Below, in pieces: positions 1 to 64,000 of a stretch of DNA of 64,000 nt. Both the position numbers and the translations under genes were made by a program. The DNA comes from Fundidesulfovibrio terrae (GTDB lineage Bacteria; Desulfobacterota; Desulfovibrionia; Desulfovibrionales; Desulfovibrionaceae). The stretch covers positions 682,001-746,000 of the forward strand of contig NZ_JAKZFS010000002.1 of the NCBI RefSeq assembly GCF_022808915.1. The letters run 5' to 3'. A model generated the notes under the pieces. That model made no database searches and was not told the DNA's origin. It worked only from the letters and a program-made list of their open reading frames with translations. Position 1 is the first letter of the stretch. Every line of letters starts with the position of its first letter.

Positions 1-740
1 ACGTCATGGTGATGCGCCGCGACATCACCTCGCGCACCGAGTCCGAGAAGCGCGCCCAGCAGACCGAGAAGATCGGCGTGGTGGAACGGCTCTCCGCCTA
101 CATGGCCCACGAAATACGAAATCCGCTCTTCGCCATCGGCGGGTTCACAAACTCGCTGCTCAAGTCGCCCAACCTCACCGAGCGGGAGCGCGAGAAGGTG
201 CGCATCATCCTGGAGGAAACCGCGCGCCTGGACAAGGTGCTCAAGGAGATGCTCGGGTTCGCCCGGCCCGGGGAGGAGACTCCGGGGCAGGTGGACGCGC
301 TCAAGGTGGCGCGCGATGTGGTGGGAGTGATCGAGTCCGGGTTTTTGCCCAAGGGAGTGAACCTCGCGTTCGAGGCCGGGCGGGAGATACCCCGGGTGAT
401 CGCCCACGAGGACACGCTCAGCCGCGCGGTGATGCATCTGGTCACCAACGCCGTGGAGGCCATGGACAGCGCGGGCCTGGTGGAAGTAAGCGTCAGGATG
501 GCCGGTCCCATGGTGGCCATAGGCGTGCGCGACACGGGCAAAGGCATGCCGGGCGAACTGCTGGAGCGGGTCTTCAGCCCGTTTTTTTCCACCAAGGGCA
601 GGGGATACGGTTTCGGCCTGGCGCTCATACGCCGGTCCGTGGAGGATTGGGGCGGCCAGGTGGAGATCGCCAGCCGGGTGGGGCAGGGCACGCAGGTGAC
701 GCTGCTGTTGGCCCCGGCCCTGGCCGTGGCTGGGGAATGA
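1..740 (+). CDS. Sensor histidine kinase, C-terminal part (5' end outside window)
   Basis: This is the kinase core of a two-component sensor; the reading frame is open to the window edge, so the sensory part lies upstream. The HisKA H-box (AHEIRNP, about residue 35 counted from the first in-window ATG at 6) holds the phospho-accepting histidine. A HATPase_c domain follows, with an N-box (LVTNAVEAM), a G1 motif (DTGKGMP) and a G2 region (GYGFGLAL). The protein ends just after the ATPase domain, with no receiver domain. An HPt gene starts 40 bp downstream in the same direction, so the two may belong to one phosphorelay. The kinase assignment is certain; its stimulus cannot be judged. Confidence 0.93.
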   Translation, partial: VMVMRRDITSRTESEKRAQQTEKIGVVERLSAYMAHEIRNPLFAIGGFTNSLLKSPNLTEREREKVRIILEETARLDKVLKEMLGFARPGEETPGQVDALKVARDVVGVIESGFLPKGVNLAFEAGREIPRVIAHEDTLSRAVMHLVTNAVEAMDSAGLVEVSVRMAGPMVAIGVRDTGKGMPGELLERVFSPFFSTKGRGYGFGLALIRRSVEDWGGQVEIASRVGQGTQVTLLLAPALAVAGE

Positions 741-780
741 CGGATACGTTCATGGAAGCCATCTAGCGAAGGCGGGTACG

Positions 781-1128
781 ATGGAACCGGTTTTGATCGA
801 TATGGACAAGCTATTCGGGCGGATGGAAGACGACAGGGAGCTGATCCGCGAGGTCTTCGAGGTTTTCATCGAGGAGGTCCCCGGGCGTCGGGTGAAGTTC
901 GCCAAGGCCCTGGCCGAGGGCGACCACACGGCCATGGTCATGTACGCGCACTCGCTCAAGGGGGCCAGCGGCACGCTCATGGCCGAAGCCCTGCGGGAAG
1001 CCTGTTTCGAGCTGGAACGCGCCGCCCGGGCGGGCGACGCGGCCGGGATCGCGGCCTACACCCCCGTGGTGCTCGATCTTCTGGACAAGACGGCGGCCCG
1101 GATGGCGGAGTTGAAGCCGACGCTCTGA
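781..1128 (+). CDS. Histidine phosphotransfer (HPt) domain protein
   Basis: This is a 115-aa single-domain protein of the HPt family, which shuttles phosphoryl groups between a hybrid kinase or receiver and a response regulator. The signature AHSLKGAS, with His57 as the predicted phosphorylation site, sits in the expected four-helix context, and the length is typical of a free-standing HPt. It starts 40 bp after a histidine-kinase gene with a purine-rich stretch (aaggcggg) upstream of the ATG, which supports co-transcription. No output domain is present. The partner receiver is not visible in this window, unless it is the receiver-GGDEF protein near 57 kb, which would be a guess. Confidence 0.88.
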   Translation: MEPVLIDMDKLFGRMEDDRELIREVFEVFIEEVPGRRVKFAKALAEGDHTAMVMYAHSLKGASGTLMAEALREACFELERAARAGDAAGIAAYTPVVLDLLDKTAARMAELKPTL

Positions 1129-1162
1129 TCTCGTCCGATTTCCACAAAATCCGTCAAGGGAA

Positions 1163-1205
1163 ATTATCGTAACCGCTTCGTGCGCAATTTTCGTAACCGG
1201 CTCGT
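1163..1205. repeat. Pair of 19-bp direct repeats upstream of the glycan operon
   Basis: Two near-identical 19-bp units, 1163-1181 and 1187-1205, share the core TCGTAACCG and are spaced 24 bp start to start. They lie in the 261-bp gap between the HPt gene and the GH-GT2 gene. Their position upstream of a long co-directional gene set makes an operator plausible, but nothing else supports this. The rest of the gap (1206-1389) shows no convincing gene. Confidence 0.4.
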
Positions 1206-1389
1206 TTCCAGCTACGTCCCATCCCCGCCTGGCGCGCCTTCCCAGGCGTCCAGCCAACTGGCACATGGATTGCTTTCCGCTTCTCGCGCATGAACGTGCG
1301 CCAACCCCGGCCAAGCAGGCAGCGACCTGCGCCGGGAGGCGAAATCCGCGAGAAACCGGCCCCGCGCGGCCGGAAAGGGTGAGGATACC

Positions 1390-4179
1390 ATGTTCCAGTT
1401 GGAAGGCGGCTCCGCCGGTCAGAGCATCTTCGAGCGTCCCCGTGTGCACGGGCGCTTCCTTTTCCAGGGCGACAAGAAGTTCTTCATCAAGGGCGTGACC
1501 TACGGCCCGTTCCCCGAGAACGAGAACGGCGAGCCCCTGCCCGAGCCCGAACGCGTGGCCGAGGATTTCCGCCTGATGCGCACCATCGGCGTGAACACCA
1601 TCCGCGTGTACTACGTCCCCCCCAAGTGGTTCCTGGACACCGCCGCCCGCGCCGGCATCCACGTCATGGTGGGCATCCCCTGGCCCCAGCACCTGTGCTT
1701 CCTGGACCAGTGGGAAGTGAAGGAATCCATCAAAAACACCATGCGCGAGGCCGCCCGCGCCTGCGCCGGGCACCCGGCCCTGCTCGCCTACCTGATCGGC
1801 AACGAGATCCCCAGCCACATCGTGCGCTGGAGCGGCGCCAAGAAGGTGGAGAAGTTCCTGGCGAAGCTGGCCTCCATCGTGCGCCAGGAAGACCCCACGG
1901 GCCTGGTCACCTACGCCAACTACCCCTCCACGGAATACCTGAAGCTGCCCTTCCTGGATTTCCTGTGCTTCAACGTTTACCTGCACGAGGAGAAGAGCTT
2001 CCGCTCCTACGTGAAGCGGCTGCAGAACGTGGCCTGCGACATCCCGCTGGTGCTGTCCGAGTTCGGCATGGACTCCCTGCGCCACGGCGAGGCCGCCCAG
2101 GCCGACTTCCTCGACTGGCAGGTGCGCGCCTCCTTTGAAGAGGGCGTGTCCGGCACCATGGTCTTCGCCTGGACCGACGAGTGGTACACCGGCGGGCACT
2201 TGATCGAGGACTGGAAGTTCGGCATCGTGGACGCCGAGCGCAAGCCCAAGGCCGCCTTCGAGGCCGTGGCCCGCGCCTACGCCAATCCGCTGCCGCCGCT
2301 GCCCGCCTACCAGCCCATGATCTCCGTGGTGGTCTGCGCCTACAACGCCGACTCCACCATGGAAGGCTGCCTGGCCAGCTTCCAGCACGTGGAATACCCC
2401 AACTTCGAAGTGATCGTGGTGGACGACGGCTCCACCGACAAGACCGGGGAGATCAGCGACAAGTACGCCGCCAAGTTCCCCTTCATCCACGTGATCCACC
2501 AGCCCAACCTGGGCCTGTCGGCCGCGCGCAACGTTGGCATGTACGCCTCCAAGGGCGAGATCGTGGCCTACACCGACTCCGACTGCTACGTGGATCCCCA
2601 CTGGCTGACCTACATGGCCTGGGCCTTCCAGGACAACCGCTTCGCGGCCATCGGCGGCCCCAACCTGCCCCCTCCCGAGGACAACCGCACCGCCGCCTGC
2701 GTGGCCGTGTCCCCCGGAGCGCCCACCCACGTGCTGGTCACCGACGAGGTCGCCGAGCACATCCCCGGCTGCAACATGGCCTACCGCAAGGAACACCTGC
2801 TGGCCACCGGCGGCTTCGACGCCACCTACCGCGCCGCGGGCGACGACGTGGACCTGTGCTGGAGGCTCATGGACATGGGCCACACCATCGGCTTCCACGC
2901 GGGCATGATGGTCTGGCACCACCGCCGCAACACCATCAAGGCCTACATGAAGCAGCAGAAGGGTTACGGCCGCGCCGAGGCGCTGCTCATGCCCAAGCAC
3001 CCGCAGCGCTTCAACGTGCTGGGCAACTCCCGCTGGGCCGGCCGCATCTACGGCGACATCTCCGGCGCGCTGCTCTCCACCCGCCCGGTGATCTACCACG
3101 GCGTGTTCGGCTCGGGCCTGTTCCAGACCCTGTACGAGCCCAAGGGAAGCCTGGTGGCCTACCTGCCGCTCTCCTTCGAGTGGATGATGGGCGCGTTCGG
3201 GATGCTTGCCGCGGGCTTCGCCTTCGCTCCCCTGTTCGCCGTGGGCGCGGCCATGCTGCTCACCACCTTCGCCTTCGTCGGCCACCGCGCCGCCCAGGCC
3301 AAGCTGCCCAAGAGCCACGACAACTTCCTCTCCCGGGTGGTCATTGCCCTGCTGACCCTGGCCCAGCCCTGGGTGCGCGGCAAGGCCCGCTACCAGACGC
3401 TGATGGACCTGCGCCGCGCCGGCCGCAAGGGCGCCACCCGCGGCAATATGGCGGTGCTCGGCCTGCCCGAGGAAGCCAATCTGCCCAAGTACACCATCTG
3501 GCAGAAGGTGAAGGACACCGCGTCCATCTTCCGCCGCGGCTTCAAGTTCCACCGCTTCTTCTGGAACAACGCCTCGCTCGAGCGCGAGGACGTGCTGGAC
3601 CACATCCTGCGCGTGCTGCGCACCCTGAACGTGAGCCACTCCACCGACTCGGGCTACTCGTCCTCCCACACCGCGCCCTGGGACCTGCGCGTGCAGCCCG
3701 GTCTCATGACCGCCATGAAGCTGCGCGCCACCGTGGAACACCACGGCGGGGACAAGCGGTTCGTGCGCCTGGCCGGAACCATCGTGCCCACCGGCTTCGC
3801 CTTCGCCCTGACCGGCGTGTGCCTGGCGGCCGGACTCTCCTGCCTGGCCTTCAAGGCGCTCATTCCGGCCGCTGCCTGCGGCGGGGCGGCCCTGCTGTCC
3901 GCCCTGTGGACCGCCAAGAGCGTGTCCAGTGCGGCCTCCATGGTCACCAAGCTGGCCCAGCACCTGATGACCTGCAAGCCCGGTTGCTCGCTGTCCGAGC
4001 CCGAGACCGCCAAGAAGGCCGCTGCCGCTGAGGCCGTCGACTCCAAGGACCAGGCCGTGGCCGTGAAGGAAACCGTTGGCGCCGCCGCCGAGACTGCTGA
4101 AACCGTGGCCGCCGCCGAGGACGCCCCCCGCGAGGAGGCCCGCTCCTCCCGCGCCAGCGTGGACGCGCCCCTGCAGTAG
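1390..4179 (+). CDS. Glycoside hydrolase (TIM-barrel)-glycosyltransferase family 2 membrane fusion protein
   Basis: This 929-aa protein joins two opposed activities. Residues about 20-300 resemble the TIM barrel of GH2/GH5-type hydrolases: the IGNEIPS motif gives Glu139 after Asn138 (acid/base position) and VLSEFG gives Glu224 (nucleophile position). Residues about 311-560 are a GT2 domain with the ISVVVCAYN start, VVDDGSTD (Asp345/346), DSD at 396-398 and GDDVD near 485. Hydrophobic segments follow at about 595-680, with more near 795-855, and the C-terminal tail is rich in Ala and Glu. No signal peptide precedes the barrel, so it is probably cytoplasmic or membrane-associated. An ABC exporter follows after about 100 bp. 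The fold assignments are strong. The product may be a beta-glycan that is made and remodelled or branched by one protein, but this is inference. Confidence 0.85.
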   Translation: MFQLEGGSAGQSIFERPRVHGRFLFQGDKKFFIKGVTYGPFPENENGEPLPEPERVAEDFRLMRTIGVNTIRVYYVPPKWFLDTAARAGIHVMVGIPWPQHLCFLDQWEVKESIKNTMREAARACAGHPALLAYLIGNEIPSHIVRWSGAKKVEKFLAKLASIVRQEDPTGLVTYANYPSTEYLKLPFLDFLCFNVYLHEEKSFRSYVKRLQNVACDIPLVLSEFGMDSLRHGEAAQADFLDWQVRASFEEGVSGTMVFAWTDEWYTGGHLIEDWKFGIVDAERKPKAAFEAVARAYANPLPPLPAYQPMISVVVCAYNADSTMEGCLASFQHVEYPNFEVIVVDDGSTDKTGEISDKYAAKFPFIHVIHQPNLGLSAARNVGMYASKGEIVAYTDSDCYVDPHWLTYMAWAFQDNRFAAIGGPNLPPPEDNRTAACVAVSPGAPTHVLVTDEVAEHIPGCNMAYRKEHLLATGGFDATYRAAGDDVDLCWRLMDMGHTIGFHAGMMVWHHRRNTIKAYMKQQKGYGRAEALLMPKHPQRFNVLGNSRWAGRIYGDISGALLSTRPVIYHGVFGSGLFQTLYEPKGSLVAYLPLSFEWMMGAFGMLAAGFAFAPLFAVGAAMLLTTFAFVGHRAAQAKLPKSHDNFLSRVVIALLTLAQPWVRGKARYQTLMDLRRAGRKGATRGNMAVLGLPEEANLPKYTIWQKVKDTASIFRRGFKFHRFFWNNASLEREDVLDHILRVLRTLNVSHSTDSGYSSSHTAPWDLRVQPGLMTAMKLRATVEHHGGDKRFVRLAGTIVPTGFAFALTGVCLAAGLSCLAFKALIPAAACGGAALLSALWTAKSVSSAASMVTKLAQHLMTCKPGCSLSEPETAKKAAAAEAVDSKDQAVAVKETVGAAAETAETVAAAEDAPREEARSSRASVDAPLQ

Positions 4180-4217
4180 TTGATGACATCCTAAACGCAC
4201 TCGCGTATGACCCTGCC

Positions 4218-4247
4218 GGGCCGGAGAGGCATGTGCCTCTTCGGCCC
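4218..4247 (+). terminator. Strong intergenic hairpin between GH-GT2 gene and ABC exporter
   Basis: A 14-bp inverted repeat (4218-4231 pairs with 4234-4247, one G-T wobble) lies 35 bp before the exporter start codon. No run of T follows it, so it is more likely an attenuator, RNA-stability element or partial terminator than a full intrinsic terminator. Confidence 0.45.
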
Positions 4248-4282
4248 GAGTTCGGTCGAACAACTTTCATCCCCCTACGAAC

Positions 4283-6097
4283 ATGGCCGTTTTCCTGAAG
4301 CTCCTTGGGTATCTGCGGCCCTACACGCTGCTCTTCCTGTTCTGTCTGGGCATGGTCGGCGTGCAGAGCGCGCTGGAACTGCTCAAGCCCTGGCCGCTCA
4401 AGCTTGCCGTTGACCAGGTCATCGCCCACCAGCCGCTCACGTTCTGGGGATTCTCCGTCTCCACCGACGTGATGAGCGCGGCCGCCCAGCTGGCCATCGT
4501 GGCCGTGTCCCTGGTGGCCATCCATTTCCTCACCGGCTTCGTGCAGCTGACCAACAACTACCTGACCATCAAGATGGGCCAGGACATGGTGCAGGACTTC
4601 CGCTGCGAACTCTTCGACCATCTGCAGCGCCAGTCGCTCCTGTTCCACCAGACGCGCCCCACCGGCGACCTGCTCTATCGCCTCATGGGCGACACCTACT
4701 CGGTGCAGACGCTGCTCATGAACGGCGTGTTCACCACGCTGACCAGCGTGGTGCTCCTGGCGGGCATGTTCTTCGTGCTGCTGGGCATCGACTGGGAACT
4801 GACCTTGTACGCCATGGCCGTGGTGCCGCTTCTGATCCTGGCCATCTCCGCCGTGACCAAGAAGATCGGCAACCTGACCTACGAGACCCACATGAAGGAG
4901 TCCCAGGTCTATTCCACGGTGGAGAACATCTTCAACTCCATTTCGCTGGTGCAGGCGTTCGCCCGCGAGGACGAGGAGCGCAAGCGCTTTGTCACCGAGA
5001 GCCAGCACAGCTTCGACCGCAAGCTCTCGCTCTATTCGCTCCAGACCGCCTACGGCTGGGTCATCGGGGCCATCACCGCCGCGGGCACGGCCTACGTGCT
5101 CTACGTGGGCGCGCTGCACGTGCTTGAGGGCGACCTCACCACGGGCGAGCTGCTGATCTTTTTGGGCTACTTGGCCTCGCTGTACACGCCGCTCAACAAC
5201 ATCGCCAACACCATGGGCGCCATTCGCGGCTCCATGGCCCAGGCGAGGCGGGTGCTGGACGTGCTGGCCGAGGACAAGTCCGTGCCCGAGGCCCCGGACG
5301 CAAGGCCCTTGGCCATCGCCAAGGGAGCGGTGTCGTTCGAGAACGTCACCTTCGGTTACGACCCCGAGCGCCCGGTTTTGAACGACGTGAGCTTCTCCTG
5401 CCCCGGCGGGTCCACCGTGGCCGTTGTGGGGCAGACCGGCGCGGGCAAGACCTCGCTCATAAGCCTTTTGCTGCGCTTCTACGACCCGCAGAAGGGCGCC
5501 ATCACCATCGACGGCCAGAACCTCAAGTCCGTGACGCTCAAGAGCCTGCGGCAGCAGGTGGCCATCGTGCTGCAGGACACGCACCTCTTCCCCATGAGCG
5601 TGCACGATAACATCGCCTACGGCAAAAAGAACGCCACCCGCGAGGAAGTGGTCCAGGCGGCCAGGATGGCCAACGCCGACGAGTTCATCGCGACCATGGT
5701 CGACGGCTACGACACCAAGCTTGACGAGCGCGGCTCCAACCTGTCCGGCGGCCAGCGCCAGCGCCTGGCCATCGCCAGGGCGCTTCTCAAGAACGCCCCC
5801 TTGCTCATCCTGGACGAACCCACCTCCGCCCTGGACGCCGGGACCGAGGCCCTCATCATGGAGAGCCTGGACCGCCTCATGCAGAACCGGACCACCTTCG
5901 TCATCGCCCACCGCCTCTCCATGATGCGCCGGGCGGACCTCATTCTGGTCATCAAGGACAAGAAAGTCTGGGAGATGGGCACGTTCCAGGAGCTACTGGA
6001 CCTGGGCGGCGAGTTCGCGAGGCTGCACGCGCTCCAGTTCGCGCCGCTCAAGGAGCGGGGCAAGAAGGCGGCGCAGCCCGCCGAGGAAGCCCCGTAG
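4283..6097 (+). CDS. ABC exporter, fused permease and ATPase (MsbA/NdvA type)
   Basis: This is a 604-aa half-transporter that should dimerise in the inner membrane. An ABC transmembrane type-1 domain with six hydrophobic spans covers about residues 15-310. The nucleotide-binding domain covers about 335-585, with Walker A GQTGAGKT near 383, signature LSGGQRQR near 487, and Walker B LLILDEP near 508 followed by an H-loop histidine (IAHR). This architecture exports lipids, glycans or peptides. Because it lies directly after a GT2 synthase and before other glycan genes, an oligosaccharide or glycolipid substrate is the best inference, as for the cyclic-glucan exporter NdvA. No peptidase C39 domain is present, which argues against a bacteriocin exporter. 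Confidence 0.9.
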   Translation: MAVFLKLLGYLRPYTLLFLFCLGMVGVQSALELLKPWPLKLAVDQVIAHQPLTFWGFSVSTDVMSAAAQLAIVAVSLVAIHFLTGFVQLTNNYLTIKMGQDMVQDFRCELFDHLQRQSLLFHQTRPTGDLLYRLMGDTYSVQTLLMNGVFTTLTSVVLLAGMFFVLLGIDWELTLYAMAVVPLLILAISAVTKKIGNLTYETHMKESQVYSTVENIFNSISLVQAFAREDEERKRFVTESQHSFDRKLSLYSLQTAYGWVIGAITAAGTAYVLYVGALHVLEGDLTTGELLIFLGYLASLYTPLNNIANTMGAIRGSMAQARRVLDVLAEDKSVPEAPDARPLAIAKGAVSFENVTFGYDPERPVLNDVSFSCPGGSTVAVVGQTGAGKTSLISLLLRFYDPQKGAITIDGQNLKSVTLKSLRQQVAIVLQDTHLFPMSVHDNIAYGKKNATREEVVQAARMANADEFIATMVDGYDTKLDERGSNLSGGQRQRLAIARALLKNAPLLILDEPTSALDAGTEALIMESLDRLMQNRTTFVIAHRLSMMRRADLILVIKDKKVWEMGTFQELLDLGGEFARLHALQFAPLKERGKKAAQPAEEAP

Positions 6098-6150
6098 GTA
6101 AGGCATAGCCCGGATCACCGTTGCGGCCGACACTTCGCGAGGGGAACGCC

Positions 6151-6846
6151 ATGAACCATTCCAGCCGTTGGCTTGCGATTTCCAACCCCATTGCGCGCCG
6201 GGCATCCGGCGCTGTCGGGCTAACCCGTCCGGCATGGCCGCTGCGGGTCCTGGCGCTCATGGTCCTGGCCGCAGGCCTTGCCGGCTGCGGCGGCACGGGC
6301 GGCGGGGCCAAATACACCTTGCACTTGGACGCCTACGCCGAGCGCGTCACCTATGGAAAGCGCTTCGTGGTGCTCCAGGGCGTCATGGAAGTTAAGCCCG
6401 GCGACACCCAGTTCAAGGCCGCCTGCGAGGAGTTGGCCAAGGCCGTGGAGGCCAAGGGCTACCAGCGCGCGGCCTCCATCGAGGAAGCCGACCTGGGCCT
6501 GTATCTGGCCTATCACGTCACCGAATCCAGCCGCGCCCCCTTCGACAACTTCCATCCCCGCACGCCGGGCCTCGCCCCGCAACAGCTGTTCTTCTCGGAG
6601 TACACCCGCGACGTGGTGGTGGAGGCCGTGGACATGGCCCGCTACAAGGCGAATGATCCCCAGAACGTGGTCTGGAAGATCCACGTGGCCAGCAAGGGGC
6701 CCACCAGCGACATGGCCAAGGCCATGCCCTACATCGCCGCCGCCGTGGCCAGGTACATGGGCACAAGCGGCGAGGTGTTTGTGGAAGTGGACTCCAATTT
6801 CGACATCCATCCCTTCAAGCCCGCAAAACAACACTATAGGCCGTAA
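6151..6846 (+). CDS. DUF4136-like lipoprotein
   Basis: This is a predicted lipoprotein of 231 aa. The chosen ATG follows a gagggga ribosome site; an in-frame TTG 30 bp upstream is less likely. The N-terminus is long and Arg-containing, with a hydrophobic core ending in the lipobox LAGC (Cys46) and a Gly-rich linker. The mature part has the alternating beta-strand pattern of DUF4136 lipoproteins, including the typical stretch with an ageing-kinase-like 'A-E-L-A-K-A-V-E-A-K-G-Y' helix and a later 'S-E-Y-T-R-D-V-V-V-E' strand. The molecular role of this family is unknown. It lies between an exporter and a transferase, so an envelope role in glycan handling is plausible. The family call is by eye and only moderately sure. 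Confidence 0.65.
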   Translation: MNHSSRWLAISNPIARRASGAVGLTRPAWPLRVLALMVLAAGLAGCGGTGGGAKYTLHLDAYAERVTYGKRFVVLQGVMEVKPGDTQFKAACEELAKAVEAKGYQRAASIEEADLGLYLAYHVTESSRAPFDNFHPRTPGLAPQQLFFSEYTRDVVVEAVDMARYKANDPQNVVWKIHVASKGPTSDMAKAMPYIAAAVARYMGTSGEVFVEVDSNFDIHPFKPAKQHYRP

Positions 6847-6851
6847 TCGCC

Positions 6852-8033
6852 ATGAAAAAACGCACCGTCATCGTCTCCGGCCTTGCCTGCACCTACCCCC
6901 TGGGCGGAGTCGCCTGGGACTACATCCAGTACCTGCACGGCTTCCACAAGCTCGGCCACGACGTCTATTACCTGGAAGACACCGGCGGCTGGGCCTACGA
7001 CCCGTTCAACGTCACCTTCACCGAAGACTACTCGTATCATATCAAGTACCTGACGGATTACCTGGCGGCGCTTGATCCCGATCTCGCCAAGCGCTTCTGC
7101 GTGCGCGACCCCGGCGACAACTTCCACGGCCTGTCGCGCGAGCAGCTCTCCGACGTGGTGAAGCGCGCCGACGTGGTGTTCAACATCTCCACCACCCTGT
7201 GGCTGCGCGAGGAGTACCAGTCCATCCCCGTGAAGGTGCTCATCGACTCCGACCCCATGTACACCCAGGCGGGAATCCCGGACTATCTCGCGGGCACGGC
7301 CTCGGAAAAGGACGTGAAGAATATCGAGCACATGAAGATGCACGACCGTTTCTTCAGCTTCGCCGAGAACTTCGGGAAAGATGGCTGTCTCATCCCTAAG
7401 GGCGTGTTCGACTGGCATCCTACGCGCCAGCCCATGGTGCTCTCGTGCTGGGACACGCCGCGCAAGCCCGCGTCCGACGCCTTCACCACGGTGCTCTCCT
7501 GGCAGCCCAAGGAGTCCGGCCCGGTGATCGACGGCGTGCAGTACGGCGGCAAGAACACGGAATTCTTGCGCTTCATCGACCTGCCGCAAAAGACCAAAGC
7601 CACTCTGGAGCTGGCCCTGGGGCAGGGCAGGCCGCCGCGCGAAATGCTCGAGGAGAAGGGCTGGAAGCTGGAGGACGGCTTCGCCAAGTCCACCACGCCT
7701 TGGCTCTACCGCGACTACATCTGGGACAGCTTCGCCGAGTTCTCCATGGCCAAGAACGCCTACGTGGCGTCGAAGAGCGGCTGGTTCTCCTGCCGCAGCA
7801 GCTGCTATCTGGCGGCCGGGCGGCCCTGCGTGGTGCAGGACACCGGTTTCTCCCGGTTCATGCCCGTGGGCGAGGGCGTGCTGGCCTTCAATACGGAGGA
7901 CGAGGCCCTGGCCGGGATCGAGGCCGTGCGCTCGGACTGGGAGAAGCACTCCAAGGCGGCGAAGGCGTTCGCCAAAGAGTGGTTCGACTCGGACAAGGTG
8001 CTGGGCAAGCTTCTGACGGAAGCCATGGAATAG
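6852..8033 (+). CDS. GT-B-like glycosyltransferase (paralogue of 24666-25832)
   Basis: This 393-aa protein resembles glycosyltransferases of the CgeB/GT4-like GT-B group. It has an N-terminal Rossmann-type start with a Gly-rich loop (YPLGGVAW), a central IDSDPMYTQAG motif, and a C-terminal donor-site region (SGWFSCRSSCYLAAGRP, then DTGFSRFMPVGEG). It starts 5 bp after the lipoprotein gene, so the two are almost certainly co-transcribed. A close paralogue lies at 24666 with the same three landmarks, which defines a small family in this genome. The donor sugar and acceptor are unknown. The GT call rests on fold-like motifs and glycan-cluster context. Confidence 0.7.
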   Translation: MKKRTVIVSGLACTYPLGGVAWDYIQYLHGFHKLGHDVYYLEDTGGWAYDPFNVTFTEDYSYHIKYLTDYLAALDPDLAKRFCVRDPGDNFHGLSREQLSDVVKRADVVFNISTTLWLREEYQSIPVKVLIDSDPMYTQAGIPDYLAGTASEKDVKNIEHMKMHDRFFSFAENFGKDGCLIPKGVFDWHPTRQPMVLSCWDTPRKPASDAFTTVLSWQPKESGPVIDGVQYGGKNTEFLRFIDLPQKTKATLELALGQGRPPREMLEEKGWKLEDGFAKSTTPWLYRDYIWDSFAEFSMAKNAYVASKSGWFSCRSSCYLAAGRPCVVQDTGFSRFMPVGEGVLAFNTEDEALAGIEAVRSDWEKHSKAAKAFAKEWFDSDKVLGKLLTEAME

Positions 8034-8053
8034 CGACAATATCGGATCATCAC

Positions 8054-10042
8054 GTGAGACGTAAAATACTTGCGGGGTCCAGGGGGATCATCCCCCTGGC
8101 GGTTGCAGGGCGGTGCCCTGCCGGGGGTTGGGGCGGAGCCACATCCCGCTTCCTTCTCATTCTTGCCTTCGTGCTTCTCCTGCCGTCCTTGTCTTTCGCG
8201 CGCGGCTGGTCCGTCACCGAGCAGGACGGCGTCAAGTGGCTGGTCACTCCCGAAGGCGCGCGGTTCTTCTCGCTCGGCGTGAACAACACAAGCGGCGGCT
8301 CGGCCGACGACAAGGCCAAGGGAGAGCGCGCCTACTACTGGCAACGGTTCTATCCGAGCCTGGAAGAGTGGGGCCGTGACACCCAGGCGCGCCTCACGGC
8401 CTGGGGCTTCAACACCTCGGGCGGCTGGTCCGACGTGTCGGCCGTCATGAACTTCCCGGTGATTCCGGAGATCGACCTGGGGCGAAACTCCAAGCTCCAC
8501 TGGTACGACATCTTCGACCCGTCCATGCAGGACGCCGCCGACGAGATCGCCCGCGAGATCGTGGCCAAGTACAAAGACAACCCGCGTGTGATGGGCTTCT
8601 TCACGGACAACGAGGTGGGCTGGTGGAACTCCCCGCTGTTCCTGTGGCACCTAGAGCGCGGCTGGGCCTTCTCGTCCAAGCGGGTGCTGTGGCAGCTCCT
8701 GTACGACACCTATGACGGCAAGTGGGAGAAACTCCTGAAGGACTTCGTGCCCGCACAGGGCTTCGACTCCTTCGAGAAGCTCAAGGACGACGGCGCGGCG
8801 CTCAAGCTGCGCCCCGGCGGCCAGGGCATCAAGGTGATCGGCAAGTTCACCTATGAGATCGCCCGGCGCTATTACGAGCTGGCCTTCCGGGCCATGCGCA
8901 AGGCCGACCCCAAGGCCCTGGTGGTGGGCGACAGGCTGCCGCTCTACTACAACCAGGACGCGGTGCTGGCCCAGAAGGGCTTCGTGGACGTGCTCTCCAC
9001 CAACTACAACGTTGACTGCGAGGACGGCTGGGTGGCTCCGTACTACTTCGAGGGGCTGCACAGGCTTTCGGGCTCGCCGGTGCTCATCTCGGAATACTTC
9101 TTCGCTGCCGCCGACAACCGCAGCGGCAATTTGAACAACGGCCACCTCATGCATGTGGCCACTCAGGAGGAGCGCGCCAAGGGGGCCACGGCGGCCATGA
9201 AGAACTTCGCCTCCTTCCCCAACGTGGCCGGCGTGCACTGGTTCCAGTACTCCGACGAACCCACCGGAGGGCGCAGCGACGGCGAGGACTTCAACATGGG
9301 GCTGGTGGACATCCACAACAAGCCCTACGAGTTGCTCACCGCCGCCTTCTCCGCACTCAATCCGCTGATTCCGGCCATCCATGCCGCCAGCCGCTGGACC
9401 GCCAAGCTCAACGGCAACGGAAGCGGCAACGGTCCGCTGGTCCTCCTCAAGTCCTCCGCGCCCAAGAGCCTGACGGACGGCTCCCTCCTGGACTGGCCGG
9501 ACAAGGCCCGGACACGCCTGACCGGATTCGCCACGCCCAAGCCCTACGCGCCCTTCGGGGACGTGCACTTGGCCTGGGACGAGAACGGCCTCTATTTCGC
9601 CAACATCGCGGGCAACTACGTGGACCTCGCGCTCCTGGACTACAGCGGCGAGTATCCCTTGTCCGAGACCTACCAAATCCATATAACGCTCGATGCCGGG
9701 GCCGGCGCGCGGCATTTCGCCGTGCACCTGATCCCCAGGCCCCACTCGGTCTGGCCAGGACGCTTCGAGCTCAAGCCGCAGCTGTGGCGCTACGAGAACG
9801 GCGCGCCGGTGGAGCGCATCGACGACCCCGGGCTGGTGCAGGCCCTGGACAAGCCCCTGCCGCACATCCAGGTTGAGGGGCTCATCCCGGCGAAGCTTCT
9901 GGGCGTGGACGCGCTTAAGCCCGGGCAGGAAATCACGCTGAGCGTGGAAGTGATCAATTTCTATAGAGAACTGACCATGGCCGCCACCGGCAGGACCGCC
10001 GTGCTCGGCCGGGCCGTGGACAACGCGGGAGCGCAAGAATGA
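8054..10042 (+). CDS. Secreted glycoside hydrolase-like protein with C-terminal CBM9/DOMON-like domain
   Basis: From the GTG at 8054 this encodes 662 aa. A hydrophobic signal core ends at SLSFA, giving a mature start near ARGW. The main domain looks like a clan GH-A barrel related to beta-agarase/GH42/GH50 proteins: TDNEVGW puts Glu187 in the acid/base position and ISEYFFA puts Glu347 in the nucleophile position. Residues about 475-650 look like a carbohydrate-binding CBM9/DOMON-type beta-sandwich (SLLDWPD, HLAWDENGLYFA). The start is uncertain: GTG 8054 has no good ribosome site, and the DNA between it and the signal core is a palindromic repeat (see 8074-8140). The gene overlaps galE by 4 bp. 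Its likely role is trimming or releasing the exported glycan in the periplasm. Confidence 0.75.
   Translation: MRRKILAGSRGIIPLAVAGRCPAGGWGGATSRFLLILAFVLLLPSLSFARGWSVTEQDGVKWLVTPEGARFFSLGVNNTSGGSADDKAKGERAYYWQRFYPSLEEWGRDTQARLTAWGFNTSGGWSDVSAVMNFPVIPEIDLGRNSKLHWYDIFDPSMQDAADEIAREIVAKYKDNPRVMGFFTDNEVGWWNSPLFLWHLERGWAFSSKRVLWQLLYDTYDGKWEKLLKDFVPAQGFDSFEKLKDDGAALKLRPGGQGIKVIGKFTYEIARRYYELAFRAMRKADPKALVVGDRLPLYYNQDAVLAQKGFVDVLSTNYNVDCEDGWVAPYYFEGLHRLSGSPVLISEYFFAAADNRSGNLNNGHLMHVATQEERAKGATAAMKNFASFPNVAGVHWFQYSDEPTGGRSDGEDFNMGLVDIHNKPYELLTAAFSALNPLIPAIHAASRWTAKLNGNGSGNGPLVLLKSSAPKSLTDGSLLDWPDKARTRLTGFATPKPYAPFGDVHLAWDENGLYFANIAGNYVDLALLDYSGEYPLSETYQIHITLDAGAGARHFAVHLIPRPHSVWPGRFELKPQLWRYENGAPVERIDDPGLVQALDKPLPHIQVEGLIPAKLLGVDALKPGQEITLSVEVINFYRELTMAATGRTAVLGRAVDNAGAQE
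8074..8140. repeat. REP-like multi-hairpin palindromic element inside an N-terminal coding region
   Basis: Two perfect hairpins lie back to back: 8079-8087 with 8091-8099 (9 bp, loop TCA) and 8105-8111 with 8115-8121 (7 bp, loop GGT). A third, imperfect one follows (TGGGGC/GCCACA). Elements of this build are usually intergenic in related genomes. Here the reading frame of the secreted hydrolase runs through it, between the only available start codon and the signal-peptide core. Confidence 0.65.
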
Positions 10043-11019
10043 AAGGCAATATCCTGGTGACGGGCGGGGCGGGCTACATCGGCTCCCACACCTGCAAGGC
10101 CTTGAAGCAGGCCGGATACCAGCCCATAACCTTCGACAACATGGTCTATGGTCACGAGTGGGCCGTCAAATGGGGGCCGCTCATCAAGGGCGACATCCTG
10201 GACGGCGAGACCCTGGATGCGGTGTTCAAGCAGTACGCCCCCCTGGCCGTGCTGCACTTCGCGGCTTTCGCCTATGTGGGCGAGTCTGTGGCCGACCCGG
10301 AGAAGTACTACCGCAACAACGTCATGGGGACGCTCTCGCTGCTCTCGGCCATGCGCCGCGCCAAGTGCAAGAACATCGTGTTCTCCAGCACCTGCGCCAC
10401 CTACGGCGTGCCGAGCGAGCTGCCCTTGCGCGAGGACCATCCGCAGAAGCCCATCAATCCCTACGGCTGGACCAAACTCATGATGGAGCAGACCCTCAAG
10501 GACTTCGATACCGCCTATGGCATCCGCCACGCCGCGCTCAGGTATTTCAACGCCGCCGGGGCCGACCCTGACTGTGAGATCGGCGAGGAGCACGATCCCG
10601 AGACGCACCTGATTCCGCTGGTCATCGCCGCCACCCAGGGCAAGCGCGGCAACGTGGAAATCTACGGCACCGACTACGACACCCCGGACGGCACCTGCAT
10701 CCGCGACTATATCCACGTGGCGGACCTTGCCGTGGCGCACATCCAGGCCCTGGAATACCTCCAGGACAAGGACGAGAGCCTGGTGGTGAACCTGGGCACC
10801 GGCAACGGCCAGACCGTGCGCGAGGTCATCCGGGCGGTGGAGAAGGTGTCCGGCAAGGCCACGCCCGTGAAGGAAGGCCCGCGCCGCCCCGGCGACCCGC
10901 CGGGCCTCTACGCCTACGCCGACAAGGCCTACAAGCTGCTCGGCTGGAAGCCGCAGTACGGGGATATCGAGACGATTGTCGGCACCGCCTGGAAGTGGCA
11001 CGAGAAGGCGAAGAGTTAA
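10039..11019 (+). CDS. galE: UDP-glucose/UDP-galactose 4-epimerase
   Basis: This 326-aa extended short-chain dehydrogenase interconverts UDP-Glc and UDP-Gal (or a related UDP-sugar) using bound NAD. The NAD-binding GGAGYIG is at residues 9-15, the SST region near 118, and the catalytic YGWTK puts Tyr142 and Lys146 in place. Other GalE landmarks are HFAAFAYVGES and LRYFNAAGADP. Its ATG overlaps the stop of the hydrolase gene (ATGA), so translation is coupled. It closes the 1390-11019 gene set and would supply the sugar nucleotide for its transferases. UDP-arabinose 4-epimerase activity cannot be excluded from sequence alone. Confidence 0.92.
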   Translation: MKGNILVTGGAGYIGSHTCKALKQAGYQPITFDNMVYGHEWAVKWGPLIKGDILDGETLDAVFKQYAPLAVLHFAAFAYVGESVADPEKYYRNNVMGTLSLLSAMRRAKCKNIVFSSTCATYGVPSELPLREDHPQKPINPYGWTKLMMEQTLKDFDTAYGIRHAALRYFNAAGADPDCEIGEEHDPETHLIPLVIAATQGKRGNVEIYGTDYDTPDGTCIRDYIHVADLAVAHIQALEYLQDKDESLVVNLGTGNGQTVREVIRAVEKVSGKATPVKEGPRRPGDPPGLYAYADKAYKLLGWKPQYGDIETIVGTAWKWHEKAKS

Positions 11020-11022
11020 GAT

Positions 11023-11063
11023 GCCTCCGGCGGCCAAAGGGACGGGGACCCTTTGGAATCCCC
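11023..11063. repeat. Intergenic palindromic repeat, copy A
   Basis: This element is the reverse complement of the one at 27319-27357. Both have a GGATTCC end, an AAAGGG/CCCTTT inverted pair with a variable 4-6-bp centre, and a GCCGCCGGAGGC end. The copy sits directly after the galE stop, as is typical of REP-type elements. A shortened relative lies at 36004-36020. Confidence 0.75.
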
Positions 11064-11102
11064 AATAGCTTCGCGCCGATCGATGTGAAGTTTGACCAAT
11101 AT

Positions 11103-11137
11103 GCAGGGAGCGCGCTTTGCGCGCTCCCTGCTTTTTT
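11103..11137. terminator. Bidirectional intrinsic terminator between galE and chemoreceptor
   Basis: A perfect 13-bp GC-rich stem (11103-11115 with 11119-11131, loop TTT) is followed by six T residues on the plus strand. It lies between two convergent genes and can end the galE transcript. On the minus strand the T tract is less clear. Confidence 0.88.
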
Positions 11138-11144
11138 GTCTTCC

Positions 11145-13271
11145 TTAAACGCCCAGCGCCCGGGTCCCCCCGGCCTGACGCTTGAGCTGGTCTATCAACT
11201 GCGCCAGGGCGGCGGCCTGGGCTTCCAGGTCCTGGAGCGCCCCGAGCGAGGCGTTGACGTGCTCGTCGGTGCGCACGGCGATGGCGTTGATCTCGTCCAC
11301 GGACCGGTTGATCTCCTCGGACGTGGCGGACTGCTCCTCGGCGGCTGTGGCGATGGACTGGATCTGCCCCGCCGAATCGTCGGTGCTGGAGACGATCTCT
11401 CCCAGGGCGGAACCGGATTCTCCGGCCAGGTTGGCGGCCTGGTCCAGATCGGCGACCGCCGCTTCCACTGAGCGCACATTCTCCCCGGCCACGCGCTGGA
11501 TCGACTGGATGGACTCGCCCACTTCCTTGGTGGCCACCATGGTCTTTTCGGCCAGCTTGCGCACCTCGTCGGCCACCACGGCGAAGCCTCGCCCGGCCTC
11601 TCCGGCGCGGGCCGCCTCGATGGCGGCGTTCAAGGCCAGGAGGTTGGTCTGGTCGGCTATGTCCTCGATGGTGGTCATGATCTTGCCGATGGCCTGGGCC
11701 TGGGAGTCCAGCTGGTTCATGGATTCGCGCAGGGCGGTGGTCTTGCGCTGGGTTTCGCGCATGGCTTCGAGTGATTTCGCCACCACCTGCGCGCCGAGGC
11801 TGGCCTTGTCGCGGGCGTCCTTGCCCTGCTGGGCGGCGTTGGAGGCGTTGCGGGCCACCTCCAGCACGGTGGAGTTCATTTCCTCCATGGCCGTGGCCGT
11901 GGAGGAAATGCGTTCGCGCTGCACATCGGTGCCCTGGCGGATGTCCGCGGAATGATCAGCGAGGGAGCCCACGGCGGCGCTGAGTTCGTGGGCGACTTCC
12001 TCCAGCCGGTGTGCGGCGTCGAGCATGCCTTCGGCCCTGGCCCGTTCCGCCTGGAGCTTGGCCGACTCGGCCTCGTCGGTGGCCAGGCGGGCGGCATGGG
12101 CCTTGTCCTGGGCGTCGGCGGTCCTGGCCTCGATCTCGGCGATGTTGTTCCTCAGCGTGGCGCTCATGGTGTTCAGGGCGTCGAAGATGGAGCCGATCTC
12201 GTCGGTGCTGCGGTGCTCGATGCGCCCGTAGCTGCCCTTGGAGATGTCCCCCAGGAAGGCGTTCACCCGGTTGAGGGGCCGGATGACGATGCGCCGGGTG
12301 AGAATCCAGATGCCGAGCCCCATGGCGGCCATGCTGGCCAGGGCTACGCCCGCGATGGGCGTCACCGCGGCGGACACGGGCTCCATGAGCTCGCTTTCCT
12401 CGATGAGGCCGATGAAGCGCCATTTGAGTTCGGGCGAGGTGTAGGCGGCGGCGCTGTAGGCCGTCCCTCCAACGTTCACGGAGCCGGTGGCCGAGCCGGA
12501 CTTGAAGAAGGCCGCCAGGGAGTCGTTGCCGATCTCCGCGATCTTCTTGAAGTTGTGCTCGGGCTTCTTGGGGTCGGAGATGACCACGCCGTCGTCCTGG
12601 ACGAGAATCACGTACCCGGTGCGCCCGATGCGGACCTTTTTGATGAGGTCGGTGATCTGGGTCAGGGTGATGTCCATGGCCGAGATGCCCAGGATGTCCC
12701 CCTTGGCGTCGAGGATGGCCTTGCAGACGCTAATCATGGGGGTCTTGTCCACGGCCTCGTAGGCGGGGGTGACCACGGCCTCGCGCGGGGTGGCCATGGC
12801 GCTCTTCCACCAGGGGCGCTGGCGCGGGTCGAACCCGGCGGGCTGCTTCTTGCCCGTGTCCTTATGGTTGATGATGTACTTGCCGTCGCGGTTGCCAGTG
12901 TAGATGGCGAGATAGTCCGGATGCGACTCGCGCAGGGGGCCGAACGCCTCGTACATGAGCCGTCCGGCCTCGTCGTCCGGCCAGACCTTGGCCAGGGTCG
13001 CCTCGGAGGTGCCCACGAAGGTGGTCTTGAGTTCCTCGATCCGCTTGTTCACCGGGAGCGAGGCGGCCATGGTGATGTTGAGCTTGGCCTCTCCCAGGAA
13101 GGAGGCCACCACGTTGCTGGCCTGGCGGAGTTCCGCGGTGGCGGCCTGGGTGAAGTTGTCGCGCGAGAGCGTGGAGATGTTCCCCGACGTAAGCAGAAAG
13201 ATCGCGATCATGGGCAGCAGGATGATCACGAACGTCCCCAGCATGAGTTTCACGGTGATGGATCGTTTCAA
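11145..13271 (-). CDS. Methyl-accepting chemotaxis protein with double-Cache sensor
   Basis: This 708-aa chemoreceptor signals to CheA/CheW. The chosen start is TTG at 13271, because a perfect AGGAGG lies 5 bp upstream of it (13277-13282); a longer frame to ATG 13334 would lack this. It has an N-terminal TM (about 8-30), a periplasmic dCache region up to about 300 (PWWKSA, DITLTQI), a second TM near 310-335, a HAMP domain, and a long cytoplasmic coiled coil. The invariant hairpin tip ([19 protein letters not shown]) confirms the class. No CheR-binding pentapeptide is seen at the C-terminus. The ligand is unknown; dCache domains usually bind small organic acids or amino acids. Confidence 0.95.
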
Positions 13272-13477
13272 GGGGGCCTCCTTTCTGGCGGGTACGGAAA
13301 ACTGACCGGGACTCCGGTCATCCCGCAGGCTCAAGGCAGGTGCATACGGCTACGAACAATATAGTACATCCCGGTGATGTAAAGGTGCCGGATACGAAAA
13401 ATGGGAGTTCAAAGACGGACGGGAGTCTGTTAGGGTTTGAAATGACGGACAGCCATACGAAATGGAGGCGGTGTGCC

Positions 13478-13762
13478 ATGAGTGATGCTCATCTGGTCGT
13501 GGGCGGCGTGGACCTGGCGAAGATACGCAACAAGAACGAGCTCCGCGTGGCCCGGCTGCTGGATAAAGTCCTCGCCGAGGACGGGGCTGGCGTCACCGAC
13601 CCCCTGGACATCCAGGACGTCTACGCCCTCACGCTCAACCTGCTGCCCTCGCGCTACCGCCAGCTGGGCACCATCGTCCTCTCCGAACCCGTCAAGGACA
13701 GCCACATCGAATCCGCCATCCGCCGGGCCCTCCGCACCGTGAAGGAACGCCCCAACCGCTGA
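13478..13762 (+). CDS. ComFB-like protein
   Basis: This is a 94-aa protein; the start was chosen at ATG 13478 because ggagg lies 9 bp upstream (13464-13468). The central sequence NKNELRVARLLDKVL, then DPLDIQDVYALTLNLLP followed by RY, is the hallmark of the late-competence protein ComFB family. ComFB-like proteins of cyanobacteria have been reported to bind cyclic di-GMP. Whether this one does is inference, but the window also encodes a diguanylate cyclase and two PilZ proteins. It stands alone, divergent from a chemoreceptor gene. No other competence gene is nearby, so a DNA-uptake role should not be assumed. Confidence 0.8.
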   Translation: MSDAHLVVGGVDLAKIRNKNELRVARLLDKVLAEDGAGVTDPLDIQDVYALTLNLLPSRYRQLGTIVLSEPVKDSHIESAIRRALRTVKERPNR

Positions 13763-13780
13763 GCCAGGCTCCGGTTTTTC

Positions 13781-13810
13781 CCGCGCGGCCGTGCCGGCCG
13801 CGCGGCTTTC
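13781..13810 (+). terminator. Probable terminator after the ComFB-like gene
   Basis: A perfect 10-bp GC stem (13781-13790 with 13796-13805, loop GTGCC) lies 18 bp after the stop codon and is followed by a short, interrupted T/C run. The stem is strong but the T tract is weak. Confidence 0.55.
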
Positions 13811-13957
13811 CCCTTGTCTTCAGTCTTGTCCGGGCATGGAAGTCCTATTCATTGCCCCTGGCGGAAGTTCCGTGATATGCGGATCCCGCTGACATATCCG
13901 GATTCTCGTCACAGACCGGCCAGGACATGGCGTGGCCGCACAAGCGAAGAGGGGCGC

Positions 13958-15277
13958 ATGCGTTACGACTTGAAGAGCCTGCTCGTGTTTCTTGCTGTAT
14001 GCGTTGTTGGACCGGCCGGATGCTCGCGCAATGCCGATGCGCCCGCGCCCCCGATGTCCGCCGGGGGGGAGCGCGCGGCCTCCTCGGAATACGTCGGCTC
14101 GCAACGCTGCGGGACCTGCCATGCCCGCAATTACCACTCGTGGCGAGGGACCAAGCACGCCAACATGCTTGCCGAGCCGGACAACAGGAGCGTGGTGGGG
14201 GATTTCTCCCGGGCCGGCGTCCTGGACCTGCCGGAGGGCCTGGCCGCGCGCATGCACGAGAAGGACGGCCGGCGCTTCGTCTCCCTCGAGCAGGGGGGAC
14301 GCTCCCGCGAGGACCAATCCGTGGCCTACGTGCTGGGCGGAGCGCGCCGCCAGATGTACGTGGCCGTGTCGCGGGAGGGGAAGCTCTGCGTGCCGCCCGT
14401 GCAGTGGAACGTCCGGGACGGGCGCTGGAGTTCGCCGCAGGGGCCGGACGGGGCCACGGACGACTGGCTGCGCGACTGCGCCGGGTGCCACGTCACCGGC
14501 TTGGGCCAGGCAGGCGCACAGGGAGGCGGCGTGAAGACCTGGAGCGAGGACGCCATCGGCTGCGAGGCCTGCCACGGCCCGGGTGCGCGCCATGCGAACG
14601 CCAAGAATCCCGAAAAACCAGACACCATCTTCAATCCCGGCAGCGTCCCCGAAGAGGCGCGGGCCGCCATGGTCTGCGGGCGGTGCCACACCAGGGGAAC
14701 ATCCTCGGACGGCAGGGCGTATCCCCCGGGCGTCGAGCCCGGAGGCGACTTCCGTCACGGTTTCGCCGAGGTCAAGAGGGACGACGCGCGCTATTTCTGG
14801 CCGGACGGATCCTCCCGGGCCAACCGCCAGCAGTATGCCGATTTCGTCACCTCCACCATGTACGAACGGGGCGTGAAATGCTGGTCCTGCCACAATCCGC
14901 ACAAGGCCTCGGAGAACAACGCCTCGAGCCTGCGCCTGACGGGAAACTCCCTGTGCCGCTCGTGCCATCCGGCCGGCGCCGGGGAGAGGACCCTGACCCA
15001 CGCCATCCACGACAACGGCAACTGCCGGGCCTGTCACATGCCGCTCACGGCCGGCCTTGCCTCCGGCGGCGAGCTGGCCTCCCATCGCTTCCAGCCCGTG
15101 CGACCGGCGGCCACCGTGGAACTCGGGAGCGGCGACGTGGACAGGCAGCCGAATTCCTGCAATGCGTGCCATTATCACGGGAAGCAGCCTCCCGCCGTGC
15201 TGGAAGCCTATCTCCAGGCACGCGTCAAGAGGCACTACGAGGCTCCGGCGGCGCAGACCGCCCGGAAGAACCCGTAA
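13958..15277 (+). CDS. Octaheme c-type cytochrome, lipoprotein
   Basis: This is a predicted 439-aa periplasmic electron-transfer or redox enzyme. ATG 13958 is preceded by agaggggc; the signal ends in a lipobox-like GPAGC (Cys22). Eight CxxCH heme sites are visible in order: CGTCH, CAGCH, CEACH, CGRCH, CWSCH, CRSCH, CRACH, CNACH. The opening 'YVGSQRCGTCHARNYHSW' and the spacing resemble the cytochrome c554/multiheme families related to nitrite and hydroxylamine enzymes. No substrate can be assigned. A membrane pentaheme cytochrome gene follows 22 bp later and could pass quinol electrons to it. The heme count is direct; the function is inference. Confidence 0.88.
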   Translation: MRYDLKSLLVFLAVCVVGPAGCSRNADAPAPPMSAGGERAASSEYVGSQRCGTCHARNYHSWRGTKHANMLAEPDNRSVVGDFSRAGVLDLPEGLAARMHEKDGRRFVSLEQGGRSREDQSVAYVLGGARRQMYVAVSREGKLCVPPVQWNVRDGRWSSPQGPDGATDDWLRDCAGCHVTGLGQAGAQGGGVKTWSEDAIGCEACHGPGARHANAKNPEKPDTIFNPGSVPEEARAAMVCGRCHTRGTSSDGRAYPPGVEPGGDFRHGFAEVKRDDARYFWPDGSSRANRQQYADFVTSTMYERGVKCWSCHNPHKASENNASSLRLTGNSLCRSCHPAGAGERTLTHAIHDNGNCRACHMPLTAGLASGGELASHRFQPVRPAATVELGSGDVDRQPNSCNACHYHGKQPPAVLEAYLQARVKRHYEAPAAQTARKNP

Positions 15278-15299
15278 TCCGGGCGCTGCGGAAAGAAAC

Positions 15300-15791
15300 A
15301 TGGGCCGAGCGAGCGACTGGGGCGGGCCTCGCCCGCGCAAACTGATCGCGGTGGTCTGCGCCGCAGCGGCGGCGCTCTTCCTTTCCGTGCGACAGGGCGC
15401 CTCGTTTCTGGCCAGTCCGTCCTTCTGCTCCTCATGCCACGTCATGAGCGCGCAATACGTCTCGCACCGCAGGTCGGCGCACCAGCGTGCGCCCTGCGTG
15501 GACTGCCACACCGGGAGGGGCTGCGGCTCCTGCCATGACCCGGGCCGGTCCGACGCGGCAGTGGCGGGCAGGGCGGTCAACGCCCCGGGGCCGGACCTGC
15601 ACGCGGTCCACGCGTCCGGCCCGGGCGTCGCCTGCACGGATTGCCACCTGGGGATCATGCACTCCAGGATCGACGGATACACGCGGGAGAGTCCCCGGGC
15701 GTCCTGCGGGAAGTGCCATGGGCAAACCGCACTCGGGGAGGGCGTCCGGCCTGCGCGGACGGGCGCTCTTCAGGACAGGGAGGAGCTGTGA
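15300..15791 (+). CDS. Membrane-anchored pentaheme cytochrome c (NapC/NirT-like)
   Basis: This 163-aa protein starts with an Arg-containing N-terminus and one TM helix (about 14-34), then five CxxCH sites: CSSCH, CVDCH, CGSCH, CTDCH, CGKCH. The layout is that of a small NapC/NirT/NrfH-type quinol dehydrogenase, which links the membrane quinone pool to periplasmic cytochromes. The usual family has four hemes in about 180 aa, so five in 163 aa is compact. It sits between the octaheme gene (22-bp gap) and a kinase gene whose ATG overlaps its TGA, so all three should be one operon. Confidence 0.85.
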   Translation: MGRASDWGGPRPRKLIAVVCAAAAALFLSVRQGASFLASPSFCSSCHVMSAQYVSHRRSAHQRAPCVDCHTGRGCGSCHDPGRSDAAVAGRAVNAPGPDLHAVHASGPGVACTDCHLGIMHSRIDGYTRESPRASCGKCHGQTALGEGVRPARTGALQDREEL

Positions 15792-17506
15792 TGGAACACG
15801 CGCACGGCCAGCCGACCTTCATGGGATTCGAGCCCCACGGGCATTGTTTCCTCTGGCAGCCGGACCTCATCGCGCTGCATACGGTGTCCGATTTCGTGAC
15901 CGGGTTGTCGTACTACCTCATTCCCGTGGCCATCTTCTATTTCGTCCGCAAGCGTTCCGACGTGCCGTTTCCGGCCATGTTTCTGCTCTTCGCGCTGTTC
16001 ATCGTCAGCTGCGGCACCACCCACCTCATGGCCATCTGGACCATCTGGACGCCGGACTACTGGCTGGAGGGCTGGGTCAAGGCGGCCACCGCGTTCTTTT
16101 CCCTGGTGACGGCCTTGCTGCTGTTTCCGCTGCTTCCCAAGGCCATGCTCATCCCGAGCCCGGCGCAGCTTGAGGCCGCCAAGGCCGAACTCCAGCGGCA
16201 CAAGGACCACCTGGAGGATCTGGTGGCGGAACGGACCTCGGAACTCCAGACGGCCAACGCCCGCCTGGAGGCGGAGATCGCCGAACGCAAGTCCGCCGAG
16301 GACGCCTTGAGGGAAAGCGAACAGCAGCTGCGTGGCTCCCGGGAGTTCCTGGCGCAGATCGTGGACAACATCCCGGACCCCGTTTTCGTCAAGGACGAGA
16401 ACCATCGTTACGTCCTGGCCAACACGGCCCTGTGCGTGCTGGCGGGAAAACCGCGCGGCGAGGTGGTCGGGAAAACCGACCACGACTTCCTGCCGGAGAG
16501 GCAGGCGCAGCTGTTCATCTCCCGCGACAAATTCGTGCTGGAGACGGGCGAGATGGACATCACCGAAGAGCAGTTCACCGACCCCTCCGGCCGCCCGCTC
16601 GCGCTTCTGACCAAGAAGACCCGGTACGTGGACGCGGGGCAAAAGAAGTACGTGGTGGGCGTGATCCGCGACGTCACCGAGCGCAAGCGCATGCAGGAGA
16701 TCATGGTCCAGACCGAGAAGATGATGAGCGTCGGGGGGCTGGCCGCGGGCATGGCCCACGAGATCAACAACCCGCTCTCCGCCGTCCTGCAGAGCATCCA
16801 GGTGGTGCAGAACCGCCTGTCCAAGGATTCCCCGGCCAACCTGGCCGCGGCCGAGGCGGCGGGATGTCCTTTCGAGGCCATCAAAGCCTTCCTGGGGGCG
16901 AGGGAGGTGAATTCGCTGCTGCAGGGCGTGCGCGACGCCGGGGCCAGGGCGGCCAAGATCGTCTCCAGCATGCTGGAGTTCAGCCGCAAGACCGAGTCCA
17001 ACCGGGCTCTGGTGGACTTGAACGGCCTGCTGGACAAGGCGGTGGAGCTCTGCGCCAACGACTACGACCTCAAGAAGAAGTACGACTTCCGCAAGATCGC
17101 CATCGAGCGCGATTTCGACCAGGGCATGCCCCTGGTTCCCTGCACGGCCACTCAAATCGAACAGGTGGTGATGAACCTCCTCAGAAACGCGGCCCAGGCC
17201 ATGGCGGAAAACGCCGGGCAGGCTTCCCCTCCGCGCATCGCCCTGCGCACCACGATCGAGGAAGGCATGGCCCGCATCGAGGTCCAGGACAACGGGCCGG
17301 GCATGGACGAGGCCGTCAGGAAGCGGATATTCGAACCGTTCTATACCACCAAGGGCCCGGGGCAGGGCACGGGTCTCGGCCTGTCGGTGTCCTACTTCAT
17401 CATCACGGAGAACCACAGGGGCAGCATCGAGGTGCAGTCCCGGCCCGGCGAAGGGACCCGGTTCATCATCCGGCTTCCCCTGTCGGAGGAGGGGCACGCT
17501 GGGTAG
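15791..17506 (+). CDS. Histidine kinase with ethylene-receptor-like N-terminal membrane domain and PAS domain
   Basis: This 571-aa kinase starts at an ATG overlapping the stop of the pentaheme cytochrome gene. Residues about 25-115 form three hydrophobic helices that match the ethylene-binding domain of plant ETR1. Asp34, Tyr41, Pro45, Ile71, Cys74 and His78 (motif IVSCGTTH) fall at the spacing of ETR1 Asp25, Tyr32, Pro36, Ile62, Cys65 and His69; the last two ligate copper in ETR1. A coiled coil (about 118-180), a PAS domain (about 180-300), HisKA with His323 (GMAHEINNP) and HATPase_c (DNGPGMDE, GTGLGLS) follow. There is no receiver. The kinase half is closely similar to that at 31477-34164. 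Ethylene or another small ligand such as a gas is possible; this is inference from motif identity. Confidence 0.9.
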   Translation: MEHAHGQPTFMGFEPHGHCFLWQPDLIALHTVSDFVTGLSYYLIPVAIFYFVRKRSDVPFPAMFLLFALFIVSCGTTHLMAIWTIWTPDYWLEGWVKAATAFFSLVTALLLFPLLPKAMLIPSPAQLEAAKAELQRHKDHLEDLVAERTSELQTANARLEAEIAERKSAEDALRESEQQLRGSREFLAQIVDNIPDPVFVKDENHRYVLANTALCVLAGKPRGEVVGKTDHDFLPERQAQLFISRDKFVLETGEMDITEEQFTDPSGRPLALLTKKTRYVDAGQKKYVVGVIRDVTERKRMQEIMVQTEKMMSVGGLAAGMAHEINNPLSAVLQSIQVVQNRLSKDSPANLAAAEAAGCPFEAIKAFLGAREVNSLLQGVRDAGARAAKIVSSMLEFSRKTESNRALVDLNGLLDKAVELCANDYDLKKKYDFRKIAIERDFDQGMPLVPCTATQIEQVVMNLLRNAAQAMAENAGQASPPRIALRTTIEEGMARIEVQDNGPGMDEAVRKRIFEPFYTTKGPGQGTGLGLSVSYFIITENHRGSIEVQSRPGEGTRFIIRLPLSEEGHAG

Positions 17507-17636
17507 GCCGGGACGGATCCCATGCCGCATAACCGAGCAAGGTGCTTCCATCCTGCTAGAAAAATAAAGCTTCCCATTCATTGGGATTCTGCTAAAAGCA
17601 GACCGTGAAACTTTAAGTACCGTTCAGGAGGGTATC

Positions 17637-18122
17637 ATGGCTCAGGAAGCGTCCGTCGCCCCCAAGGAACGCGTGAACATCGTCTACAAGCCCGCAACGG
17701 GCGACGCCAAGGAAGAGGTGGAACTGCCGCTGAAGCTTTTGGTGTTGGGCGATTTCACCAACCGCGCCGATGACCGCACCCTGGAGAACCGAGAGCCCAT
17801 CAGCGTCGACAAGGACAACTTCGACGACGTGCTCAAGGCCCAGAACATCGAGCTCAACATGACCGTGCCCAACAAGGTCTCCGGCAAGGACGGGGACGAG
17901 CTGGGCGTGCACCTCAAGTTCGACAACCTCAAGGATTTCGAGCCCGACGCCATCGTGGCCAAGGTTCCCGAGCTGCAGAAGCTCATGGAGCTGCGCGAGG
18001 CCCTCAAGGCCCTGAAGGGCCCCCTGGCCAACGTGCCCGAGTTCCGCAAGAAGGTTCAGGAGATGGTTCAAGACCCCGGCCTGCGCGACCGGCTGCTCAA
18101 AGAACTGGGTATCGGTTCATAA
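17637..18122 (+). CDS. tssB: Type VI secretion sheath small subunit TssB/VipA
   Basis: This 161-aa protein forms, with TssC, the contractile sheath around the Hcp tube. The start has aggagg 10 bp upstream. Typical landmarks are the PLKLLVLGDFTNR strand, the NFDDVLKAQNIELN stretch, and a C-terminal helical region (ALKGPLANVPEFRKK). The usual family length is about 160-170 aa. It opens the T6SS block, and tssC follows after 12 bp with its own aaggagg. The 130-bp region upstream must hold the promoter, but no clear consensus was recognised. Confidence 0.96.
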   Translation: MAQEASVAPKERVNIVYKPATGDAKEEVELPLKLLVLGDFTNRADDRTLENREPISVDKDNFDDVLKAQNIELNMTVPNKVSGKDGDELGVHLKFDNLKDFEPDAIVAKVPELQKLMELREALKALKGPLANVPEFRKKVQEMVQDPGLRDRLLKELGIGS

Positions 18123-18134
18123 GGAGGATCACAG

Positions 18135-19628
18135 ATGGCCGATGAAGCGACCCAAGCCCAGCAGGCCCCCCAGGAGGCCCCGGCGCCGTCCGCGGACGCC
18201 TCGCTCCTGGACGACATCGTCGAGGCGACCAAGCTCAAGCCCTCCGACGACGCCTTCTCCACCACCAAACAAGGCCTCCAGGCCTTCCTGGAGGAGCTGG
18301 TCAAGCCCGAACGCGCGGGCGCGCGCATCTCCGGGGCGCTGGTGGACGACATGATCTCCCAGCTGGACCAGAAGCTCTCCTCCCAGGTCAACGAAATCCT
18401 GCACCACCAGGACTTCCGCAAGCTGGAGACCTCCTGGCGCTCGCTGAAGTACCTGGTGATGCACACCGACTTCCGGGAGAACGTCCGGCTCCAGTTCGTC
18501 AACGTCAGCAAGGAAGACCTGCTCGGCGACTTCGAGGACGCCCCCGAAGTGGTCAAGTCCGGCCTCTACAAACAGGTGTACACGGCCGAATACGGCCAGT
18601 TCGGCGGCCAGCCCTTCGGGGCCATGGTGGCCAACTACGAGTTCGGCCCCGGCCCCCAGGACGTGAAGCTGCTGCAATACTGCGCCTCGGTCGCCTCCAT
18701 GGCTCACGCGCCCTTCATCGCCGCCGCCGGGCCGGCCATGTTCGGCATCGAGAAATGGGAGGACCTGCCCAACCTGAAGGACCTGCAGTCCATCTTCGAG
18801 ATGCCCCAGTACACCAAGTGGAACTCCCTGCGCGAATCCGAGGACGCCCGCTACCTGGGGCTCACCCTGCCCAGGTTCCTGCTGCGCCTGCCCTTCGGGC
18901 CGGACACCGCTCCCTCCAAGAGCTTCAACTTCAAGGAGGACGTGTCCGGCGGCGACGAGGACTTCTGCTGGGGCAACGCGGCCTTCGCCTTCGCCTCGCG
19001 CCTGACCGACTCCTTCGCCAAGTACCGCTGGTGCGCCAACATCATCGGTCCCCAGGGCGGCGGCGCGGTGGAGGACCTGCCCCTGTACCAGTACGAGGCC
19101 ATGGGCGAGATCCAGACCAAGATTCCCACCCAGGTGCTCATCAGCGAACGCCGCGAGTTCGAGCTGGCCGAACAGGGCTTCATCGCCCTGACCATGCGCA
19201 AGAACTCCGACAACGCGGCCTTCTTCTCCGCCAACTCCGTGCAGAAGCCCAAGTATTTCGGCATCTCCAAGGAAGGCAAGGAGGCCGAGCTCAACTACAA
19301 GCTCTCCACCCAACTGCCCTACATGTTCATCATGAATCGCCTGGCCCACTACATCAAGGTGATCCAGCGCGAGAACATCGGCACCTGGAAGGAGCGCTCG
19401 GACCTGGAAGACGAGCTCAACAAGTGGATCAGCCAGTACGTCACCGAGATGGACAACCCCGCGCCCAGCGTGCGTTCCCGCAGGCCCCTGCGCATGGCCA
19501 AGATCGAGGTCCACGACGTCGAGGGCGATCCCGGATTCTACTCGGTCACTCTGCTGGCCAGACCGCACTTCAAGTACATGGGCGCTTCGTTCACCCTGTC
19601 CTTGGTCGGCAAGCTGGACAAGAAATAA
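18135..19628 (+). CDS. tssC: Type VI secretion sheath large subunit TssC/VipB
   Basis: This 497-aa protein is the major sheath protein, which contracts to drive the tube and is later unfolded by ClpV. The N-terminus (first 35 aa) is rich in Ala, Pro and Gln. The core contains ETSWRSLKYLV, the 'YGQFGGQPFGAMVANYEF' region, the RLPFG motif and a C-terminal SVTLLARPHFKYMGA strand, all typical of TssC. The length is normal. It lies 12 bp after tssB and 24 bp before hcp, each with a good ribosome site, giving a tight sheath-tube operon. Confidence 0.97.
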   Translation: MADEATQAQQAPQEAPAPSADASLLDDIVEATKLKPSDDAFSTTKQGLQAFLEELVKPERAGARISGALVDDMISQLDQKLSSQVNEILHHQDFRKLETSWRSLKYLVMHTDFRENVRLQFVNVSKEDLLGDFEDAPEVVKSGLYKQVYTAEYGQFGGQPFGAMVANYEFGPGPQDVKLLQYCASVASMAHAPFIAAAGPAMFGIEKWEDLPNLKDLQSIFEMPQYTKWNSLRESEDARYLGLTLPRFLLRLPFGPDTAPSKSFNFKEDVSGGDEDFCWGNAAFAFASRLTDSFAKYRWCANIIGPQGGGAVEDLPLYQYEAMGEIQTKIPTQVLISERREFELAEQGFIALTMRKNSDNAAFFSANSVQKPKYFGISKEGKEAELNYKLSTQLPYMFIMNRLAHYIKVIQRENIGTWKERSDLEDELNKWISQYVTEMDNPAPSVRSRRPLRMAKIEVHDVEGDPGFYSVTLLARPHFKYMGASFTLSLVGKLDKK

Positions 19629-19652
19629 TCAACGCATCACGGAGGTAGTATC

Positions 19653-20138
19653 ATGGCTCTGACCGCGTACATGAAAGTCACCGGCAAGACCCAGGGACAG
19701 ATCAAGGGTGATTGCGACCAGTCCGACTCCAAGAAGAAGGACACCATGCTGGTCTACCAGTCAAACCACTATGTGGAAATTCCCAAGGATACCCATACGG
19801 GCCTGCCTACCGGCCAGCGCATTCATCATCCTTTCACCGTGACCGTTCACAAGAATCCAGGATCCCCAAAGCTGGCCCAGGCATGCTGCAAGGGCGAGCA
19901 GTGCACCGTGGAACTCAACTTCTTCCGCATCAAGCCAGACGGCAAGGAAGAGAACTACTATACCGTGAAGATGGAGGACGCCATCATCGTCATGATGCGC
20001 GAATACACCCCCATGACCTTCCTGCCCGACAACAAGCCCTTCCACGACATGGAAGAGATCAGCTTCACCTATTCCAAGATCACCTGGACCTACAACGACG
20101 GCAACATCGAATACACCGACGACTGGAAGGGCGCGTAA
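19653..20138 (+). CDS. hcp: Type VI secretion tube protein Hcp
   Basis: This 161-aa Hcp/TssD family protein forms stacked hexameric rings that are secreted with effectors. Visible features are the TAYMKVTGKTQGQIKGD start, the RIHHPFTVTV strand and the C-terminal EEISFTYSKITWTY strand, which are standard for the family. No C-terminal effector extension is present, so it is a structural Hcp. Two cysteines occur as CC near the middle and a third soon after, which is not needed for function. A GC hairpin 14 bp after the stop may separate hcp from the genes behind it. Confidence 0.95.
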   Translation: MALTAYMKVTGKTQGQIKGDCDQSDSKKKDTMLVYQSNHYVEIPKDTHTGLPTGQRIHHPFTVTVHKNPGSPKLAQACCKGEQCTVELNFFRIKPDGKEENYYTVKMEDAIIVMMREYTPMTFLPDNKPFHDMEEISFTYSKITWTYNDGNIEYTDDWKGA

Positions 20139-20152
20139 GCGAGCCTGTGCAT

Positions 20153-20187
20153 CCGGCCCTCGTTCGTCTTGAGCGGGGGCCGGCTTT
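20153..20187 (+). terminator. Possible attenuator hairpin after hcp
   Basis: A 10-bp stem with one wobble (20153-20162 with 20174-20183, 11-nt loop) is followed by CTTT. The weak T tract suggests partial termination, which would raise hcp relative to the downstream genes. Confidence 0.4.
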
Positions 20188-20250
20188 CCCGCGGCCTCCC
20201 CATGGGATGGCGCGCGGAGCGAATCCTTCGAGCTGTGACCGGAGGCCCCA

Positions 20251-20406
20251 ATGAACAGCATGCAGGGAATGGTCGACGCCCTGGCCGACCCCATCGTCGA
20301 CCCGGTGCGCGACCCCATCATCGATCCCATCACCGGGAAGCCCCCGCAGGATGTCGCCGTTCCTGGCCCTGACAGGAACGAGGACGTCTGCCTGAGCTGC
20401 TGGTAG
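20251..20406 (+). CDS. Mini-protein of unknown function in the T6SS operon (51 aa)
   Basis: This 51-aa open frame has ggagg 6 bp before its ATG and lies between hcp and tssE. The middle is a short iterated pattern, Asp-Pro every four residues (ADPIVDPVRDPIIDPITG). The C-terminus is CLSCW, with two cysteines. A good terminator follows 18 bp after the stop, which fits a real gene ending a tssB-tssC-hcp-mini-gene transcript. No known T6SS component matches it; it is far shorter than a PAAR protein. It could be a chaperone, a tube-tip factor or a chance frame; the ribosome site, the non-random repeat and the terminator favour a gene. Confidence 0.55.
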   Translation: MNSMQGMVDALADPIVDPVRDPIIDPITGKPPQDVAVPGPDRNEDVCLSCW

Positions 20407-20423
20407 CGCGAGAACATCCGGGC

Positions 20424-20453
20424 GGCGCGCTCCCCCGAGGGGCGCGCCGTTTT
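20424..20453 (+). terminator. Intrinsic terminator inside the T6SS block
   Basis: The stem 20424-20429 with 20443-20448 is extended by CCCC/GGGG (20432-20435 with 20439-20442) around a CGA loop. It is followed by GTTTT. It ends the transcript that carries tssB, tssC, hcp and the 51-aa gene. Confidence 0.75.
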
Positions 20454-20542
20454 CGGTTGCCGTCTGGCCCCGGCCGCCCTGCCGGGTTGACCCGGGCACC
20501 CTCACGGACTAAGGCCCTGGCCTCTGCATCAAGGAGGTTCCC

Positions 20543-20761
20543 ATGCGCGGAGACGACGACTTCAGGCGCGGCGCTTTCGGCGACGACGACACCACCCCCG
20601 AGGACCGCACCAGCCCCGACCTGACGCCCGCCACCGGGCGCGACAACATCCAGATGTTCTGGGAGTCCATCGGCATGAAGCCCGGCGACGACTGGAAGAA
20701 CGAGGCCGGTTCCGGTTCGATCGGCGGCGACGACCCCGCCAAGGACGGCGGGAAGGACTGA
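20543..20761 (+). CDS. Small acidic protein of unknown function in the T6SS operon (72 aa)
   Basis: This 72-aa frame starts at an ATG with a full aaggagg (20531-20537) 5 bp upstream. The protein is strongly acidic and apparently disordered: many Asp and Gly residues, a DDD run near residue 14, a possible short helix around NIQMFWESIGMKPGDDW, and a Gly/Asp/Lys tail. It follows a terminator and precedes tssE by 64 bp, so it may head the tssE-tssF-tssG transcript. It matches no core T6SS subunit I can name. It could be an adaptor, an immunity-like or a regulatory protein. Confidence 0.65.
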   Translation: MRGDDDFRRGAFGDDDTTPEDRTSPDLTPATGRDNIQMFWESIGMKPGDDWKNEAGSGSIGGDDPAKDGGKD

Positions 20762-20825
20762 ATCCGGCGCCCGCATTGACGCAGGCGGACGGTTCCTCTA
20801 ACACTGCGGAAAGAAAGGACCGTCC

Positions 20826-21242
20826 ATGTACCAGCAGCGCCTGCTCGAGCGCATTCGGGAGATGGAGAAACACCCGGAGCTGCGCGGCAACCCCACCCCC
20901 GAGGTCATCGTGACTTCGGTGATGAACCACCTGCGCAAGATACTCAACACCAAGCAGGGCACCGCCCCCATCGACGACGATTTCGGCGTCCCCGATTTCA
21001 CCAACCTGGGCTCCACCTTCGGCCAGGATACCATCCCCGACATCCAGCGCTCCATAGCCGACGTGGTCCACAAATACGAACCGCGCCTGCGGGGCGTGAA
21101 CGTCACCTACCTCCCCCAGAGCGCCGACGTGCTCCAGGTGGCCTTCAAGCTCGAGGCCACCATCCAGGCCGAATCGCGCGAGGTGCCCGTGGTGTTCGAG
21201 ACGATCATCGATCCCGACGGCAAGGTGAGCGTCAAGGAGTAG
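20826..21242 (+). CDS. tssE: Type VI secretion baseplate protein TssE (gp25-like)
   Basis: This 138-aa protein is homologous to phage T4 gp25, a baseplate wedge component that nucleates sheath assembly. The N-terminal QQRLLERIREM, the 'DFGVPDFTN' segment and the C-terminal strand 'LQVAFKLEATI' fit the family, as does the length. tssF begins 3 bp after the stop (GTG 21246), so translation is probably coupled through tssE-tssF-tssG. Confidence 0.93.
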   Translation: MYQQRLLERIREMEKHPELRGNPTPEVIVTSVMNHLRKILNTKQGTAPIDDDFGVPDFTNLGSTFGQDTIPDIQRSIADVVHKYEPRLRGVNVTYLPQSADVLQVAFKLEATIQAESREVPVVFETIIDPDGKVSVKE

Positions 21243-21245
21243 GCC

Positions 21246-22979
21246 GTGATCAACCGCTACTACCAGCGCGAACTGGCCAACCTGCGAAACCTGGCGGCGG
21301 AGTTCTCCAAGAAGCACCCCGCCCTGGCCCCCATGCTCTCCGGCCCCAGCCAGGATCCGGACGTGGAGCGCCTGCTGGAGGGATCGGCCTTTTTGTCCGG
21401 ACTTTTGGCCCAGAAGCTGGACGACGAATTTCCGGAGATCATCCACGGGCTCATGCGGCTGGTGTTCCCGCACTACTTGAGCCCCGTGCCCTCCATGACC
21501 ATCCTGACCTTCACCCCCAAGCGCTCGCTGCTGGAGCCGCTCACCGTGGCGGCGGGGACCCAGGCATCCTCCATCCCCGTGGAGGGCACCAGTTGCACCT
21601 TCACCACCTGCTACCCGGTGGAGCTCCTGCCGCTCGTGCTCACGGACGCATCGCTCATCTCGTCGGGCGGGCGGGCCGCCGGGCTCAAGCTTTCCTTCGA
21701 GCTTTCGGGCATGCCCCTTTCCAAATGGACCTCCAAGAGCCTTCGCCTGCACCTGGCCGGGGACTACGGCCACGCCGCAGACCGCTACCTCACCCTCATG
21801 CGCCGCACCGCGCGCATCACCCTGAGCGCCAAGGATGGCGGCACGCCGACCGTTCTGCCCAGGCGCAACCTGGTGCCCGTGGGCTTCGGCGAGGACGATG
21901 CGGCCATCCCGTATCCGCGCCAGTCCTACCCGGGATATCGCATCCTGCAGGAATATTTCACCTTGCCTGAGAAGTTCCTGTTCCTCGACGTCACCGGCCT
22001 GGACTCCTGGCAGGACCGGGGCCCGGGCCAGGGTTTCGAGATGTATTTCGAGTTCGACGCGCCCGTGGCCGATCCCCCGGCCTTCCCCAAGGACTCGGTG
22101 GCCCTGTACGCCACTCCGGCCATCAACCTTTTCTCCCACGAGGCCGACCCCATCCTCCTGGACCACAAGATGCCGGAATACCGGGTGATCCCCGGCGGAG
22201 AATCCTCCGGGCACTACCAGGTCTACTCGGTGGACAAGGTCATCGGCTTCATGCAGGGGGCCACGGGCCAGCGCGAATACTACCCCTTCGAGATGTTCAA
22301 CCCCATGAGCGAGGCCCGGCCGGTCTATTCCCTCAACCACCGCCAGAGCGCCCTCGAGGAACGCACCGACCTCTACCTCTCGGTGGCCTATCCCAAGGGG
22401 AGCGGCGAACCGCGCACCGAGACGCTGTCGCTGTCCATCCGCTGCACCAACGCCACGCTTCCCGAGAACCTCCAGATCGGCGACATTTCCAAGCCCACCG
22501 AGACCTCGCCCGTGCTGGCCGATTTCTCCAACATCCGTCCGCCCACGGCCACCCGCCAGCCGCCCATTGGCAAGGAGAGCCTGTGGCGGCTCCTGTCGCA
22601 CCTGTACCTCAACTACCTGCCCCTGGCGGACACCGAGAACCTGAAGTCCCTGGTGAAGCTCTACATCTTCCCCGAGACCAGGGACCGGGCCGGGGTGCTG
22701 GCCGGCATCAAGCGGGCCGAGGCCGTGTCCGACATGAAGGTTGTGACCACCAACCGGCTGGTGGGCGGCATCATGATGCGAGGCCAGCTCATCGAGATGA
22801 AGCTCGATCCGGCCGGGTTCGCCAGCATGGGCGACATGTACCTGTTCGGCTCCGTGCTGGACAGCTTCCTGGCCGGGTACGCGGCGGTGAACTGCTTCAC
22901 CCGACTGGGAGTCGAGGACGTCTACAAGAAGGAGCGCTTCGAATGGCCGGCGAGGATCGGGGAACGCTACCTGCTGTAA
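21246..22979 (+). CDS. tssF: Type VI secretion baseplate protein TssF
   Basis: This 577-aa wedge protein starts at GTG, 3 bp after tssE. The family opening (NRYYQRELANLRNLAAEF, then HPALAPML and DPDVERLLEG) is unmistakable. 'EIIHGLMRLVFPHYL' and 'FALLSHLYLNYL'-type stretches follow in the usual order. Family length is about 580-620 aa. TssF binds TssG and TssE in the baseplate. The 3' end overlaps the start of tssG by 37 bp. Confidence 0.95.
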   Translation: MINRYYQRELANLRNLAAEFSKKHPALAPMLSGPSQDPDVERLLEGSAFLSGLLAQKLDDEFPEIIHGLMRLVFPHYLSPVPSMTILTFTPKRSLLEPLTVAAGTQASSIPVEGTSCTFTTCYPVELLPLVLTDASLISSGGRAAGLKLSFELSGMPLSKWTSKSLRLHLAGDYGHAADRYLTLMRRTARITLSAKDGGTPTVLPRRNLVPVGFGEDDAAIPYPRQSYPGYRILQEYFTLPEKFLFLDVTGLDSWQDRGPGQGFEMYFEFDAPVADPPAFPKDSVALYATPAINLFSHEADPILLDHKMPEYRVIPGGESSGHYQVYSVDKVIGFMQGATGQREYYPFEMFNPMSEARPVYSLNHRQSALEERTDLYLSVAYPKGSGEPRTETLSLSIRCTNATLPENLQIGDISKPTETSPVLADFSNIRPPTATRQPPIGKESLWRLLSHLYLNYLPLADTENLKSLVKLYIFPETRDRAGVLAGIKRAEAVSDMKVVTTNRLVGGIMMRGQLIEMKLDPAGFASMGDMYLFGSVLDSFLAGYAAVNCFTRLGVEDVYKKERFEWPARIGERYLL

Positions 22980-23977
22980 TAGCCGGGCTGGCCGCCAAGC
23001 CCCAGAGCTATTCCTTCTTCCAGGCCATCCGCCTGCTCAAGCTGTGGACGGGCCGGACCGGAGGTCCCGACGCCCAGGGCTTCTACGACGACGTTCTCCG
23101 GGTGCGCCCGCACCTGTCCCTGTCGTTTCCCGGCTCGGACATGACCGAGATCGCCCTCGCGCCCACGGGCGAGGAGGGCGGCGACACCCGCGTGGACATC
23201 ACGGCCACGTTCCTGGGCATCTACGGCACAGGCTCGCCCATGCCCACCTTCTACACCGAGGAGCTTCTCGACGAGCGCTCCGACGACAAGAGCGTCTCCC
23301 GCGACTTCCTGGACATCCTGGGCAACCGCACCTTCGTCCATTTCTACCGCGCCTGGGCCAAGTACCGGCTCATGGTCAAGGCTCTGGACGAGGAGGACAC
23401 CGGCTACCTCGACCGCCTCTACTGCCTGCTGGGCCTGGGCCACGAGGAGCTCCGCGCCAAGCTGTCGCGGCCTTCGGCGGCGCTTCGCTATATCGGGCTC
23501 TTCACCCAGTATCCGCGTTCGGCCCTGGGGCTCAAGACCATGCTGGCCGACACCGTGGAAGGGGCCAAGGTGGAGGTGGAGCAGTGCGTGCACCGCTGGG
23601 TGCCCATCCCCCACGACCAGCGGAACGGCCTGGGAGACTCGGGCTGCACCCTGGGCGAGGACTGCTGGGTGGGCTCGCTGGTGGAGGACCGCATGGGCAA
23701 GATCACCGTGGAGTTCTCCAACCTGACGGCCAGGCAGTTCCACGACCTGCTGCCCGGGCGCGAGCTCAACTACCATGTGGAAAGTCTGATCGGCATGTAC
23801 CTGGTGGAGCCAGTGGAGCACGACCTGCGCCTGGTGCTGGCCCCGGGCGAGGTTCAGCCCGCGCGGCCGGGCAATCCCCAGTGGTCGCACCTGGGCTACG
23901 ACACCTGGATTCTGGGGGGAAACTACGAGGGGAGCGCCGCGGCGGCCTTCAAGGGCGCGGACGGCGTGCCCGCCTGA
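22943..23977 (+). CDS. tssG: Type VI secretion baseplate protein TssG
   Basis: This 344-aa partner of TssF starts at ATG 22943, inside the end of tssF, with aagaaggag upstream. A longer frame further upstream is only the shadow of tssF. Family landmarks are PQSYSFFQAIRLL, the long basic/aromatic middle with the GNRTFVHFYRAWAKYR segment, and the 'LGYDTWIL' near the end. It is the last gene of this T6SS block. The membrane-complex genes (tssJ, tssL, tssM), tssK, tssA and vgrG/PAAR do not follow; the next gene is on the other strand. Confidence 0.94.
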   Translation: MAGEDRGTLPAVIAGLAAKPQSYSFFQAIRLLKLWTGRTGGPDAQGFYDDVLRVRPHLSLSFPGSDMTEIALAPTGEEGGDTRVDITATFLGIYGTGSPMPTFYTEELLDERSDDKSVSRDFLDILGNRTFVHFYRAWAKYRLMVKALDEEDTGYLDRLYCLLGLGHEELRAKLSRPSAALRYIGLFTQYPRSALGLKTMLADTVEGAKVEVEQCVHRWVPIPHDQRNGLGDSGCTLGEDCWVGSLVEDRMGKITVEFSNLTARQFHDLLPGRELNYHVESLIGMYLVEPVEHDLRLVLAPGEVQPARPGNPQWSHLGYDTWILGGNYEGSAAAAFKGADGVPA

Positions 23978-24013
23978 AGGCGTCGTTTCCGGCTTGCGGC
24001 CTTCCGGGGGAAC

Positions 24014-24439
24014 TCAGCTCCCCATCTTCTTCCTGGCGTAGGCCACGAAATCCTCCTGCACCTGGCGGATGACGTTCTCGCGCAGTTCGGCCACCTTCTC
24101 CAGGGGGCGCTCCTCCATGATGGCCTGGTGGTATTCGGCCAGGGCCGGGTAGGTGGTCAGCATCTCTTCCAGGTGCGAGGATTTGTCCGGCGTGATGGGC
24201 TGCATGGAGACCACGCGGTGCTCCATGCGTGACGCGAGATAACGAAGCGGCAGTACCGATCCGCATGCCCGCATGAGGGGCAGGAGCAGTTCGACCCCGA
24301 GCTTTGCTCCCTGGTCCTCCTCGTTGAGCTCGCGCATGAGGGTGGGGTAGGGCTTGCCGATCTTGGCGGACAGATCCTTGATCGGCATCGGGCCCTTTTC
24401 GATCATCTCCCGGATGACTTCGTAGATCGTCGTGGGCAT
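24014..24439 (-). CDS. Phage CII/CP76-like regulatory protein
   Basis: This 141-aa protein starts at 24439, where ggggaa precedes the ATG; a longer upstream frame is not supported. 'TTIYEVIREMIEKG', then 'PIKDLSAKIGKPYPTLMRELN' and 'AKLGVELLLPLMRACG', match the Phage_CP76 family, related to the transcription factor CII, with a helix-turn-helix near residues 20-45. Such genes are scattered through deltaproteobacterial chromosomes outside intact prophages. It sits tail-to-tail with tssG. No integrase, capsid or lysis gene is nearby, so it is either domesticated or a prophage remnant. Confidence 0.8.
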   Translation of the reverse strand: MPTTIYEVIREMIEKGPMPIKDLSAKIGKPYPTLMRELNEEDQGAKLGVELLLPLMRACGSVLPLRYLASRMEHRVVSMQPITPDKSSHLEEMLTTYPALAEYHQAIMEERPLEKVAELRENVIRQVQEDFVAYARKKMGS

Positions 24440-24665
24440 GATTTTTTCCCCGTCTGAATATAATGGCAAAATTTTTCGATACGGTTCAAAGCTACCCGCG
24501 CTTGCGCGGAGGGCCCGGAAAGCGGCAGCGCGGCGGACCGCCGGTGGACGGCTTTTGCCCAGCGGGCCGCCGAAGTCAATCTCTCTCGAGGGCTCATGCA
24601 GGCGAAGACGGCTTGGCCGCCGGAAGTTCATCAGATCACGGATATTTCAGGGAGTGCCGCGACGA

Positions 24666-25832
24666 ATGGCAAGACAGCTCAAGATCGTCATAGGCGGATA
24701 TGCAGTGGGGTTCCCCCTCGGCGGGCAGATGTGGGTGATCCTCCATTACGCGTTGGGGCTCACTCGCCTGGGCCACGAGGTTGTCTTCGTGGAGGACTCG
24801 TCCGACTGGGCTTTGCCCTTCGATCCGGTGAAGGGCTTCGCTTCGGCCGACTCCAGCTTCGGGCGCAACGTCCTTGGCGAGGCCTTCGACCGCGTGGGTC
24901 TGCCGGGGCGCTGGGCTTACACGTCGCTCTTTGAAGGCCGGTCTTACGGAATGGACCAGGAGGACCTCAAGCGCTTCTGCTCCAAGGCCGATCTCTTCCT
25001 GAACGTGTCGGGGATCATCCCGCTGCACGAGCACTTCATGAAGGCCCGGGTGCGGGCCGTCATCGACACCGACCCGGTCTTCACCCAGGCCAAGATCTCG
25101 AAGGACGAGTGGACCCGCGACTATTTCAACCGCCACGACGTGCGCTTCACCTTCGGCCACAACATCCCCACAGGTTCCACCGGCGTGCCGCTCTCGGGAA
25201 TCGAGTACATCCCCACCCGGCCGCCCGTGATCCTCGACCAATGGCCGGTGGTGGACGGAGCGGGCGCGGGGTTCACCACCATCGGCAACTGGGACGCCCA
25301 GGGGCGCGATATCGTGCACGACGGAAAGAAGCTCTCGTGGCGCAAGAGCGAGAAATACGAGAAGATCATCGACCTGCCCGGAAAGCTCCCCGGCGTCACC
25401 CTGGACCTCACCATGAGCGGCATGAAGGAGGACGCCGGGCGTTTCGCCGCGCACGGATGGAACGTCAAGGACGCGCTCGCGCTCTCCCGGGACATCTGGG
25501 CCTACCGCGACTACATCCTGAATTCCACGGGCGAGTTCACCGTGGCCAAGGAGCAGAACATCCAGCTCAAGTCCGGCTGGTTCTCGGACCGCTCCGCCAG
25601 TTATCTCGCGGCCGGACGCCCGGTCATCGTCGAGGACACCGGATTCGGGACGTACCTCCCCGTGGGGGAGGGGCTGGTGACCTTCGACGGCGTGGACAAC
25701 GCCAAGGCCGCCATCGAAACCGTGCTGGCCGATTATCCGAAACACCGCGCGGCTGCCCGGAAAATTGCGGAAGAATACTTCGATTCGAACAAAGTCTTGA
25801 CCGATCTGCTGAAAACGGCGGGCCTAGCCTGA
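24666..25832 (+). CDS. GT-B-like glycosyltransferase (paralogue of 6852-8033)
   Basis: This 388-aa protein shares with the 6852 gene the opening FPLGGQMW loop, 'LGHEVVFVED', the IDTDPVFTQAK motif, and the C-terminal SGWFSDRSASYLAAGRP plus DTGFGTYLPVGEG. Both end in a similar helix with a FDS(N/D)KVL motif. The start at ATG 24666 has gggag about 10 bp upstream. The gene stands alone between a regulator and a chloride channel, away from the larger glycan cluster. A CgeB/GT4-like transferase is the best guess. The substrate is not visible. Confidence 0.7.
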   Translation: MARQLKIVIGGYAVGFPLGGQMWVILHYALGLTRLGHEVVFVEDSSDWALPFDPVKGFASADSSFGRNVLGEAFDRVGLPGRWAYTSLFEGRSYGMDQEDLKRFCSKADLFLNVSGIIPLHEHFMKARVRAVIDTDPVFTQAKISKDEWTRDYFNRHDVRFTFGHNIPTGSTGVPLSGIEYIPTRPPVILDQWPVVDGAGAGFTTIGNWDAQGRDIVHDGKKLSWRKSEKYEKIIDLPGKLPGVTLDLTMSGMKEDAGRFAAHGWNVKDALALSRDIWAYRDYILNSTGEFTVAKEQNIQLKSGWFSDRSASYLAAGRPVIVEDTGFGTYLPVGEGLVTFDGVDNAKAAIETVLADYPKHRAAARKIAEEYFDSNKVLTDLLKTAGLA

Positions 25833-25952
25833 CGCGGGCGGCCGCGCACGCGCGGGAGTTTCGCTTGCCACCCATGCCGGAGAACACGCGAACCGGCGGG
25901 TGGCGGCGCATGCTCGCGGCTCCTCCGTCTTCAACGTATCAAAGGGTATTTC

Positions 25953-27293
25953 GTGATCCAGACACTACGGAACGCCTATCGCAATCCCAGACAGTCCGTC
26001 CGCCGGATGGGCCATCGCATCGTGTTCTGGGGCGCGGCCGTGGTCGTGGCGCTGGCGGCGATCCTTTTCGCAAGGACCAGCGTTGTCGGCTGCCAGATAT
26101 TTTCCTCTATTATCTCCGCACATCCCCTGCTGTCTTTGGTCATCACCCCGGTCTGTTTCGCTTCCGTGGTGTGGCTGACGCGCAAGGTGTTTCCCGGCGC
26201 GGAGGGGAGCGGCATCCCCCAGACCATCGCGGCCCTGAAGATACCCGTCCTGGCGGACCGGCAGAGTGTGTTGTCCCTGCGGGTCGCCGTGGGTAAAATA
26301 CTGATGACCGGCCTGGCGTTGTGCGGCGGGGCGTCGGTGGGGCGCGAGGGGCCGACCGTCCAGGTCGGCGCGGCCATCATGCACTCGCTGGGGCGCTGGA
26401 TACGGTTTCCTAGCAGGGACATGGAGCGCACGTTCATGCTCGCGGGCGGCGCGGCGGGCATATCCGCCGCCTTCAACACCCCCCTGGCAGGCATCGTGTT
26501 CGCCATCGAGGAGCTGTCGAAATCCTTTGAGGAGCGCACCAGCGGCACCGTGCTGACGGCGGTGATCGTGGCCGGTTTCACGTCCATGGCCATACTGGGC
26601 AATTACAACTATTTCGGCCGGACAGACGCGGTGCTGGAATTGTCGGCGGCCTGGCGGCCCGTGCTGCTGTGCGGGGTCATCGGCGGGGTGCTGGGGGGGG
26701 TGTTCTCACGCATCCTGATCGCGTCCTCGCGTGGTTTCCCCGGGCGGCTGGGAGCGATGGCCAAGACGCAACCGGTTCTTTTCGCCCTGGCATGCGGTCT
26801 CCTGCTGGCCGTACTGGGATACTTCTCGGACTCCACCATCTACGGGACAGGGTACGAGGAAGCCAGGAAGCTGCTCGAAGGCGGGAAGGACCTCCCTGCC
26901 GCCTTCGGGTTGATGAAACTGGGGGCAACGGTCATCTCGTACATCAGCGGCATCCCGGGGGGCATTTTCGCGCCGTCGCTGGCGGTGGGCGCAGGGATGG
27001 GCTCCATCCTGTCGAAATTCATAGCCGGGGTGCCCGTGGAAGCCCTGGTCATCCTGGGCATGGTCGGCTATTTCACGGGAGTAGTGCAGGTTCCCATCAC
27101 CGCCGTGGTCATCGTTATGGAGATGACCAGCGACCAGAGCCTGACATTGCCCATGATGAGTGTGGCCCTGATCGCCTTCGCGGTGTCCAAGGTGGTCTGC
27201 CCGCACCCGCTCTACCAGACGCTGGCAAAAGGCTTCCTGGAGAAGTCAGTGCGGCGGGAGCAGCGCCCCCGGACCGATCCGCAGAAGCCCTGA
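25953..27293 (+). CDS. ClC-family chloride channel / H+ antiporter
   Basis: This 446-aa membrane protein has about ten or more hydrophobic helices and the three ClC signatures: GSGIP, GREGP (gating Glu132) and a late G-I-F-A-P segment (GGIFAPSLAVGAG). An IEE motif (Glu186/187) occupies the position of the internal proton glutamate of E. coli ClC, which suggests exchange rather than pure channel activity. Start GTG 25953 has no strong ribosome site. No CBS domain is attached, but a separate two-CBS protein lies 650 bp away on the other strand. The likely role is chloride/proton exchange or acid resistance. Confidence 0.92.
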   Translation: MIQTLRNAYRNPRQSVRRMGHRIVFWGAAVVVALAAILFARTSVVGCQIFSSIISAHPLLSLVITPVCFASVVWLTRKVFPGAEGSGIPQTIAALKIPVLADRQSVLSLRVAVGKILMTGLALCGGASVGREGPTVQVGAAIMHSLGRWIRFPSRDMERTFMLAGGAAGISAAFNTPLAGIVFAIEELSKSFEERTSGTVLTAVIVAGFTSMAILGNYNYFGRTDAVLELSAAWRPVLLCGVIGGVLGGVFSRILIASSRGFPGRLGAMAKTQPVLFALACGLLLAVLGYFSDSTIYGTGYEEARKLLEGGKDLPAAFGLMKLGATVISYISGIPGGIFAPSLAVGAGMGSILSKFIAGVPVEALVILGMVGYFTGVVQVPITAVVIVMEMTSDQSLTLPMMSVALIAFAVSKVVCPHPLYQTLAKGFLEKSVRREQRPRTDPQKP

Positions 27294-27318
27294 CCTTCCG
27301 ACCGGCGCGGAGCAAGTC

Positions 27319-27357
27319 GGGATTCCAAAGGGACTGGTCCCTTTGGCCGCCGGAGGC
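27319..27357. repeat. Intergenic palindromic repeat, copy B
   Basis: This is the second copy of the element at 11023-11063, in the opposite orientation. It has a GGGATTCC end, AAAGGGAC and GTCCCTTT arms around a TG centre, and a GCCGCCGGAGGC end. It lies 26 bp after the ClC stop, between convergent genes, and its hairpin could also help termination. Confidence 0.75.
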
Positions 27358-27411
27358 CTCGTCCTCCTCGGTTTCTCTCCGCCCATCGGAGGCTCCTTCC
27401 CCTTTCCCCTC

Positions 27412-27951
27412 CTACCACCAATATTCCGGATATCTTCGCCCCTTGGCCAGGTTGTTTACCATGACCGCCACGACGAGCAGGATGAGCGCCCCCAGCCCCG
27501 CCGGGACCAGGGCGTAGGCGTAGCCCAGCGCGACGATCTTCGGCCCTCCCGTCACGGCGATGAAGGCCGTCGCTCCTCCCGGAGGATGCAGGGTCCTGGT
27601 GATGTGCATGACGGCGATGGCGGTGGCCACGGCCAGCGCGCCGGCCAGCCAGACCGGACCGGGCACCAGGAGCCGGATCGCTACCCCCGCCAGGGCGGAG
27701 ATGACATGCCCGCCCAGCAGGTTCCGCGGCTGGGCCAGGGGGCTTCGGGGCGCGCCGTACAGCAACACGCAGGAGGCCGCGAACGAGCCGATCAGGAGTA
27801 CCATGTCGGTATGGTCCACCATCCAGGAGTCAACCACGCCGACGCAGGACATGCCGACCACCGCACCCAGCCAGGACCATGCGACTTCTGTCCAGGACGT
27901 TCTCGGGGGGCTTTTGCCGCTACCCTTCATCTTGGCGAAAGTGGCCTTCAC
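27412..27951 (-). CDS. HPP family membrane protein
   Basis: This 179-aa protein has four predicted TM helices and the family signature (TRTLHPPGGATA). HPP proteins are integral membrane proteins; some have been linked to nitrite transport in chloroplasts and cyanobacteria. In bacteria HPP is often fused to, or paired with, CBS domains. Here its GTG start overlaps the stop of a two-CBS gene by 4 bp, so a split HPP-CBS transporter/regulator is likely. The substrate is uncertain. Confidence 0.88.
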   Translation of the reverse strand: MKATFAKMKGSGKSPPRTSWTEVAWSWLGAVVGMSCVGVVDSWMVDHTDMVLLIGSFAASCVLLYGAPRSPLAQPRNLLGGHVISALAGVAIRLLVPGPVWLAGALAVATAIAVMHITRTLHPPGGATAFIAVTGGPKIVALGYAYALVPAGLGALILLVVAVMVNNLAKGRRYPEYWW

Positions 27952-28541
27952 TGCGCGTCCTCCAGCATGTCCCCGAAGGCGCGGACCAGGTCGGTGTGGG
28001 TGACGACGCCCACGAGTTCGCCGTTCTTGATCACGGGCAGGCGGCGGATGTTCCTGTCAGCCATGAGCTTGGCTGCTTCGCCCGCCGTGGCTTCAGGGCA
28101 CACGGTCATGGCCGGTGCGGTCATGACGCTGGTGACCGGTTCGGACTCCAGCCCCTCCAGGCGGCAGGCCCGCCCGGCGAAGGTCCAGGCCACAAGGGCC
28201 ACGGGAGGCGCGTCCTTGGGCAGGCCCAGGGCGGCCAGGAAGTCCTTCACGGAGACCACGCCCAGGAGTTCGCGCCCGCGCGTCACGGGCGCGCCGGATA
28301 TGCGGGCCTCGGCCAGCACTCGCGCGGCCTCGCGCAGGGTGGTTTCCGGGGCCAGGGTGATGGCCGGCGCGGTCATGAGGTCGGCCACGCGCACCGACTT
28401 CCTCAGCCGGGTCAGGGCGTGTCTGTGGGCCAGGGTGTACAGCTCGCGCGCGTCGGACGGGGTGATGTCCAGAAACGAGCCGAGATCGCGCATGGCATCG
28501 AAGACGTCCTCCTCGGACGGGGTGGTGGAGATTTTGGGCAT
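27948..28541 (-). CDS. Two-CBS-domain protein
   Basis: This 197-aa soluble protein has an N-terminal helical stretch and two CBS motifs: residues about 52-110 (VADLMTAPAITL ... GVVSVKDFL) and about 135-193 (VTSVMTAPAMTV ... LVGVVTHTDL). A pair of CBS motifs forms a Bateman module that usually binds adenine nucleotides and regulates a partner. The partner is probably the HPP protein encoded by the overlapping downstream gene. There is no enzymatic domain. Confidence 0.9.
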   Translation of the reverse strand: MPKISTTPSEEDVFDAMRDLGSFLDITPSDARELYTLAHRHALTRLRKSVRVADLMTAPAITLAPETTLREAARVLAEARISGAPVTRGRELLGVVSVKDFLAALGLPKDAPPVALVAWTFAGRACRLEGLESEPVTSVMTAPAMTVCPEATAGEAAKLMADRNIRRLPVIKNGELVGVVTHTDLVRAFGDMLEDAQ

Positions 28542-28587
28542 GGGGAGCCTCCTTGAAGACCTTCTAGCGGTCGAAGCCGCGTTCGTG

Positions 28588-28603
28588 TGTGATCCGGATC
28601 ACA
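28588..28603. promoter_or_regulatory. Perfect CRP/FNR-type palindrome in the CBS-clpV divergent region
   Basis: TGTGATCCGGATCACA is a perfect 16-bp inverted repeat that matches the TGTGA-N6-TCACA consensus of CRP-family sites exactly. It lies 47 bp upstream of the CBS gene start and 104 bp upstream of clpV, so it could serve either promoter. The family-type match is direct; the bound regulator is unknown. Confidence 0.7.
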
Positions 28604-28706
28604 GCGGCGCAGGAAAATCGAAGGACGCATCCTTCCCAAAAGCCTGGAGAATGGTGTATGGTCCTACCCAATATCAGAACCCCCAGCCGTTATCCGGGAG
28701 TCGCCG

Positions 28707-31325
28707 ATGATCAACGTGAATATGAAGTCCCTGCTGGCCAAGCTCAACACCTTCTGCACCAACACCCTGCACAACGCGGCGGGGCTCACGGTTTCGCGCA
28801 CCCAGTACGAGGTCACGGTGGAGCACTTCCTGCTCAAGTGCCTGGAGGACCAGGACTCGGACATCCCCACGGTGCTGCGGGCCGCCGGGGTGGACTCGGG
28901 CCGGCTGGCCGCCGGGCTCACCGACGCCCTTGAGGACCTGAAGACCGGCAACTCGGGCAAGCCGACCTTCTCGCCGCTTCTGATCGAACTGCTGGAGGAC
29001 GCCTGGGTGGTGGGCTCGGTTGACCTGGGCGACACGCGCATCCGCTCGGGCGCGGTGCTGCTGGCGTACCTGGCCAGGCCGTCGTTCTACGGATCCGGGA
29101 GCTATGCAGAGCTTTTGGGGGCGGTCAACCGCGAGACGCTCCTCAAGGACTTCTGGAACCAGACCAAGGCGTCCTCCGAGGCCCAGACAGCGGCCCCGCA
29201 GGGCGGAATCCCGGGCGGGGGAGCGGCGGCCGGGGCCGAGGGCAGCTTCATCGCCCGTTTCTGCCAGGATTTCACGGCCAAGGCCAAGGCCGGGGGCATC
29301 GACCCGGTGTTCGGGCGCGACGACGAGATCCGCCAGATCGTGGACATCCTGGCCAGGCGCCGCAAGAACAACCCCATCCTGGTGGGCGACCCGGGCGTGG
29401 GCAAGACGGCGGTCATTGAGGGGCTGGCCCTGCGCATCGCCCAGGGCGACGTGCCCGAATCGCTTTTGGAGGTGACGCTCATCAACCTGGACATGGGCCT
29501 TCTGGAAGCGGGCGCGGGCATGAAGGGCGAGTTCGAGAACAGGCTTCGCGGGGTGATAAACGAGGTCAAGGCCAGCGTTAAGCCCATCATCATGTTCATC
29601 GACGAGGCCCACACCCTGGTGGGGGCGGGCGGCTCGGCCGGTGGCTCGGACGCGGCCAACCTGCTCAAGCCGGCCCTGGCGCGCGGCGAACTCAAGACCT
29701 GCGCCGCCACCACCTGGAGCGAATACAAGAAATACTTCGAAAAGGATCCGGCCCTGGCCCGGCGCTTCCAGATGGTGAAGCTGGACGAGCCGAGCGTCGA
29801 GTCGGCCGTGCTCATCCTGCGCGGGCTGCGCGACAGCTACGAGAAGAGCCACAATGTGGTCATCCGCGACGACGCCATCAAGACCTGCGCCGAGTACTCC
29901 GACCGCTACATCGCGGCCCGCTTCCTGCCCGACAAGGCCATCGACCTCCTGGACACCTCCTGCGCCCGGGTGAAGGTGAACCTCACGGCCAAGCCACCGG
30001 CCCTGGAGGACACCCAGCGCTCCATCCAGGCGTTGGAACGCGAGAAATGGGCCATCGAGCGCGACAGGGACAACCATGTTGTCGTGGACGAGGAGCGCCT
30101 GGCCCAGGTGGGCAAGTCCATCGAGGAGCTGACCAGGAAAGCGGCGGACCTCCAGGCGGCCTGGGAAAAGGAGAAGGAGGCCGCCCACAAGGTCATCGAG
30201 GTGCGGAGCCAGATCCGCGAAGCCGCCGATGCGGACAAGGCCAAGCTGGAGAAAGAGCTCACCCGCGCCGACAAGGCCCTCAAGGACCTCCAGGGCGAAG
30301 CGCCCATGATCCAGATCGAGGTCACGCCGGATCTTGTGGCCCAGGTGGTGGCGGACTGGACCGGCATCCCCGTGGGCAAGGTGGCCCGCGACCAGGCGGC
30401 CACCATCGTCAACCTGGAGGAGCGCCTGAAGAAGCGCATCAAGGGCCAGGACATGGCCCTGGACGTGGTCACGCAGGTGATCAAGGCGGCCAAGTCCGGC
30501 ATCAAGAATCCCGATCAGCCCATGGGCGTGTTCCTGCTGGTGGGGCCCTCGGGCGTGGGCAAGACCGAGACCGGGCTCACCCTGGCGGACATCCTCTTCG
30601 GCGACGAGCGCAGCGTGGTCAGCGTGAACATGAGCGAGTTCCAGGAGAAGCACACCGTGTCGAGGCTCATCGGCTCGCCTCCGGGCTACGTGGGCTACGG
30701 CGAGGGCGGCATGCTCACCGAGGCCGTGCGCCAGCACCCGTACTCCGTGGTGCTGCTGGACGAGGTGGAGAAGGCCCATCCGGACGTGCTCAACCTGTTC
30801 TACCAGGTGTTCGACAAGGGCATGCTCTCGGACGGGGAGGGCAAGGAGATCAACTTCAAGAACACCCTCATCATCCTGACCTCCAACCTGGCCACCGACG
30901 TGATCCAGGAGATGACCAAGGACGGGGCGCAGACCCCCTACGACGCGGTGCTCTCGGCCGTGCGGCCCATGCTGTCGCAGTACTTCAAGCCCGCGCTCCT
31001 GGCGCGCATGAGCGTGGCTCCCTATGTGAGCCTTTCGCCCGACGCCATGAAGGACATCGTGACCCTCAAGCTGAACAAGCTGGCCAGGATGCTCCTTTCC
31101 AACAACAAGATGAAGATGACCTACACCCCCAAGGTGGTGGACGCCGTGGCCGCGCGCTGCACCGAGGTGGAGACCGGGGCGCGCAACATAGAATACATTC
31201 TCAACGGCAACATCCTGCCGCGCATGTCCCAGGAGATACTGGGCCACATGACCACGGGCGGCATGCCCGGCAGCGTGGCCCTGGACGTGGCCGAGGATGG
31301 ATCGTTCAACATCGGTTTCGCGTGA
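28707..31325 (+). CDS. clpV: Type VI secretion AAA+ ATPase ClpV/TssH
   Basis: This 872-aa ClpB-like unfoldase recycles contracted TssB/TssC sheaths. It has an N-terminal Clp_N region (about 1-160), AAA1 with Walker A at 227-234 (GDPGVGKT), a shortened middle coiled coil (about 420-530), AAA2 with Walker A at 613-620 (GPSGVGKT), and a C-terminal Clp_D2 small domain. The T6SS class rather than chaperone ClpB is supported by the divergent N-domain (NTLHNAAGLTVSRTQYEV) and the nearby tss genes. It is its own transcription unit, about 4.7 kb from tssG, with an intrinsic terminator directly after it. Confidence 0.95.
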   Translation: MINVNMKSLLAKLNTFCTNTLHNAAGLTVSRTQYEVTVEHFLLKCLEDQDSDIPTVLRAAGVDSGRLAAGLTDALEDLKTGNSGKPTFSPLLIELLEDAWVVGSVDLGDTRIRSGAVLLAYLARPSFYGSGSYAELLGAVNRETLLKDFWNQTKASSEAQTAAPQGGIPGGGAAAGAEGSFIARFCQDFTAKAKAGGIDPVFGRDDEIRQIVDILARRRKNNPILVGDPGVGKTAVIEGLALRIAQGDVPESLLEVTLINLDMGLLEAGAGMKGEFENRLRGVINEVKASVKPIIMFIDEAHTLVGAGGSAGGSDAANLLKPALARGELKTCAATTWSEYKKYFEKDPALARRFQMVKLDEPSVESAVLILRGLRDSYEKSHNVVIRDDAIKTCAEYSDRYIAARFLPDKAIDLLDTSCARVKVNLTAKPPALEDTQRSIQALEREKWAIERDRDNHVVVDEERLAQVGKSIEELTRKAADLQAAWEKEKEAAHKVIEVRSQIREAADADKAKLEKELTRADKALKDLQGEAPMIQIEVTPDLVAQVVADWTGIPVGKVARDQAATIVNLEERLKKRIKGQDMALDVVTQVIKAAKSGIKNPDQPMGVFLLVGPSGVGKTETGLTLADILFGDERSVVSVNMSEFQEKHTVSRLIGSPPGYVGYGEGGMLTEAVRQHPYSVVLLDEVEKAHPDVLNLFYQVFDKGMLSDGEGKEINFKNTLIILTSNLATDVIQEMTKDGAQTPYDAVLSAVRPMLSQYFKPALLARMSVAPYVSLSPDAMKDIVTLKLNKLARMLLSNNKMKMTYTPKVVDAVAARCTEVETGARNIEYILNGNILPRMSQEILGHMTTGGMPGSVALDVAEDGSFNIGFA

Positions 31326-31347
31326 TAAACAAGGATGTAGCCGGAAT

Positions 31348-31385
31348 GAAAAGGGAAAGCTCGTGGAGCTTTCCCTTTTCGTTTT
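31348..31385 (+). terminator. Intrinsic terminator after clpV
   Basis: A perfect 15-bp stem (31348-31362 with 31366-31380, loop GTG) is followed by GTTTT. It ends the clpV transcript. Confidence 0.92.
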
Positions 31386-31476
31386 GATGAAGAACGGGTA
31401 TTATGCGTAAGCGTGTTCCGCGCGTAGGCATGACCCCCATGTCCATGGTTCACGGTTGCATGTGCGCAAGGTTTCC

Positions 31477-34164
31477 ATGAAACGCATTCTCCCCAGATTA
31501 TTACTGACTTCGCTTCCGTTGCTGGTTGCATTGCTGTCGTGCGCGTGGAGCGGCTTCTGCTTCGCCGCCCGGCCCTTCTCGGAGCAGCGGTCCGCACGCG
31601 TGCTCGTGCTGCACAGCTTCAGCCCCGGCGTCTACCGGACGGACGGCCTGTCCCGGGGCATCACCGACCAACTGGCCAAGGCCCCCAGGAACATCCAGCA
31701 GATGGTGGTGTACCTGGACGCGTCCATCGTGGGCAAATCCTCCGCGTACCCTTCGTACCTCGAGGGCAAGCTGACCGTGCTCAAGGCCATGCTGGCCGCC
31801 GCGCCCGTGGATGCCGTGCTTCTGACCGACTGGAAGGCCATGGAGTTCTGGGCGGCCAACCATGCCGAATTCAGCCCGGAACTCCCGGTGGTGTATTGCG
31901 GAGTGGGCGACGCCGTCCCACCAGAGCTGCTGTCGCTGGGCCGGGCCACCGGGGTCCTCGAACGGCCCGGATTCGGCGACACCATCCGCGAGGCGACCCG
32001 GCTGTTCCCCAAGGCCGACAAGCTGCTGGTGGTAGGGGAGCGCTCCCTGCACTTCCAGGCCAACCGGGACATGCTCCGGTCCGATCTGGCGCCCTTCGCC
32101 CCCCGGTTGGCGGTGGAGTTCCTGGACGACCTGGAAGTATCCGCCATCGAAAGCCGCCTGGCGCAGCTTGGCCCGGGGTGGGTGGTTTTCGTGGTGGGCC
32201 GCCCCGAGAAGGACGGCAAGCTCCTGGTTCAGTCCGAGGCTGCGTCCAGGCTGGCGGCGGCGAGCCCGGCCCCTGTGTTCACCGCATGGGGGTCGTGGAT
32301 GGGGTTCGGCCCGGTGGGCGGCAAGATCATCCTGCCCGAGGAGCAGGGCGCGGCCGCGGCCCGCCGGGTGATTGAAATCCTGGACGGCAAACCGGTCAAG
32401 GACATCCCCTCCGCCGCGGAAGACAACGGTAGGTTCATGTTCGACTTCAAGGCTTTGGAACGCTTCGGCCTGAGCGAAGCGGAGCTGCCTCAGGGAAGCC
32501 TGGTCCTGAACCGCCCCGCCACGTTGTATGAATCCTACAGGCATCTCGTGTGGATGTACGGACTCATGATGCTTCTGCTCGTGGCCGCATGCTTCCTTCT
32601 GGTGCTCTACATCGTGAACAGGCGACGGATGCAGAACAAGCTGTCGGCCCAGGTCAACTTCGTCCAGTCGCTCATGGAAGCCATGCCCACCCCGGTGTTC
32701 TACAAGGATGTAAAGGGGATATACCAGGGGTGTAACCCGGCATTCGCGGAGTTCATGGGGCTCAGCCCCGAAGAGCTCATCGGGCATTCCGTGTTCGACC
32801 TCTATCCGGAGGAAGAGGCCAACGTCTACAAGGTCAAGGACGACGCCCTGTTCGCGGCGGGTCCGATCCAGATATACGAGTACGAGAAGATGACCCCGGC
32901 GGGCCCTCGCCAGATACGCTTCCACAAGGCGCTCTACCACGACGCGGACCGTAAGGTGGCGGGACTGGTGGGCGTGATCGCGGACATCACCGACCTGCGC
33001 CGGGCCGAGCGCGAGGTGGAAAAGACCCTCAAGTACCTGCAGGCCATCTTCGACTCCTCGCCCTCGACCATGTTCAGCGTGGACGCCGAAGGAAATATCA
33101 CCCACGCCAACGCCCAGGCGCGCACGGCCTGCGGAGAATGCTCCCTCGATCGAGCCCAGGCCACGCTGGCCCATGTGGAGAACCTGCTCGACCACGTCCA
33201 GCGGGCCATCGCCGAGGGCCGGGTCATCACCCTGCCCCGGCGCATCTCCATGGAGAACGGGGCCATGAAGGCCGAGGACGTGATCATCTATCCCCTTGCG
33301 TCGCTGGGGCTGTCCGAGGCGGTGGTGCGCATCGACGACGTCACCGAGCGCCACCGCATGCAGGAACTGCTGGTGCAGTCGGAAAAGATGATGTCCGTGG
33401 GCGGGCTGGCCGCGGGCATGGCCCATGAGATCAACAATCCACTGGGCGGCATCATGCAGAGCGCCCAGGTCATCAGGACCCGGCTGCTCCCGGACCTGCC
33501 GGGCAACTTGAAATCCGCCGGCAAGGCTGGCTGCCCCATGGAGTCCATCCTGGCCTACCTGGAGGACCGGCAGATACCGGAGCTGCTGGACGGGTTGCGC
33601 GATTCGGCCCGGCGCGCGGCCGGAATCGTCTCCAACATGCTGGAGTTCAGCAAACGCAGCTCCTCGGCGTGGCTGCCGGTGGACGTGAACGCGGTGGTGG
33701 AGAAGGCCGTGGACCTGTGCCTGCAGGACTACAACCTCTCCGAACGCTACGATTTCAAGCGCATCGAGATCAGGCGCGAATTCGACTCGCAGACGCTCAG
33801 TGTCCCATGCTCCGGGCCGCAGATCCAGCAGGTGGTGTTCAACCTCCTGCGCAACGCCGCCCAGGCCATGGCCCAAGCGCAGACGCCCGGACCGGCCATC
33901 GTCGTGCGCACGCGCAGCGACGGCGAATGCGCCATCATCGAGGTGGAGGACAACGGGCCGGGCATGGACGAAAGCACCCGGCGCAAGGTGTTCGAACCGT
34001 TCTTCACCACCAAGAGTCCCGGCCAGGGCACGGGACTCGGGCTTTCGGTGTCCTACTTCATCGTCCACGAAAACCATGGGGGCGAGATCGAGGTGGAGTC
34101 CGAGCCCGGGCGGGGAGCCAGGTTCCTGGTGAAGCTGCCGCTGCGCGGACGGCGCTGCTTTTAA
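31477..34164 (+). CDS. Histidine kinase with extracytoplasmic ABC-type substrate-binding sensor and PAS domains
   Basis: This 895-aa kinase starts at ATG 31477 with a signal-anchor (LLLTSLPLLVALLS). Residues about 45-330 resemble the ABC_sub_bind fold (VLVLHSFSPGVYRTD, DAVLLTDWKAMEFW). One TM lies near 355-380, followed by two PAS-type regions (about 400-515 and 520-620), HisKA with His650 (GMAHEINNP) and HATPase_c (EDNGPGMDE, GTGLGLS). No receiver is fused. The kinase module, including the unusual AGCP-containing insert after the H-box, is shared with the ethylene-receptor-like kinase at 15791. A PilZ-like gene starts 66 bp downstream. The ligand is unknown. Confidence 0.92.
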   Translation: MKRILPRLLLTSLPLLVALLSCAWSGFCFAARPFSEQRSARVLVLHSFSPGVYRTDGLSRGITDQLAKAPRNIQQMVVYLDASIVGKSSAYPSYLEGKLTVLKAMLAAAPVDAVLLTDWKAMEFWAANHAEFSPELPVVYCGVGDAVPPELLSLGRATGVLERPGFGDTIREATRLFPKADKLLVVGERSLHFQANRDMLRSDLAPFAPRLAVEFLDDLEVSAIESRLAQLGPGWVVFVVGRPEKDGKLLVQSEAASRLAAASPAPVFTAWGSWMGFGPVGGKIILPEEQGAAAARRVIEILDGKPVKDIPSAAEDNGRFMFDFKALERFGLSEAELPQGSLVLNRPATLYESYRHLVWMYGLMMLLLVAACFLLVLYIVNRRRMQNKLSAQVNFVQSLMEAMPTPVFYKDVKGIYQGCNPAFAEFMGLSPEELIGHSVFDLYPEEEANVYKVKDDALFAAGPIQIYEYEKMTPAGPRQIRFHKALYHDADRKVAGLVGVIADITDLRRAEREVEKTLKYLQAIFDSSPSTMFSVDAEGNITHANAQARTACGECSLDRAQATLAHVENLLDHVQRAIAEGRVITLPRRISMENGAMKAEDVIIYPLASLGLSEAVVRIDDVTERHRMQELLVQSEKMMSVGGLAAGMAHEINNPLGGIMQSAQVIRTRLLPDLPGNLKSAGKAGCPMESILAYLEDRQIPELLDGLRDSARRAAGIVSNMLEFSKRSSSAWLPVDVNAVVEKAVDLCLQDYNLSERYDFKRIEIRREFDSQTLSVPCSGPQIQQVVFNLLRNAAQAMAQAQTPGPAIVVRTRSDGECAIIEVEDNGPGMDESTRRKVFEPFFTTKSPGQGTGLGLSVSYFIVHENHGGEIEVESEPGRGARFLVKLPLRGRRCF

Positions 34165-34230
34165 CGCCTTCGGCCTTGCCCGCGGCCGCGATTTCAGGCT
34201 ATCGTCCGTAAAATCCTCAACCGGGCGGGC

Positions 34231-34896
34231 ATGATGGAACCACTTCTCGGATACGATGGCGGCAGGGAAATCTTCAAGATGCTGCCTCCCGGGCAGCCGA
34301 TGCTTTTTCAGTTCCCGCTCCAGCAAGGCCGGTACAAGACCTCCTACGTGGGCATGATCGCCCAGGAGTCGGTCATTCTGCAATTGCCGCTCAATCCCGG
34401 CATAACCCAACTGCTCGCGGGCGCGTACGCAGTGGTGGTGCGCTTCGTCCACGACGGCCAGGCCTACGGATTCGAAACCCGGTTCCTCGCGGCCATTCGC
34501 AAGCCGGCCCCCCTGCTGTTCCTGAACTACCCAAGCAGCGTCCACCAGGTGAAGCTGCGCGAATGCGAACGGCTGACCATCCTGGAGAAAGCCGTGCTCA
34601 CCGTCGGCGAGGAAACCCTGGAAGGGGTGATGACCGACATCGGATGCGGGGGCTGCAGGGTCAAGCTGCCGCGCAATGAAAAGACCCTGGCGCTGGTCGA
34701 AGGCACGCAATCGGTGGTGGAGTTCGGTCTTTTCCTGGATGAGCGGATGACGCTCACTCTCAGGAGCACGATCCTGCATATCGACGCCAACGGGGGCAAA
34801 GTGAAATGCCGTCTATCTTTCTCCAGAGATCAGGAGGAGGAACTGTCGCGGCTGGCAATATTTTTGCAGAGTCTCATCAAGCTGCTGCGCGAATGA
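34231..34896 (+). CDS. PilZ-type (YcgR-like) protein 1
   Basis: This 221-aa protein has an N-terminal YcgR-like beta domain and a C-terminal PilZ-type half. The expected basic motif is degenerate (KLRECERL), followed by DIGCGGCRV, which corresponds to the D/N-x-S-x-x-G signature with Cys in place of Ser. YcgR-like proteins bind cyclic di-GMP and act on flagellar motors or surface processes. Because the motif is altered, c-di-GMP binding may be weak or lost. A second PilZ-type gene follows 60 bp later, suggesting a pair with different affinities. Confidence 0.72.
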   Translation: MMEPLLGYDGGREIFKMLPPGQPMLFQFPLQQGRYKTSYVGMIAQESVILQLPLNPGITQLLAGAYAVVVRFVHDGQAYGFETRFLAAIRKPAPLLFLNYPSSVHQVKLRECERLTILEKAVLTVGEETLEGVMTDIGCGGCRVKLPRNEKTLALVEGTQSVVEFGLFLDERMTLTLRSTILHIDANGGKVKCRLSFSRDQEEELSRLAIFLQSLIKLLRE

Positions 34897-34956
34897 CGCA
34901 TTGACCGGCAGGGCCGGGCTCGTGTAGCAGCAGGCGAAAGCTGCAGTGAAACGGGC

Positions 34957-35820
34957 ATGATACTCGATCTGTTCAAAAAGAAGGAATCGTCCCTCGACGG
35001 CGCCTCGCAAGAGGTGTTGGACCAGGCCATGGTCCAACGGTCCAAGATGGACATCGTGTTCGAGGGGAACGTCACCACCCTCAAGGGCTTGAGCTGCGCG
35101 CTGAACACCGTCGGCAAGGAAAGCCTGTTCCTGGACGTCTACGGCATCGACAAGCCCGGCAATTTCGCGGGCCGCTATTTCAGTTGCTATTTCCGCATCC
35201 GGGAAGGCAAGGCGGGCGTCGGATTCTACGGCTTCCGCTCCAAGGTGGAGGCGGTGCGCCAGGCCAAGAACGGCGGCATCGTGTTCGTGGCCTCACTGCC
35301 CGCCCGGGTCGAGCGCTCCCAGCGCAGGCGCAGCATGCGCGTGCGCCCGGCGCTCTCCTGGTTCGACGAGATCATGTTCTGGAAGGGCGCCAAGCTCGAC
35401 GCCCCGGACGAGGACAAGATCCTCCTGGGCTTGCGGGAACTCAACCAGGGCAAGCTCTGCCGCCTGGAGAACATGTCCGCCGGGGGGGTTGGGCTGCACC
35501 TTGACCGGGAATTCTGCCGCCAGTCGGAATTTTGTCCCAACACCCAGGACGAGTTCACCCTCTACATCCGCTTCGCCCAGGACATCCGCAACCAGCCGCG
35601 CGAGTTGTGGCTCTCAGGCCGGGCGGTCCGCGTTCTGGAGGACCACGTCTCCAAGGATCTGGAAGTCGGGGTGGAGTTCAAGTCCGTGGGCCGCAAGAAC
35701 CCGGCCTCGGGCGAGATCGAGTGGATCGCCATCCAGGACAACGTGGCCGAGGAGCTGATCACCCGGGTTTTTGAATGGCACGCCGCGCTCTGCCGCGAAC
35801 GCGGCGGGCAGGACTTGTAG
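34957..35820 (+). CDS. PilZ-type (YcgR-like) protein 2
   Basis: This 287-aa protein has a two-domain YcgR-like layout. The linker contains an Arg-rich c-di-GMP-binding motif (RSQRRRSMRVRP), and ENMSAGGVGL matches the N-x-S-x-x-G element, so this copy should bind c-di-GMP. The N-terminal start is lysine-rich (FKKKES). It follows the first PilZ-type gene in the same direction and probably shares its transcript. A flagellar-brake or surface-motility role fits the many chemoreceptors in this window, but no flagellar gene is present here. Confidence 0.8.
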   Translation: MILDLFKKKESSLDGASQEVLDQAMVQRSKMDIVFEGNVTTLKGLSCALNTVGKESLFLDVYGIDKPGNFAGRYFSCYFRIREGKAGVGFYGFRSKVEAVRQAKNGGIVFVASLPARVERSQRRRSMRVRPALSWFDEIMFWKGAKLDAPDEDKILLGLRELNQGKLCRLENMSAGGVGLHLDREFCRQSEFCPNTQDEFTLYIRFAQDIRNQPRELWLSGRAVRVLEDHVSKDLEVGVEFKSVGRKNPASGEIEWIAIQDNVAEELITRVFEWHAALCRERGGQDL

Positions 35821-36003
35821 AGCCCCAGCCCTGTCCTGAGCTTCCCGGCGCGGTCGCGGCGCCGTTTCCCGGAACCCGGCCGCCTGGTCCGTCCGGTGCT
35901 TCCCCTGCCTCCGTCGTGTGTGCGGGTGTCCGCATCCGCAACTGCAACATGCTGTTATCGCTAGCCAATTCCAGAGATGTCCGTGCCGGGTGAGCCTCGC
36001 GCG

Positions 36004-36020
36004 GGGTCCCTTGGAATCAC
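36004..36020. repeat. Fragment of the intergenic repeat family
   Basis: GGGTCCCTTGGAATCAC matches half of the elements at 11023 and 27319 with small changes. It sits in the 284-bp gap 35821-36104, in which I see no gene. This looks like a decayed or partial copy. Confidence 0.4.
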
Positions 36021-36104
36021 TCGACTTTTTTCCTACCCACATTGCACGCCGACGCGAGATGGTCTAATAAGCAGCGTAAGACACCGCCAGGAGGCGCATT
36101 CGCC

Positions 36105-36305
36105 ATGAACATGCAAGAGATTCGCGAGAAGGCCAAGGGGCTCGACTTGAAAGTGGCCGTGGGCTGGACCAAGATCACGGCCGTCCGGGCCATCCAGACC
36201 GCCGAGGGGTTCGAGCCCTGTTTCGGGCGCGGCCTCTACGACGTGTGCGGCCAGCCTGACTGCTGTTTCCGTCCCGACTGCGAGAAGATCCCCGGGGAGA
36301 AATGA
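36105..36305 (+). CDS. Small Cys-rich SAP-like protein
   Basis: This 66-aa protein starts at ATG 36105 with caggagg 10 bp upstream. The N-terminal half (MQEIREKAKGLDLKV, then TKITAVRAIQTAEG) resembles a SAP-type helix-extended-helix, a motif often tied to nucleic acid binding. The C-terminal half holds five cysteines (39, 48, 53, 54, 59) in a pattern that could bind a metal. Similar short proteins are common in Desulfovibrio-type genomes; their function is not known. It is convergent with a rubredoxin gene 20 bp away. Confidence 0.75.
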   Translation: MNMQEIREKAKGLDLKVAVGWTKITAVRAIQTAEGFEPCFGRGLYDVCGQPDCCFRPDCEKIPGEK

Positions 36306-36325
36306 TTCCGGCGTCGCCGGAGGAC

Positions 36326-36547
36326 CTATTCGGGAACCGGGCAGACCACCTCCTGGGTGGAGCCGGGACCGGCAACGGGACGGAAGCAGCGCTTGCCCGC
36401 CCCGCACACCGGGCATTTCCATTCATCCGGGAGGTCCACGAAGGCCGTGCCGGCGACGATTTTCCCCTTGCGATCCCCCCGGTCGGGGTCGTACACGTAG
36501 CCACAGTTTGTGGTTTGGCAACGCCACATGTCTTCGGGTCTGGCCAT
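36326..36547 (-). CDS. Rubredoxin, type II (CX4C)
   Basis: This 73-aa one-iron electron carrier has C10-X4-C15-G-Y and C45-P-V-C48-G as iron ligands. The first pair has two extra residues compared with the usual CX2C, the feature of the Rd2-type rubredoxin described in Desulfovibrio desulfuricans. A C-terminal extension of about 20 aa with two more cysteines (54, 69) follows. Start ATG 36547 has gaggag upstream. Likely roles are oxygen or reactive-oxygen detoxification or other one-electron transfer. Confidence 0.92.
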
Positions 36548-36621
36548 GTATCTGCTCCTCGGGTCGTGTGTAGTGGGGCTTTAAACGGCTTTATCTCACC
36601 CGGAGCGGGATATATAGTCGT

Positions 36622-37752
36622 ATGACTCTGATCATCGCGATTCGCAATCTTCTGCACGACAAGGTGCGCCTTGTCGTTACGCTGACCGGCGTGGTCTTCG
36701 CTGTGGTGCTCATTGCGGTGCAGGGGGGGCTCTTCGTAGGCTTCACTTCTGCCACGTCCACCATCATCGACAACACGGACGCCGACATCTGGATCTGCGC
36801 GCGCGGCATGCGCAACTTCGATATCACCTCCCCCTTGCCGGCCGGTGACTATTACCGTGCCCAGTCCACTCCGGGCGTGCTGGTGGTGCGGCGCATGGTG
36901 GCGCAGTTCGCCAACTGGAAGAAGCCCGACGGGGGCACGGAGAGCGTGGAAGTGGTGGGTTATGAGCTTCCGGGCGGGATAGGCAAGCCCTGGAACGTGG
37001 TGGAGGGCAGCGCCGAGAGCCTGAACCTGACCGACACCGTGGTCATCGACGAGGTCTACCGGGCCAAGCTCGGGGTGAAGCGGCTCGGGGACACGGTGGA
37101 GGTCAACGGACACCGCCTGCGCGTCGTGGCCTTCACCCGGGGCATCCGCTCCTTCACCACGTCGCCTTGGATCTTTTGTTCCCTGCCCATCGCCCAGACC
37201 GTGACCAACATGCGCGAGAGCAAGTTCTCCTACCTGATGGTCAAGGTCGCACCGGGCCACTCCGTGGAATCCGTGCGCCGGGGGCTTCTGGCCCACATGG
37301 ACGGCGTGGATGTGTACACGCGCAAGGAATTCTCCCACAAAACGCAGGAATACTGGATGTTCACCACCGGGGCGGGAATCGCGCTCCTCATCGCCGCCGC
37401 CCTGGGGCTGGTGGTGGGCGTGGTGGTGGTGGCCCAGACCCTCTACGCCACCACCATGGACCACCTGGCCGAATTCGGCACCCTGCGGGCCATGGGCGCG
37501 AGCAACTGGTACATCTACCACATCATCATCATCCAGGCCCTGGCCAGCGCCTTCGCGGGCTACGGCCTGGGCATCTGCATCAGCTACGTGCTGGTGGGCC
37601 TGGCCGAGAAGGGCGGCGCCTCCATCATCCTGCCTTTCTGGCTGGCGGCGAGCCTGTTCGTGATCACGGTCTGCATGTGCGTGGGCGCGGCGGTCATTTC
37701 CATCAACAAGGTCACCCGGCTCGATCCGGTGATGGTGTTCAAGGGGCGCTGA
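36622..37752 (+). CDS. ABC efflux permease, FtsX/DevC-like
   Basis: This 376-aa permease has an N-terminal TM (about 15-40), a large periplasmic domain (MacB-PCD-like, containing DADIWICARGMRNFD) and three C-terminal TM helices (about 250-370) of the FtsX type. Together with the ATPase and membrane-fusion genes that follow (1 bp gap, then 4-bp overlap), it forms a DevBCA/MacAB-like exporter. In cyanobacteria DevBCA exports glycolipids. Substrate here is unknown, and no outer-membrane TolC gene is adjacent. Confidence 0.9.
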   Translation: MTLIIAIRNLLHDKVRLVVTLTGVVFAVVLIAVQGGLFVGFTSATSTIIDNTDADIWICARGMRNFDITSPLPAGDYYRAQSTPGVLVVRRMVAQFANWKKPDGGTESVEVVGYELPGGIGKPWNVVEGSAESLNLTDTVVIDEVYRAKLGVKRLGDTVEVNGHRLRVVAFTRGIRSFTTSPWIFCSLPIAQTVTNMRESKFSYLMVKVAPGHSVESVRRGLLAHMDGVDVYTRKEFSHKTQEYWMFTTGAGIALLIAAALGLVVGVVVVAQTLYATTMDHLAEFGTLRAMGASNWYIYHIIIIQALASAFAGYGLGICISYVLVGLAEKGGASIILPFWLAASLFVITVCMCVGAAVISINKVTRLDPVMVFKGR

Positions 37753-37753
37753 C

Positions 37754-38455
37754 ATGGCGGCGAACGGCGATTCGGCCATCTCGGTGCGCGGCCTGTCCAA
37801 GGCGTTCGGCGCGGGCCAGGCCAGGACCGTGGCCCTGGACGCGGTGGACCTGGACGTACATCCGGGCGAGCTGGTCCTGCTCATGGGGCCGTCGGGCAGC
37901 GGCAAGACCACGCTTCTGTCAATCATGGGCTGCATCCTGCGTCCCGACGCGGGCAGCGTGGCCATCCGGGGCCAGGAGATCGTGGGCCTGCCCGAGGCCA
38001 AGCTGTGCGCTGTGCGCCTGGGCCACATCGGCTTCATCTTCCAGAACTACAACCTGTTCCCCACCCTGAAGGCCGCCGAGAACGTGATGGTGGCCTTGGA
38101 CCTCAAGGGCGTGAAGAAGCACGAGGCCCGGGAAAGGTCCCGCGAGGTCATGGAGGCGGTGGGGCTCGGGGACAAGCTCGAAAGCCTTCCTGAGGACCTC
38201 TCCGGCGGCCAGAAGCAGCGCCTGGCCATCGCCCGCGCCCTGGCCGGGGACCCGGAGATCATCCTGGCGGACGAACCCACGGCGGCCCTGGACTCGGTCA
38301 ACGGGCGCATGGTCATAGAACTTCTGCGCGGCCTGGCGCTCAAGCGCGGACGGTGCGTGGTGGTCGTCACCCACGACAACCGCATCCTCGACTTCGCCGA
38401 CCGGATCGTGCACATAGAGGACGGACGGCTCAACGTCTCGGAGGCCCAGTCATGA
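37754..38455 (+). CDS. ABC efflux ATPase, DevA/LolD-like
   Basis: This 233-aa ATPase has Walker A (GPSGSGKT, near residue 42), signature LSGGQKQR, and Walker B IILADEPTAAL with the typical LolD/MacB extension. It starts 1 bp after the permease stop and ends inside the ATG of the fusion-protein gene. It energises the DevC-like permease. Confidence 0.94.
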   Translation: MAANGDSAISVRGLSKAFGAGQARTVALDAVDLDVHPGELVLLMGPSGSGKTTLLSIMGCILRPDAGSVAIRGQEIVGLPEAKLCAVRLGHIGFIFQNYNLFPTLKAAENVMVALDLKGVKKHEARERSREVMEAVGLGDKLESLPEDLSGGQKQRLAIARALAGDPEIILADEPTAALDSVNGRMVIELLRGLALKRGRCVVVVTHDNRILDFADRIVHIEDGRLNVSEAQS

Positions 38456-39468
38456 TCCGGACACTTGCGGTGCTGGCCTGCGTGGCGGGCACCTTGATCA
38501 ATCCTGTCGCCGCTCTCAACGAAGAGGCAGTGGTCAGCCGCATCCCGCAGGAGGGCAAGTGGGTGGCCGCCGCCGGCCGCGTCGAGCCCGTGAGCGAGGA
38601 GATGCGCCTGGGCTTCGACATTCCCGGCAAGATCCGCGAGGTCTTCGTCGAGGAAGGCGACACCGTGCGCAAGGGCCAGGTTGTGGCCCGGCTGGTGGAC
38701 GACGACATCCAGGCCCGGCTGGGCCAGGCCCAGGCCAACGTGAGGGTGTACAAGGCCGCGCTGGACAAGGTCGTGGTCGGAGCGCGCCCCATGGAACGGG
38801 CCGAGTCGGCCCAGGCCTTCCGGGAGGCCAGGCACGTGATGCACAACGCCCAGTTGGAGTATGAGCGCCGGGCCAAGCTGGTGGCCCAGGGAGTGATTTC
38901 GCGCGAGGAGGCCGACCGGTCCGAAAAGGATTTTCTGGTGGCCCAGCAGGAGGCCAACCGGGCCAGGGAGCGCTTCCACCTGGTGGACGATCCCACCCGC
39001 GAGGAGGACGTGCGCCGCGCCGAAGCCGAATACTCCCAGGCGCTGGCCCAGCTGGAAGAGGCCCAGGCGTTCGTGGACAAGGCCCTGGTCCATTCGCCCA
39101 TAGACGGCGTGGTGCTGCGCAAGCACCGCCGCGCGGGCGAGATGGTCTCCACCAACTTCGACACCCCCGTGGCCACTGTGGGGGACGTCTCCACCCTTCG
39201 CGTACGAGCCGACGTGGACGAGAAGGACGTGGCCAAGGTGAAGGTGGGGCAGAGGGCCTACGCGGTTGCCGACGCCTATGGCGACAAGCGCTTCGAGGGC
39301 AAGGTGATCCGCATCGCCCGCATGCTCGGGCGAAAGAACGTGCGCACCGACGATCCGGCGGAGCGCATGGACACCAAGGTACTGGAGACCCTGATCGAGT
39401 TCGCGCCGGGCACGTCCCTTCCCGTGGGGATGCGCATGGACGTGTTCATCCTGCTGGACGGGCAGTAA
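38452..39468 (+). CDS. Periplasmic membrane-fusion protein, HlyD/DevB-like
   Basis: This 338-aa protein starts at ATG 38452, overlapping the ATPase stop by 4 bp. It has a signal sequence (LAVLACVAGTLINPVAA), a lipoyl/barrel-sandwich half (PGKIREVFVEEGDTVRKGQVVARL), a long alpha-hairpin (about 80-205), the second lipoyl half (VHSPIDGVVLRKHRRAGEMV) and a beta-barrel domain. It bridges the ABC permease to an outer-membrane channel. The complete DevC-DevA-DevB order is in one operon. Confidence 0.92.
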   Translation: MIRTLAVLACVAGTLINPVAALNEEAVVSRIPQEGKWVAAAGRVEPVSEEMRLGFDIPGKIREVFVEEGDTVRKGQVVARLVDDDIQARLGQAQANVRVYKAALDKVVVGARPMERAESAQAFREARHVMHNAQLEYERRAKLVAQGVISREEADRSEKDFLVAQQEANRARERFHLVDDPTREEDVRRAEAEYSQALAQLEEAQAFVDKALVHSPIDGVVLRKHRRAGEMVSTNFDTPVATVGDVSTLRVRADVDEKDVAKVKVGQRAYAVADAYGDKRFEGKVIRIARMLGRKNVRTDDPAERMDTKVLETLIEFAPGTSLPVGMRMDVFILLDGQ

Positions 39469-39565
39469 GTCCTCTGCCGTATTCGGACTTGCGCGCGGGC
39501 CGGGCAATCCTTATGTATCCACCCGGCCGCGATGCTTCGCTGCCCAATCCATCCGAGGTCAGTTC

Positions 39566-40219
39566 ATGGAAATCTTGAGCCAGTTCATCTGGATGCTCGG
39601 CCACGTCAAGGAAGCGCTGGAGCAGATCGTCACCAACTACGGCGCCTGGGCCTACCTGGTGCTTTTCCTGGTGATCTTCTGCGAGACGGGGCTTGTGGTG
39701 ACGCCCTTCCTGCCAGGCGATTCGCTCCTGTTCATCATCGGCGCGTTCTGCGGCGCGGGCAGCCTGGACCCGGTGCTGACCGTCGGCCTTCTCATGGCGG
39801 CGGCGATCATGGGCGACAACACCAACTATTGGATCGGGCGCACGCTCGGCCCCGCGGTGTTCAAGCGCGAGGACAGCAAGCTGCTCAACAAGAAGCACCT
39901 GGAGAAGACCCACGCCTTCTACGAGAAGCACGGCGGCAAAACCATCGTGATCGCGCGCTTCATGCCCATCGTGCGGACCTTCGCGCCGTTCGTGGCGGGC
40001 ATCGGCAAGATGAGCTACGCCAAATTCCTGTCGTTCTCCATCGGCGGGGGCATGCTGTGGATCGGCGGGCTCATCGGCCTGGGCTACTTCGTGGGCGACC
40101 TGCCGCTGGTGAAGAACAACTTCAACAAGGTGATCTACCTGATCGTCTTCGTGTCCATCCTGCCGGGCATCATCGAATTCCTCAAGGCCAAGCGCGCCGC
40201 CTGCCGGGCCACGCGCTAG
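39566..40219 (+). CDS. DedA family membrane protein
   Basis: This 217-aa integral membrane protein has the DedA/SNARE-associated signature: FCETGLVVTPFLPGDSLLF, GDNTNYWIGR and GKTIVIARFMPIVRTFAPFVAG. The conserved Glu, Asp and Arg residues are all present. DedA proteins take part in membrane homeostasis, including recycling of lipid carriers such as undecaprenyl phosphate. Ribosome site is gaggt. A terminator follows directly. Confidence 0.95.
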   Translation: MEILSQFIWMLGHVKEALEQIVTNYGAWAYLVLFLVIFCETGLVVTPFLPGDSLLFIIGAFCGAGSLDPVLTVGLLMAAAIMGDNTNYWIGRTLGPAVFKREDSKLLNKKHLEKTHAFYEKHGGKTIVIARFMPIVRTFAPFVAGIGKMSYAKFLSFSIGGGMLWIGGLIGLGYFVGDLPLVKNNFNKVIYLIVFVSILPGIIEFLKAKRAACRATR

Positions 40220-40241
40220 CCTTTCTCTCTCATAGAAACGC

Positions 40242-40272
40242 AAAAGGCCGCCCGAGAGGGCGGCCTTTTCGT
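40242..40272. terminator. Bidirectional intrinsic terminator
   Basis: A perfect 12-bp stem (40242-40253 with 40258-40269, loop GAGA) has four T residues on either strand. It separates the convergent DedA gene and glycosyltransferase gene. Confidence 0.93.
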
Positions 40273-40274
40273 GT

Positions 40275-41360
40275 TCATGCGGGCATGGTCCATCGCTTGG
40301 CCCTGGATCGATAGGTGAGGTCGGGCAGGGTGCGGAAAAGGAAATACCTGGTGTCGCTCTCCAGGGAGAATTCGGGCTGGCGCCGCACCAAGTCCGGGTC
40401 TTCCAGGAGCAGCTCGTAGACGTGTTCGTAGAAGCGCACCATGCACTCCTCGGGCCAGTGGTCGTTAAGCCAGCGCCGCCCCTGCGCGCCGAGTTCGCGG
40501 GTGAGTTCCGGCTCGCGCACGAGGTATTCGAGGGCCTCGGCGGCGTCCTCCAGGCGCACGTTGACGAAGGGGTGGGCGTCCGCACCGGAAAAATGCCGTA
40601 AAAGGGCCAGCGAGCGTTCGTCTAAAAAAGACAGCACGCATTTGCCCTGAGCCAGGCCCTCCAGGCCGGTGAGGTGGTAGCTGCCCGTGACCAGGTCGTC
40701 CACAACGATGCGGCTGGCCCGCTTGAGGGCCAGGGCCTCGGCCAGCGGCAGGCCGGTGATGATCTTCGCGCGGCAGCCCGTGCGCTTGGCGACGCCTTCG
40801 ATGACGGCGGTGGCCTCGGGCATGCCCTTGGTGCTCCAGCGGTCGGCCCAGGCGCTTAAGTCCTTGGTGGGGCTGTAGAAGACGTCCCAGCGCGGTGGCT
40901 TGGAGGTGGGCAGGTAGGCTTCGTCGGTCTCGGGCACGAAATTGGGGACCACCATGGCCTTGGGGTAGAGGCGCTCGGGGTACTGGGCGATGGCGATTGC
41001 CGGGATGTCCTGGGCCAGCAGGGCTTCGGGGGTGATTCCCATGACCTGGGCCACGAGGTCCGGCGAGGAGTGGAACTGGCGCACGATGCGCTTGCCCGCG
41101 CGGGCCAGTTCCCCGAAGTCGATGCGGCCGAAGGCCTTGGAGCCGTAGTCCAGGTAGTTGTGCAGATGGATGACGTCGGCTTCCCAGGCCAGGTCCAGGG
41201 CCTCTTCGGGTGATTCGACGAACACCAGGTCGTGGTCGTAGAGGCCGAAGCGCTTGAGGTCCACCAGGCGAGCGTCAACCCCGGTGTGGCGATTCAGGGC
41301 CTGGACGAGACGTACGGGCATGCCCGCCAGGGGGGTGATGGAAAAATGCAGAACCCTCAT
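40275..41360 (-). CDS. Glycosyltransferase, GT-B/GT4-like
   Basis: This 361-aa protein has a GT-B N-terminal half (MRVLHFSITPLAGMPVRLV, then VIHLHNYLDYG) and a C-terminal half with the donor-site-like GLEGLAQGKCVLSF. A short extension of about 40 aa follows the last helix. It lies 120 bp behind the NeuB-family gene on the same strand, with nothing coding in the gap. It could transfer the nonulosonic acid or another surface sugar to LPS, capsule or flagellin, but neither donor nor acceptor is shown. Confidence 0.8.
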   Translation of the reverse strand: MRVLHFSITPLAGMPVRLVQALNRHTGVDARLVDLKRFGLYDHDLVFVESPEEALDLAWEADVIHLHNYLDYGSKAFGRIDFGELARAGKRIVRQFHSSPDLVAQVMGITPEALLAQDIPAIAIAQYPERLYPKAMVVPNFVPETDEAYLPTSKPPRWDVFYSPTKDLSAWADRWSTKGMPEATAVIEGVAKRTGCRAKIITGLPLAEALALKRASRIVVDDLVTGSYHLTGLEGLAQGKCVLSFLDERSLALLRHFSGADAHPFVNVRLEDAAEALEYLVREPELTRELGAQGRRWLNDHWPEECMVRFYEHVYELLLEDPDLVRRQPEFSLESDTRYFLFRTLPDLTYRSRAKRWTMPA

Positions 41361-41480
41361 GGGCGCGCGGAGGCTTTGGGCCGGGACTCAACGAGGCGGG
41401 ATGGATGGGGCCGCCCGGCGGCGCGGGTGCCGCCGGGAAGGTCGGTGAGGGCCACGGACCGGGCGTCCATGCGGTCCGGT

Positions 41481-42596
41481 CTAGCGGCTTAAGGCCTGGG
41501 GCAGTTCCTCGCCCACGGAGCGTGGGGCGCTGCCGGTGGGGGCCAGCTGGTCCCACTGGACCAGGTCCTCGTGGCGCACGGCGGCCACCAGGGTGCGGCC
41601 CAGGATATCGTCCCAATGGATGGGGCTTACGCCCTGTCCGGGGCACTTGACGGTAAGGTCGGCCTCGCAGAGCACGTGTCCGGCGGGCAGGTCGCGGGCG
41701 AAGACCACGCTCTTGCGCAGCTTCACGGCCACCTTGCGCTCGGTCTCGAAGACTTCCTTGCGGCACACGGTCATGGCCGCCTCGGCCTCGCGGATGAGCG
41801 AGACCATCTGGGCGAATCCGGCCGGGTCCAGGGAAGCCTGGTGGTCGGTGCCGCGCAGGGTGCGGTCCAGGGTGAAATGGCGTTCCACCACGCAGGCGCC
41901 CAGGGCGGCGGCGGCGACGCTGGGGCCGATGCCGCGCTCGTGGCCCGAATAGCCCACGCTCAGATTGTAGCGCTTGGCTAGCTCGGCCATGACCGGCAGG
42001 CCCACGCACTCGTCGGGGCAGGGATAGGTGGAGTTGCAGTGCATGAGGATGATGTCGTTGTGGAAGCGACGCAGCTCGTTCACGGCCACGTCCACCTCGT
42101 CCAGGCTGCTCATGCCGGTGGAGAGGATCACGGGCAGGCGCGTGGCTCCGGCCTGGCGCAAGAGCGGGATGTTCACCATGTCGGCGGAGCCGATCTTCAG
42201 TATCTCCACGTCGAGGTCGATGAGTTCGCCCAGGCTGATCTGGTCCCATCCCGAGGCGAAGAAGACCATGCCCAGGGATTCGGCCAGGGCCTTGAGCTCC
42301 ACCATGTCCTCGATGGGCAGTTCCAGGGCCAGGCGGTGCTCGCCGTAGGTCTGGCCGAAGCTGTTGGGGCCGGAGTAGGGCATCTGGAGCCCTTCGTCGG
42401 TGAACATGGCGTTCATGTCGCGCTTCTGGAACTTGACGGCCTGCACCCCGGCTCGGGCGGCCTCTTCCACCATCCGTCGGGCGATGGCCACGTCTCCCTG
42501 GTGGTTGTTGCCGATTTCGGCGACCACGAAGCAGGGGTATCCACGGCCGATGATCGTTCCGGACTTGAGCCGGATGGGGGGGGGCAGGGTCTTCAT
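41481..42596 (-). CDS. NeuB-family nonulosonic acid synthase (N-acetylneuraminate/pseudaminate/legionaminate synthase)
   Basis: This 371-aa enzyme condenses phosphoenolpyruvate with a C6 amino-sugar to give a nine-carbon acid. Family motifs are VVAEIGNNHQGD, VKFQKRD, EILKIGSAD, LMHCNSTYPCP and GYSGHERG. A C-terminal SAF/antifreeze-like domain (about 290-355) completes the architecture. The ATG overlaps the stop of the regulator gene by 4 bp. CMP-activating (NeuA) and epimerase genes (NeuC) are not nearby, so the exact sugar and the rest of the pathway lie elsewhere. Which of the three sugars is made cannot be told by eye. Confidence 0.9.
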   Translation of the reverse strand: MKTLPPPIRLKSGTIIGRGYPCFVVAEIGNNHQGDVAIARRMVEEAARAGVQAVKFQKRDMNAMFTDEGLQMPYSGPNSFGQTYGEHRLALELPIEDMVELKALAESLGMVFFASGWDQISLGELIDLDVEILKIGSADMVNIPLLRQAGATRLPVILSTGMSSLDEVDVAVNELRRFHNDIILMHCNSTYPCPDECVGLPVMAELAKRYNLSVGYSGHERGIGPSVAAAALGACVVERHFTLDRTLRGTDHQASLDPAGFAQMVSLIREAEAAMTVCRKEVFETERKVAVKLRKSVVFARDLPAGHVLCEADLTVKCPGQGVSPIHWDDILGRTLVAAVRHEDLVQWDQLAPTGSAPRSVGEELPQALSR

Positions 42597-43210
42597 AAGC
42601 GTATGATCTCCACGTTGTGCTGCTCGTACAGTGCCCGGAGTTGCCCGTAGATCTCGTCCTGAAAGCCGAAGGAGGTGATCACGGCGGCCTGAGGCCGCAG
42701 AGAACCGAGCACCACGGGCGGGGATATGACGTGCCCGCCGAGAAATTTGCCGGCCTTGGCCGGATCGTTGTCCACCAGGGCCATGACCTCGAAGCCGCCG
42801 GCGGCCTGGAGCGCCTGGAGCACGATCTCGCAGGTCTCGGACGCTCCGAACAGGATGAGCTTGCTCATCCCCCGTGCCGTGAGGGCCGAGAGCTTCCCCG
42901 CGATGGCCTTCTTGAGCGCGGTGTAAATCTGGACCGTTTCCGAGGAGAAATTGGAGAACATGGCCTGTCTGCGGGCCTCGCCTTCACCGGTGAGCAGATA
43001 GCGGAAACTTTTTCCGTTCACCCGCTCGTATTCGATGAGTTCGTTGTCCACCATCTCCTTGAGGTATTGGTTCACCATGGCCCCGGAAAGGTTGGCCCGG
43101 CGTCCCAGTTCGTTCTGGCTCACCATGCTGTCCTGAGCCAGGGTGTCGAGGATGGCCAGGTATCTGGCCGTCTTGCTCGGCCGGTAGTAGGTCTTGTTCA
43201 CCAGGAACAT
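42593..43210 (-). CDS. Winged-helix DNA-binding protein fused to a sugar/CoA-type Rossmann domain
   Basis: This 205-aa protein has an N-terminal winged helix (about 15-70; NELGRRANLSGAMVNQYLKEM as recognition region) and a C-terminal Rossmann-like fold (about 115-205; LILFGASETCEIVLQAL, then ALVDNDPAKAGKFLGG). The latter resembles the PglD N-terminal / CoA_binding_3 domains of sugar-modifying enzymes. Such a fusion suggests a transcription factor that senses a nucleotide-sugar or related metabolite. Its stop overlaps the ATG of the NeuB gene, so synthesis of the two is coupled. It may control this operon itself. No close, named family comes to mind. Confidence 0.72.
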   Translation of the reverse strand: MFLVNKTYYRPSKTARYLAILDTLAQDSMVSQNELGRRANLSGAMVNQYLKEMVDNELIEYERVNGKSFRYLLTGEGEARRQAMFSNFSSETVQIYTALKKAIAGKLSALTARGMSKLILFGASETCEIVLQALQAAGGFEVMALVDNDPAKAGKFLGGHVISPPVVLGSLRPQAAVITSFGFQDEIYGQLRALYEQHNVEIIRL

Positions 43211-43562
43211 GGCCGGGTTCCACCGTTCGTTAAGGTTATGAATGCGTCCGGCAGGACCGCGAACCCCCAGTCTTTGCTAAGATACTTGCTTTCACAAAGG
43301 ATAACAAGAGGTTGCCGCATTTCAAATTGTCCCGTCATTTCAAACTGATGGCCGGTTGCATACCCAGGGAATCATTAGGCTCCTGAATGGTATATCGGCA
43401 AGACCTTCCCGACGCTTTAGCCCACAAGGGGTGAAAAGTTATAAGCAATCTTCGTGCCTGTCGCGATTGCAGGCCGCGCCGCGGGCCCGCCGGGGGGTGC
43501 GCCACTGGCGACTGTTGCAATCGGGCGGTTCTGGAGTAGAAAGCCGGGCACGGAGGCCTTGC
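43211..43562. promoter_or_regulatory. 352-bp divergent intergenic region with a 12-bp direct repeat
   Basis: This is the longest non-coding stretch in the window and is AT-richer than its surroundings. It contains two copies of CATTTCAAA-(T/C)-TG at 43318-43329 and 43336-43347, 18 bp apart, about two helical turns. They could be an operator for the winged-helix protein, whose gene starts next to it. The right half shows no supported gene; a good ribosome site (ggagg, 43552-43556) belongs to the MlaF-like gene. Confidence 0.5.
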
Positions 43563-44327
43563 GTGTCCACGACTCTCATCGAAATAGACGATCTCAGGAA
43601 ATCCTTCCAGGGCAAGACGGTGCTTGCCGGCGTGAACCTGTCCATCCCGGCCGGGGGGCTCACCGCCGTCATCGGCAAGAGCGGGGAAGGCAAGAGCGTG
43701 CTGCTCAAGCACATCATGGGGCTCATGCGTCCGGATTCGGGCGACGTGCGCTTCGAAGGCCGCGCCCTGGGGGCGATGTCCCATGCCGAGCGGCGCGGGC
43801 TCAAGTCGGTGATGTCCTACATGTTCCAGGGCATGGCCCTGTTCGATTCGCTCACGGTGTACGACAACATCGCCCTGCCGCTGCGCGAGAAGCTGCGCCT
43901 GCGCGAGTCCGAGGTGCGCACGCGCGTGGAGCGGAAGCTCGCAGAGCTCGACCTTTCCGAGGTGCCCGGCAAGTTCCCGTCGCAGCTTTCCGGCGGCATG
44001 CAGAAACGCGTGGCCCTGGCCAGGTCGCTGGTGACGGAGCCCAGGATCGTGCTCTTCGACGAGCCCACCACCGGGCTCGATCCCTTGCGCAAGTGGGGGG
44101 TGTTCAAGCTCATCGACGAGTCGCGCCGGACCTTCGGGTTCACCGCGGTCATGGTCAGCCACGACATTCCGGACGTGTTCACAATTGCGGACACGGTGGC
44201 CCTGCTGGACGGGGGAAAGATCGTCTTTTCGGGGACTTCCAAAGAGGCGATGGAGTCGGACCACCCGGTGCTCAAGGCCTTCATGCCGGGCGAGACGGCC
44301 CTTTCAGGCGGCTACGTGCCGGAATAA
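43563..44327 (+). CDS. ABC ATPase, MlaF-like (phospholipid transport)
   Basis: This 254-aa ATPase starts at GTG 43563, with ggagg 6 bp upstream. It has Walker A (GKSGEGKS), signature LSGGMQKR and Walker B (IVLFDEPTTGLDP). The 'FQGMALFDSLTVYDNIALPL' stretch after the Q-loop and the GGMQKR signature are typical of MlaF/Ttg2A. That family moves phospholipids between membranes with MlaE, MlaD and MlaC. None of these partners is adjacent, so it is an orphan ATPase here. The 3' end overlaps a convergent gene by 16 bp. Confidence 0.88.
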   Translation: MSTTLIEIDDLRKSFQGKTVLAGVNLSIPAGGLTAVIGKSGEGKSVLLKHIMGLMRPDSGDVRFEGRALGAMSHAERRGLKSVMSYMFQGMALFDSLTVYDNIALPLREKLRLRESEVRTRVERKLAELDLSEVPGKFPSQLSGGMQKRVALARSLVTEPRIVLFDEPTTGLDPLRKWGVFKLIDESRRTFGFTAVMVSHDIPDVFTIADTVALLDGGKIVFSGTSKEAMESDHPVLKAFMPGETALSGGYVPE

Positions 44328-45469
44328 TGACGGTCCAGGAGGCCCAGGGCCTGGGATTTTTCCCGGCCGTAACGGGTGAGCATGGCCCCCTTGGCCAGGT
44401 AGGGGCCGTGGCCGTAACAGCGCAGGCGCTCCGTGTAGACTTCCTCGATGAGGGCCTTCTCGAAGAAGACCATGCGGCGTTCTTCAACTATGCGCGGCAG
44501 GATGTTGCGGATGGCCGCCGTGAAGATTTCCACAGCGCCGCCCGGGCCGTGCTGCACGGCCGCGCTCCAGAGCACCTCGCGGCTGGCCGGCGACAGGGCG
44601 GAGACGTCCACCCCCGTCTGGGCGAAGATTTCCGCCACGGCCGGGCGGTAGTGGGTGGCCAGGATGAACTCGTACTGCAGGCGCTCGAAGCGCTTGGTCT
44701 GCTCGCTGGCGATCCTGCGCCATTCCTCGGGCACGGACCCCACGGTGGAGCCGGTGTTGGCCGGGCCGCGTCCGACAAGCCTTGCGTACAGGTCCGGGGC
44801 GCGCTCCTTCAGGTAGCGCAGGAAATTGGCGTAGGTGGGCGTGCCCGAGGCGATCTGGAATGTTCCGTAGCTGGTTCCGGCGGTGGGGGTGTGCCCCACG
44901 GAGGCCGCGCCGTCGGTTCCCGATTCGAAGCGGGCCGCCAGCTGGCCGGGAGGGGCCGTGTGGATGGGCCTGGCTCCGGGCCTGGTTGCCGGGACGAAGC
45001 AGGCCATGGTGTAGGTGGGCGTGGGCCGAAACACCGCTCCGGACTTGTTCCAGAAGGCCGCTTCGGCCAGCCGTGCCCAGGAGTCCGGATCGTCCGGGCT
45101 CACGCCGTCGGGGTCGATGGGCTGGCGCACGGACTCGCGGTCGATGCGTGCGCGGACCTCGCCCGGGGCCAGTGCCTCGGCGAACATGTCCCAGGTGAGC
45201 TTTCGGGCCACGGCCGGGTTCAGCCCGGGGCCGGCCAGGTCCAGGAGGTCCGGGCGCGGCGGCTGGCTCAGTTCCGGCCAAGGCGGGGACACGCAGAGCG
45301 CCTGCCAGATGCACAGGAAATATCCCAGGCAGCCCGCCAGCAGGAGCCGTTTGCGCTCCGGGTCCAGGCGTGCGAAAAAACAGGCCACGGGGCTTGCGGG
45401 TGCTCGCCTGTCCTGAGCGGTCTCCGCGCTCGCAGGCAGGGTGGTATTCGGAAGGGGACCATGGGCCAT
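44312..45469 (-). CDS. Membrane-anchored lysozyme-like protein
   Basis: This 385-aa protein has a cytoplasmic Pro/Ala-rich start, one TM helix (about 41-60) and a periplasmic part. Near residues 195-230, TAGTSYGTFQIASG and YANFLRYLKERAP resemble the 'SYG-x-YQ' core of phage- and bacterial lysozyme-like domains. The later WSAAVQHGPGG also fits this group. A peptidoglycan-cleaving or -binding role is inferred; a catalytic acid was not pinned down with certainty. It is divergent, by only 36 bp, from a CHASE2 cyclase gene, and its end overlaps the MlaF-like gene by 16 bp. Confidence 0.62.
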   Translation of the reverse strand: MAHGPLPNTTLPASAETAQDRRAPASPVACFFARLDPERKRLLLAGCLGYFLCIWQALCVSPPWPELSQPPRPDLLDLAGPGLNPAVARKLTWDMFAEALAPGEVRARIDRESVRQPIDPDGVSPDDPDSWARLAEAAFWNKSGAVFRPTPTYTMACFVPATRPGARPIHTAPPGQLAARFESGTDGAASVGHTPTAGTSYGTFQIASGTPTYANFLRYLKERAPDLYARLVGRGPANTGSTVGSVPEEWRRIASEQTKRFERLQYEFILATHYRPAVAEIFAQTGVDVSALSPASREVLWSAAVQHGPGGAVEIFTAAIRNILPRIVEERRMVFFEKALIEEVYTERLRCYGHGPYLAKGAMLTRYGREKSQALGLLDRHYSGT

Positions 45470-45505
45470 GGTGAGCCCGTTATACGATTTTATGGAGCGT
45501 GAAAA

Positions 45506-47779
45506 GTGCCCCGGAAGTCAAAAAATCAAGCGAAACCCGGTTTTTTGAGCCGCATCGCGGATTTGAGGCTGTGGCTCACGCTCTTTTTGCCCGGCCTGGC
45601 CGTCACCGCGGCCATGTCCTTTGCCCACTGGACCCAGCCCGCCTGGCTGGTTTTCCTCGATTACAAGGTCTACGACGTCCTCTTGTCCAAGCGGCCCAGG
45701 CACGAGCCCTCCGGGCGCGTGGCCGTGGTGGACCTGGACGAGAAGAGCCTGGCCGAGGTGGGGCAGTGGCCCTGGCCGCGCTACCAGATCGCCGTGCTGC
45801 TGGGCAGGCTCAAGCAGTATGGCGTGCTGGCCGCGGGCATGGACGTGGTCTTCGCCGAGCCCGACCAGACCTCGCCCGAGCGCATCCGGCGCAAGCTCTC
45901 CGGCCTGGGCGTGGACATGGACTTCACCGGCCTGCCGCCGGCGCTTCGCGACAACGACGCCCTGCTGGCCTCGAACCTTTCCGGCGGCCCCTACGTGCTG
46001 GGCTACTTCTTCACCTTCTCGGCCCAGGACGCGGCGGGTTCGCCAGGTTCCACGGGCGCGGGCGGGCCCTGCGCGCTGCCTCCGCCGCGGCTCGCGCTCA
46101 AGCGCTCCCCCGGGGCGGTGGACGCCCCGCTCATGATCGCCCAGGCCGCGTCCCCGGTGTGTCCGTTGCCGGAGCTCTCCCAGGCGTGCGGCTGGGCCGG
46201 GTTCTTCAACTCGGTCCCGGACCGCGACAACATCGTGCGCTGGGTGCCCCTGGCCATCTCCTGGAAGGGCGCGCCCTACCCCAGCCTGGCCGTGTCCACG
46301 ATCATGCGGGCCTTCGGGGACAAATCCGCCGTCTTGTCCGTGTCTCCCAACCCCTACGGCGGGCAGGACATGACCCTCTCGCTGGACCTTGGCGAACAGG
46401 GCCGCAGAAGCGTCCCCCTGGACCGGCATGGGCGCGTGCTCCTGGACTACCGGGGGCCGGGGCGCACCTTCCCCTACATATCCGCCGCCGACGTCATGGC
46501 CGGGCGGGTTCCCCGGGAGGCCCTGGAGGGCAAGATCGTGTTCATCGGCACCACGGCCCGGGGACTGCAGGACGTGCGGGCCACGCCCCTGGACCAGTCC
46601 TTCCCGGGGGTGGAGGCCCACGCCACCGTGGCGGACATGGTCCTCTCGGACACCTTCCTGCGCCGCCCGCTGGACGCCTGGTACCTGGAGCTTGCGCTGC
46701 TGGGGGTGTTCGGCCTGGGGGTCACGGTGCAGCTCATGTTCACCCGGTCGCTGTGGGTGGGGGCCTTGAGCCTGCTGGCCGGGCTGGGCATGTGGCAGGG
46801 CTCGTCCTACGCCATGGACCATCTGGACCTGTACGTCTCGCCCCTGTCGCCGCTTCTGGCCCTGGGGCTCAACTTCACGCTCATCACCTTCCTGAAGTTC
46901 CTGCGCGAGGAGCGCAAGCGGCGCTTCCTCCATTCGGCCTTCAACCACTATCTCTCTCCCCAGGTGGTGAGCCAGCTGGTGGCCCAGCCGGAAAAGCTGA
47001 ACCTCTCCGGCGAGGAGAAGGAGGTGAGCATCCTCTTCTCCGACGTGCGCGGCTTCACCACCATCTCAGAAAAGCTCACCCCCACCCAGGTGGTGGACCT
47101 GCTCCACGAATACCTGACCCCCATGACCCGCCTCGTCACCGCCAACTCGGGCACCCTGGACAAGTTCATCGGCGACGCGGTCATGGCCTTCTGGAACGCG
47201 CCGGCCGACGTCGAGGACCATCCCAGGCTGGCAGTGGAAACCGCCCTGGCCATGCTCAACGAGCTGGACCGGCTGAACGCGGGGTTCAAGGAGCGCTTCG
47301 GTTTCGAAATCCAGATCGGCATCGGGCTCAATCTCGGGGCGGTGCGCGTGGGCAACTTCGGCTCCGAGGACCTTTTCGACTACACCATCATCGGCGACAA
47401 CGTGAACCTGGGATCGCGCCTGGAAGGGCTCACCAAATACTACCACCAGCGCCTGCTGGTCTCCGGAGCCATGCGCGAACGCGCAGGCGCGGGCTTCGCC
47501 TGGCAGGAGGTGGACCGGGTGCTGGTCAAGGGCAAGCACGAGCCGGTCTCCATCCATACGGTAAACGCCCAAGCCGCCCCGGGCGAGCTGGACGGCTGGA
47601 GCCAAGGGCTCACGCTCTACCGCGAGGGCCGGTTCCAGGAAGCGCTGGCCATCTTCGAGGGGCTTCAGGCCGCCACCGCAAACGGGCTTTACGAGCTGTA
47701 CGCCGGGCGTTGCCGGGCGCTTGCGGCCAACCCGCCCGGCCCGGACTGGAGCGGCGTGTTCGAGCATACCACAAAGTAG
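45506..47779 (+). CDS. CHASE2-domain class III adenylate cyclase
   Basis: This 757-aa membrane protein has an N-terminal TM, an extracytoplasmic CHASE2 sensor (about 45-390; AVVDLDEKSL, DVVFAEPD), three TM helices (about 395-465) and a class III cyclase domain (about 500-680). Metal-binding Asp513 and Asp557, the ATP-selecting pair Lys553/Thr627, and Asn634/Arg638 are all in place, so it should make cAMP. A C-terminal TPR-like stretch (GLTLYREGRFQEALAIF) ends the protein. Start is GTG 45506. The next gene encodes a FecR-domain protein, a frequent companion of CHASE2 cyclases. Confidence 0.93.
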   Translation: MPRKSKNQAKPGFLSRIADLRLWLTLFLPGLAVTAAMSFAHWTQPAWLVFLDYKVYDVLLSKRPRHEPSGRVAVVDLDEKSLAEVGQWPWPRYQIAVLLGRLKQYGVLAAGMDVVFAEPDQTSPERIRRKLSGLGVDMDFTGLPPALRDNDALLASNLSGGPYVLGYFFTFSAQDAAGSPGSTGAGGPCALPPPRLALKRSPGAVDAPLMIAQAASPVCPLPELSQACGWAGFFNSVPDRDNIVRWVPLAISWKGAPYPSLAVSTIMRAFGDKSAVLSVSPNPYGGQDMTLSLDLGEQGRRSVPLDRHGRVLLDYRGPGRTFPYISAADVMAGRVPREALEGKIVFIGTTARGLQDVRATPLDQSFPGVEAHATVADMVLSDTFLRRPLDAWYLELALLGVFGLGVTVQLMFTRSLWVGALSLLAGLGMWQGSSYAMDHLDLYVSPLSPLLALGLNFTLITFLKFLREERKRRFLHSAFNHYLSPQVVSQLVAQPEKLNLSGEEKEVSILFSDVRGFTTISEKLTPTQVVDLLHEYLTPMTRLVTANSGTLDKFIGDAVMAFWNAPADVEDHPRLAVETALAMLNELDRLNAGFKERFGFEIQIGIGLNLGAVRVGNFGSEDLFDYTIIGDNVNLGSRLEGLTKYYHQRLLVSGAMRERAGAGFAWQEVDRVLVKGKHEPVSIHTVNAQAAPGELDGWSQGLTLYREGRFQEALAIFEGLQAATANGLYELYAGRCRALAANPPGPDWSGVFEHTTK

Positions 47780-47786
47780 GAATGTC

Positions 47787-48881
47787 ATGTTCAGACGATT
47801 GCCGGCGATAGCACTGCTTGTCCTTTTGATGGGAACCTGGGCGTTGGCCCAGGCTCCCACCACACCCCAGGTTTCAGATCAGAAACCGGCCCCAACCCCG
47901 GTTCCGGCAGGCGTGGCCGACACGGTCCGGGGGGAGGTCACGGCGGGTTTCCCCGGGACGCAGTTGCGAAAGCTCGCGGCGAACGAGGTGGTCTACAACG
48001 GTGAGACCGTGTCCACTGACCGGAAGGCTTCGGCTCAGATCCGCCTGGCAGACGGCACGCTCCTGTCCCTGGGCGAGCAAAGCAGCATCGAGATCGTGGA
48101 CGCCGCCTACGACCCGGACCACCCCGATGCCTCCAGCGCGGTGTGCAAGCTGGGGCGGGGCGTGTTCCGCTGCCTGACCGGCCAGGTCATCACCACCCAA
48201 CCGGAGCACTTCCGGTTGGAGACACCCCTGGCCGTGATCGGGGTGCGCGGCACCGAACTGGGCGTGACCGTGGGCGCGGATTCCGTTGAAACAGCCGTAT
48301 TCTCGGGAGGCCCAGGCTTCGTCACCGACAGGGAAGGCGGCGCGCCGGCCCAGGTGCTGGCCGGCCAGGGGCTGGGCAAGACGCGCGGCATGGCCCTCGG
48401 CCAGGCCACGGCCATCTCCGGGCGGTTGCGGGCCCTGATGGCCCGGGTGCCCTTGCGGATGACCCCGGGCGGGCCTCATGTCCCGCCTGGCATGACCCGG
48501 GGCAAGGCCAAGCCGCCGCGACTGGCCGACCTGGCGCCCAAGTCTTCCGGAGTGCAGGGGGCGAAGAACGCGAGCCGCAAAGGCCTGAAGGGTTCCGGCG
48601 CAGCCGGAGGCAGCGGCAGTGGCGGGTTCAAGGCGTTCGAGGACAAGATCAAAGGCGCGGCCAAGGCTGCGGGCCGCGTAGTCGAGGGAGCGGCCAAGGG
48701 AGCCCGGGAAGCGGTTCACGGTTCCGGCAACCGTTCCCGGGGCGGAGAACTCCGCGGTTCCGGCAAATCCGGGGGTTCAGGCCGGGAAAGCACCCGGTCC
48801 AAGCCTTCCGGACGTGAGACCGAGTTGCCCGGCAAACCTGGCGGCGGCGAAGGCAAGGGAGACGGCGGTGCTAAACGCTAA
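47787..48881 (+). CDS. Secreted FecR-domain protein
   Basis: This 364-aa protein starts at ATG 47787, 7 bp after the cyclase stop. It has a signal peptide (IALLVLLMGTWALA), then a FecR domain (about 45-160; VVYNGETVSTDRKASAQI, LADGTLLSLGEQS, PLAVIGVRGTE). The C-terminal 150 residues are low-complexity, rich in Gly, Ser, Lys and Arg. FecR domains act in extracytoplasmic signalling or surface attachment. Pairing with a CHASE2 cyclase suggests it is the periplasmic partner or ligand of that receptor. Its end overlaps mnmE by 14 bp. Confidence 0.85.
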   Translation: MFRRLPAIALLVLLMGTWALAQAPTTPQVSDQKPAPTPVPAGVADTVRGEVTAGFPGTQLRKLAANEVVYNGETVSTDRKASAQIRLADGTLLSLGEQSSIEIVDAAYDPDHPDASSAVCKLGRGVFRCLTGQVITTQPEHFRLETPLAVIGVRGTELGVTVGADSVETAVFSGGPGFVTDREGGAPAQVLAGQGLGKTRGMALGQATAISGRLRALMARVPLRMTPGGPHVPPGMTRGKAKPPRLADLAPKSSGVQGAKNASRKGLKGSGAAGGSGSGGFKAFEDKIKGAAKAAGRVVEGAAKGAREAVHGSGNRSRGGELRGSGKSGGSGRESTRSKPSGRETELPGKPGGGEGKGDGGAKR

Positions 48882-50259
48882 CGACACCATCGCGGCCATC
48901 GTCACCGCTCCCGGCCGGGCCGGGGTGGGCATCGTGCGCGTAAGCGGCCCCCAGGCCCGCCCCCTGGCCGAGCGCCTGTTCCGCTCCGCCAAGGAAGGCT
49001 TCTCAGGGCTCAAGCCCTACCGCCTGCACCACGGAATGCTCCTGGACGCCGGGGGCCGCCCCCTGGACGACGTGCTCTGCGCCTTCATGCCCGGCCCCAA
49101 TTCCTATACCGGCGAGGACGTGGTGGAGTTCAACTGCCACGGCACCCCCGCGGTGCTGCGCGCGGTCCTTGGAGCGGCCCTGTCCCTGGGGGCCAGGCAC
49201 GCCGAGCGCGGCGAGTTCACCAAGCGGGCCTTCCTGTCCGGACGGATGGACTTGAGCCAGGCCCAGGCCGTGGCCGAGCTGGTGGCCGCCGACACCCTGG
49301 CCGGGGCCGGACTGGCGCTGGCCCGCCTGGAGGGGGTCATGGCCCGGCGCGTCTCCGAGCTACGCTCCCGCCTGGAGGGGCTGCGGGTGCAGATCTGCCT
49401 GGCCGTGGACTTCCCCGAGGAAGAGGTGGATTGCCTGGAGCCCGCGTCCTTCCTGGAGGCCGTGGGCCAGGTGACGGAGCAGATCGGCGTTCTGGTCGCG
49501 GCCCACGGGCGGGCCAGGCCGTTTCGGGAAGGGGCCTTGGCCGTGCTGGCCGGGCCGGTGAACGCGGGAAAATCGAGTCTCCTGAACGCCCTTATCGGCC
49601 GGGAGCGGGCCATAGTCTGCGACGCACCCGGCACAACCCGCGACTTTCTCGAGGAACAGCTGGACCTGGGGGGCCTGCCGGTGCGCCTGGTAGACACCGC
49701 CGGGCTTCGCGCCACCGACGACCCCGTGGAGCGCGAGGGCGTGGCCCGCTGCCAGCGCCTGGTGGAGGAGGGGCGGGTGGTGCTCCTGGTGCTGGACGGC
49801 ACCAGGGACTTCGACCTGGCTTCCCTGGAGGGCGAATGCGGGCCGGTCCCCCTGGACCCGGACCGGGTGCTGGGCGTCATCAACAAGGCCGACCGGCCCC
49901 CGGCGGCGGATGATCCGTACGTCCGGCTGGAGCGGGCCGGGATCGAGGTCCTGCGCGTCAGCGCCCGCACCGGGCATGGTCTCGAGGAACTGTGCGCCGC
50001 CCTGCGCCGCCGCCTGCTGTCGGGATCGGACGCTCCGCCCGACAGCGAGCCCGTGCCCAACGACCGGGAGTGCGCCCTGCTCAGGCAGGCCGCCTCGGAG
50101 CTCGACGAGCTGTCCGCAGGGGTTGCGGCCGGATTGCCCCCGGACCTCCTGGGCGTGCGGCTTGAGAGCGCCTGCGCTCACCTGGGGGGCATCACCGGCG
50201 AGATCACCCCGGACGAGGTGCTGGGGACCATCTTCGACGGATTCTGCATCGGCAAGTAA
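48868..50259 (+). CDS. mnmE: tRNA modification GTPase MnmE
   Basis: This 463-aa GTPase, with MnmG, adds the 5-carboxymethylaminomethyl group to the wobble uridine of some tRNAs. Start is GTG 48868, with aagggaga upstream, giving the usual opening NDTIAAIVTAPGRAGVGIVR. A formyl-THF-binding N-domain and helical domain precede the G domain (G1 near 229-236, PVNAGKSS; G3 DTAGL; G4 NKAD). The C-terminus is CIGK, which holds the catalytic-site cysteine. It overlaps the FecR gene by 14 bp, so it may be translated from a shared transcript. Confidence 0.97.
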   Translation: MLNANDTIAAIVTAPGRAGVGIVRVSGPQARPLAERLFRSAKEGFSGLKPYRLHHGMLLDAGGRPLDDVLCAFMPGPNSYTGEDVVEFNCHGTPAVLRAVLGAALSLGARHAERGEFTKRAFLSGRMDLSQAQAVAELVAADTLAGAGLALARLEGVMARRVSELRSRLEGLRVQICLAVDFPEEEVDCLEPASFLEAVGQVTEQIGVLVAAHGRARPFREGALAVLAGPVNAGKSSLLNALIGRERAIVCDAPGTTRDFLEEQLDLGGLPVRLVDTAGLRATDDPVEREGVARCQRLVEEGRVVLLVLDGTRDFDLASLEGECGPVPLDPDRVLGVINKADRPPAADDPYVRLERAGIEVLRVSARTGHGLEELCAALRRRLLSGSDAPPDSEPVPNDRECALLRQAASELDELSAGVAAGLPPDLLGVRLESACAHLGGITGEITPDEVLGTIFDGFCIGK

Positions 50260-50327
50260 GGCCGGGAGTCGTTTTTCCGTTCCCTTTTGGACCCTTCCGG
50301 TCTATTGAGTGTCGGGGAGGTCCCGGC

Positions 50328-50621
50328 ATGCAGGAACTCGCGGCGGATTATCTGGAGCATTTCACCGTGGACATCGGCGAGGTCATCCACGTCGATCTGG
50401 ACGAATCCGCGCCGGAGGATCTCTTGGAACTCGATCGGCTCGTCCGGGACATGTTCGGTCCCGGCAAGCAGGTCTGCTTGTATGAGGCGCTCAGCACGGC
50501 GGCGGAATCCGAATTCCCCCCCTGTGCCGAGATAGACGAAAAGGTTTGTCCCCTGGACCTCTATTTCGTGGTGGTGGATTTCCTGGGAAACCGGGCTGTT
50601 CCCACCGACGGAGGCGTTTGA
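50328..50621 (+). CDS. Small protein of unknown function
   Basis: This 97-aa acidic protein has three cysteines. The ATG is preceded by gggaggtcc, and its TGA overlaps the ATG of the next gene, both signs of real translation. It shows a mixed helix/strand pattern (EHFTVDIGEVIHVDL, then LYFVVVDFLG near the end). I do not recognise a family. Its coupling to a periplasmic-binding-like gene and position after mnmE give no clear hint at function. Confidence 0.65.
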   Translation: MQELAADYLEHFTVDIGEVIHVDLDESAPEDLLELDRLVRDMFGPGKQVCLYEALSTAAESEFPPCAEIDEKVCPLDLYFVVVDFLGNRAVPTDGGV

Positions 50622-52273
50622 TGCGATTTGCCGGCAGCACCTTGAAATTCCTTGTGATCGGCGTCATTCTCTCCCTGGTACTGGGCGTGGCCGCCTGGGC
50701 TCAGGAAGCCCCGGCCGGTGATGCCCCTGCCCCGGCGGACGCGGCCGCACCGGCCAAGCCCGCCAAGAAGCACGCCAAGCCCGCCCCTAAACCGGCCAAA
50801 CCTGCGCTCAAGCCCGGCGAGGTGGTTCCCTTCGACCAGGCCGGACCGTCCGACCAGCCCGCTGCGGCCGCTCCGGCGGCAGCTGCGCCTGCTCCGGCGG
50901 CCTCCGACACGGGCGCCGCGGCCAAGGCCGCCGATGCTCCTTCCGCTCCTGTCGCGCCCGTCGCTCCCGTGGCCCCGGCGCTGCCCGCGGCCAAGGGTGC
51001 GGGCAAGCAGGCCGCCAAGGCCCCGGCCATCCCGGCGGCTTCATCCGACGAGGCTCCCGGCCAGATTCGCCCGCAAAAGGTTCCGCCCCTTCCGGCCAGG
51101 TCCAAAGTGTCCGGAGGCAAGCTGGTTATCGGCGCGCTCCTGCCCCTCACCGGTCCCCTGTCCCCCCAGGGGCAGAGCTCCAAGGCGGCCATCGAGCTGG
51201 CCGTGGCCGACGTCAACGGCTATCTGGCCGAGAGCGGCTCCTCGGAGCGGGTGTCCGTGGCCATCGAAGACACCGGCTCCAGCGGCCCCAAGGCCCTGGA
51301 CCGCATCAAGGCCCTGTCCGTGGCGGGCGCGCGCCTGATCATCGGACCGTACAGCGACAACGAAGTGGACGCCGTCCTCGATTTCGCGACCAAGAACGGC
51401 ATGGTCCTGCTCTCCCAGGGCAGCGCCGGGCCGTACCTGGCCAAGCCCGGCCGCAACCTCTTCCGCTTCAGCCCCTCGGATGCCTTCCAGGCCGAGGCCC
51501 TGGCCGTGCTGGCCTCCCAGGAAGGGTGCACCCAGCTCATCACCATCTGGGAGGGGGACATGTACGGCGACGAGCTGATCACCCACATCAAGGGGCAGTT
51601 CGCCAACCAGGGTGGGCAGGTGCTCGCGGGCACCCGCTTCCGTCCCGAGGTGAGCCAGTTCGCTACCTACGTGGCCGACCTGAAGGGCCAGATCGACAAG
51701 CAGGTGAAGGACAAGAAGAAGCTGGCCATCGTGGTGGCCGCCCGGGGCGCCCAGACCGCGGGCATCCTGCGCGAGGCCGCCAAGCTGGCCGGGATGGACG
51801 AAGCCAAGTGGTACGGCGGCGACGACTCGGCCCTGCGCGGCTCCATCATCGAGGACAAGACCGTGGCCGCGTTCGCCGCCAAGGTGCGCATGGCCTTCGC
51901 CCGCTACGGCGAGACCGGCACCGGCCTCTACACCGAGGTGGAAAAGCGCATCGAGGAGCGCATTCAGGCCTTCGTGGACACCCAGGCCGTGGTGGCCTAC
52001 GACCTGATCTGGCTGGGCGCGTTCACTGCCCTGGCCTCGGGCGATGACGCGGCCGCCCTCAAGAAGGCCATCCCTGCCACGGCGGAGCGTTTCTACGGCG
52101 CCAGCGGCTGGATGGCCCTCAACGAGTACGGCGACCGTCGCGAAGACTACGACTTCGACTTCTGGACCATCAAGAACATCGACGGCAAATTCTACTGGGT
52201 CAAGACCGCTCGCTACCAGTTCGATCCGGGCAGCGTGAAGCAGCTCATCATCAACGCCCCCGAGAAGGACTAG
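50621..52273 (+). CDS. Periplasmic-binding-protein-like protein (type I fold) with Pro/Ala linker
   Basis: This 550-aa protein starts at ATG 50621 (gaggcg upstream, overlapping the previous stop). A signal peptide (FLVIGVILSLVLGVAAWA) is followed by an Ala/Pro/Lys-rich stretch of about 130 residues, then a type I periplasmic-binding domain (about 165-550; VIGALLPLTGPLSPQG, ALSVAGARLIIGPYSD). The fold is that of branched-chain amino-acid binding proteins and of LpoA-like penicillin-binding-protein activators. With no ABC permease nearby and a long wall-spanning linker, an LpoA-like role is possible. Substrate binding is equally possible. Confidence 0.82.
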   Translation: MRFAGSTLKFLVIGVILSLVLGVAAWAQEAPAGDAPAPADAAAPAKPAKKHAKPAPKPAKPALKPGEVVPFDQAGPSDQPAAAAPAAAAPAPAASDTGAAAKAADAPSAPVAPVAPVAPALPAAKGAGKQAAKAPAIPAASSDEAPGQIRPQKVPPLPARSKVSGGKLVIGALLPLTGPLSPQGQSSKAAIELAVADVNGYLAESGSSERVSVAIEDTGSSGPKALDRIKALSVAGARLIIGPYSDNEVDAVLDFATKNGMVLLSQGSAGPYLAKPGRNLFRFSPSDAFQAEALAVLASQEGCTQLITIWEGDMYGDELITHIKGQFANQGGQVLAGTRFRPEVSQFATYVADLKGQIDKQVKDKKKLAIVVAARGAQTAGILREAAKLAGMDEAKWYGGDDSALRGSIIEDKTVAAFAAKVRMAFARYGETGTGLYTEVEKRIEERIQAFVDTQAVVAYDLIWLGAFTALASGDDAAALKKAIPATAERFYGASGWMALNEYGDRREDYDFDFWTIKNIDGKFYWVKTARYQFDPGSVKQLIINAPEKD

Positions 52274-52300
52274 GCGTAAGCCCGGCGCATTCGAGAAACC

Positions 52301-52336
52301 AAGGCCCGGAGGGACAGCGTCCCTCCGGGCCTTTTT
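52301..52336 (+). terminator. Intrinsic terminator
   Basis: A perfect 15-bp stem (52301-52315 with 52319-52333, loop AGC) is followed by TTT, 27 bp after the stop of the periplasmic-binding-like gene. Confidence 0.93.
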
Positions 52337-52423
52337 CATCGGAGTTGGTTGCCGGTCCGCCGGCCGGGCTTCCCGCTTCGCACCGAGGCCGGAAGCGCCG
52401 CGCCCTCATTGTCCAGTCGGGGG

Positions 52424-53551
52424 CTACCGGGGAATATCCAGCGGCAGGCTCACGATGAAGGACGAGCCCTTCCCCTTGGTGGAATCGACGCAGATGGAGC
52501 CGCCGAACAGGTCCACCACCCCCTTTACGATGGTCAGCCCCAGCCCCGCGCCCTTGCGGCGCAGGTGGCCCTCCTGACACATCTGGGAGAACTGGTCGAA
52601 CATGAAGCGGGCGTCGGCCGGGTCGAAGCCGATGCCGGTGTCGGCGACATCGATGATGGCCGTGATTCCTCCGTCGGGCTTTCGCACGTGGGTCAGGTGG
52701 AGTTTCACCGAACCGGAGGCGGTGAACTTGATGGCGTTGGACAGAAGGTTGCCGAGCACCTGGCGGAATTTGACCTCGTCGCAGAGCACGGCCTTGGGGA
52801 ACCCCCGGCTCGTGCGGACGGACAGGGTGATGGCGCTTCGCCTGGCCTGTTCGCTGTGCAGCTCAGCCATGGATTGGGCGATGGCGGACAGGTTGAGCGC
52901 CTGCAGCCGGAGCGAATCCTTGCCGGATTCTATCTTGGCGAAATCGAGCAGGTTCTTGGCCAGCTCCAGCACGATTTCACAGGCGTCGGACGCCCGTGTG
53001 GCGTATTCCTGCTGTTGCGGGGTCAGGCCGGATTTGCGCAGCAGCTGGATCATGCCCATGACCCCGATGAGGGGCGAGCGCATGTCGTGGCTGAGCACGG
53101 CCAGGATGTTCCTGCTGAACTCCTTGGCCTTCTTTTCCGCCTCGACCACGGCCTCGCGGCAACCGCTGCAGGCGTGCAGGTCTCGCGCAGGGGTCATGAT
53201 GCCTTCGATCCAGGAGGGTTTCCCGGATGCGTCGTGCATCAGCTTGCCGATAATGGATATGCGGATGGGAGTCGGGGCGATGTCCACCAGGTTGCAGGTG
53301 ACATCGAGGGCGTCGCCGGAGGTCATGCAGTGGGTGAAAGCCTGTTGGAACGCGGGCCAGTCCGCCTGCTGGATCAGGTTTTCCCATTTGAACTCGGCGT
53401 CGATCCGGGACAGCGGCCCGCTTGCCGGTTTGTGCAACAGGAAGGAGAGGTGGTTTTCCGTCAGCGAGCCATGACCTCCTGCCTCGGTCAGAAAGCTGGC
53501 GGCGGTGGTGTCCTGCGACGGGGGGTCGGCTGTTCGCTCCGTGGAGGTCAA
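52424..53551 (-). CDS. PAS-histidine kinase, soluble
   Basis: This 375-aa kinase starts at TTG 53551, with a strong aaggagg 7 bp upstream (53559-53565); a longer frame exists but lacks support. It has a PAS-like domain (about 35-135), a short Cys-containing linker (HACSGC), HisKA (AVLSHDMRSPL) and HATPase_c (ADTGIGFD, GAGLGLTIV). No TM helix is seen, so it senses something in the cytoplasm. The H-box is of the hybrid-kinase type (SHDMRSP), but no receiver is attached. Confidence 0.88.
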   Translation of the reverse strand: MTSTERTADPPSQDTTAASFLTEAGGHGSLTENHLSFLLHKPASGPLSRIDAEFKWENLIQQADWPAFQQAFTHCMTSGDALDVTCNLVDIAPTPIRISIIGKLMHDASGKPSWIEGIMTPARDLHACSGCREAVVEAEKKAKEFSRNILAVLSHDMRSPLIGVMGMIQLLRKSGLTPQQQEYATRASDACEIVLELAKNLLDFAKIESGKDSLRLQALNLSAIAQSMAELHSEQARRSAITLSVRTSRGFPKAVLCDEVKFRQVLGNLLSNAIKFTASGSVKLHLTHVRKPDGGITAIIDVADTGIGFDPADARFMFDQFSQMCQEGHLRRKGAGLGLTIVKGVVDLFGGSICVDSTKGKGSSFIVSLPLDIPR

Positions 53552-53764
53552 AGCGTATCCTCCTTGCCGAGCCGAGGGCTGCGGAGTTTTGCTTGTAGCG
53601 AGGAACCTATTGGGGTGGAACAGGCCATACAGGCTGTGGCCATGACTATAGGCGGCAAGGTTGAGCAACGCAAGCCGGTTTTGAATAGAAATATCAGCTG
53701 GTTGGTTCGGGAGGGATTCTTGCGGGCGCGTGTCGTCGCGCGCGCCCGGCCGCAAGGCGGGCGT

Positions 53765-53795
53765 TTGGGACGGGTACCGCGACGCCCCGTCCCAA
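53765..53795 (-). terminator. Hairpin downstream of rnr
   Basis: A perfect 10-bp stem (53765-53774 with 53786-53795, 11-nt loop) lies 26 bp past the end of rnr. No T tract follows on the minus strand, so it may stabilise the 3' end or act with Rho rather than terminate alone. The rest of 53552-53821 shows no gene. Confidence 0.4.
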
Positions 53796-53821
53796 GCCTC
53801 TCTCGCAGGCCTCCGGCGCGG

Positions 53822-56071
53822 TCAGCCGGAGCGCTTGCGGCCCTTGCCGCCTTTATCACCTCTGCCGCCCTGGCCGCCCTTGCCCCTGGGCTTGCCCGTG
53901 AACTTCCTGCGCTGGCGGTGCGACAGATTCAGGTTCTCGTCCCCGGCCAGCTTGAGGTTCACCTCAAGCCTCCCCAGGTGCACGTCGGTGAGCTCCACCG
54001 AAACGTGCTGGCCCAGGCGGTAGCGGCGTCCGGTCCGCTGCCCCAGAAGCTCCTGCCGCTCGGGGAACAGGGCGTAATAGTCGTCGGTGAGCGTGGACAG
54101 GCGCACCATCCCCTCGGCCATGACGTCGGTGAGCTCCACCCAGAACCCGAAATCCGACAGCGAGGAGATGACCCCCTCGAAGGTCTGCCCCACCTTGTCC
54201 TCCAGGAAGAGCACGGTGATGCGCTTGAGGATCTCGCGCTCGGCCTCCATGGCCACGCGTTCGCGCTGGCTGATGTTCTCGCACACGGCCTGCATCTTGC
54301 GCGCGGGCAGGGGGGGCTCGTCCCCGCGCAGCACGGCCTTGAGCCCCCGGTGCACCATGAGATCGGCGTAGCGCCGGATGGGCGAGGTGAAGTGGCAGTA
54401 GCACTCCGAGGCCAGTCCGAAGTGGCCCAGGTTCTGGGTGTGGTACTTGGCCTGCATCATGGAGCGCAAAAGCAGCCTGCTGGTGAGGAATTCCATGTCC
54501 GTGCCCGCGGCCTTGGCCAGGATGGCCTGGATGCCCTTGGCCGTCGGCTGCGGAGGCAGCGACAGGCCGAGTTCGGTGCGCTTGAGCACGGAAAAGAGCG
54601 TCTCCAGCTTGTCCGGGTCCGGCTCGGGGTGGATGCGGTAGGGCACGGGCGCGCCGTGTTCGGTGAGGAACCGGGCCACGGCCTCGTTGGCCGAGATCAT
54701 GAACTCCTCGATGATCTGGTTGCCGAAGTGGCGCTCGCGCGGGCGTATCTCCACGGCCTCGCCCTGGAGGTTGAAGAGAATCTCCGGCTCGGGCAGGTCG
54801 AAGTCCAGGCTGCCGCGCTCCACCCGCCGCTCATGGATGGCCCGGGCCAGCTTTTCGGCCGTCTCCAGCATGGGCAGCACGTGGGCGATATCCCGGCGCA
54901 CCTCCTGGTCGTCCAGGAAGAGCGCCTGGTTCACCTGGGTGTAGGTCAGGCGGGCCTTGCTGAGGATGACGGCGTTGTAGAAGCGGCTCTCGCCGGGCAC
55001 CCCGTCCGCCGAATAGACGGTCTCCACCACCATGGACAGGCGCGGCACGCCGGGATTCAAGCTGCACAGGCCGTTGGAGAGCGCCTCCGGGAACATGGGC
55101 TCCACGGATTGCGGGAAATAGTATGAGTTGCCGCGCTCCTGGGCTTCGCTGTCCAGGGGCGAGCCCTCGGGCACGTAGTGGGCCACGTCGGCGATGGCCA
55201 CGAACAGGACGTATCCGGAGCCCTTCTCCGTAACGAGGATGGCGTCGTCGAAGTCCCGGGCCTTGACCCCGTCGATGGTGACGAAGGTCATATCGCGCAG
55301 GTCGCGGCGTCCGGCGAAGTCCTCCTCGCCGGGAGCCTGGGGCAGGAGCGCCGCCTGTTCCAGGCAGCGCACCGGGAAGGGGCCGGGGATGGAGTGGTTC
55401 AGCTTGACCAGCTTCTCCTGCACGGCCACGTCGTTCTCGTTGCCCAGGGATTCGACCATCTCGGCGGCGTAGAGCTGGTGGTCGAGCTTTTCCCCGGCGG
55501 TGAGGGTGTAGACGTCACCCACGGCGGGCGGGGTTTCTCCCGGCGCGACCTCCAGGAGCAGGGCGTGCTTGTGGCGCGGGTCCGTGGGGCGGCACAGGTA
55601 CAGGCCCTGGCGCAGACGGCGCTCCACCCGGCAGGGCAGCGTGGCCGTTTCGCGCTCCAGCACCCGCACCACCCGGCCCTCGCAGTTGACGCCGCGCTGG
55701 CGGGTGAGGGCCACGGCCACGCGGTCGCGGTGCCAGGCGTCGCCGAAGTCGCGGGGGTTTACGAAGATGTCCTTGCGGCGCTTGTCGTCGCAGATGACGA
55801 AGCCCACGCCCGAACGCTGGATCTCCAGCCTGCCGGTGAAGAGGCGCATGCTCTCGGCCAGGCCCCAGGCCCCCTGGAGTTTGATGAGGCGTCCGGACTC
55901 GGTGAGCTGGTCCAGGATGTGGATGAGCTTGGCCTTGTGCAGCTTGGGCGCGCCCAGCCCGGCCAGGACGTCCTTGAGCGAGAGGGGCTTGCCCTGGCTT
56001 TTGAAGAGCCGGAGCACTGCCGTGGAATCGAACGAGCCGTCATGGCGGCGTTTCTTGTCGTGTTTGGCCAC
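53822..56071 (-). CDS. rnr: Ribonuclease R
   Basis: This 749-aa 3'-to-5' exoribonuclease degrades structured RNA. Domain order is a winged-helix-like start (about 15-70), two cold-shock/OB domains (about 75-215), the RNB catalytic domain (about 260-590; DGVKARDFDDA gives the Asp cluster; FTSPIRRYADL) and a C-terminal S1 domain (about 640-720). A basic Gly/Lys/Arg tail follows, typical of RNase R rather than RNase II. The ATG at 56071 gives MAKHDKKRRH. Length is normal. Confidence 0.96.
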   Translation of the reverse strand: MAKHDKKRRHDGSFDSTAVLRLFKSQGKPLSLKDVLAGLGAPKLHKAKLIHILDQLTESGRLIKLQGAWGLAESMRLFTGRLEIQRSGVGFVICDDKRRKDIFVNPRDFGDAWHRDRVAVALTRQRGVNCEGRVVRVLERETATLPCRVERRLRQGLYLCRPTDPRHKHALLLEVAPGETPPAVGDVYTLTAGEKLDHQLYAAEMVESLGNENDVAVQEKLVKLNHSIPGPFPVRCLEQAALLPQAPGEEDFAGRRDLRDMTFVTIDGVKARDFDDAILVTEKGSGYVLFVAIADVAHYVPEGSPLDSEAQERGNSYYFPQSVEPMFPEALSNGLCSLNPGVPRLSMVVETVYSADGVPGESRFYNAVILSKARLTYTQVNQALFLDDQEVRRDIAHVLPMLETAEKLARAIHERRVERGSLDFDLPEPEILFNLQGEAVEIRPRERHFGNQIIEEFMISANEAVARFLTEHGAPVPYRIHPEPDPDKLETLFSVLKRTELGLSLPPQPTAKGIQAILAKAAGTDMEFLTSRLLLRSMMQAKYHTQNLGHFGLASECYCHFTSPIRRYADLMVHRGLKAVLRGDEPPLPARKMQAVCENISQRERVAMEAEREILKRITVLFLEDKVGQTFEGVISSLSDFGFWVELTDVMAEGMVRLSTLTDDYYALFPERQELLGQRTGRRYRLGQHVSVELTDVHLGRLEVNLKLAGDENLNLSHRQRRKFTGKPRGKGGQGGRGDKGGKGRKRSG

Positions 56072-56150
56072 GGGGGTGGTGTCCTCGAATCCCGTCCGGA
56101 AGTACCGGCGGAGGCAAGAGGTTGGAGGCTTGCGCCAAAGCTTCGCGGCG

Positions 56151-57446
56151 CTACGCCGTCTCTACCCGGTTTCGCCCGTTGTTCTTGGCCTTGTATAGGG
56201 CCGTGTCCACCCGGCGCAACAGCGAATCGATGCTTTCGTCCGGGGCCAGTTCGGCAACGCCGAAGCTGCAGGTGATGTGGATGTCCTCGGGGAAGGGCGT
56301 GGATTCCACGATGGCGCGCAGGCGCTCGGCAGACTCCAGGGCGTCCTCCTTGGAGGAGATGGGCGCCAGCAGCATGAATTCCTCCCCGCCCCAGCGCCCG
56401 AGGATGTCAGTGTCGCGCACGGCGCGCAGGACGATGCCCGCCAGCTCCTCGAGCACCTTGTCCCCGGCCTGGTGGCCATGGGTGTCGTTAATCTGCTTGA
56501 AATGATCGATGTCGAACATGATCAGGGACATGGGCAGGCCGTAACGGCGGAACCGGGCGTGTTCCGCCGTGATGTATTCGGTGAGCCTGAAACGGTTGGC
56601 TACTCCGGTGAGGCTGTCCGTGGTGGCTTGGTGGAGCAGCTGGACGCGTTCGCGCTCCAGGGGGGTGATGTCGGTGAAGGTCACCACGACGCGGTCGAGT
56701 TCGCGGAAATGCTTGGCCGTAATCCAGAAGGTGTTCTCCTTGGCGCAGGCGTCGCCGGACGGCGAGAAGCAGGCGGTGCGCTGGTGCTGCGCCAGCTCCG
56801 GCAGCTGGGAGAGCCAGGAGAAGTCGTTCAGCCGGTAGCGCGTCCCGCCCACGTGCATCTCGTTCATCCGTCCCGGCGCCCCGGCCAGGAGCGACTCCAG
56901 GCAGTCCTGCCCCACGAAGGTGAGGAAGGTGCGGTTGGCGTAGTCCACCTTGCCCCCGGACGAGGAGACGATCAGGTGGGGGTTGATGTCGAGCAGATAG
57001 GTGAAAAGCTGCCGCCGGGCTTCCTCCTGCTTGCGCTGCATCACTTGGCGCGCGTTTTTGAAGAGAATGGGGGCCATGGCGTCGGGGTCCAGGGGCTTCT
57101 GCACGAAGCCGTCCATGCCCACGTCGAGCGCCTGTTGCAGGTAGTGGTCGTCGCTGTAGGCCGTGAGGGCGATGACCGGCGTATCCGGGGATTCCGACTT
57201 GATGATGGCCGTCATGGACAGGCCGTCCATGACGGGCATGTTGATGTCGGCCAGCACGATGTCGGGATGCACTTCCCGAAAGATCCGCAGGCCCTCGGAA
57301 CCGTCGCAGGCGGTGTATACTCGGGCGACCTTGCGCTCGAGCAGGCGGGCGGCCAGTTCGCGCGTCACCCGGTCGTCCTCCACGAAAAGCAGGGTGGTTT
57401 GTGAAAGCAGGTCCGCGAGGGCCGGCTCGGACTTGGTCAGGGGCAT
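56151..57446 (-). CDS. Receiver-PAS-GGDEF diguanylate cyclase
   Basis: This 431-aa response regulator should make cyclic di-GMP when phosphorylated. The receiver (about 16-130) has Asp67 (VLADINMPVMDG). A PAS-like domain lies at about 160-255. The GGDEF domain (about 270-431) has an intact active site WGGEEF, with the product-inhibition I-site RDTD five residues before it. ATG 57446 is chosen over one 39 bp upstream because it leads into the normal receiver start. It is probably the main source of c-di-GMP for the PilZ-type proteins in this window, but the link is inference. Confidence 0.93.
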   Translation of the reverse strand: MPLTKSEPALADLLSQTTLLFVEDDRVTRELAARLLERKVARVYTACDGSEGLRIFREVHPDIVLADINMPVMDGLSMTAIIKSESPDTPVIALTAYSDDHYLQQALDVGMDGFVQKPLDPDAMAPILFKNARQVMQRKQEEARRQLFTYLLDINPHLIVSSSGGKVDYANRTFLTFVGQDCLESLLAGAPGRMNEMHVGGTRYRLNDFSWLSQLPELAQHQRTACFSPSGDACAKENTFWITAKHFRELDRVVVTFTDITPLERERVQLLHQATTDSLTGVANRFRLTEYITAEHARFRRYGLPMSLIMFDIDHFKQINDTHGHQAGDKVLEELAGIVLRAVRDTDILGRWGGEEFMLLAPISSKEDALESAERLRAIVESTPFPEDIHITCSFGVAELAPDESIDSLLRRVDTALYKAKNNGRNRVETA

Positions 57447-57573
57447 GGGATGCCTGCCTTCTTGAAATGCGTACTTCGGTGTCACAGGCGAAGATTCACC
57501 TTTTCCTTGGTGCCATAAATCGGGTAAGCGTCAAGGAAAAACACGATCCTAAGACTGGAGGAGTGGGAAGCGC

Positions 57574-57942
57574 ATGTCAGCGACAGGGTGTGACGTCATC
57601 GGCGAGATCCTCTACGGGAGCGATCTCCCGTTTGAGGCTGTGGACGCGGCGGAAGCCGGACTCAAGGATGCGGTGGAGAACCTGCTGACCGGTTTCGACC
57701 CGCTCTACGTGGATTTCCGGGCTTCAGGCGATGGCCTGGGGTTCGTGAGCTCGTTGCGGGAATGCCCCGTGGACGGGCTCGAGGGCGCGTGCGTCGCGCT
57801 GTCGCGCCTCCTGGACCCACAGGGCAGGGGGAGGCTGGTGGCGGTGGCGGCCGGTTTGGGGCCCGTGCGCGCCTGGACCTTTTCCGCCCAGGGCTTGGAC
57901 AAGGCGGAAGCGGCTCGCAAGGGAGGACGCAAGCGTGGATAA
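57574..57942 (+). CDS. Protein of unknown function upstream of cupin
   Basis: This 122-aa protein has tggaggag about 9 bp before its ATG. It has a mixed alpha/beta pattern, two cysteines, and a basic C-terminal tail (ARKGGRKRG). The frame overlaps the GTG of the cupin gene by 8 bp, so translation is coupled. I do not recognise a family. It is divergent from the diguanylate cyclase gene by about 130 bp. Confidence 0.65.
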   Translation: MSATGCDVIGEILYGSDLPFEAVDAAEAGLKDAVENLLTGFDPLYVDFRASGDGLGFVSSLRECPVDGLEGACVALSRLLDPQGRGRLVAVAAGLGPVRAWTFSAQGLDKAEAARKGGRKRG

Positions 57943-58336
57943 GCTGATCGTACAAGACGCCCCCCGGACGCCTGAGCGCGTGCCGTTTCGGCGCATCGTC
58001 CAGGAGCGCGGCGAACTGGCCCTCATCGAGGACGGCCCCGTGTTCAACCATCTGGCTTGCTTCACCCTGAAGCCCGGAGCCGGGTTCTTCCGGGGCGGGC
58101 ACGTGCACCGCTCCAAGGTGGAGCATTTCTACGTGCTCTCCGGCCGGGGCGTTCTCAAGTGGAGCGATCCCGCGACCGGGCAAAAGGGAAGCGAGGAGCT
58201 GCGCGCCGGCCACAAGGTGACCATCCTGCCGGGGCTGGCCCACCGCTTCGAGGCGTTGGAGGAGCTGGCCGTTGTGGAGTACTATGAAGGGCTGCACGAC
58301 CCGGACGACGACAGCCCCTACCATGATTTCGGCTGA
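57935..58336 (+). CDS. Small cupin-domain protein
   Basis: This 133-aa single cupin starts at GTG 57935, with ggagga upstream. The barrel motif GHVHRSKVEHFYVLSG gives two His and a Glu as metal ligands, and a later HRF in motif 2 gives another His. A sugar isomerase/epimerase-like, dioxygenase-like or sensor role is possible; context does not decide. It shares a transcript with the unknown 122-aa gene. Confidence 0.85.
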   Translation: MDKLIVQDAPRTPERVPFRRIVQERGELALIEDGPVFNHLACFTLKPGAGFFRGGHVHRSKVEHFYVLSGRGVLKWSDPATGQKGSEELRAGHKVTILPGLAHRFEALEELAVVEYYEGLHDPDDDSPYHDFG

Positions 58337-58421
58337 CGCTTGTGCGAAAAAGAACGATTTTTTTGCTGGTCTCTGCCGTGATTCCGGCTGAGGTTTGGGC
58401 AAAAAAGAACGATAGTTTCGC
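58321..58421. repeat. Imperfect 46-bp direct repeat at the cupin stop
   Basis: The last codons and stop of the cupin gene (from 58321) are repeated 55 bp later (58376-58421). The units agree at most positions, including GGCTGA near the start and AAAAAGAACGAT near the end. Downstream lies an AT-rich leader before the chemoreceptor. It looks like a local tandem duplication. Confidence 0.7.
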
Positions 58422-58496
58422 TTCCGATAGTAAAGTTGTAACGAAGGATGGTTTGGTCGTTCGTAATTACGTTTGTCTATGGATTTAGGGGGGGCT

Positions 58497-60914
58497 ATGG
58501 GAATCAGGCGCAAGATGTTCCTGCCGTTCGTCGCGGCCACCGTCATCCTGGGTGCCGTTTGTCTGTGGGTGCTTGGCCGCTCGCTTGACGGGGTCGAGGA
58601 GAAGTTCGTCGGGCAGATCGTGGCCAGCAAGGCCGGAGAGGTCGAAAACGCCGTCGAGAACGTCTCGCGCATGGCCCTGGAGCAGGCGGTGCTCTTCTCG
58701 CAGCTCCCGGGCGTGGTGGAAGCCTACGAGGACGCCCTCGGCGGCGACATCAACAACGAAAAGGATCCCGCCGCCCAGCGCGCCCGCGAGCGCATCCGCA
58801 AGGAGACCGCCGGGGCGCTCAAGGGCTATTCCGACAACATGGACGGGCGCAAGTTCCAGCTGCACTACCACCTGCCCAACGCCCGCAGCCTGGTGCGCCT
58901 CTGGCGCGACAAGCAGGTGACCCGAAACGGCCAGAAACTGGACATCTCCGACGACATTTCCTCCTTCCGGCCCACCGTCATCGACGTGAACCGCACCGGC
59001 AAGTCCGTGAAGGGCATCGAGCTGGGCGAGGGCGGCTTCGCCATCCGGGGCGTGGCGCCGGTGAAGAACGCCCAGGGCAGGCAGTTGGGGAGCGTGGAGG
59101 TTCTCGCCGAGTTCGATCCCATTCTGAAGGGGGTCGCCGCGAGCGGGGTGCGGATGCTCCTGTACATGAACTCGGAGTTCCTCCCCATCACAGCGGCTTT
59201 GCGTGATCCGGCCAAGAATCCGGTGCTCGGCGGTAAGTTCGTGCAGGTCACAGCCCTTGGCGACAAGGAGGCCGAAAAGCTCGTGACGCCCGAGCTTCTG
59301 GCCTCGGGCCAGAAGGCCCTGAGCATCGAACGCCACGGCGAAACGGCCCTGGGAGCCTTTCCCATCAAGGATTACAAGGGCGTTCAGACCGGGGTCATGG
59401 TGGCGGTGGTGAACACCTCGGCCGAGGGGGCGCTCATCTCCGGGGCGAAATACACCCTGGCGGCCCTCCTCTGCGCCCTGCTGATAGTGCCCACCCTCAT
59501 CGCCAGCCTGGCCTTCGTGCGCTTCGTGGGCAGGCCGGTGGACCTCATCGTGCGCAAGATCAAGGACATCACCGAGGACAAGGCCGACCTCACCGCCAAG
59601 CTCCCCGAGGATTCGAACGACGAGATGGCGAGCCTGGCGCACTGGTTCAACCAGCTCATGTCCAGGCTGTCGCGGCTGATCGCGCTCAACCAGGCCGTGC
59701 TCGACTCCGTGCCCGACCCGCTCTTTGTCGTGGGAGAGGACATGCGGGTGATCTTGGCCAACAGGGCCACGGCCGGGTTCGCCGGGGTGGACCCGGCACA
59801 GGTGCCGGGCATGAGCTGCGGCGACATCTTCAAGACCGGCGTGTGCGGAACCGGGCATTGCCCCGTCCAGATGGCCATGGACGGACGGCAGGTGTCCGAC
59901 GACACCCGCATCCAGTGCGCCAAGGGCGGCAAGCGGGTGGTGATAAAACCCTATGTGAAGGCCATATCCGACGCGGAGGGCCACCTGCTGGGCTACCTCG
60001 AGCTGGCCCAGGACATCACCGCCGTGGTGGACCGTGAGGACGCCCTGGAACAGCACCTGGGCCACCTCAAGACCGTCAACGCGGAGATCACCGCCGTGGC
60101 CGAGGAGATCACCGGCTCGCTATCGTCCATCTCGCGCCAGGTCGAGGACGTCACGTCAGGGGCGGGTCTCCAGCAGCGCCGCGTGGAGGAGACCATGGCC
60201 TCCATGAACCAGATGTCTTCGGCGGCCCACGACGTGGCCCGAAGCGCACAGGCCGCGGCCAACGAGGCCGAGGAGGCCAGGTCCACGGCCCGCGAGGGGG
60301 AGAACGCCGTCCGGGAGGCCACGGAGGTCATCAACGCGGTCAAGGCCCAGACCCAAATGCTCATGGGGAACATGACCGGGCTGGGCCAGCGGGCCCAGGA
60401 CATCGGGCGCATCCTCACCGTGATTTCCGACATCGCCGACCAGACCAACCTGTTGGCCCTGAACGCGGCCATCGAGGCGGCCCGCGCGGGCGAGGCCGGA
60501 CGCGGTTTCGCCGTGGTGGCCGACGAGGTGCGCAAGCTGGCCGAAAAAACCATGCAGGCCACGGGCGAAGTCACCCAGGTGATCTCCGCCATACAGGAAG
60601 AGACCAGCAAAAACCTGGGCGTCACCGAGAAGGCCGTCCAAACCGTGGACGAGGCCACCGCGCTCTCAAGCCGGTCCGGCGAGACCCTGCACCGCATCGT
60701 GGATCTCGTGTCCAGCACGGCCGGGCAGGTGCAGACCATCGCGGCGGCGGCCGAGGAACAGTCCGCCGTGAGCGAGCATATCAGCAAAGCCCTGGACGAC
60801 GTCAACGCCGTGTCCCTGAACACCGCCAGGGGCATGGACGAATCCGCCAGCTCCATCGCGGCACTGAGCCGGCTGGCCGACAGGCTCAAGACCGTCAGCA
60901 ACCACGGCGCATAA
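58497..60914 (+). CDS. Methyl-accepting chemotaxis protein with Cache-like sensor and Cys-containing PAS domain
   Basis: This 805-aa chemoreceptor is started at ATG 58497, since the run of G (58487-58493) is placed as its ribosome site; ATG 58479 is an alternative. TM1 (about 10-30) and a periplasmic sensor (about 35-305) are followed by TM2, a HAMP domain, a PAS domain (about 400-515) and the MCP signalling hairpin (tip [19 protein letters not shown]). The PAS contains four cysteines over 22 residues ([17 protein letters not shown] plus a later Cys), which could bind a metal cluster or heme, or act as a redox switch. Confidence 0.94.
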
Positions 60915-60920
60915 GCGAAG

Positions 60921-60960
60921 CGCCCCGCCGCGTCTGGAGATCGGACGTGGCGGGGCGTTT
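60921..60960. terminator. Bidirectional intrinsic terminator between convergent chemoreceptor genes
   Basis: A 14-bp stem with one G-T wobble (60921-60934 with 60944-60957, 9-nt loop) is followed by TTT on the plus strand. It separates the two chemoreceptor genes. Confidence 0.82.
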
Positions 60961-60983
60961 GATTCCATGGTCCAGGATGCGCC

Positions 60984-63056
60984 CTAGCGCGTCCTGCCGG
61001 GCAGGGCCCGGGCTCCTTCGCCGCCTTCGCGCTTGAGTTCCTCCACCAGGTTTTCCAGCACTCGGGCTTGTTCCTCCATCTCTTCCACGGCCACTGCGGC
61101 CTGGCGCGTGATCTCGGATGTTTCGGCGGAGATGCGGCTTATGTCATCGATGCTCCTGTTGATCTCCTCGCTGGCGGCGGACTGCTCCTCGGCGGCGGTG
61201 GCGATGGAGCGCACCTGGTCAGAGGCAAGTTCCACAAGGCTCACGATGTCCTTCAGGGCCTCCCCGGAAGAGTTGGCCAGGGCGGTGGCCTCCTCGATGA
61301 GCCGGGCGGACTGCTCGACGTTCTCCACGTTCTTTCTGGCCCCCTGCTGCACGGCGTGGATGGCGTCGCCCACCTCCTTGGTGGCGGCCATGGTCTTTTC
61401 GGCGAGCTTGCGCACTTCGTCGGCCACCACGGCGAAGCCGCGTCCGGCCTCGCCCGCGCGGGCCGCCTCGATGGCCGCGTTCAGGGCCAGCAGGTTGGTC
61501 TGGTCGGCGATGTCGTTGATCACGGTCATGATCCGGCTGATGCCCTCGGCCTGCCTCCCCAGGGTGTCCATGTCCGTCTTGAGCTCCTGGGCCTGGGCCT
61601 TGACGTGCCCGATACCGTCCACGACCTTGCCGACGATGCCGGCGCCGTCCTCGGCCTTGGTCCTGGCCTGCTGGGCCGTTTCGGACGCCTCTCCGGCGTT
61701 CCTGGCCACTTCGAGCACCGTGGCGTTCATCTCCTCCATGGCCGTGGCCGTCTCTTCCGTGCGGGAGGCCTGGGCGGCGCTTCCCCTGCTCGATTCGGCC
61801 ATCTGGGCGGTCAGATCCTTGGAGGCGGAGCCAACCACGGCCACCACGCCCTCGATCTTGCGCGCCGCGGCGAGCATGCCCTCGCTCTTGGCCAGTTCGG
61901 CCCCGGCCCTGGCCTCGTCGGCCTGGGCCGTGGCCACGCGCGCGATCTCGGCCTGTTTTTCGGCCTCGCGCGTTTTAATGTTCGAGGTTTCGATCATCTC
62001 CTTGAGCTTGCCCACCATGACCGTGAGCGAGTGCGAAAGACGGCCGATCTCGTCCTTGCGGGCGATCGTCAAGGTCCTTTCCAGGTCGCCCAGGGCCACC
62101 GCTCCGGCGAAATCGACGTTGGCGGCCAGGTCCGCCACCATCTTGCGCACGATCAGAAAGATGGTCAGGCACACCAGAAGGATTCCCGCGCCGCCGAAGG
62201 CCAGGGTGGTGTTGCGCACGGCCCCGGAGGCCCGGGCGATGTCCTGGCTGTTCACGGTGACGGCCACGGTCCAGCCGGTCAGCTTCTCCCTGGTGAATAT
62301 GGCGGACTTCTCGGTTCCGTTGAAGGTGTAGTCAGCCACACCCCTCTCCTGTGCCAGGATCTTCTTGCCCCAGTCCTGCTGCGAGATGTCCATCTTCAGG
62401 ATGAGTTCCTTGTCTGGATGGGCAAACACCTTGCCGGACTTGTCCACCATGAATGCGTAGCCCGTCTGCCCCACCTTGATGGGGGCGATCATCTCCTCTG
62501 TGAAGCTGGCCAGGTCCACGCGGGCGAAAAGGATGCCTGCAACCTTGCCCGCGACCGCCACCGGGGCGGCCACGATGAACACCGGCTTGCCCGTGGCGCG
62601 GCTGAGCAGCGGTTCCGACACGTTGGCCTTGCCCCCGATGGCCTGCTTGAAATAATCGCGGTCGGCGAAATTGCCCGAGGTCTGAGGGTCCGTGCTCAGG
62701 ACAACGGAGCCCTTTGAGTCCAGCAGGGTAGCCGCCTGGACGGCGGGCGTAAATTTCGTCATCTCGGCCATGGCCGAGGAGGCCACCTTCCTGGCTTCCT
62801 CGGACGGGTTCTCGTGCGCCAGGGCTGCGCCGACCGCGGCTGTCCTACTCTGGGTTGCGAGGATTCCCTGGATTCCTTCGACATAGATATTCAGGCCCTT
62901 GGACGTGGAATCGGCGATATTGCGCGAGGAATTGATCAGTTCGGTCCAGAGTTCCTCGGAGGCCTTGCGGTAGGAGAAGACGCTGGACAGGGCCATGCTG
63001 AGGATCACCGTGCCGAGGGTGGGGAACAGGAGTTTCCATTGCAGGCCCATTCTCAT
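60984..63056 (-). CDS. Methyl-accepting chemotaxis protein with double-Cache sensor
   Basis: This 690-aa chemoreceptor has a gaggagg ribosome site just before ATG 63056. TM1 (about 8-30), a periplasmic dCache (about 35-275; [19 protein letters not shown]), TM2 (about 280-305), HAMP (about 305-360) and the signalling domain with the invariant tip follow. The signalling part is very similar to that of the two other receptors in the window. No CheR pentapeptide is at the C-terminus. The dCache is of the type that often binds amino acids or carboxylates. Confidence 0.95.
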
Positions 63057-63253
63057 CGCGCTCCTCCTCGCTGGTGACTTGTCGGGATATGATTCTTTTT
63101 GGTTAGCAAAGCGATGGACATTTTGGAATCATTTTCATTTCGGGAGCGATTGCGCGATGCGGGCGGAAGGGTGGTTTCCTCTTGACCGGCGGCGCGATGG
63201 GGGGCACTCCAGGGGGCGCACCGTTCACGCTCATGGCATGCAAAGGGATTCTC

Positions 63254-64000
63254 ATGAATTCAGTTCGTCTTTTCCGTTCGTTTTCGTATCTTATCGTTCT
63301 CGCGTTTCTGGCTGGCGCCTGCTCCACCACGCCCCATGACGTCACATTCGAGCCCAAGCCCAAGTGGTCCGCCAGCAAGCCGCTGGACGACCTGAAGGAA
63401 CTCCCCCAGGACGCCCTGGCCTACATGGACAAAGCCAAGGCCGACGCCCCGCTTCTGACGCCCGAGACGGCCAAGATGCGCTCCGAGATATATATCGACC
63501 GCCTCTTCGCCCCCTGGCGCGGCGGTAATCCCGCCTACGCGCGCAAGTCCGCCAACAGATCCCTGGCGGCCTATTCCCGCAATCCCGGGTACGACGCCAG
63601 CGGCATGGCCCACCTCAAGCCCTGGGCGGACCGCATCGCCTGGAACGCCAACCTGCGCGCCTTCGGCTCCCAGCGCCGCCCGGCCATCGCCGTGAACAAC
63701 ACCAACCTGCGGGCCATCCCCACCATGGACCCCCGTTTCGGAACGCCAGGGCGCCCGGGGCAGGGCTATCCCTTCGACCTGCTCCAGGTCTCGGCCCTGT
63801 GGATCGGCACTCCCGTGCTGGTGGACCACATTAGCCGCGACGGGGCCTGGGCGCTGGTGGAGACGGCCATCGCCCCCGGCTGGGTGCGCACCGCCGACCT
63901 GGCCTACGTGGATGATCCCTTCATGTCGCAATATCTCTCCAAGGCGTTCGGGACGGTCATCGCCGAGAACGTCCCCCTGCTGCCGGGCGTGCAGGCCGGG
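63254..64000 (+). CDS. SH3-type (NlpC/P60-associated) lipoprotein, 3' end outside window
   Basis: The frame is open from ATG 63254 to the window edge (249 codons). AAAGGG lies 6 bp upstream. A short signal ends in the lipobox LAGAC (Cys23). The following 'ELPQDALAYMDKAKADAPLLTP' and 'RLFAPWRGGN' are typical of SH3_6/7-containing, NlpC/P60-type peptidases, and WALVETAIAPGWVRTADLAYVD is an SH3-like repeat. If the catalytic NlpC/P60 domain follows past position 64000, this is a peptidoglycan endopeptidase; that part is not visible. Confidence 0.78.
   Translation, partial: MNSVRLFRSFSYLIVLAFLAGACSTTPHDVTFEPKPKWSASKPLDDLKELPQDALAYMDKAKADAPLLTPETAKMRSEIYIDRLFAPWRGGNPAYARKSANRSLAAYSRNPGYDASGMAHLKPWADRIAWNANLRAFGSQRRPAIAVNNTNLRAIPTMDPRFGTPGRPGQGYPFDLLQVSALWIGTPVLVDHISRDGAWALVETAIAPGWVRTADLAYVDDPFMSQYLSKAFGTVIAENVPLLPGVQAG

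Follow-up and report, generated by a model that had tools for sequence, protein, structure and literature searches.

The window (i.e., the whole 64,000-nucleotide stretch of Fundidesulfovibrio terrae DNA analyzed here) carries, on one strand and in this order, an octaheme cytochrome gene, a NapC/NrfH-like cytochrome gene, and a gene for a sensor histidine kinase whose N-terminal domain is of the ethylene-receptor (ETR) type (Table 1). In the 571-residue kinase, the ethylene-binding domain (EBD) is followed by PAS, HisKA, and HATPase_c domains, all above their Pfam cut-offs, and the fusion of PAS and HisKA/HATPase modules behind the N-terminal domain is thus as the original prediction had described it. 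The EBD scores 128 bits against the Pfam ETR1_N profile, for which the curated cut-off is 27 bits. The kinase boxes are complete (H, HEINNP at 323, with His323 as the H-box histidine; N, NLLRNA at 462; G1, DNGPGM at 500; F, FEPFYTT at 514; G2, GQGTGLGL at 524). By Pfam scan, the protein lacks a receiver domain, and there is no response regulator among the flanking proteins scanned. The genome holds a very large set of related PAS kinases, with 119 matches to the window kinase (several per gene in places).

The start codons of the two cytochrome ORFs were picked by eye, as was a possible lipoprotein signal in the octaheme protein. The pentaheme protein is NrfH-like but not NrfH, scoring 46.1 versus 134.2 bits for the NrfH equivalog TIGR03153 (the longer ORF 15057–15791 was scored). 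Its TGA stop codon and the ATG of the kinase have one base in common (TGATG, 15789–15793), bearing out the predicted overlap of the kinase start with the stop of a gene with five CxxCH motifs. The GC3 of the three genes (0.86–0.91) is similar to that of the neighboring genes; overall GC is 0.70–0.72 in the cytochrome genes, 0.61 in the EBD, and 0.66 in the window. We found no promoter-like sites and two terminator-like sites, versus 2.5 in shuffled sequences.

Table 1. Features of the locus, in window coordinates
Feature	Position	Strand	Evidence or remark
ComFB-like gene, left flank	13340..13762	+	PF10719, E 5.9e-9; kept in congeners
Insertion with all three genes, about 3.8 kb	13769..17559	+	blastn against four T6SS-bearing congeners
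Octaheme cytochrome, c554 type, 439 aa	13958..15277	+	PF13435, E 2.1e-13; 8 CxxCH
NapC/NrfH-like pentaheme cytochrome, 163 aa	15300..15791	+	PF03264, E 3e-9; 5 CxxCH
ETR-like sensor histidine kinase, 571 aa	15791..17506	+	ATG 15791, stop 17506
PHGHCxLW motif, residues 15–22	15833..15856	+	directly before helix 1; conserved in relatives
Ethylene-binding domain (EBD), residues 26–119	15860..16144	+	PF25487 (ETR1_N), E 1.7e-37
PAS domain (PAS_4), residues 191–300	16361..16690	+	PF08448, E 3.9e-18
HisKA + HATPase_c kinase core	16736..17485	+	PF00512, residues 316–401; PF02518, residues 453–565
vipA, right flank, first gene of T6SS operon	17637..18122	+	PF05591, E 1.1e-56

The ethylene-binding domain and its relatives

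The residues needed for ethylene binding in plant ETR1, which we take to be Asp25, Tyr32, Ile35, Pro36, Ile62, Cys65, and His69 in ETR1 numbering, correspond to D34, Y41, I44, P45, I71, C74, and H78 of the window kinase at a single constant offset of +9. The original prediction had listed six of these at ETR1 spacing, and I44 (ETR1 Ile35) is added here as the seventh. Seven residues are described as needed for ethylene binding (PMC11819568 and PMC6682694), and with all seven at the same offset the full set is present in the window kinase. Searched in all six frames, the window has the exact residue-spacing motif a single time, in the kinase itself. In a BLASTP comparison with the N terminus of ETR1, 34% of 122 aligned positions are identical, and Lys97 aligns with ETR1 Lys91, a residue with a role in output (PMC11819568).

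The ETR1_N match is not due to chance; above the cut-off or at the default limit, none of 14 control genomes has one, and 11 of the 14 show a match only when the limit is relaxed to E ≤ 10. A different membrane-sensor family, the alternative that the original prediction had considered for the N terminus, did not emerge from the profile search, in which residues 26–119 match ETR1_N and no other such family. The original prediction had also suggested modeling the N terminus; an AlphaFold2 model of residues 1–141 (mean pLDDT 81.0, pTM 0.64) contains three long helices, at 24–54, 61–86, and 90–118, mostly at pLDDT 80–94, with residues 1–20 below 50. The ETR1_N family is defined by three membrane helices, to which the three predicted helices would correspond. 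A search of the PDB with the EBD profile gave no chain at E ≤ 1. The results support the assignment of the N terminus as an ethylene-binding domain of the ETR1 type in which none of the residues known to be required is missing.

A profile built from 10 EBDs and run on genome contigs identified at least 554 relatives among 580 candidate stretches. The best 80 of these are 56–65% identical to the window EBD, and 79 of them are cyanobacterial, the remaining one belonging to the Thiotrichaceae; in addition, 18 plasmid records match (7 from Azospirillum), and three relatives on viral contigs are 31–35% identical. Cys74 and His78, whose conservation the original prediction had made a test, are kept in all of 94 relatives compared, a result that is partly circular since 83 of the 94 loci were retrieved with peptide patterns and the Cys is part of one of these patterns. 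All seven binding residues are complete in 89 of the 94 loci, the exceptions being L014, L074, L097, L103, and L104. One of these, L014:1408–1821 (genome G590), encodes a 138-residue ETR1_N protein in which Asp25 is replaced by Asn and which has no in-frame output domain.

The PHGHCxLW motif lies outside the seven ETR1 binding residues. Among the relatives, H16 and C19 are found in 94 of 94, G17 and W22 in 93 of 94, P15 in 91 of the 93 covered, and H18 in 83 of 94; conservation of His16 and Cys19 is thus as strict as that of the copper ligands and stricter than that of the full set of seven. Plant ETR1 has Cys4 and Cys6 where the bacterial receptors have this motif. In cyanobacterial receptors, one cysteine at this place has been suggested to form the disulfide of the plant dimers (PMC6682694). 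It is possible that His16 and Cys19 form an extra metal site or a dimer disulfide.

Outside the window, the genome contains exactly one further ETR1_N match (L011:5623–7236, on contig C4), and its EBD is 87% identical to that of the window kinase. Its output domain is HisKA_2, not HisKA, and another kinase gene (L011:3950–5593) precedes it at a distance of 29 nt. When the three proteins are aligned, residues 1–160 of the window protein share 132 of 160 positions with the second receptor, compared with 23 of 129 aligned positions for the upstream kinase. For residues 301–571, identity to the upstream kinase is 201 of 265 aligned positions, compared with 50 of 211 for the second receptor. In a search with the kinase part, with at most 76 candidates scored per genome, the best non-self match is again L011:3950–5593 (464.5 bits), followed by a match of 404 bits in the same genome; the best match in 23 other genomes of the family reaches 398 bits. 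To judge from these alignments, the window protein is a chimera combining the sensor module of one gene with the kinase core of its neighbor, or the reverse. With the sensor module swapped between two kinase types in one genome, the EBD appears to behave as a plug-in sensor. Between the two EBD copies, dN is 0.073 and dS is 0.68 (dN/dS about 0.11; Nei-Gojobori, 110 codons), showing purifying selection on the domain.

At the second locus, three consecutive sensor kinase genes (L011:1484–7236) end with the HisKA_2-containing ETR protein, such that both chimera partners stand side by side; by eye, the genes flanking the three are RND-efflux-like on one side and carbonic-anhydrase-like on the other. 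The carbonic anhydrase gene is present in all six congeners, and past it none of the five congener regions fetched aligns to the second-receptor locus. No multiheme ORF occurs within the 31 kb read around the second receptor, so the EBD apparently does not need cytochromes nearby.

In an EBD tree of 92 rows and 118 columns (bootstrap not settled; L014, L103, L104, and L105 dropped beforehand), the two EBDs of this genome group together with support 100/100 and join rows from Desulfobacterota and Pseudomonadota (97/86), not the cyanobacteria; the pair sits on a long stem (0.98), and two long branches, L022 and L127, are joined in the tree. On the donor, the indications diverge: cyanobacterial EBDs are closest by identity among the matches listed, but the tree places the pair outside that group. 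Among Desulfobacterota of another family, two loci (L152 and L153) have an ETR domain joined to a diguanylate-cyclase-like output (by eye), and two others (L155 and L156) have an ETR kinase followed by receiver-domain genes (PF00072 in L155, by eye in L156).

The probable insertion and its cytochrome genes

Downstream of the kinase gene, a T6SS operon (vipA, vipB, and hcp, by Pfam) begins after 130 nt. VipB is carried by five of seven genomes of the genus, this one included, and is 94–96% identical in the four congeners that have it. In blastn comparisons, matches to these congeners stop at window positions 13759–13768 and restart at 17560–17561, the congener gap being about 30–230 nt, and the site of the three genes is empty in all four. 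Since the matches break at both edges, the trio has either been inserted here or been lost in all four congeners. The wider spot from galE to the T6SS (11019–17637) is variable among congeners, with the MCP gene at 11145–13334 matching in one of the four (L165).

Descent within the genus or class followed by loss elsewhere would fit the neighbor-like GC3 of the trio, the derivation of the kinase core from a PAS-kinase family that is expanded in the genome and in the family, and the position of the EBD in the tree, near Desulfobacterota rows and not within the cyanobacteria. ETR1_N is, however, found in none of six congeners and in none of 296 other genomes sampled from the class, and such a history would therefore require very many losses, making it highly improbable. 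In the phylum as a whole, 4 of 395 genomes, this one included, have ETR1_N above the cut-off; in a different family of the phylum, the domain was found in 4 of 30 genomes. Given how sparse ETR1_N is in congeners, class, and phylum, it is likelier that the trio was gained as one cassette than that it was lost in the congeners. An empty site in close relatives is thus combined with a patchy distribution, the pattern by which we judged lateral gain. Loss in the congeners keeps some probability because the GC3 of the trio resembles that of its neighbors and no mobile element is seen at the insertion edges.

The original prediction tied the kinase to respiration. The operon-like arrangement with the cytochrome genes stands, yet no other ETR locus that we retrieved has the three-gene arrangement. 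No ORF with at least three CxxCH motifs is found around 80 genome-contig, 5 plasmid, and 3 viral ETR loci, nor around the short loci from the family search, in flanks of 3.3–19 kb, a variation in length that could let more distant linkage be missed; applied to the window, the same script recovers exactly the two cytochromes. At two of five wider Desulfobacterota ETR loci, a four-heme ORF lies about 3–4 kb from the ETR gene, in a different order. The four best octaheme homologs in congeners are 36–37% identical, three of them adjoining a triheme ORF. The six best in the rest of the class (at most five candidates scored per genome) are 33–37% identical; four adjoin a triheme ORF, and the other two, whose contigs are 5.9 and 7.5 kb long, do not. 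None of these ten adjoins an ETR gene.

From the gene order in this one genome, the output of the kinase may act on the cytochromes. It is also conceivable, if less probable, that the cytochromes are accidental neighbors and that the kinase controls something else, e.g., the T6SS or motility/biofilm formation. The linkage has been observed once, the galE-vipA spot is variable down to an MCP gene matching in one of four congeners, and the Synechocystis and Azospirillum receptors affect biofilm, phototaxis, or root colonization (PMC11819568). Against this, the kinase start overlaps the NrfH-like stop by one base, the trio is wholly present or wholly absent across the five genomes compared, and conservation of the T6SS promoter region starts at 17560, outside the insertion.

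Proposed signaling and known receptors

We consider it probable that the locus encodes a putative Cu(I)/ethylene sensor kinase, coupled to a quinol-linked multiheme cytochrome module, that entered as one cassette. By analogy with characterized receptors, the EBD most likely binds ethylene at a Cu(I) ion held by Cys74 and His78 in the three-helix N-terminal domain and thereby alters autophosphorylation of His323. Ethylene binding would change the packing of the helices, the coiled linker and PAS domain would relay the change, and His323 autophosphorylation would presumably change in turn, as would phosphotransfer to a response regulator whose gene lies elsewhere, the signal running from membrane domain to kinase. 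The kinase would be translationally coupled to the NapC/NrfH-like cytochrome, which is likely quinol oxidizing, and to the octaheme cytochrome; the three genes would have entered the species as a single cassette, with comFB on one side and the T6SS operon on the other, and the kinase would unite the ethylene-binding module common to the second receptor with a local PAS-kinase core. Several observations count against this reading: no response regulator or target gene adjoins the kinase; among the ETR loci fetched, cytochrome linkage is seen in one genome only; the second receptor lacks a multiheme ORF in the 31 kb read around it; and no ethylene source is known for the organism.

The same Cu(I) site might instead respond to something other than ethylene, be it CO, acetylene, O2, or the copper/redox state itself, the kinase then reporting respiratory conditions. 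Two multiheme cytochrome genes are linked to the kinase, the invariant His16 and Cys19 (94 of 94 bacterial relatives) could be additional metal ligands, and we know of no ethylene source for this organism. We nevertheless regard a non-ethylene signal as unlikely, as the ethylene-binding residues are all kept and AzoEtr1 of Azospirillum, with the same PHG-C motif (L019), binds ethylene (PMC11819568). Endogenous ethylene from a nitrogenase-like reductase was also considered and found no support: the four nitrogenase-family (PF00148) matches in the genome are confined to one 10.3 kb region, and hence no extra ethylene-forming reductase of that family is seen.

Should the ethylene reading be correct, a receptor tied to a respiratory module would give a direct readout, through cytochrome expression or respiration, of what such receptors do in bacteria. 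A more speculative and rather doubtful extension is that the species gained a self-contained cassette in which ethylene or a similar gas serves as a cue for respiration, the cytochromes being either the regulated output or a redox input to the sensor.

The ETR family and this architecture are already known from many proteobacteria and cyanobacteria (PMC7700396, PMC11819568); the best-studied bacterial cases described in PMC11819568 are those of Synechocystis and Azospirillum. Our search for literature on ethylene receptors in Desulfovibrio, sulfate-reducing bacteria, or Desulfobacterota turned up nothing pertinent, although an earlier mention is possible; PMC8396549 names plant Etr1. The original prediction had called the find unusual, which holds for its rarity in the lineage and for the cytochrome context but not for the EBD-PAS-kinase order, present in AzoEtr1 as well (PMC11819568).

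AzoEtr1 of Azospirillum brasilense, the first 130 residues of which bind 14C-ethylene, shares with the window kinase the EBD-PAS-histidine kinase order and all seven residues (its C75 and D35 are C74 and D34 here) and is of comparable design at 525 versus 571 residues (PMC11819568). It differs in having a plant-associated host and a named response regulator, whereas none adjoins the window kinase (PMC11819568). L019, an EBD locus on an Azospirillum plasmid, shares 54% identity with the window EBD and has the PHG-C motif in common with it, but its 6.4 kb hold no ORF with at least three heme motifs, compared with the two cytochromes here. SynEtr1 (slr1212, Synechocystis) likewise has ETR1_N with the binding residues and, unlike the window kinase, a light-sensing GAF domain (PMC7700396). 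The seven binding residues of plant ETR1 recur with identical spacing in the window EBD; the window kinase has PAS where ETR1 has GAF and is without a receiver domain. With AzoEtr1 and its like already known, the window receptor therefore belongs to a known architecture, and what is new here is its occurrence in this lineage, together with the cytochrome cassette and the sensor-module swap.
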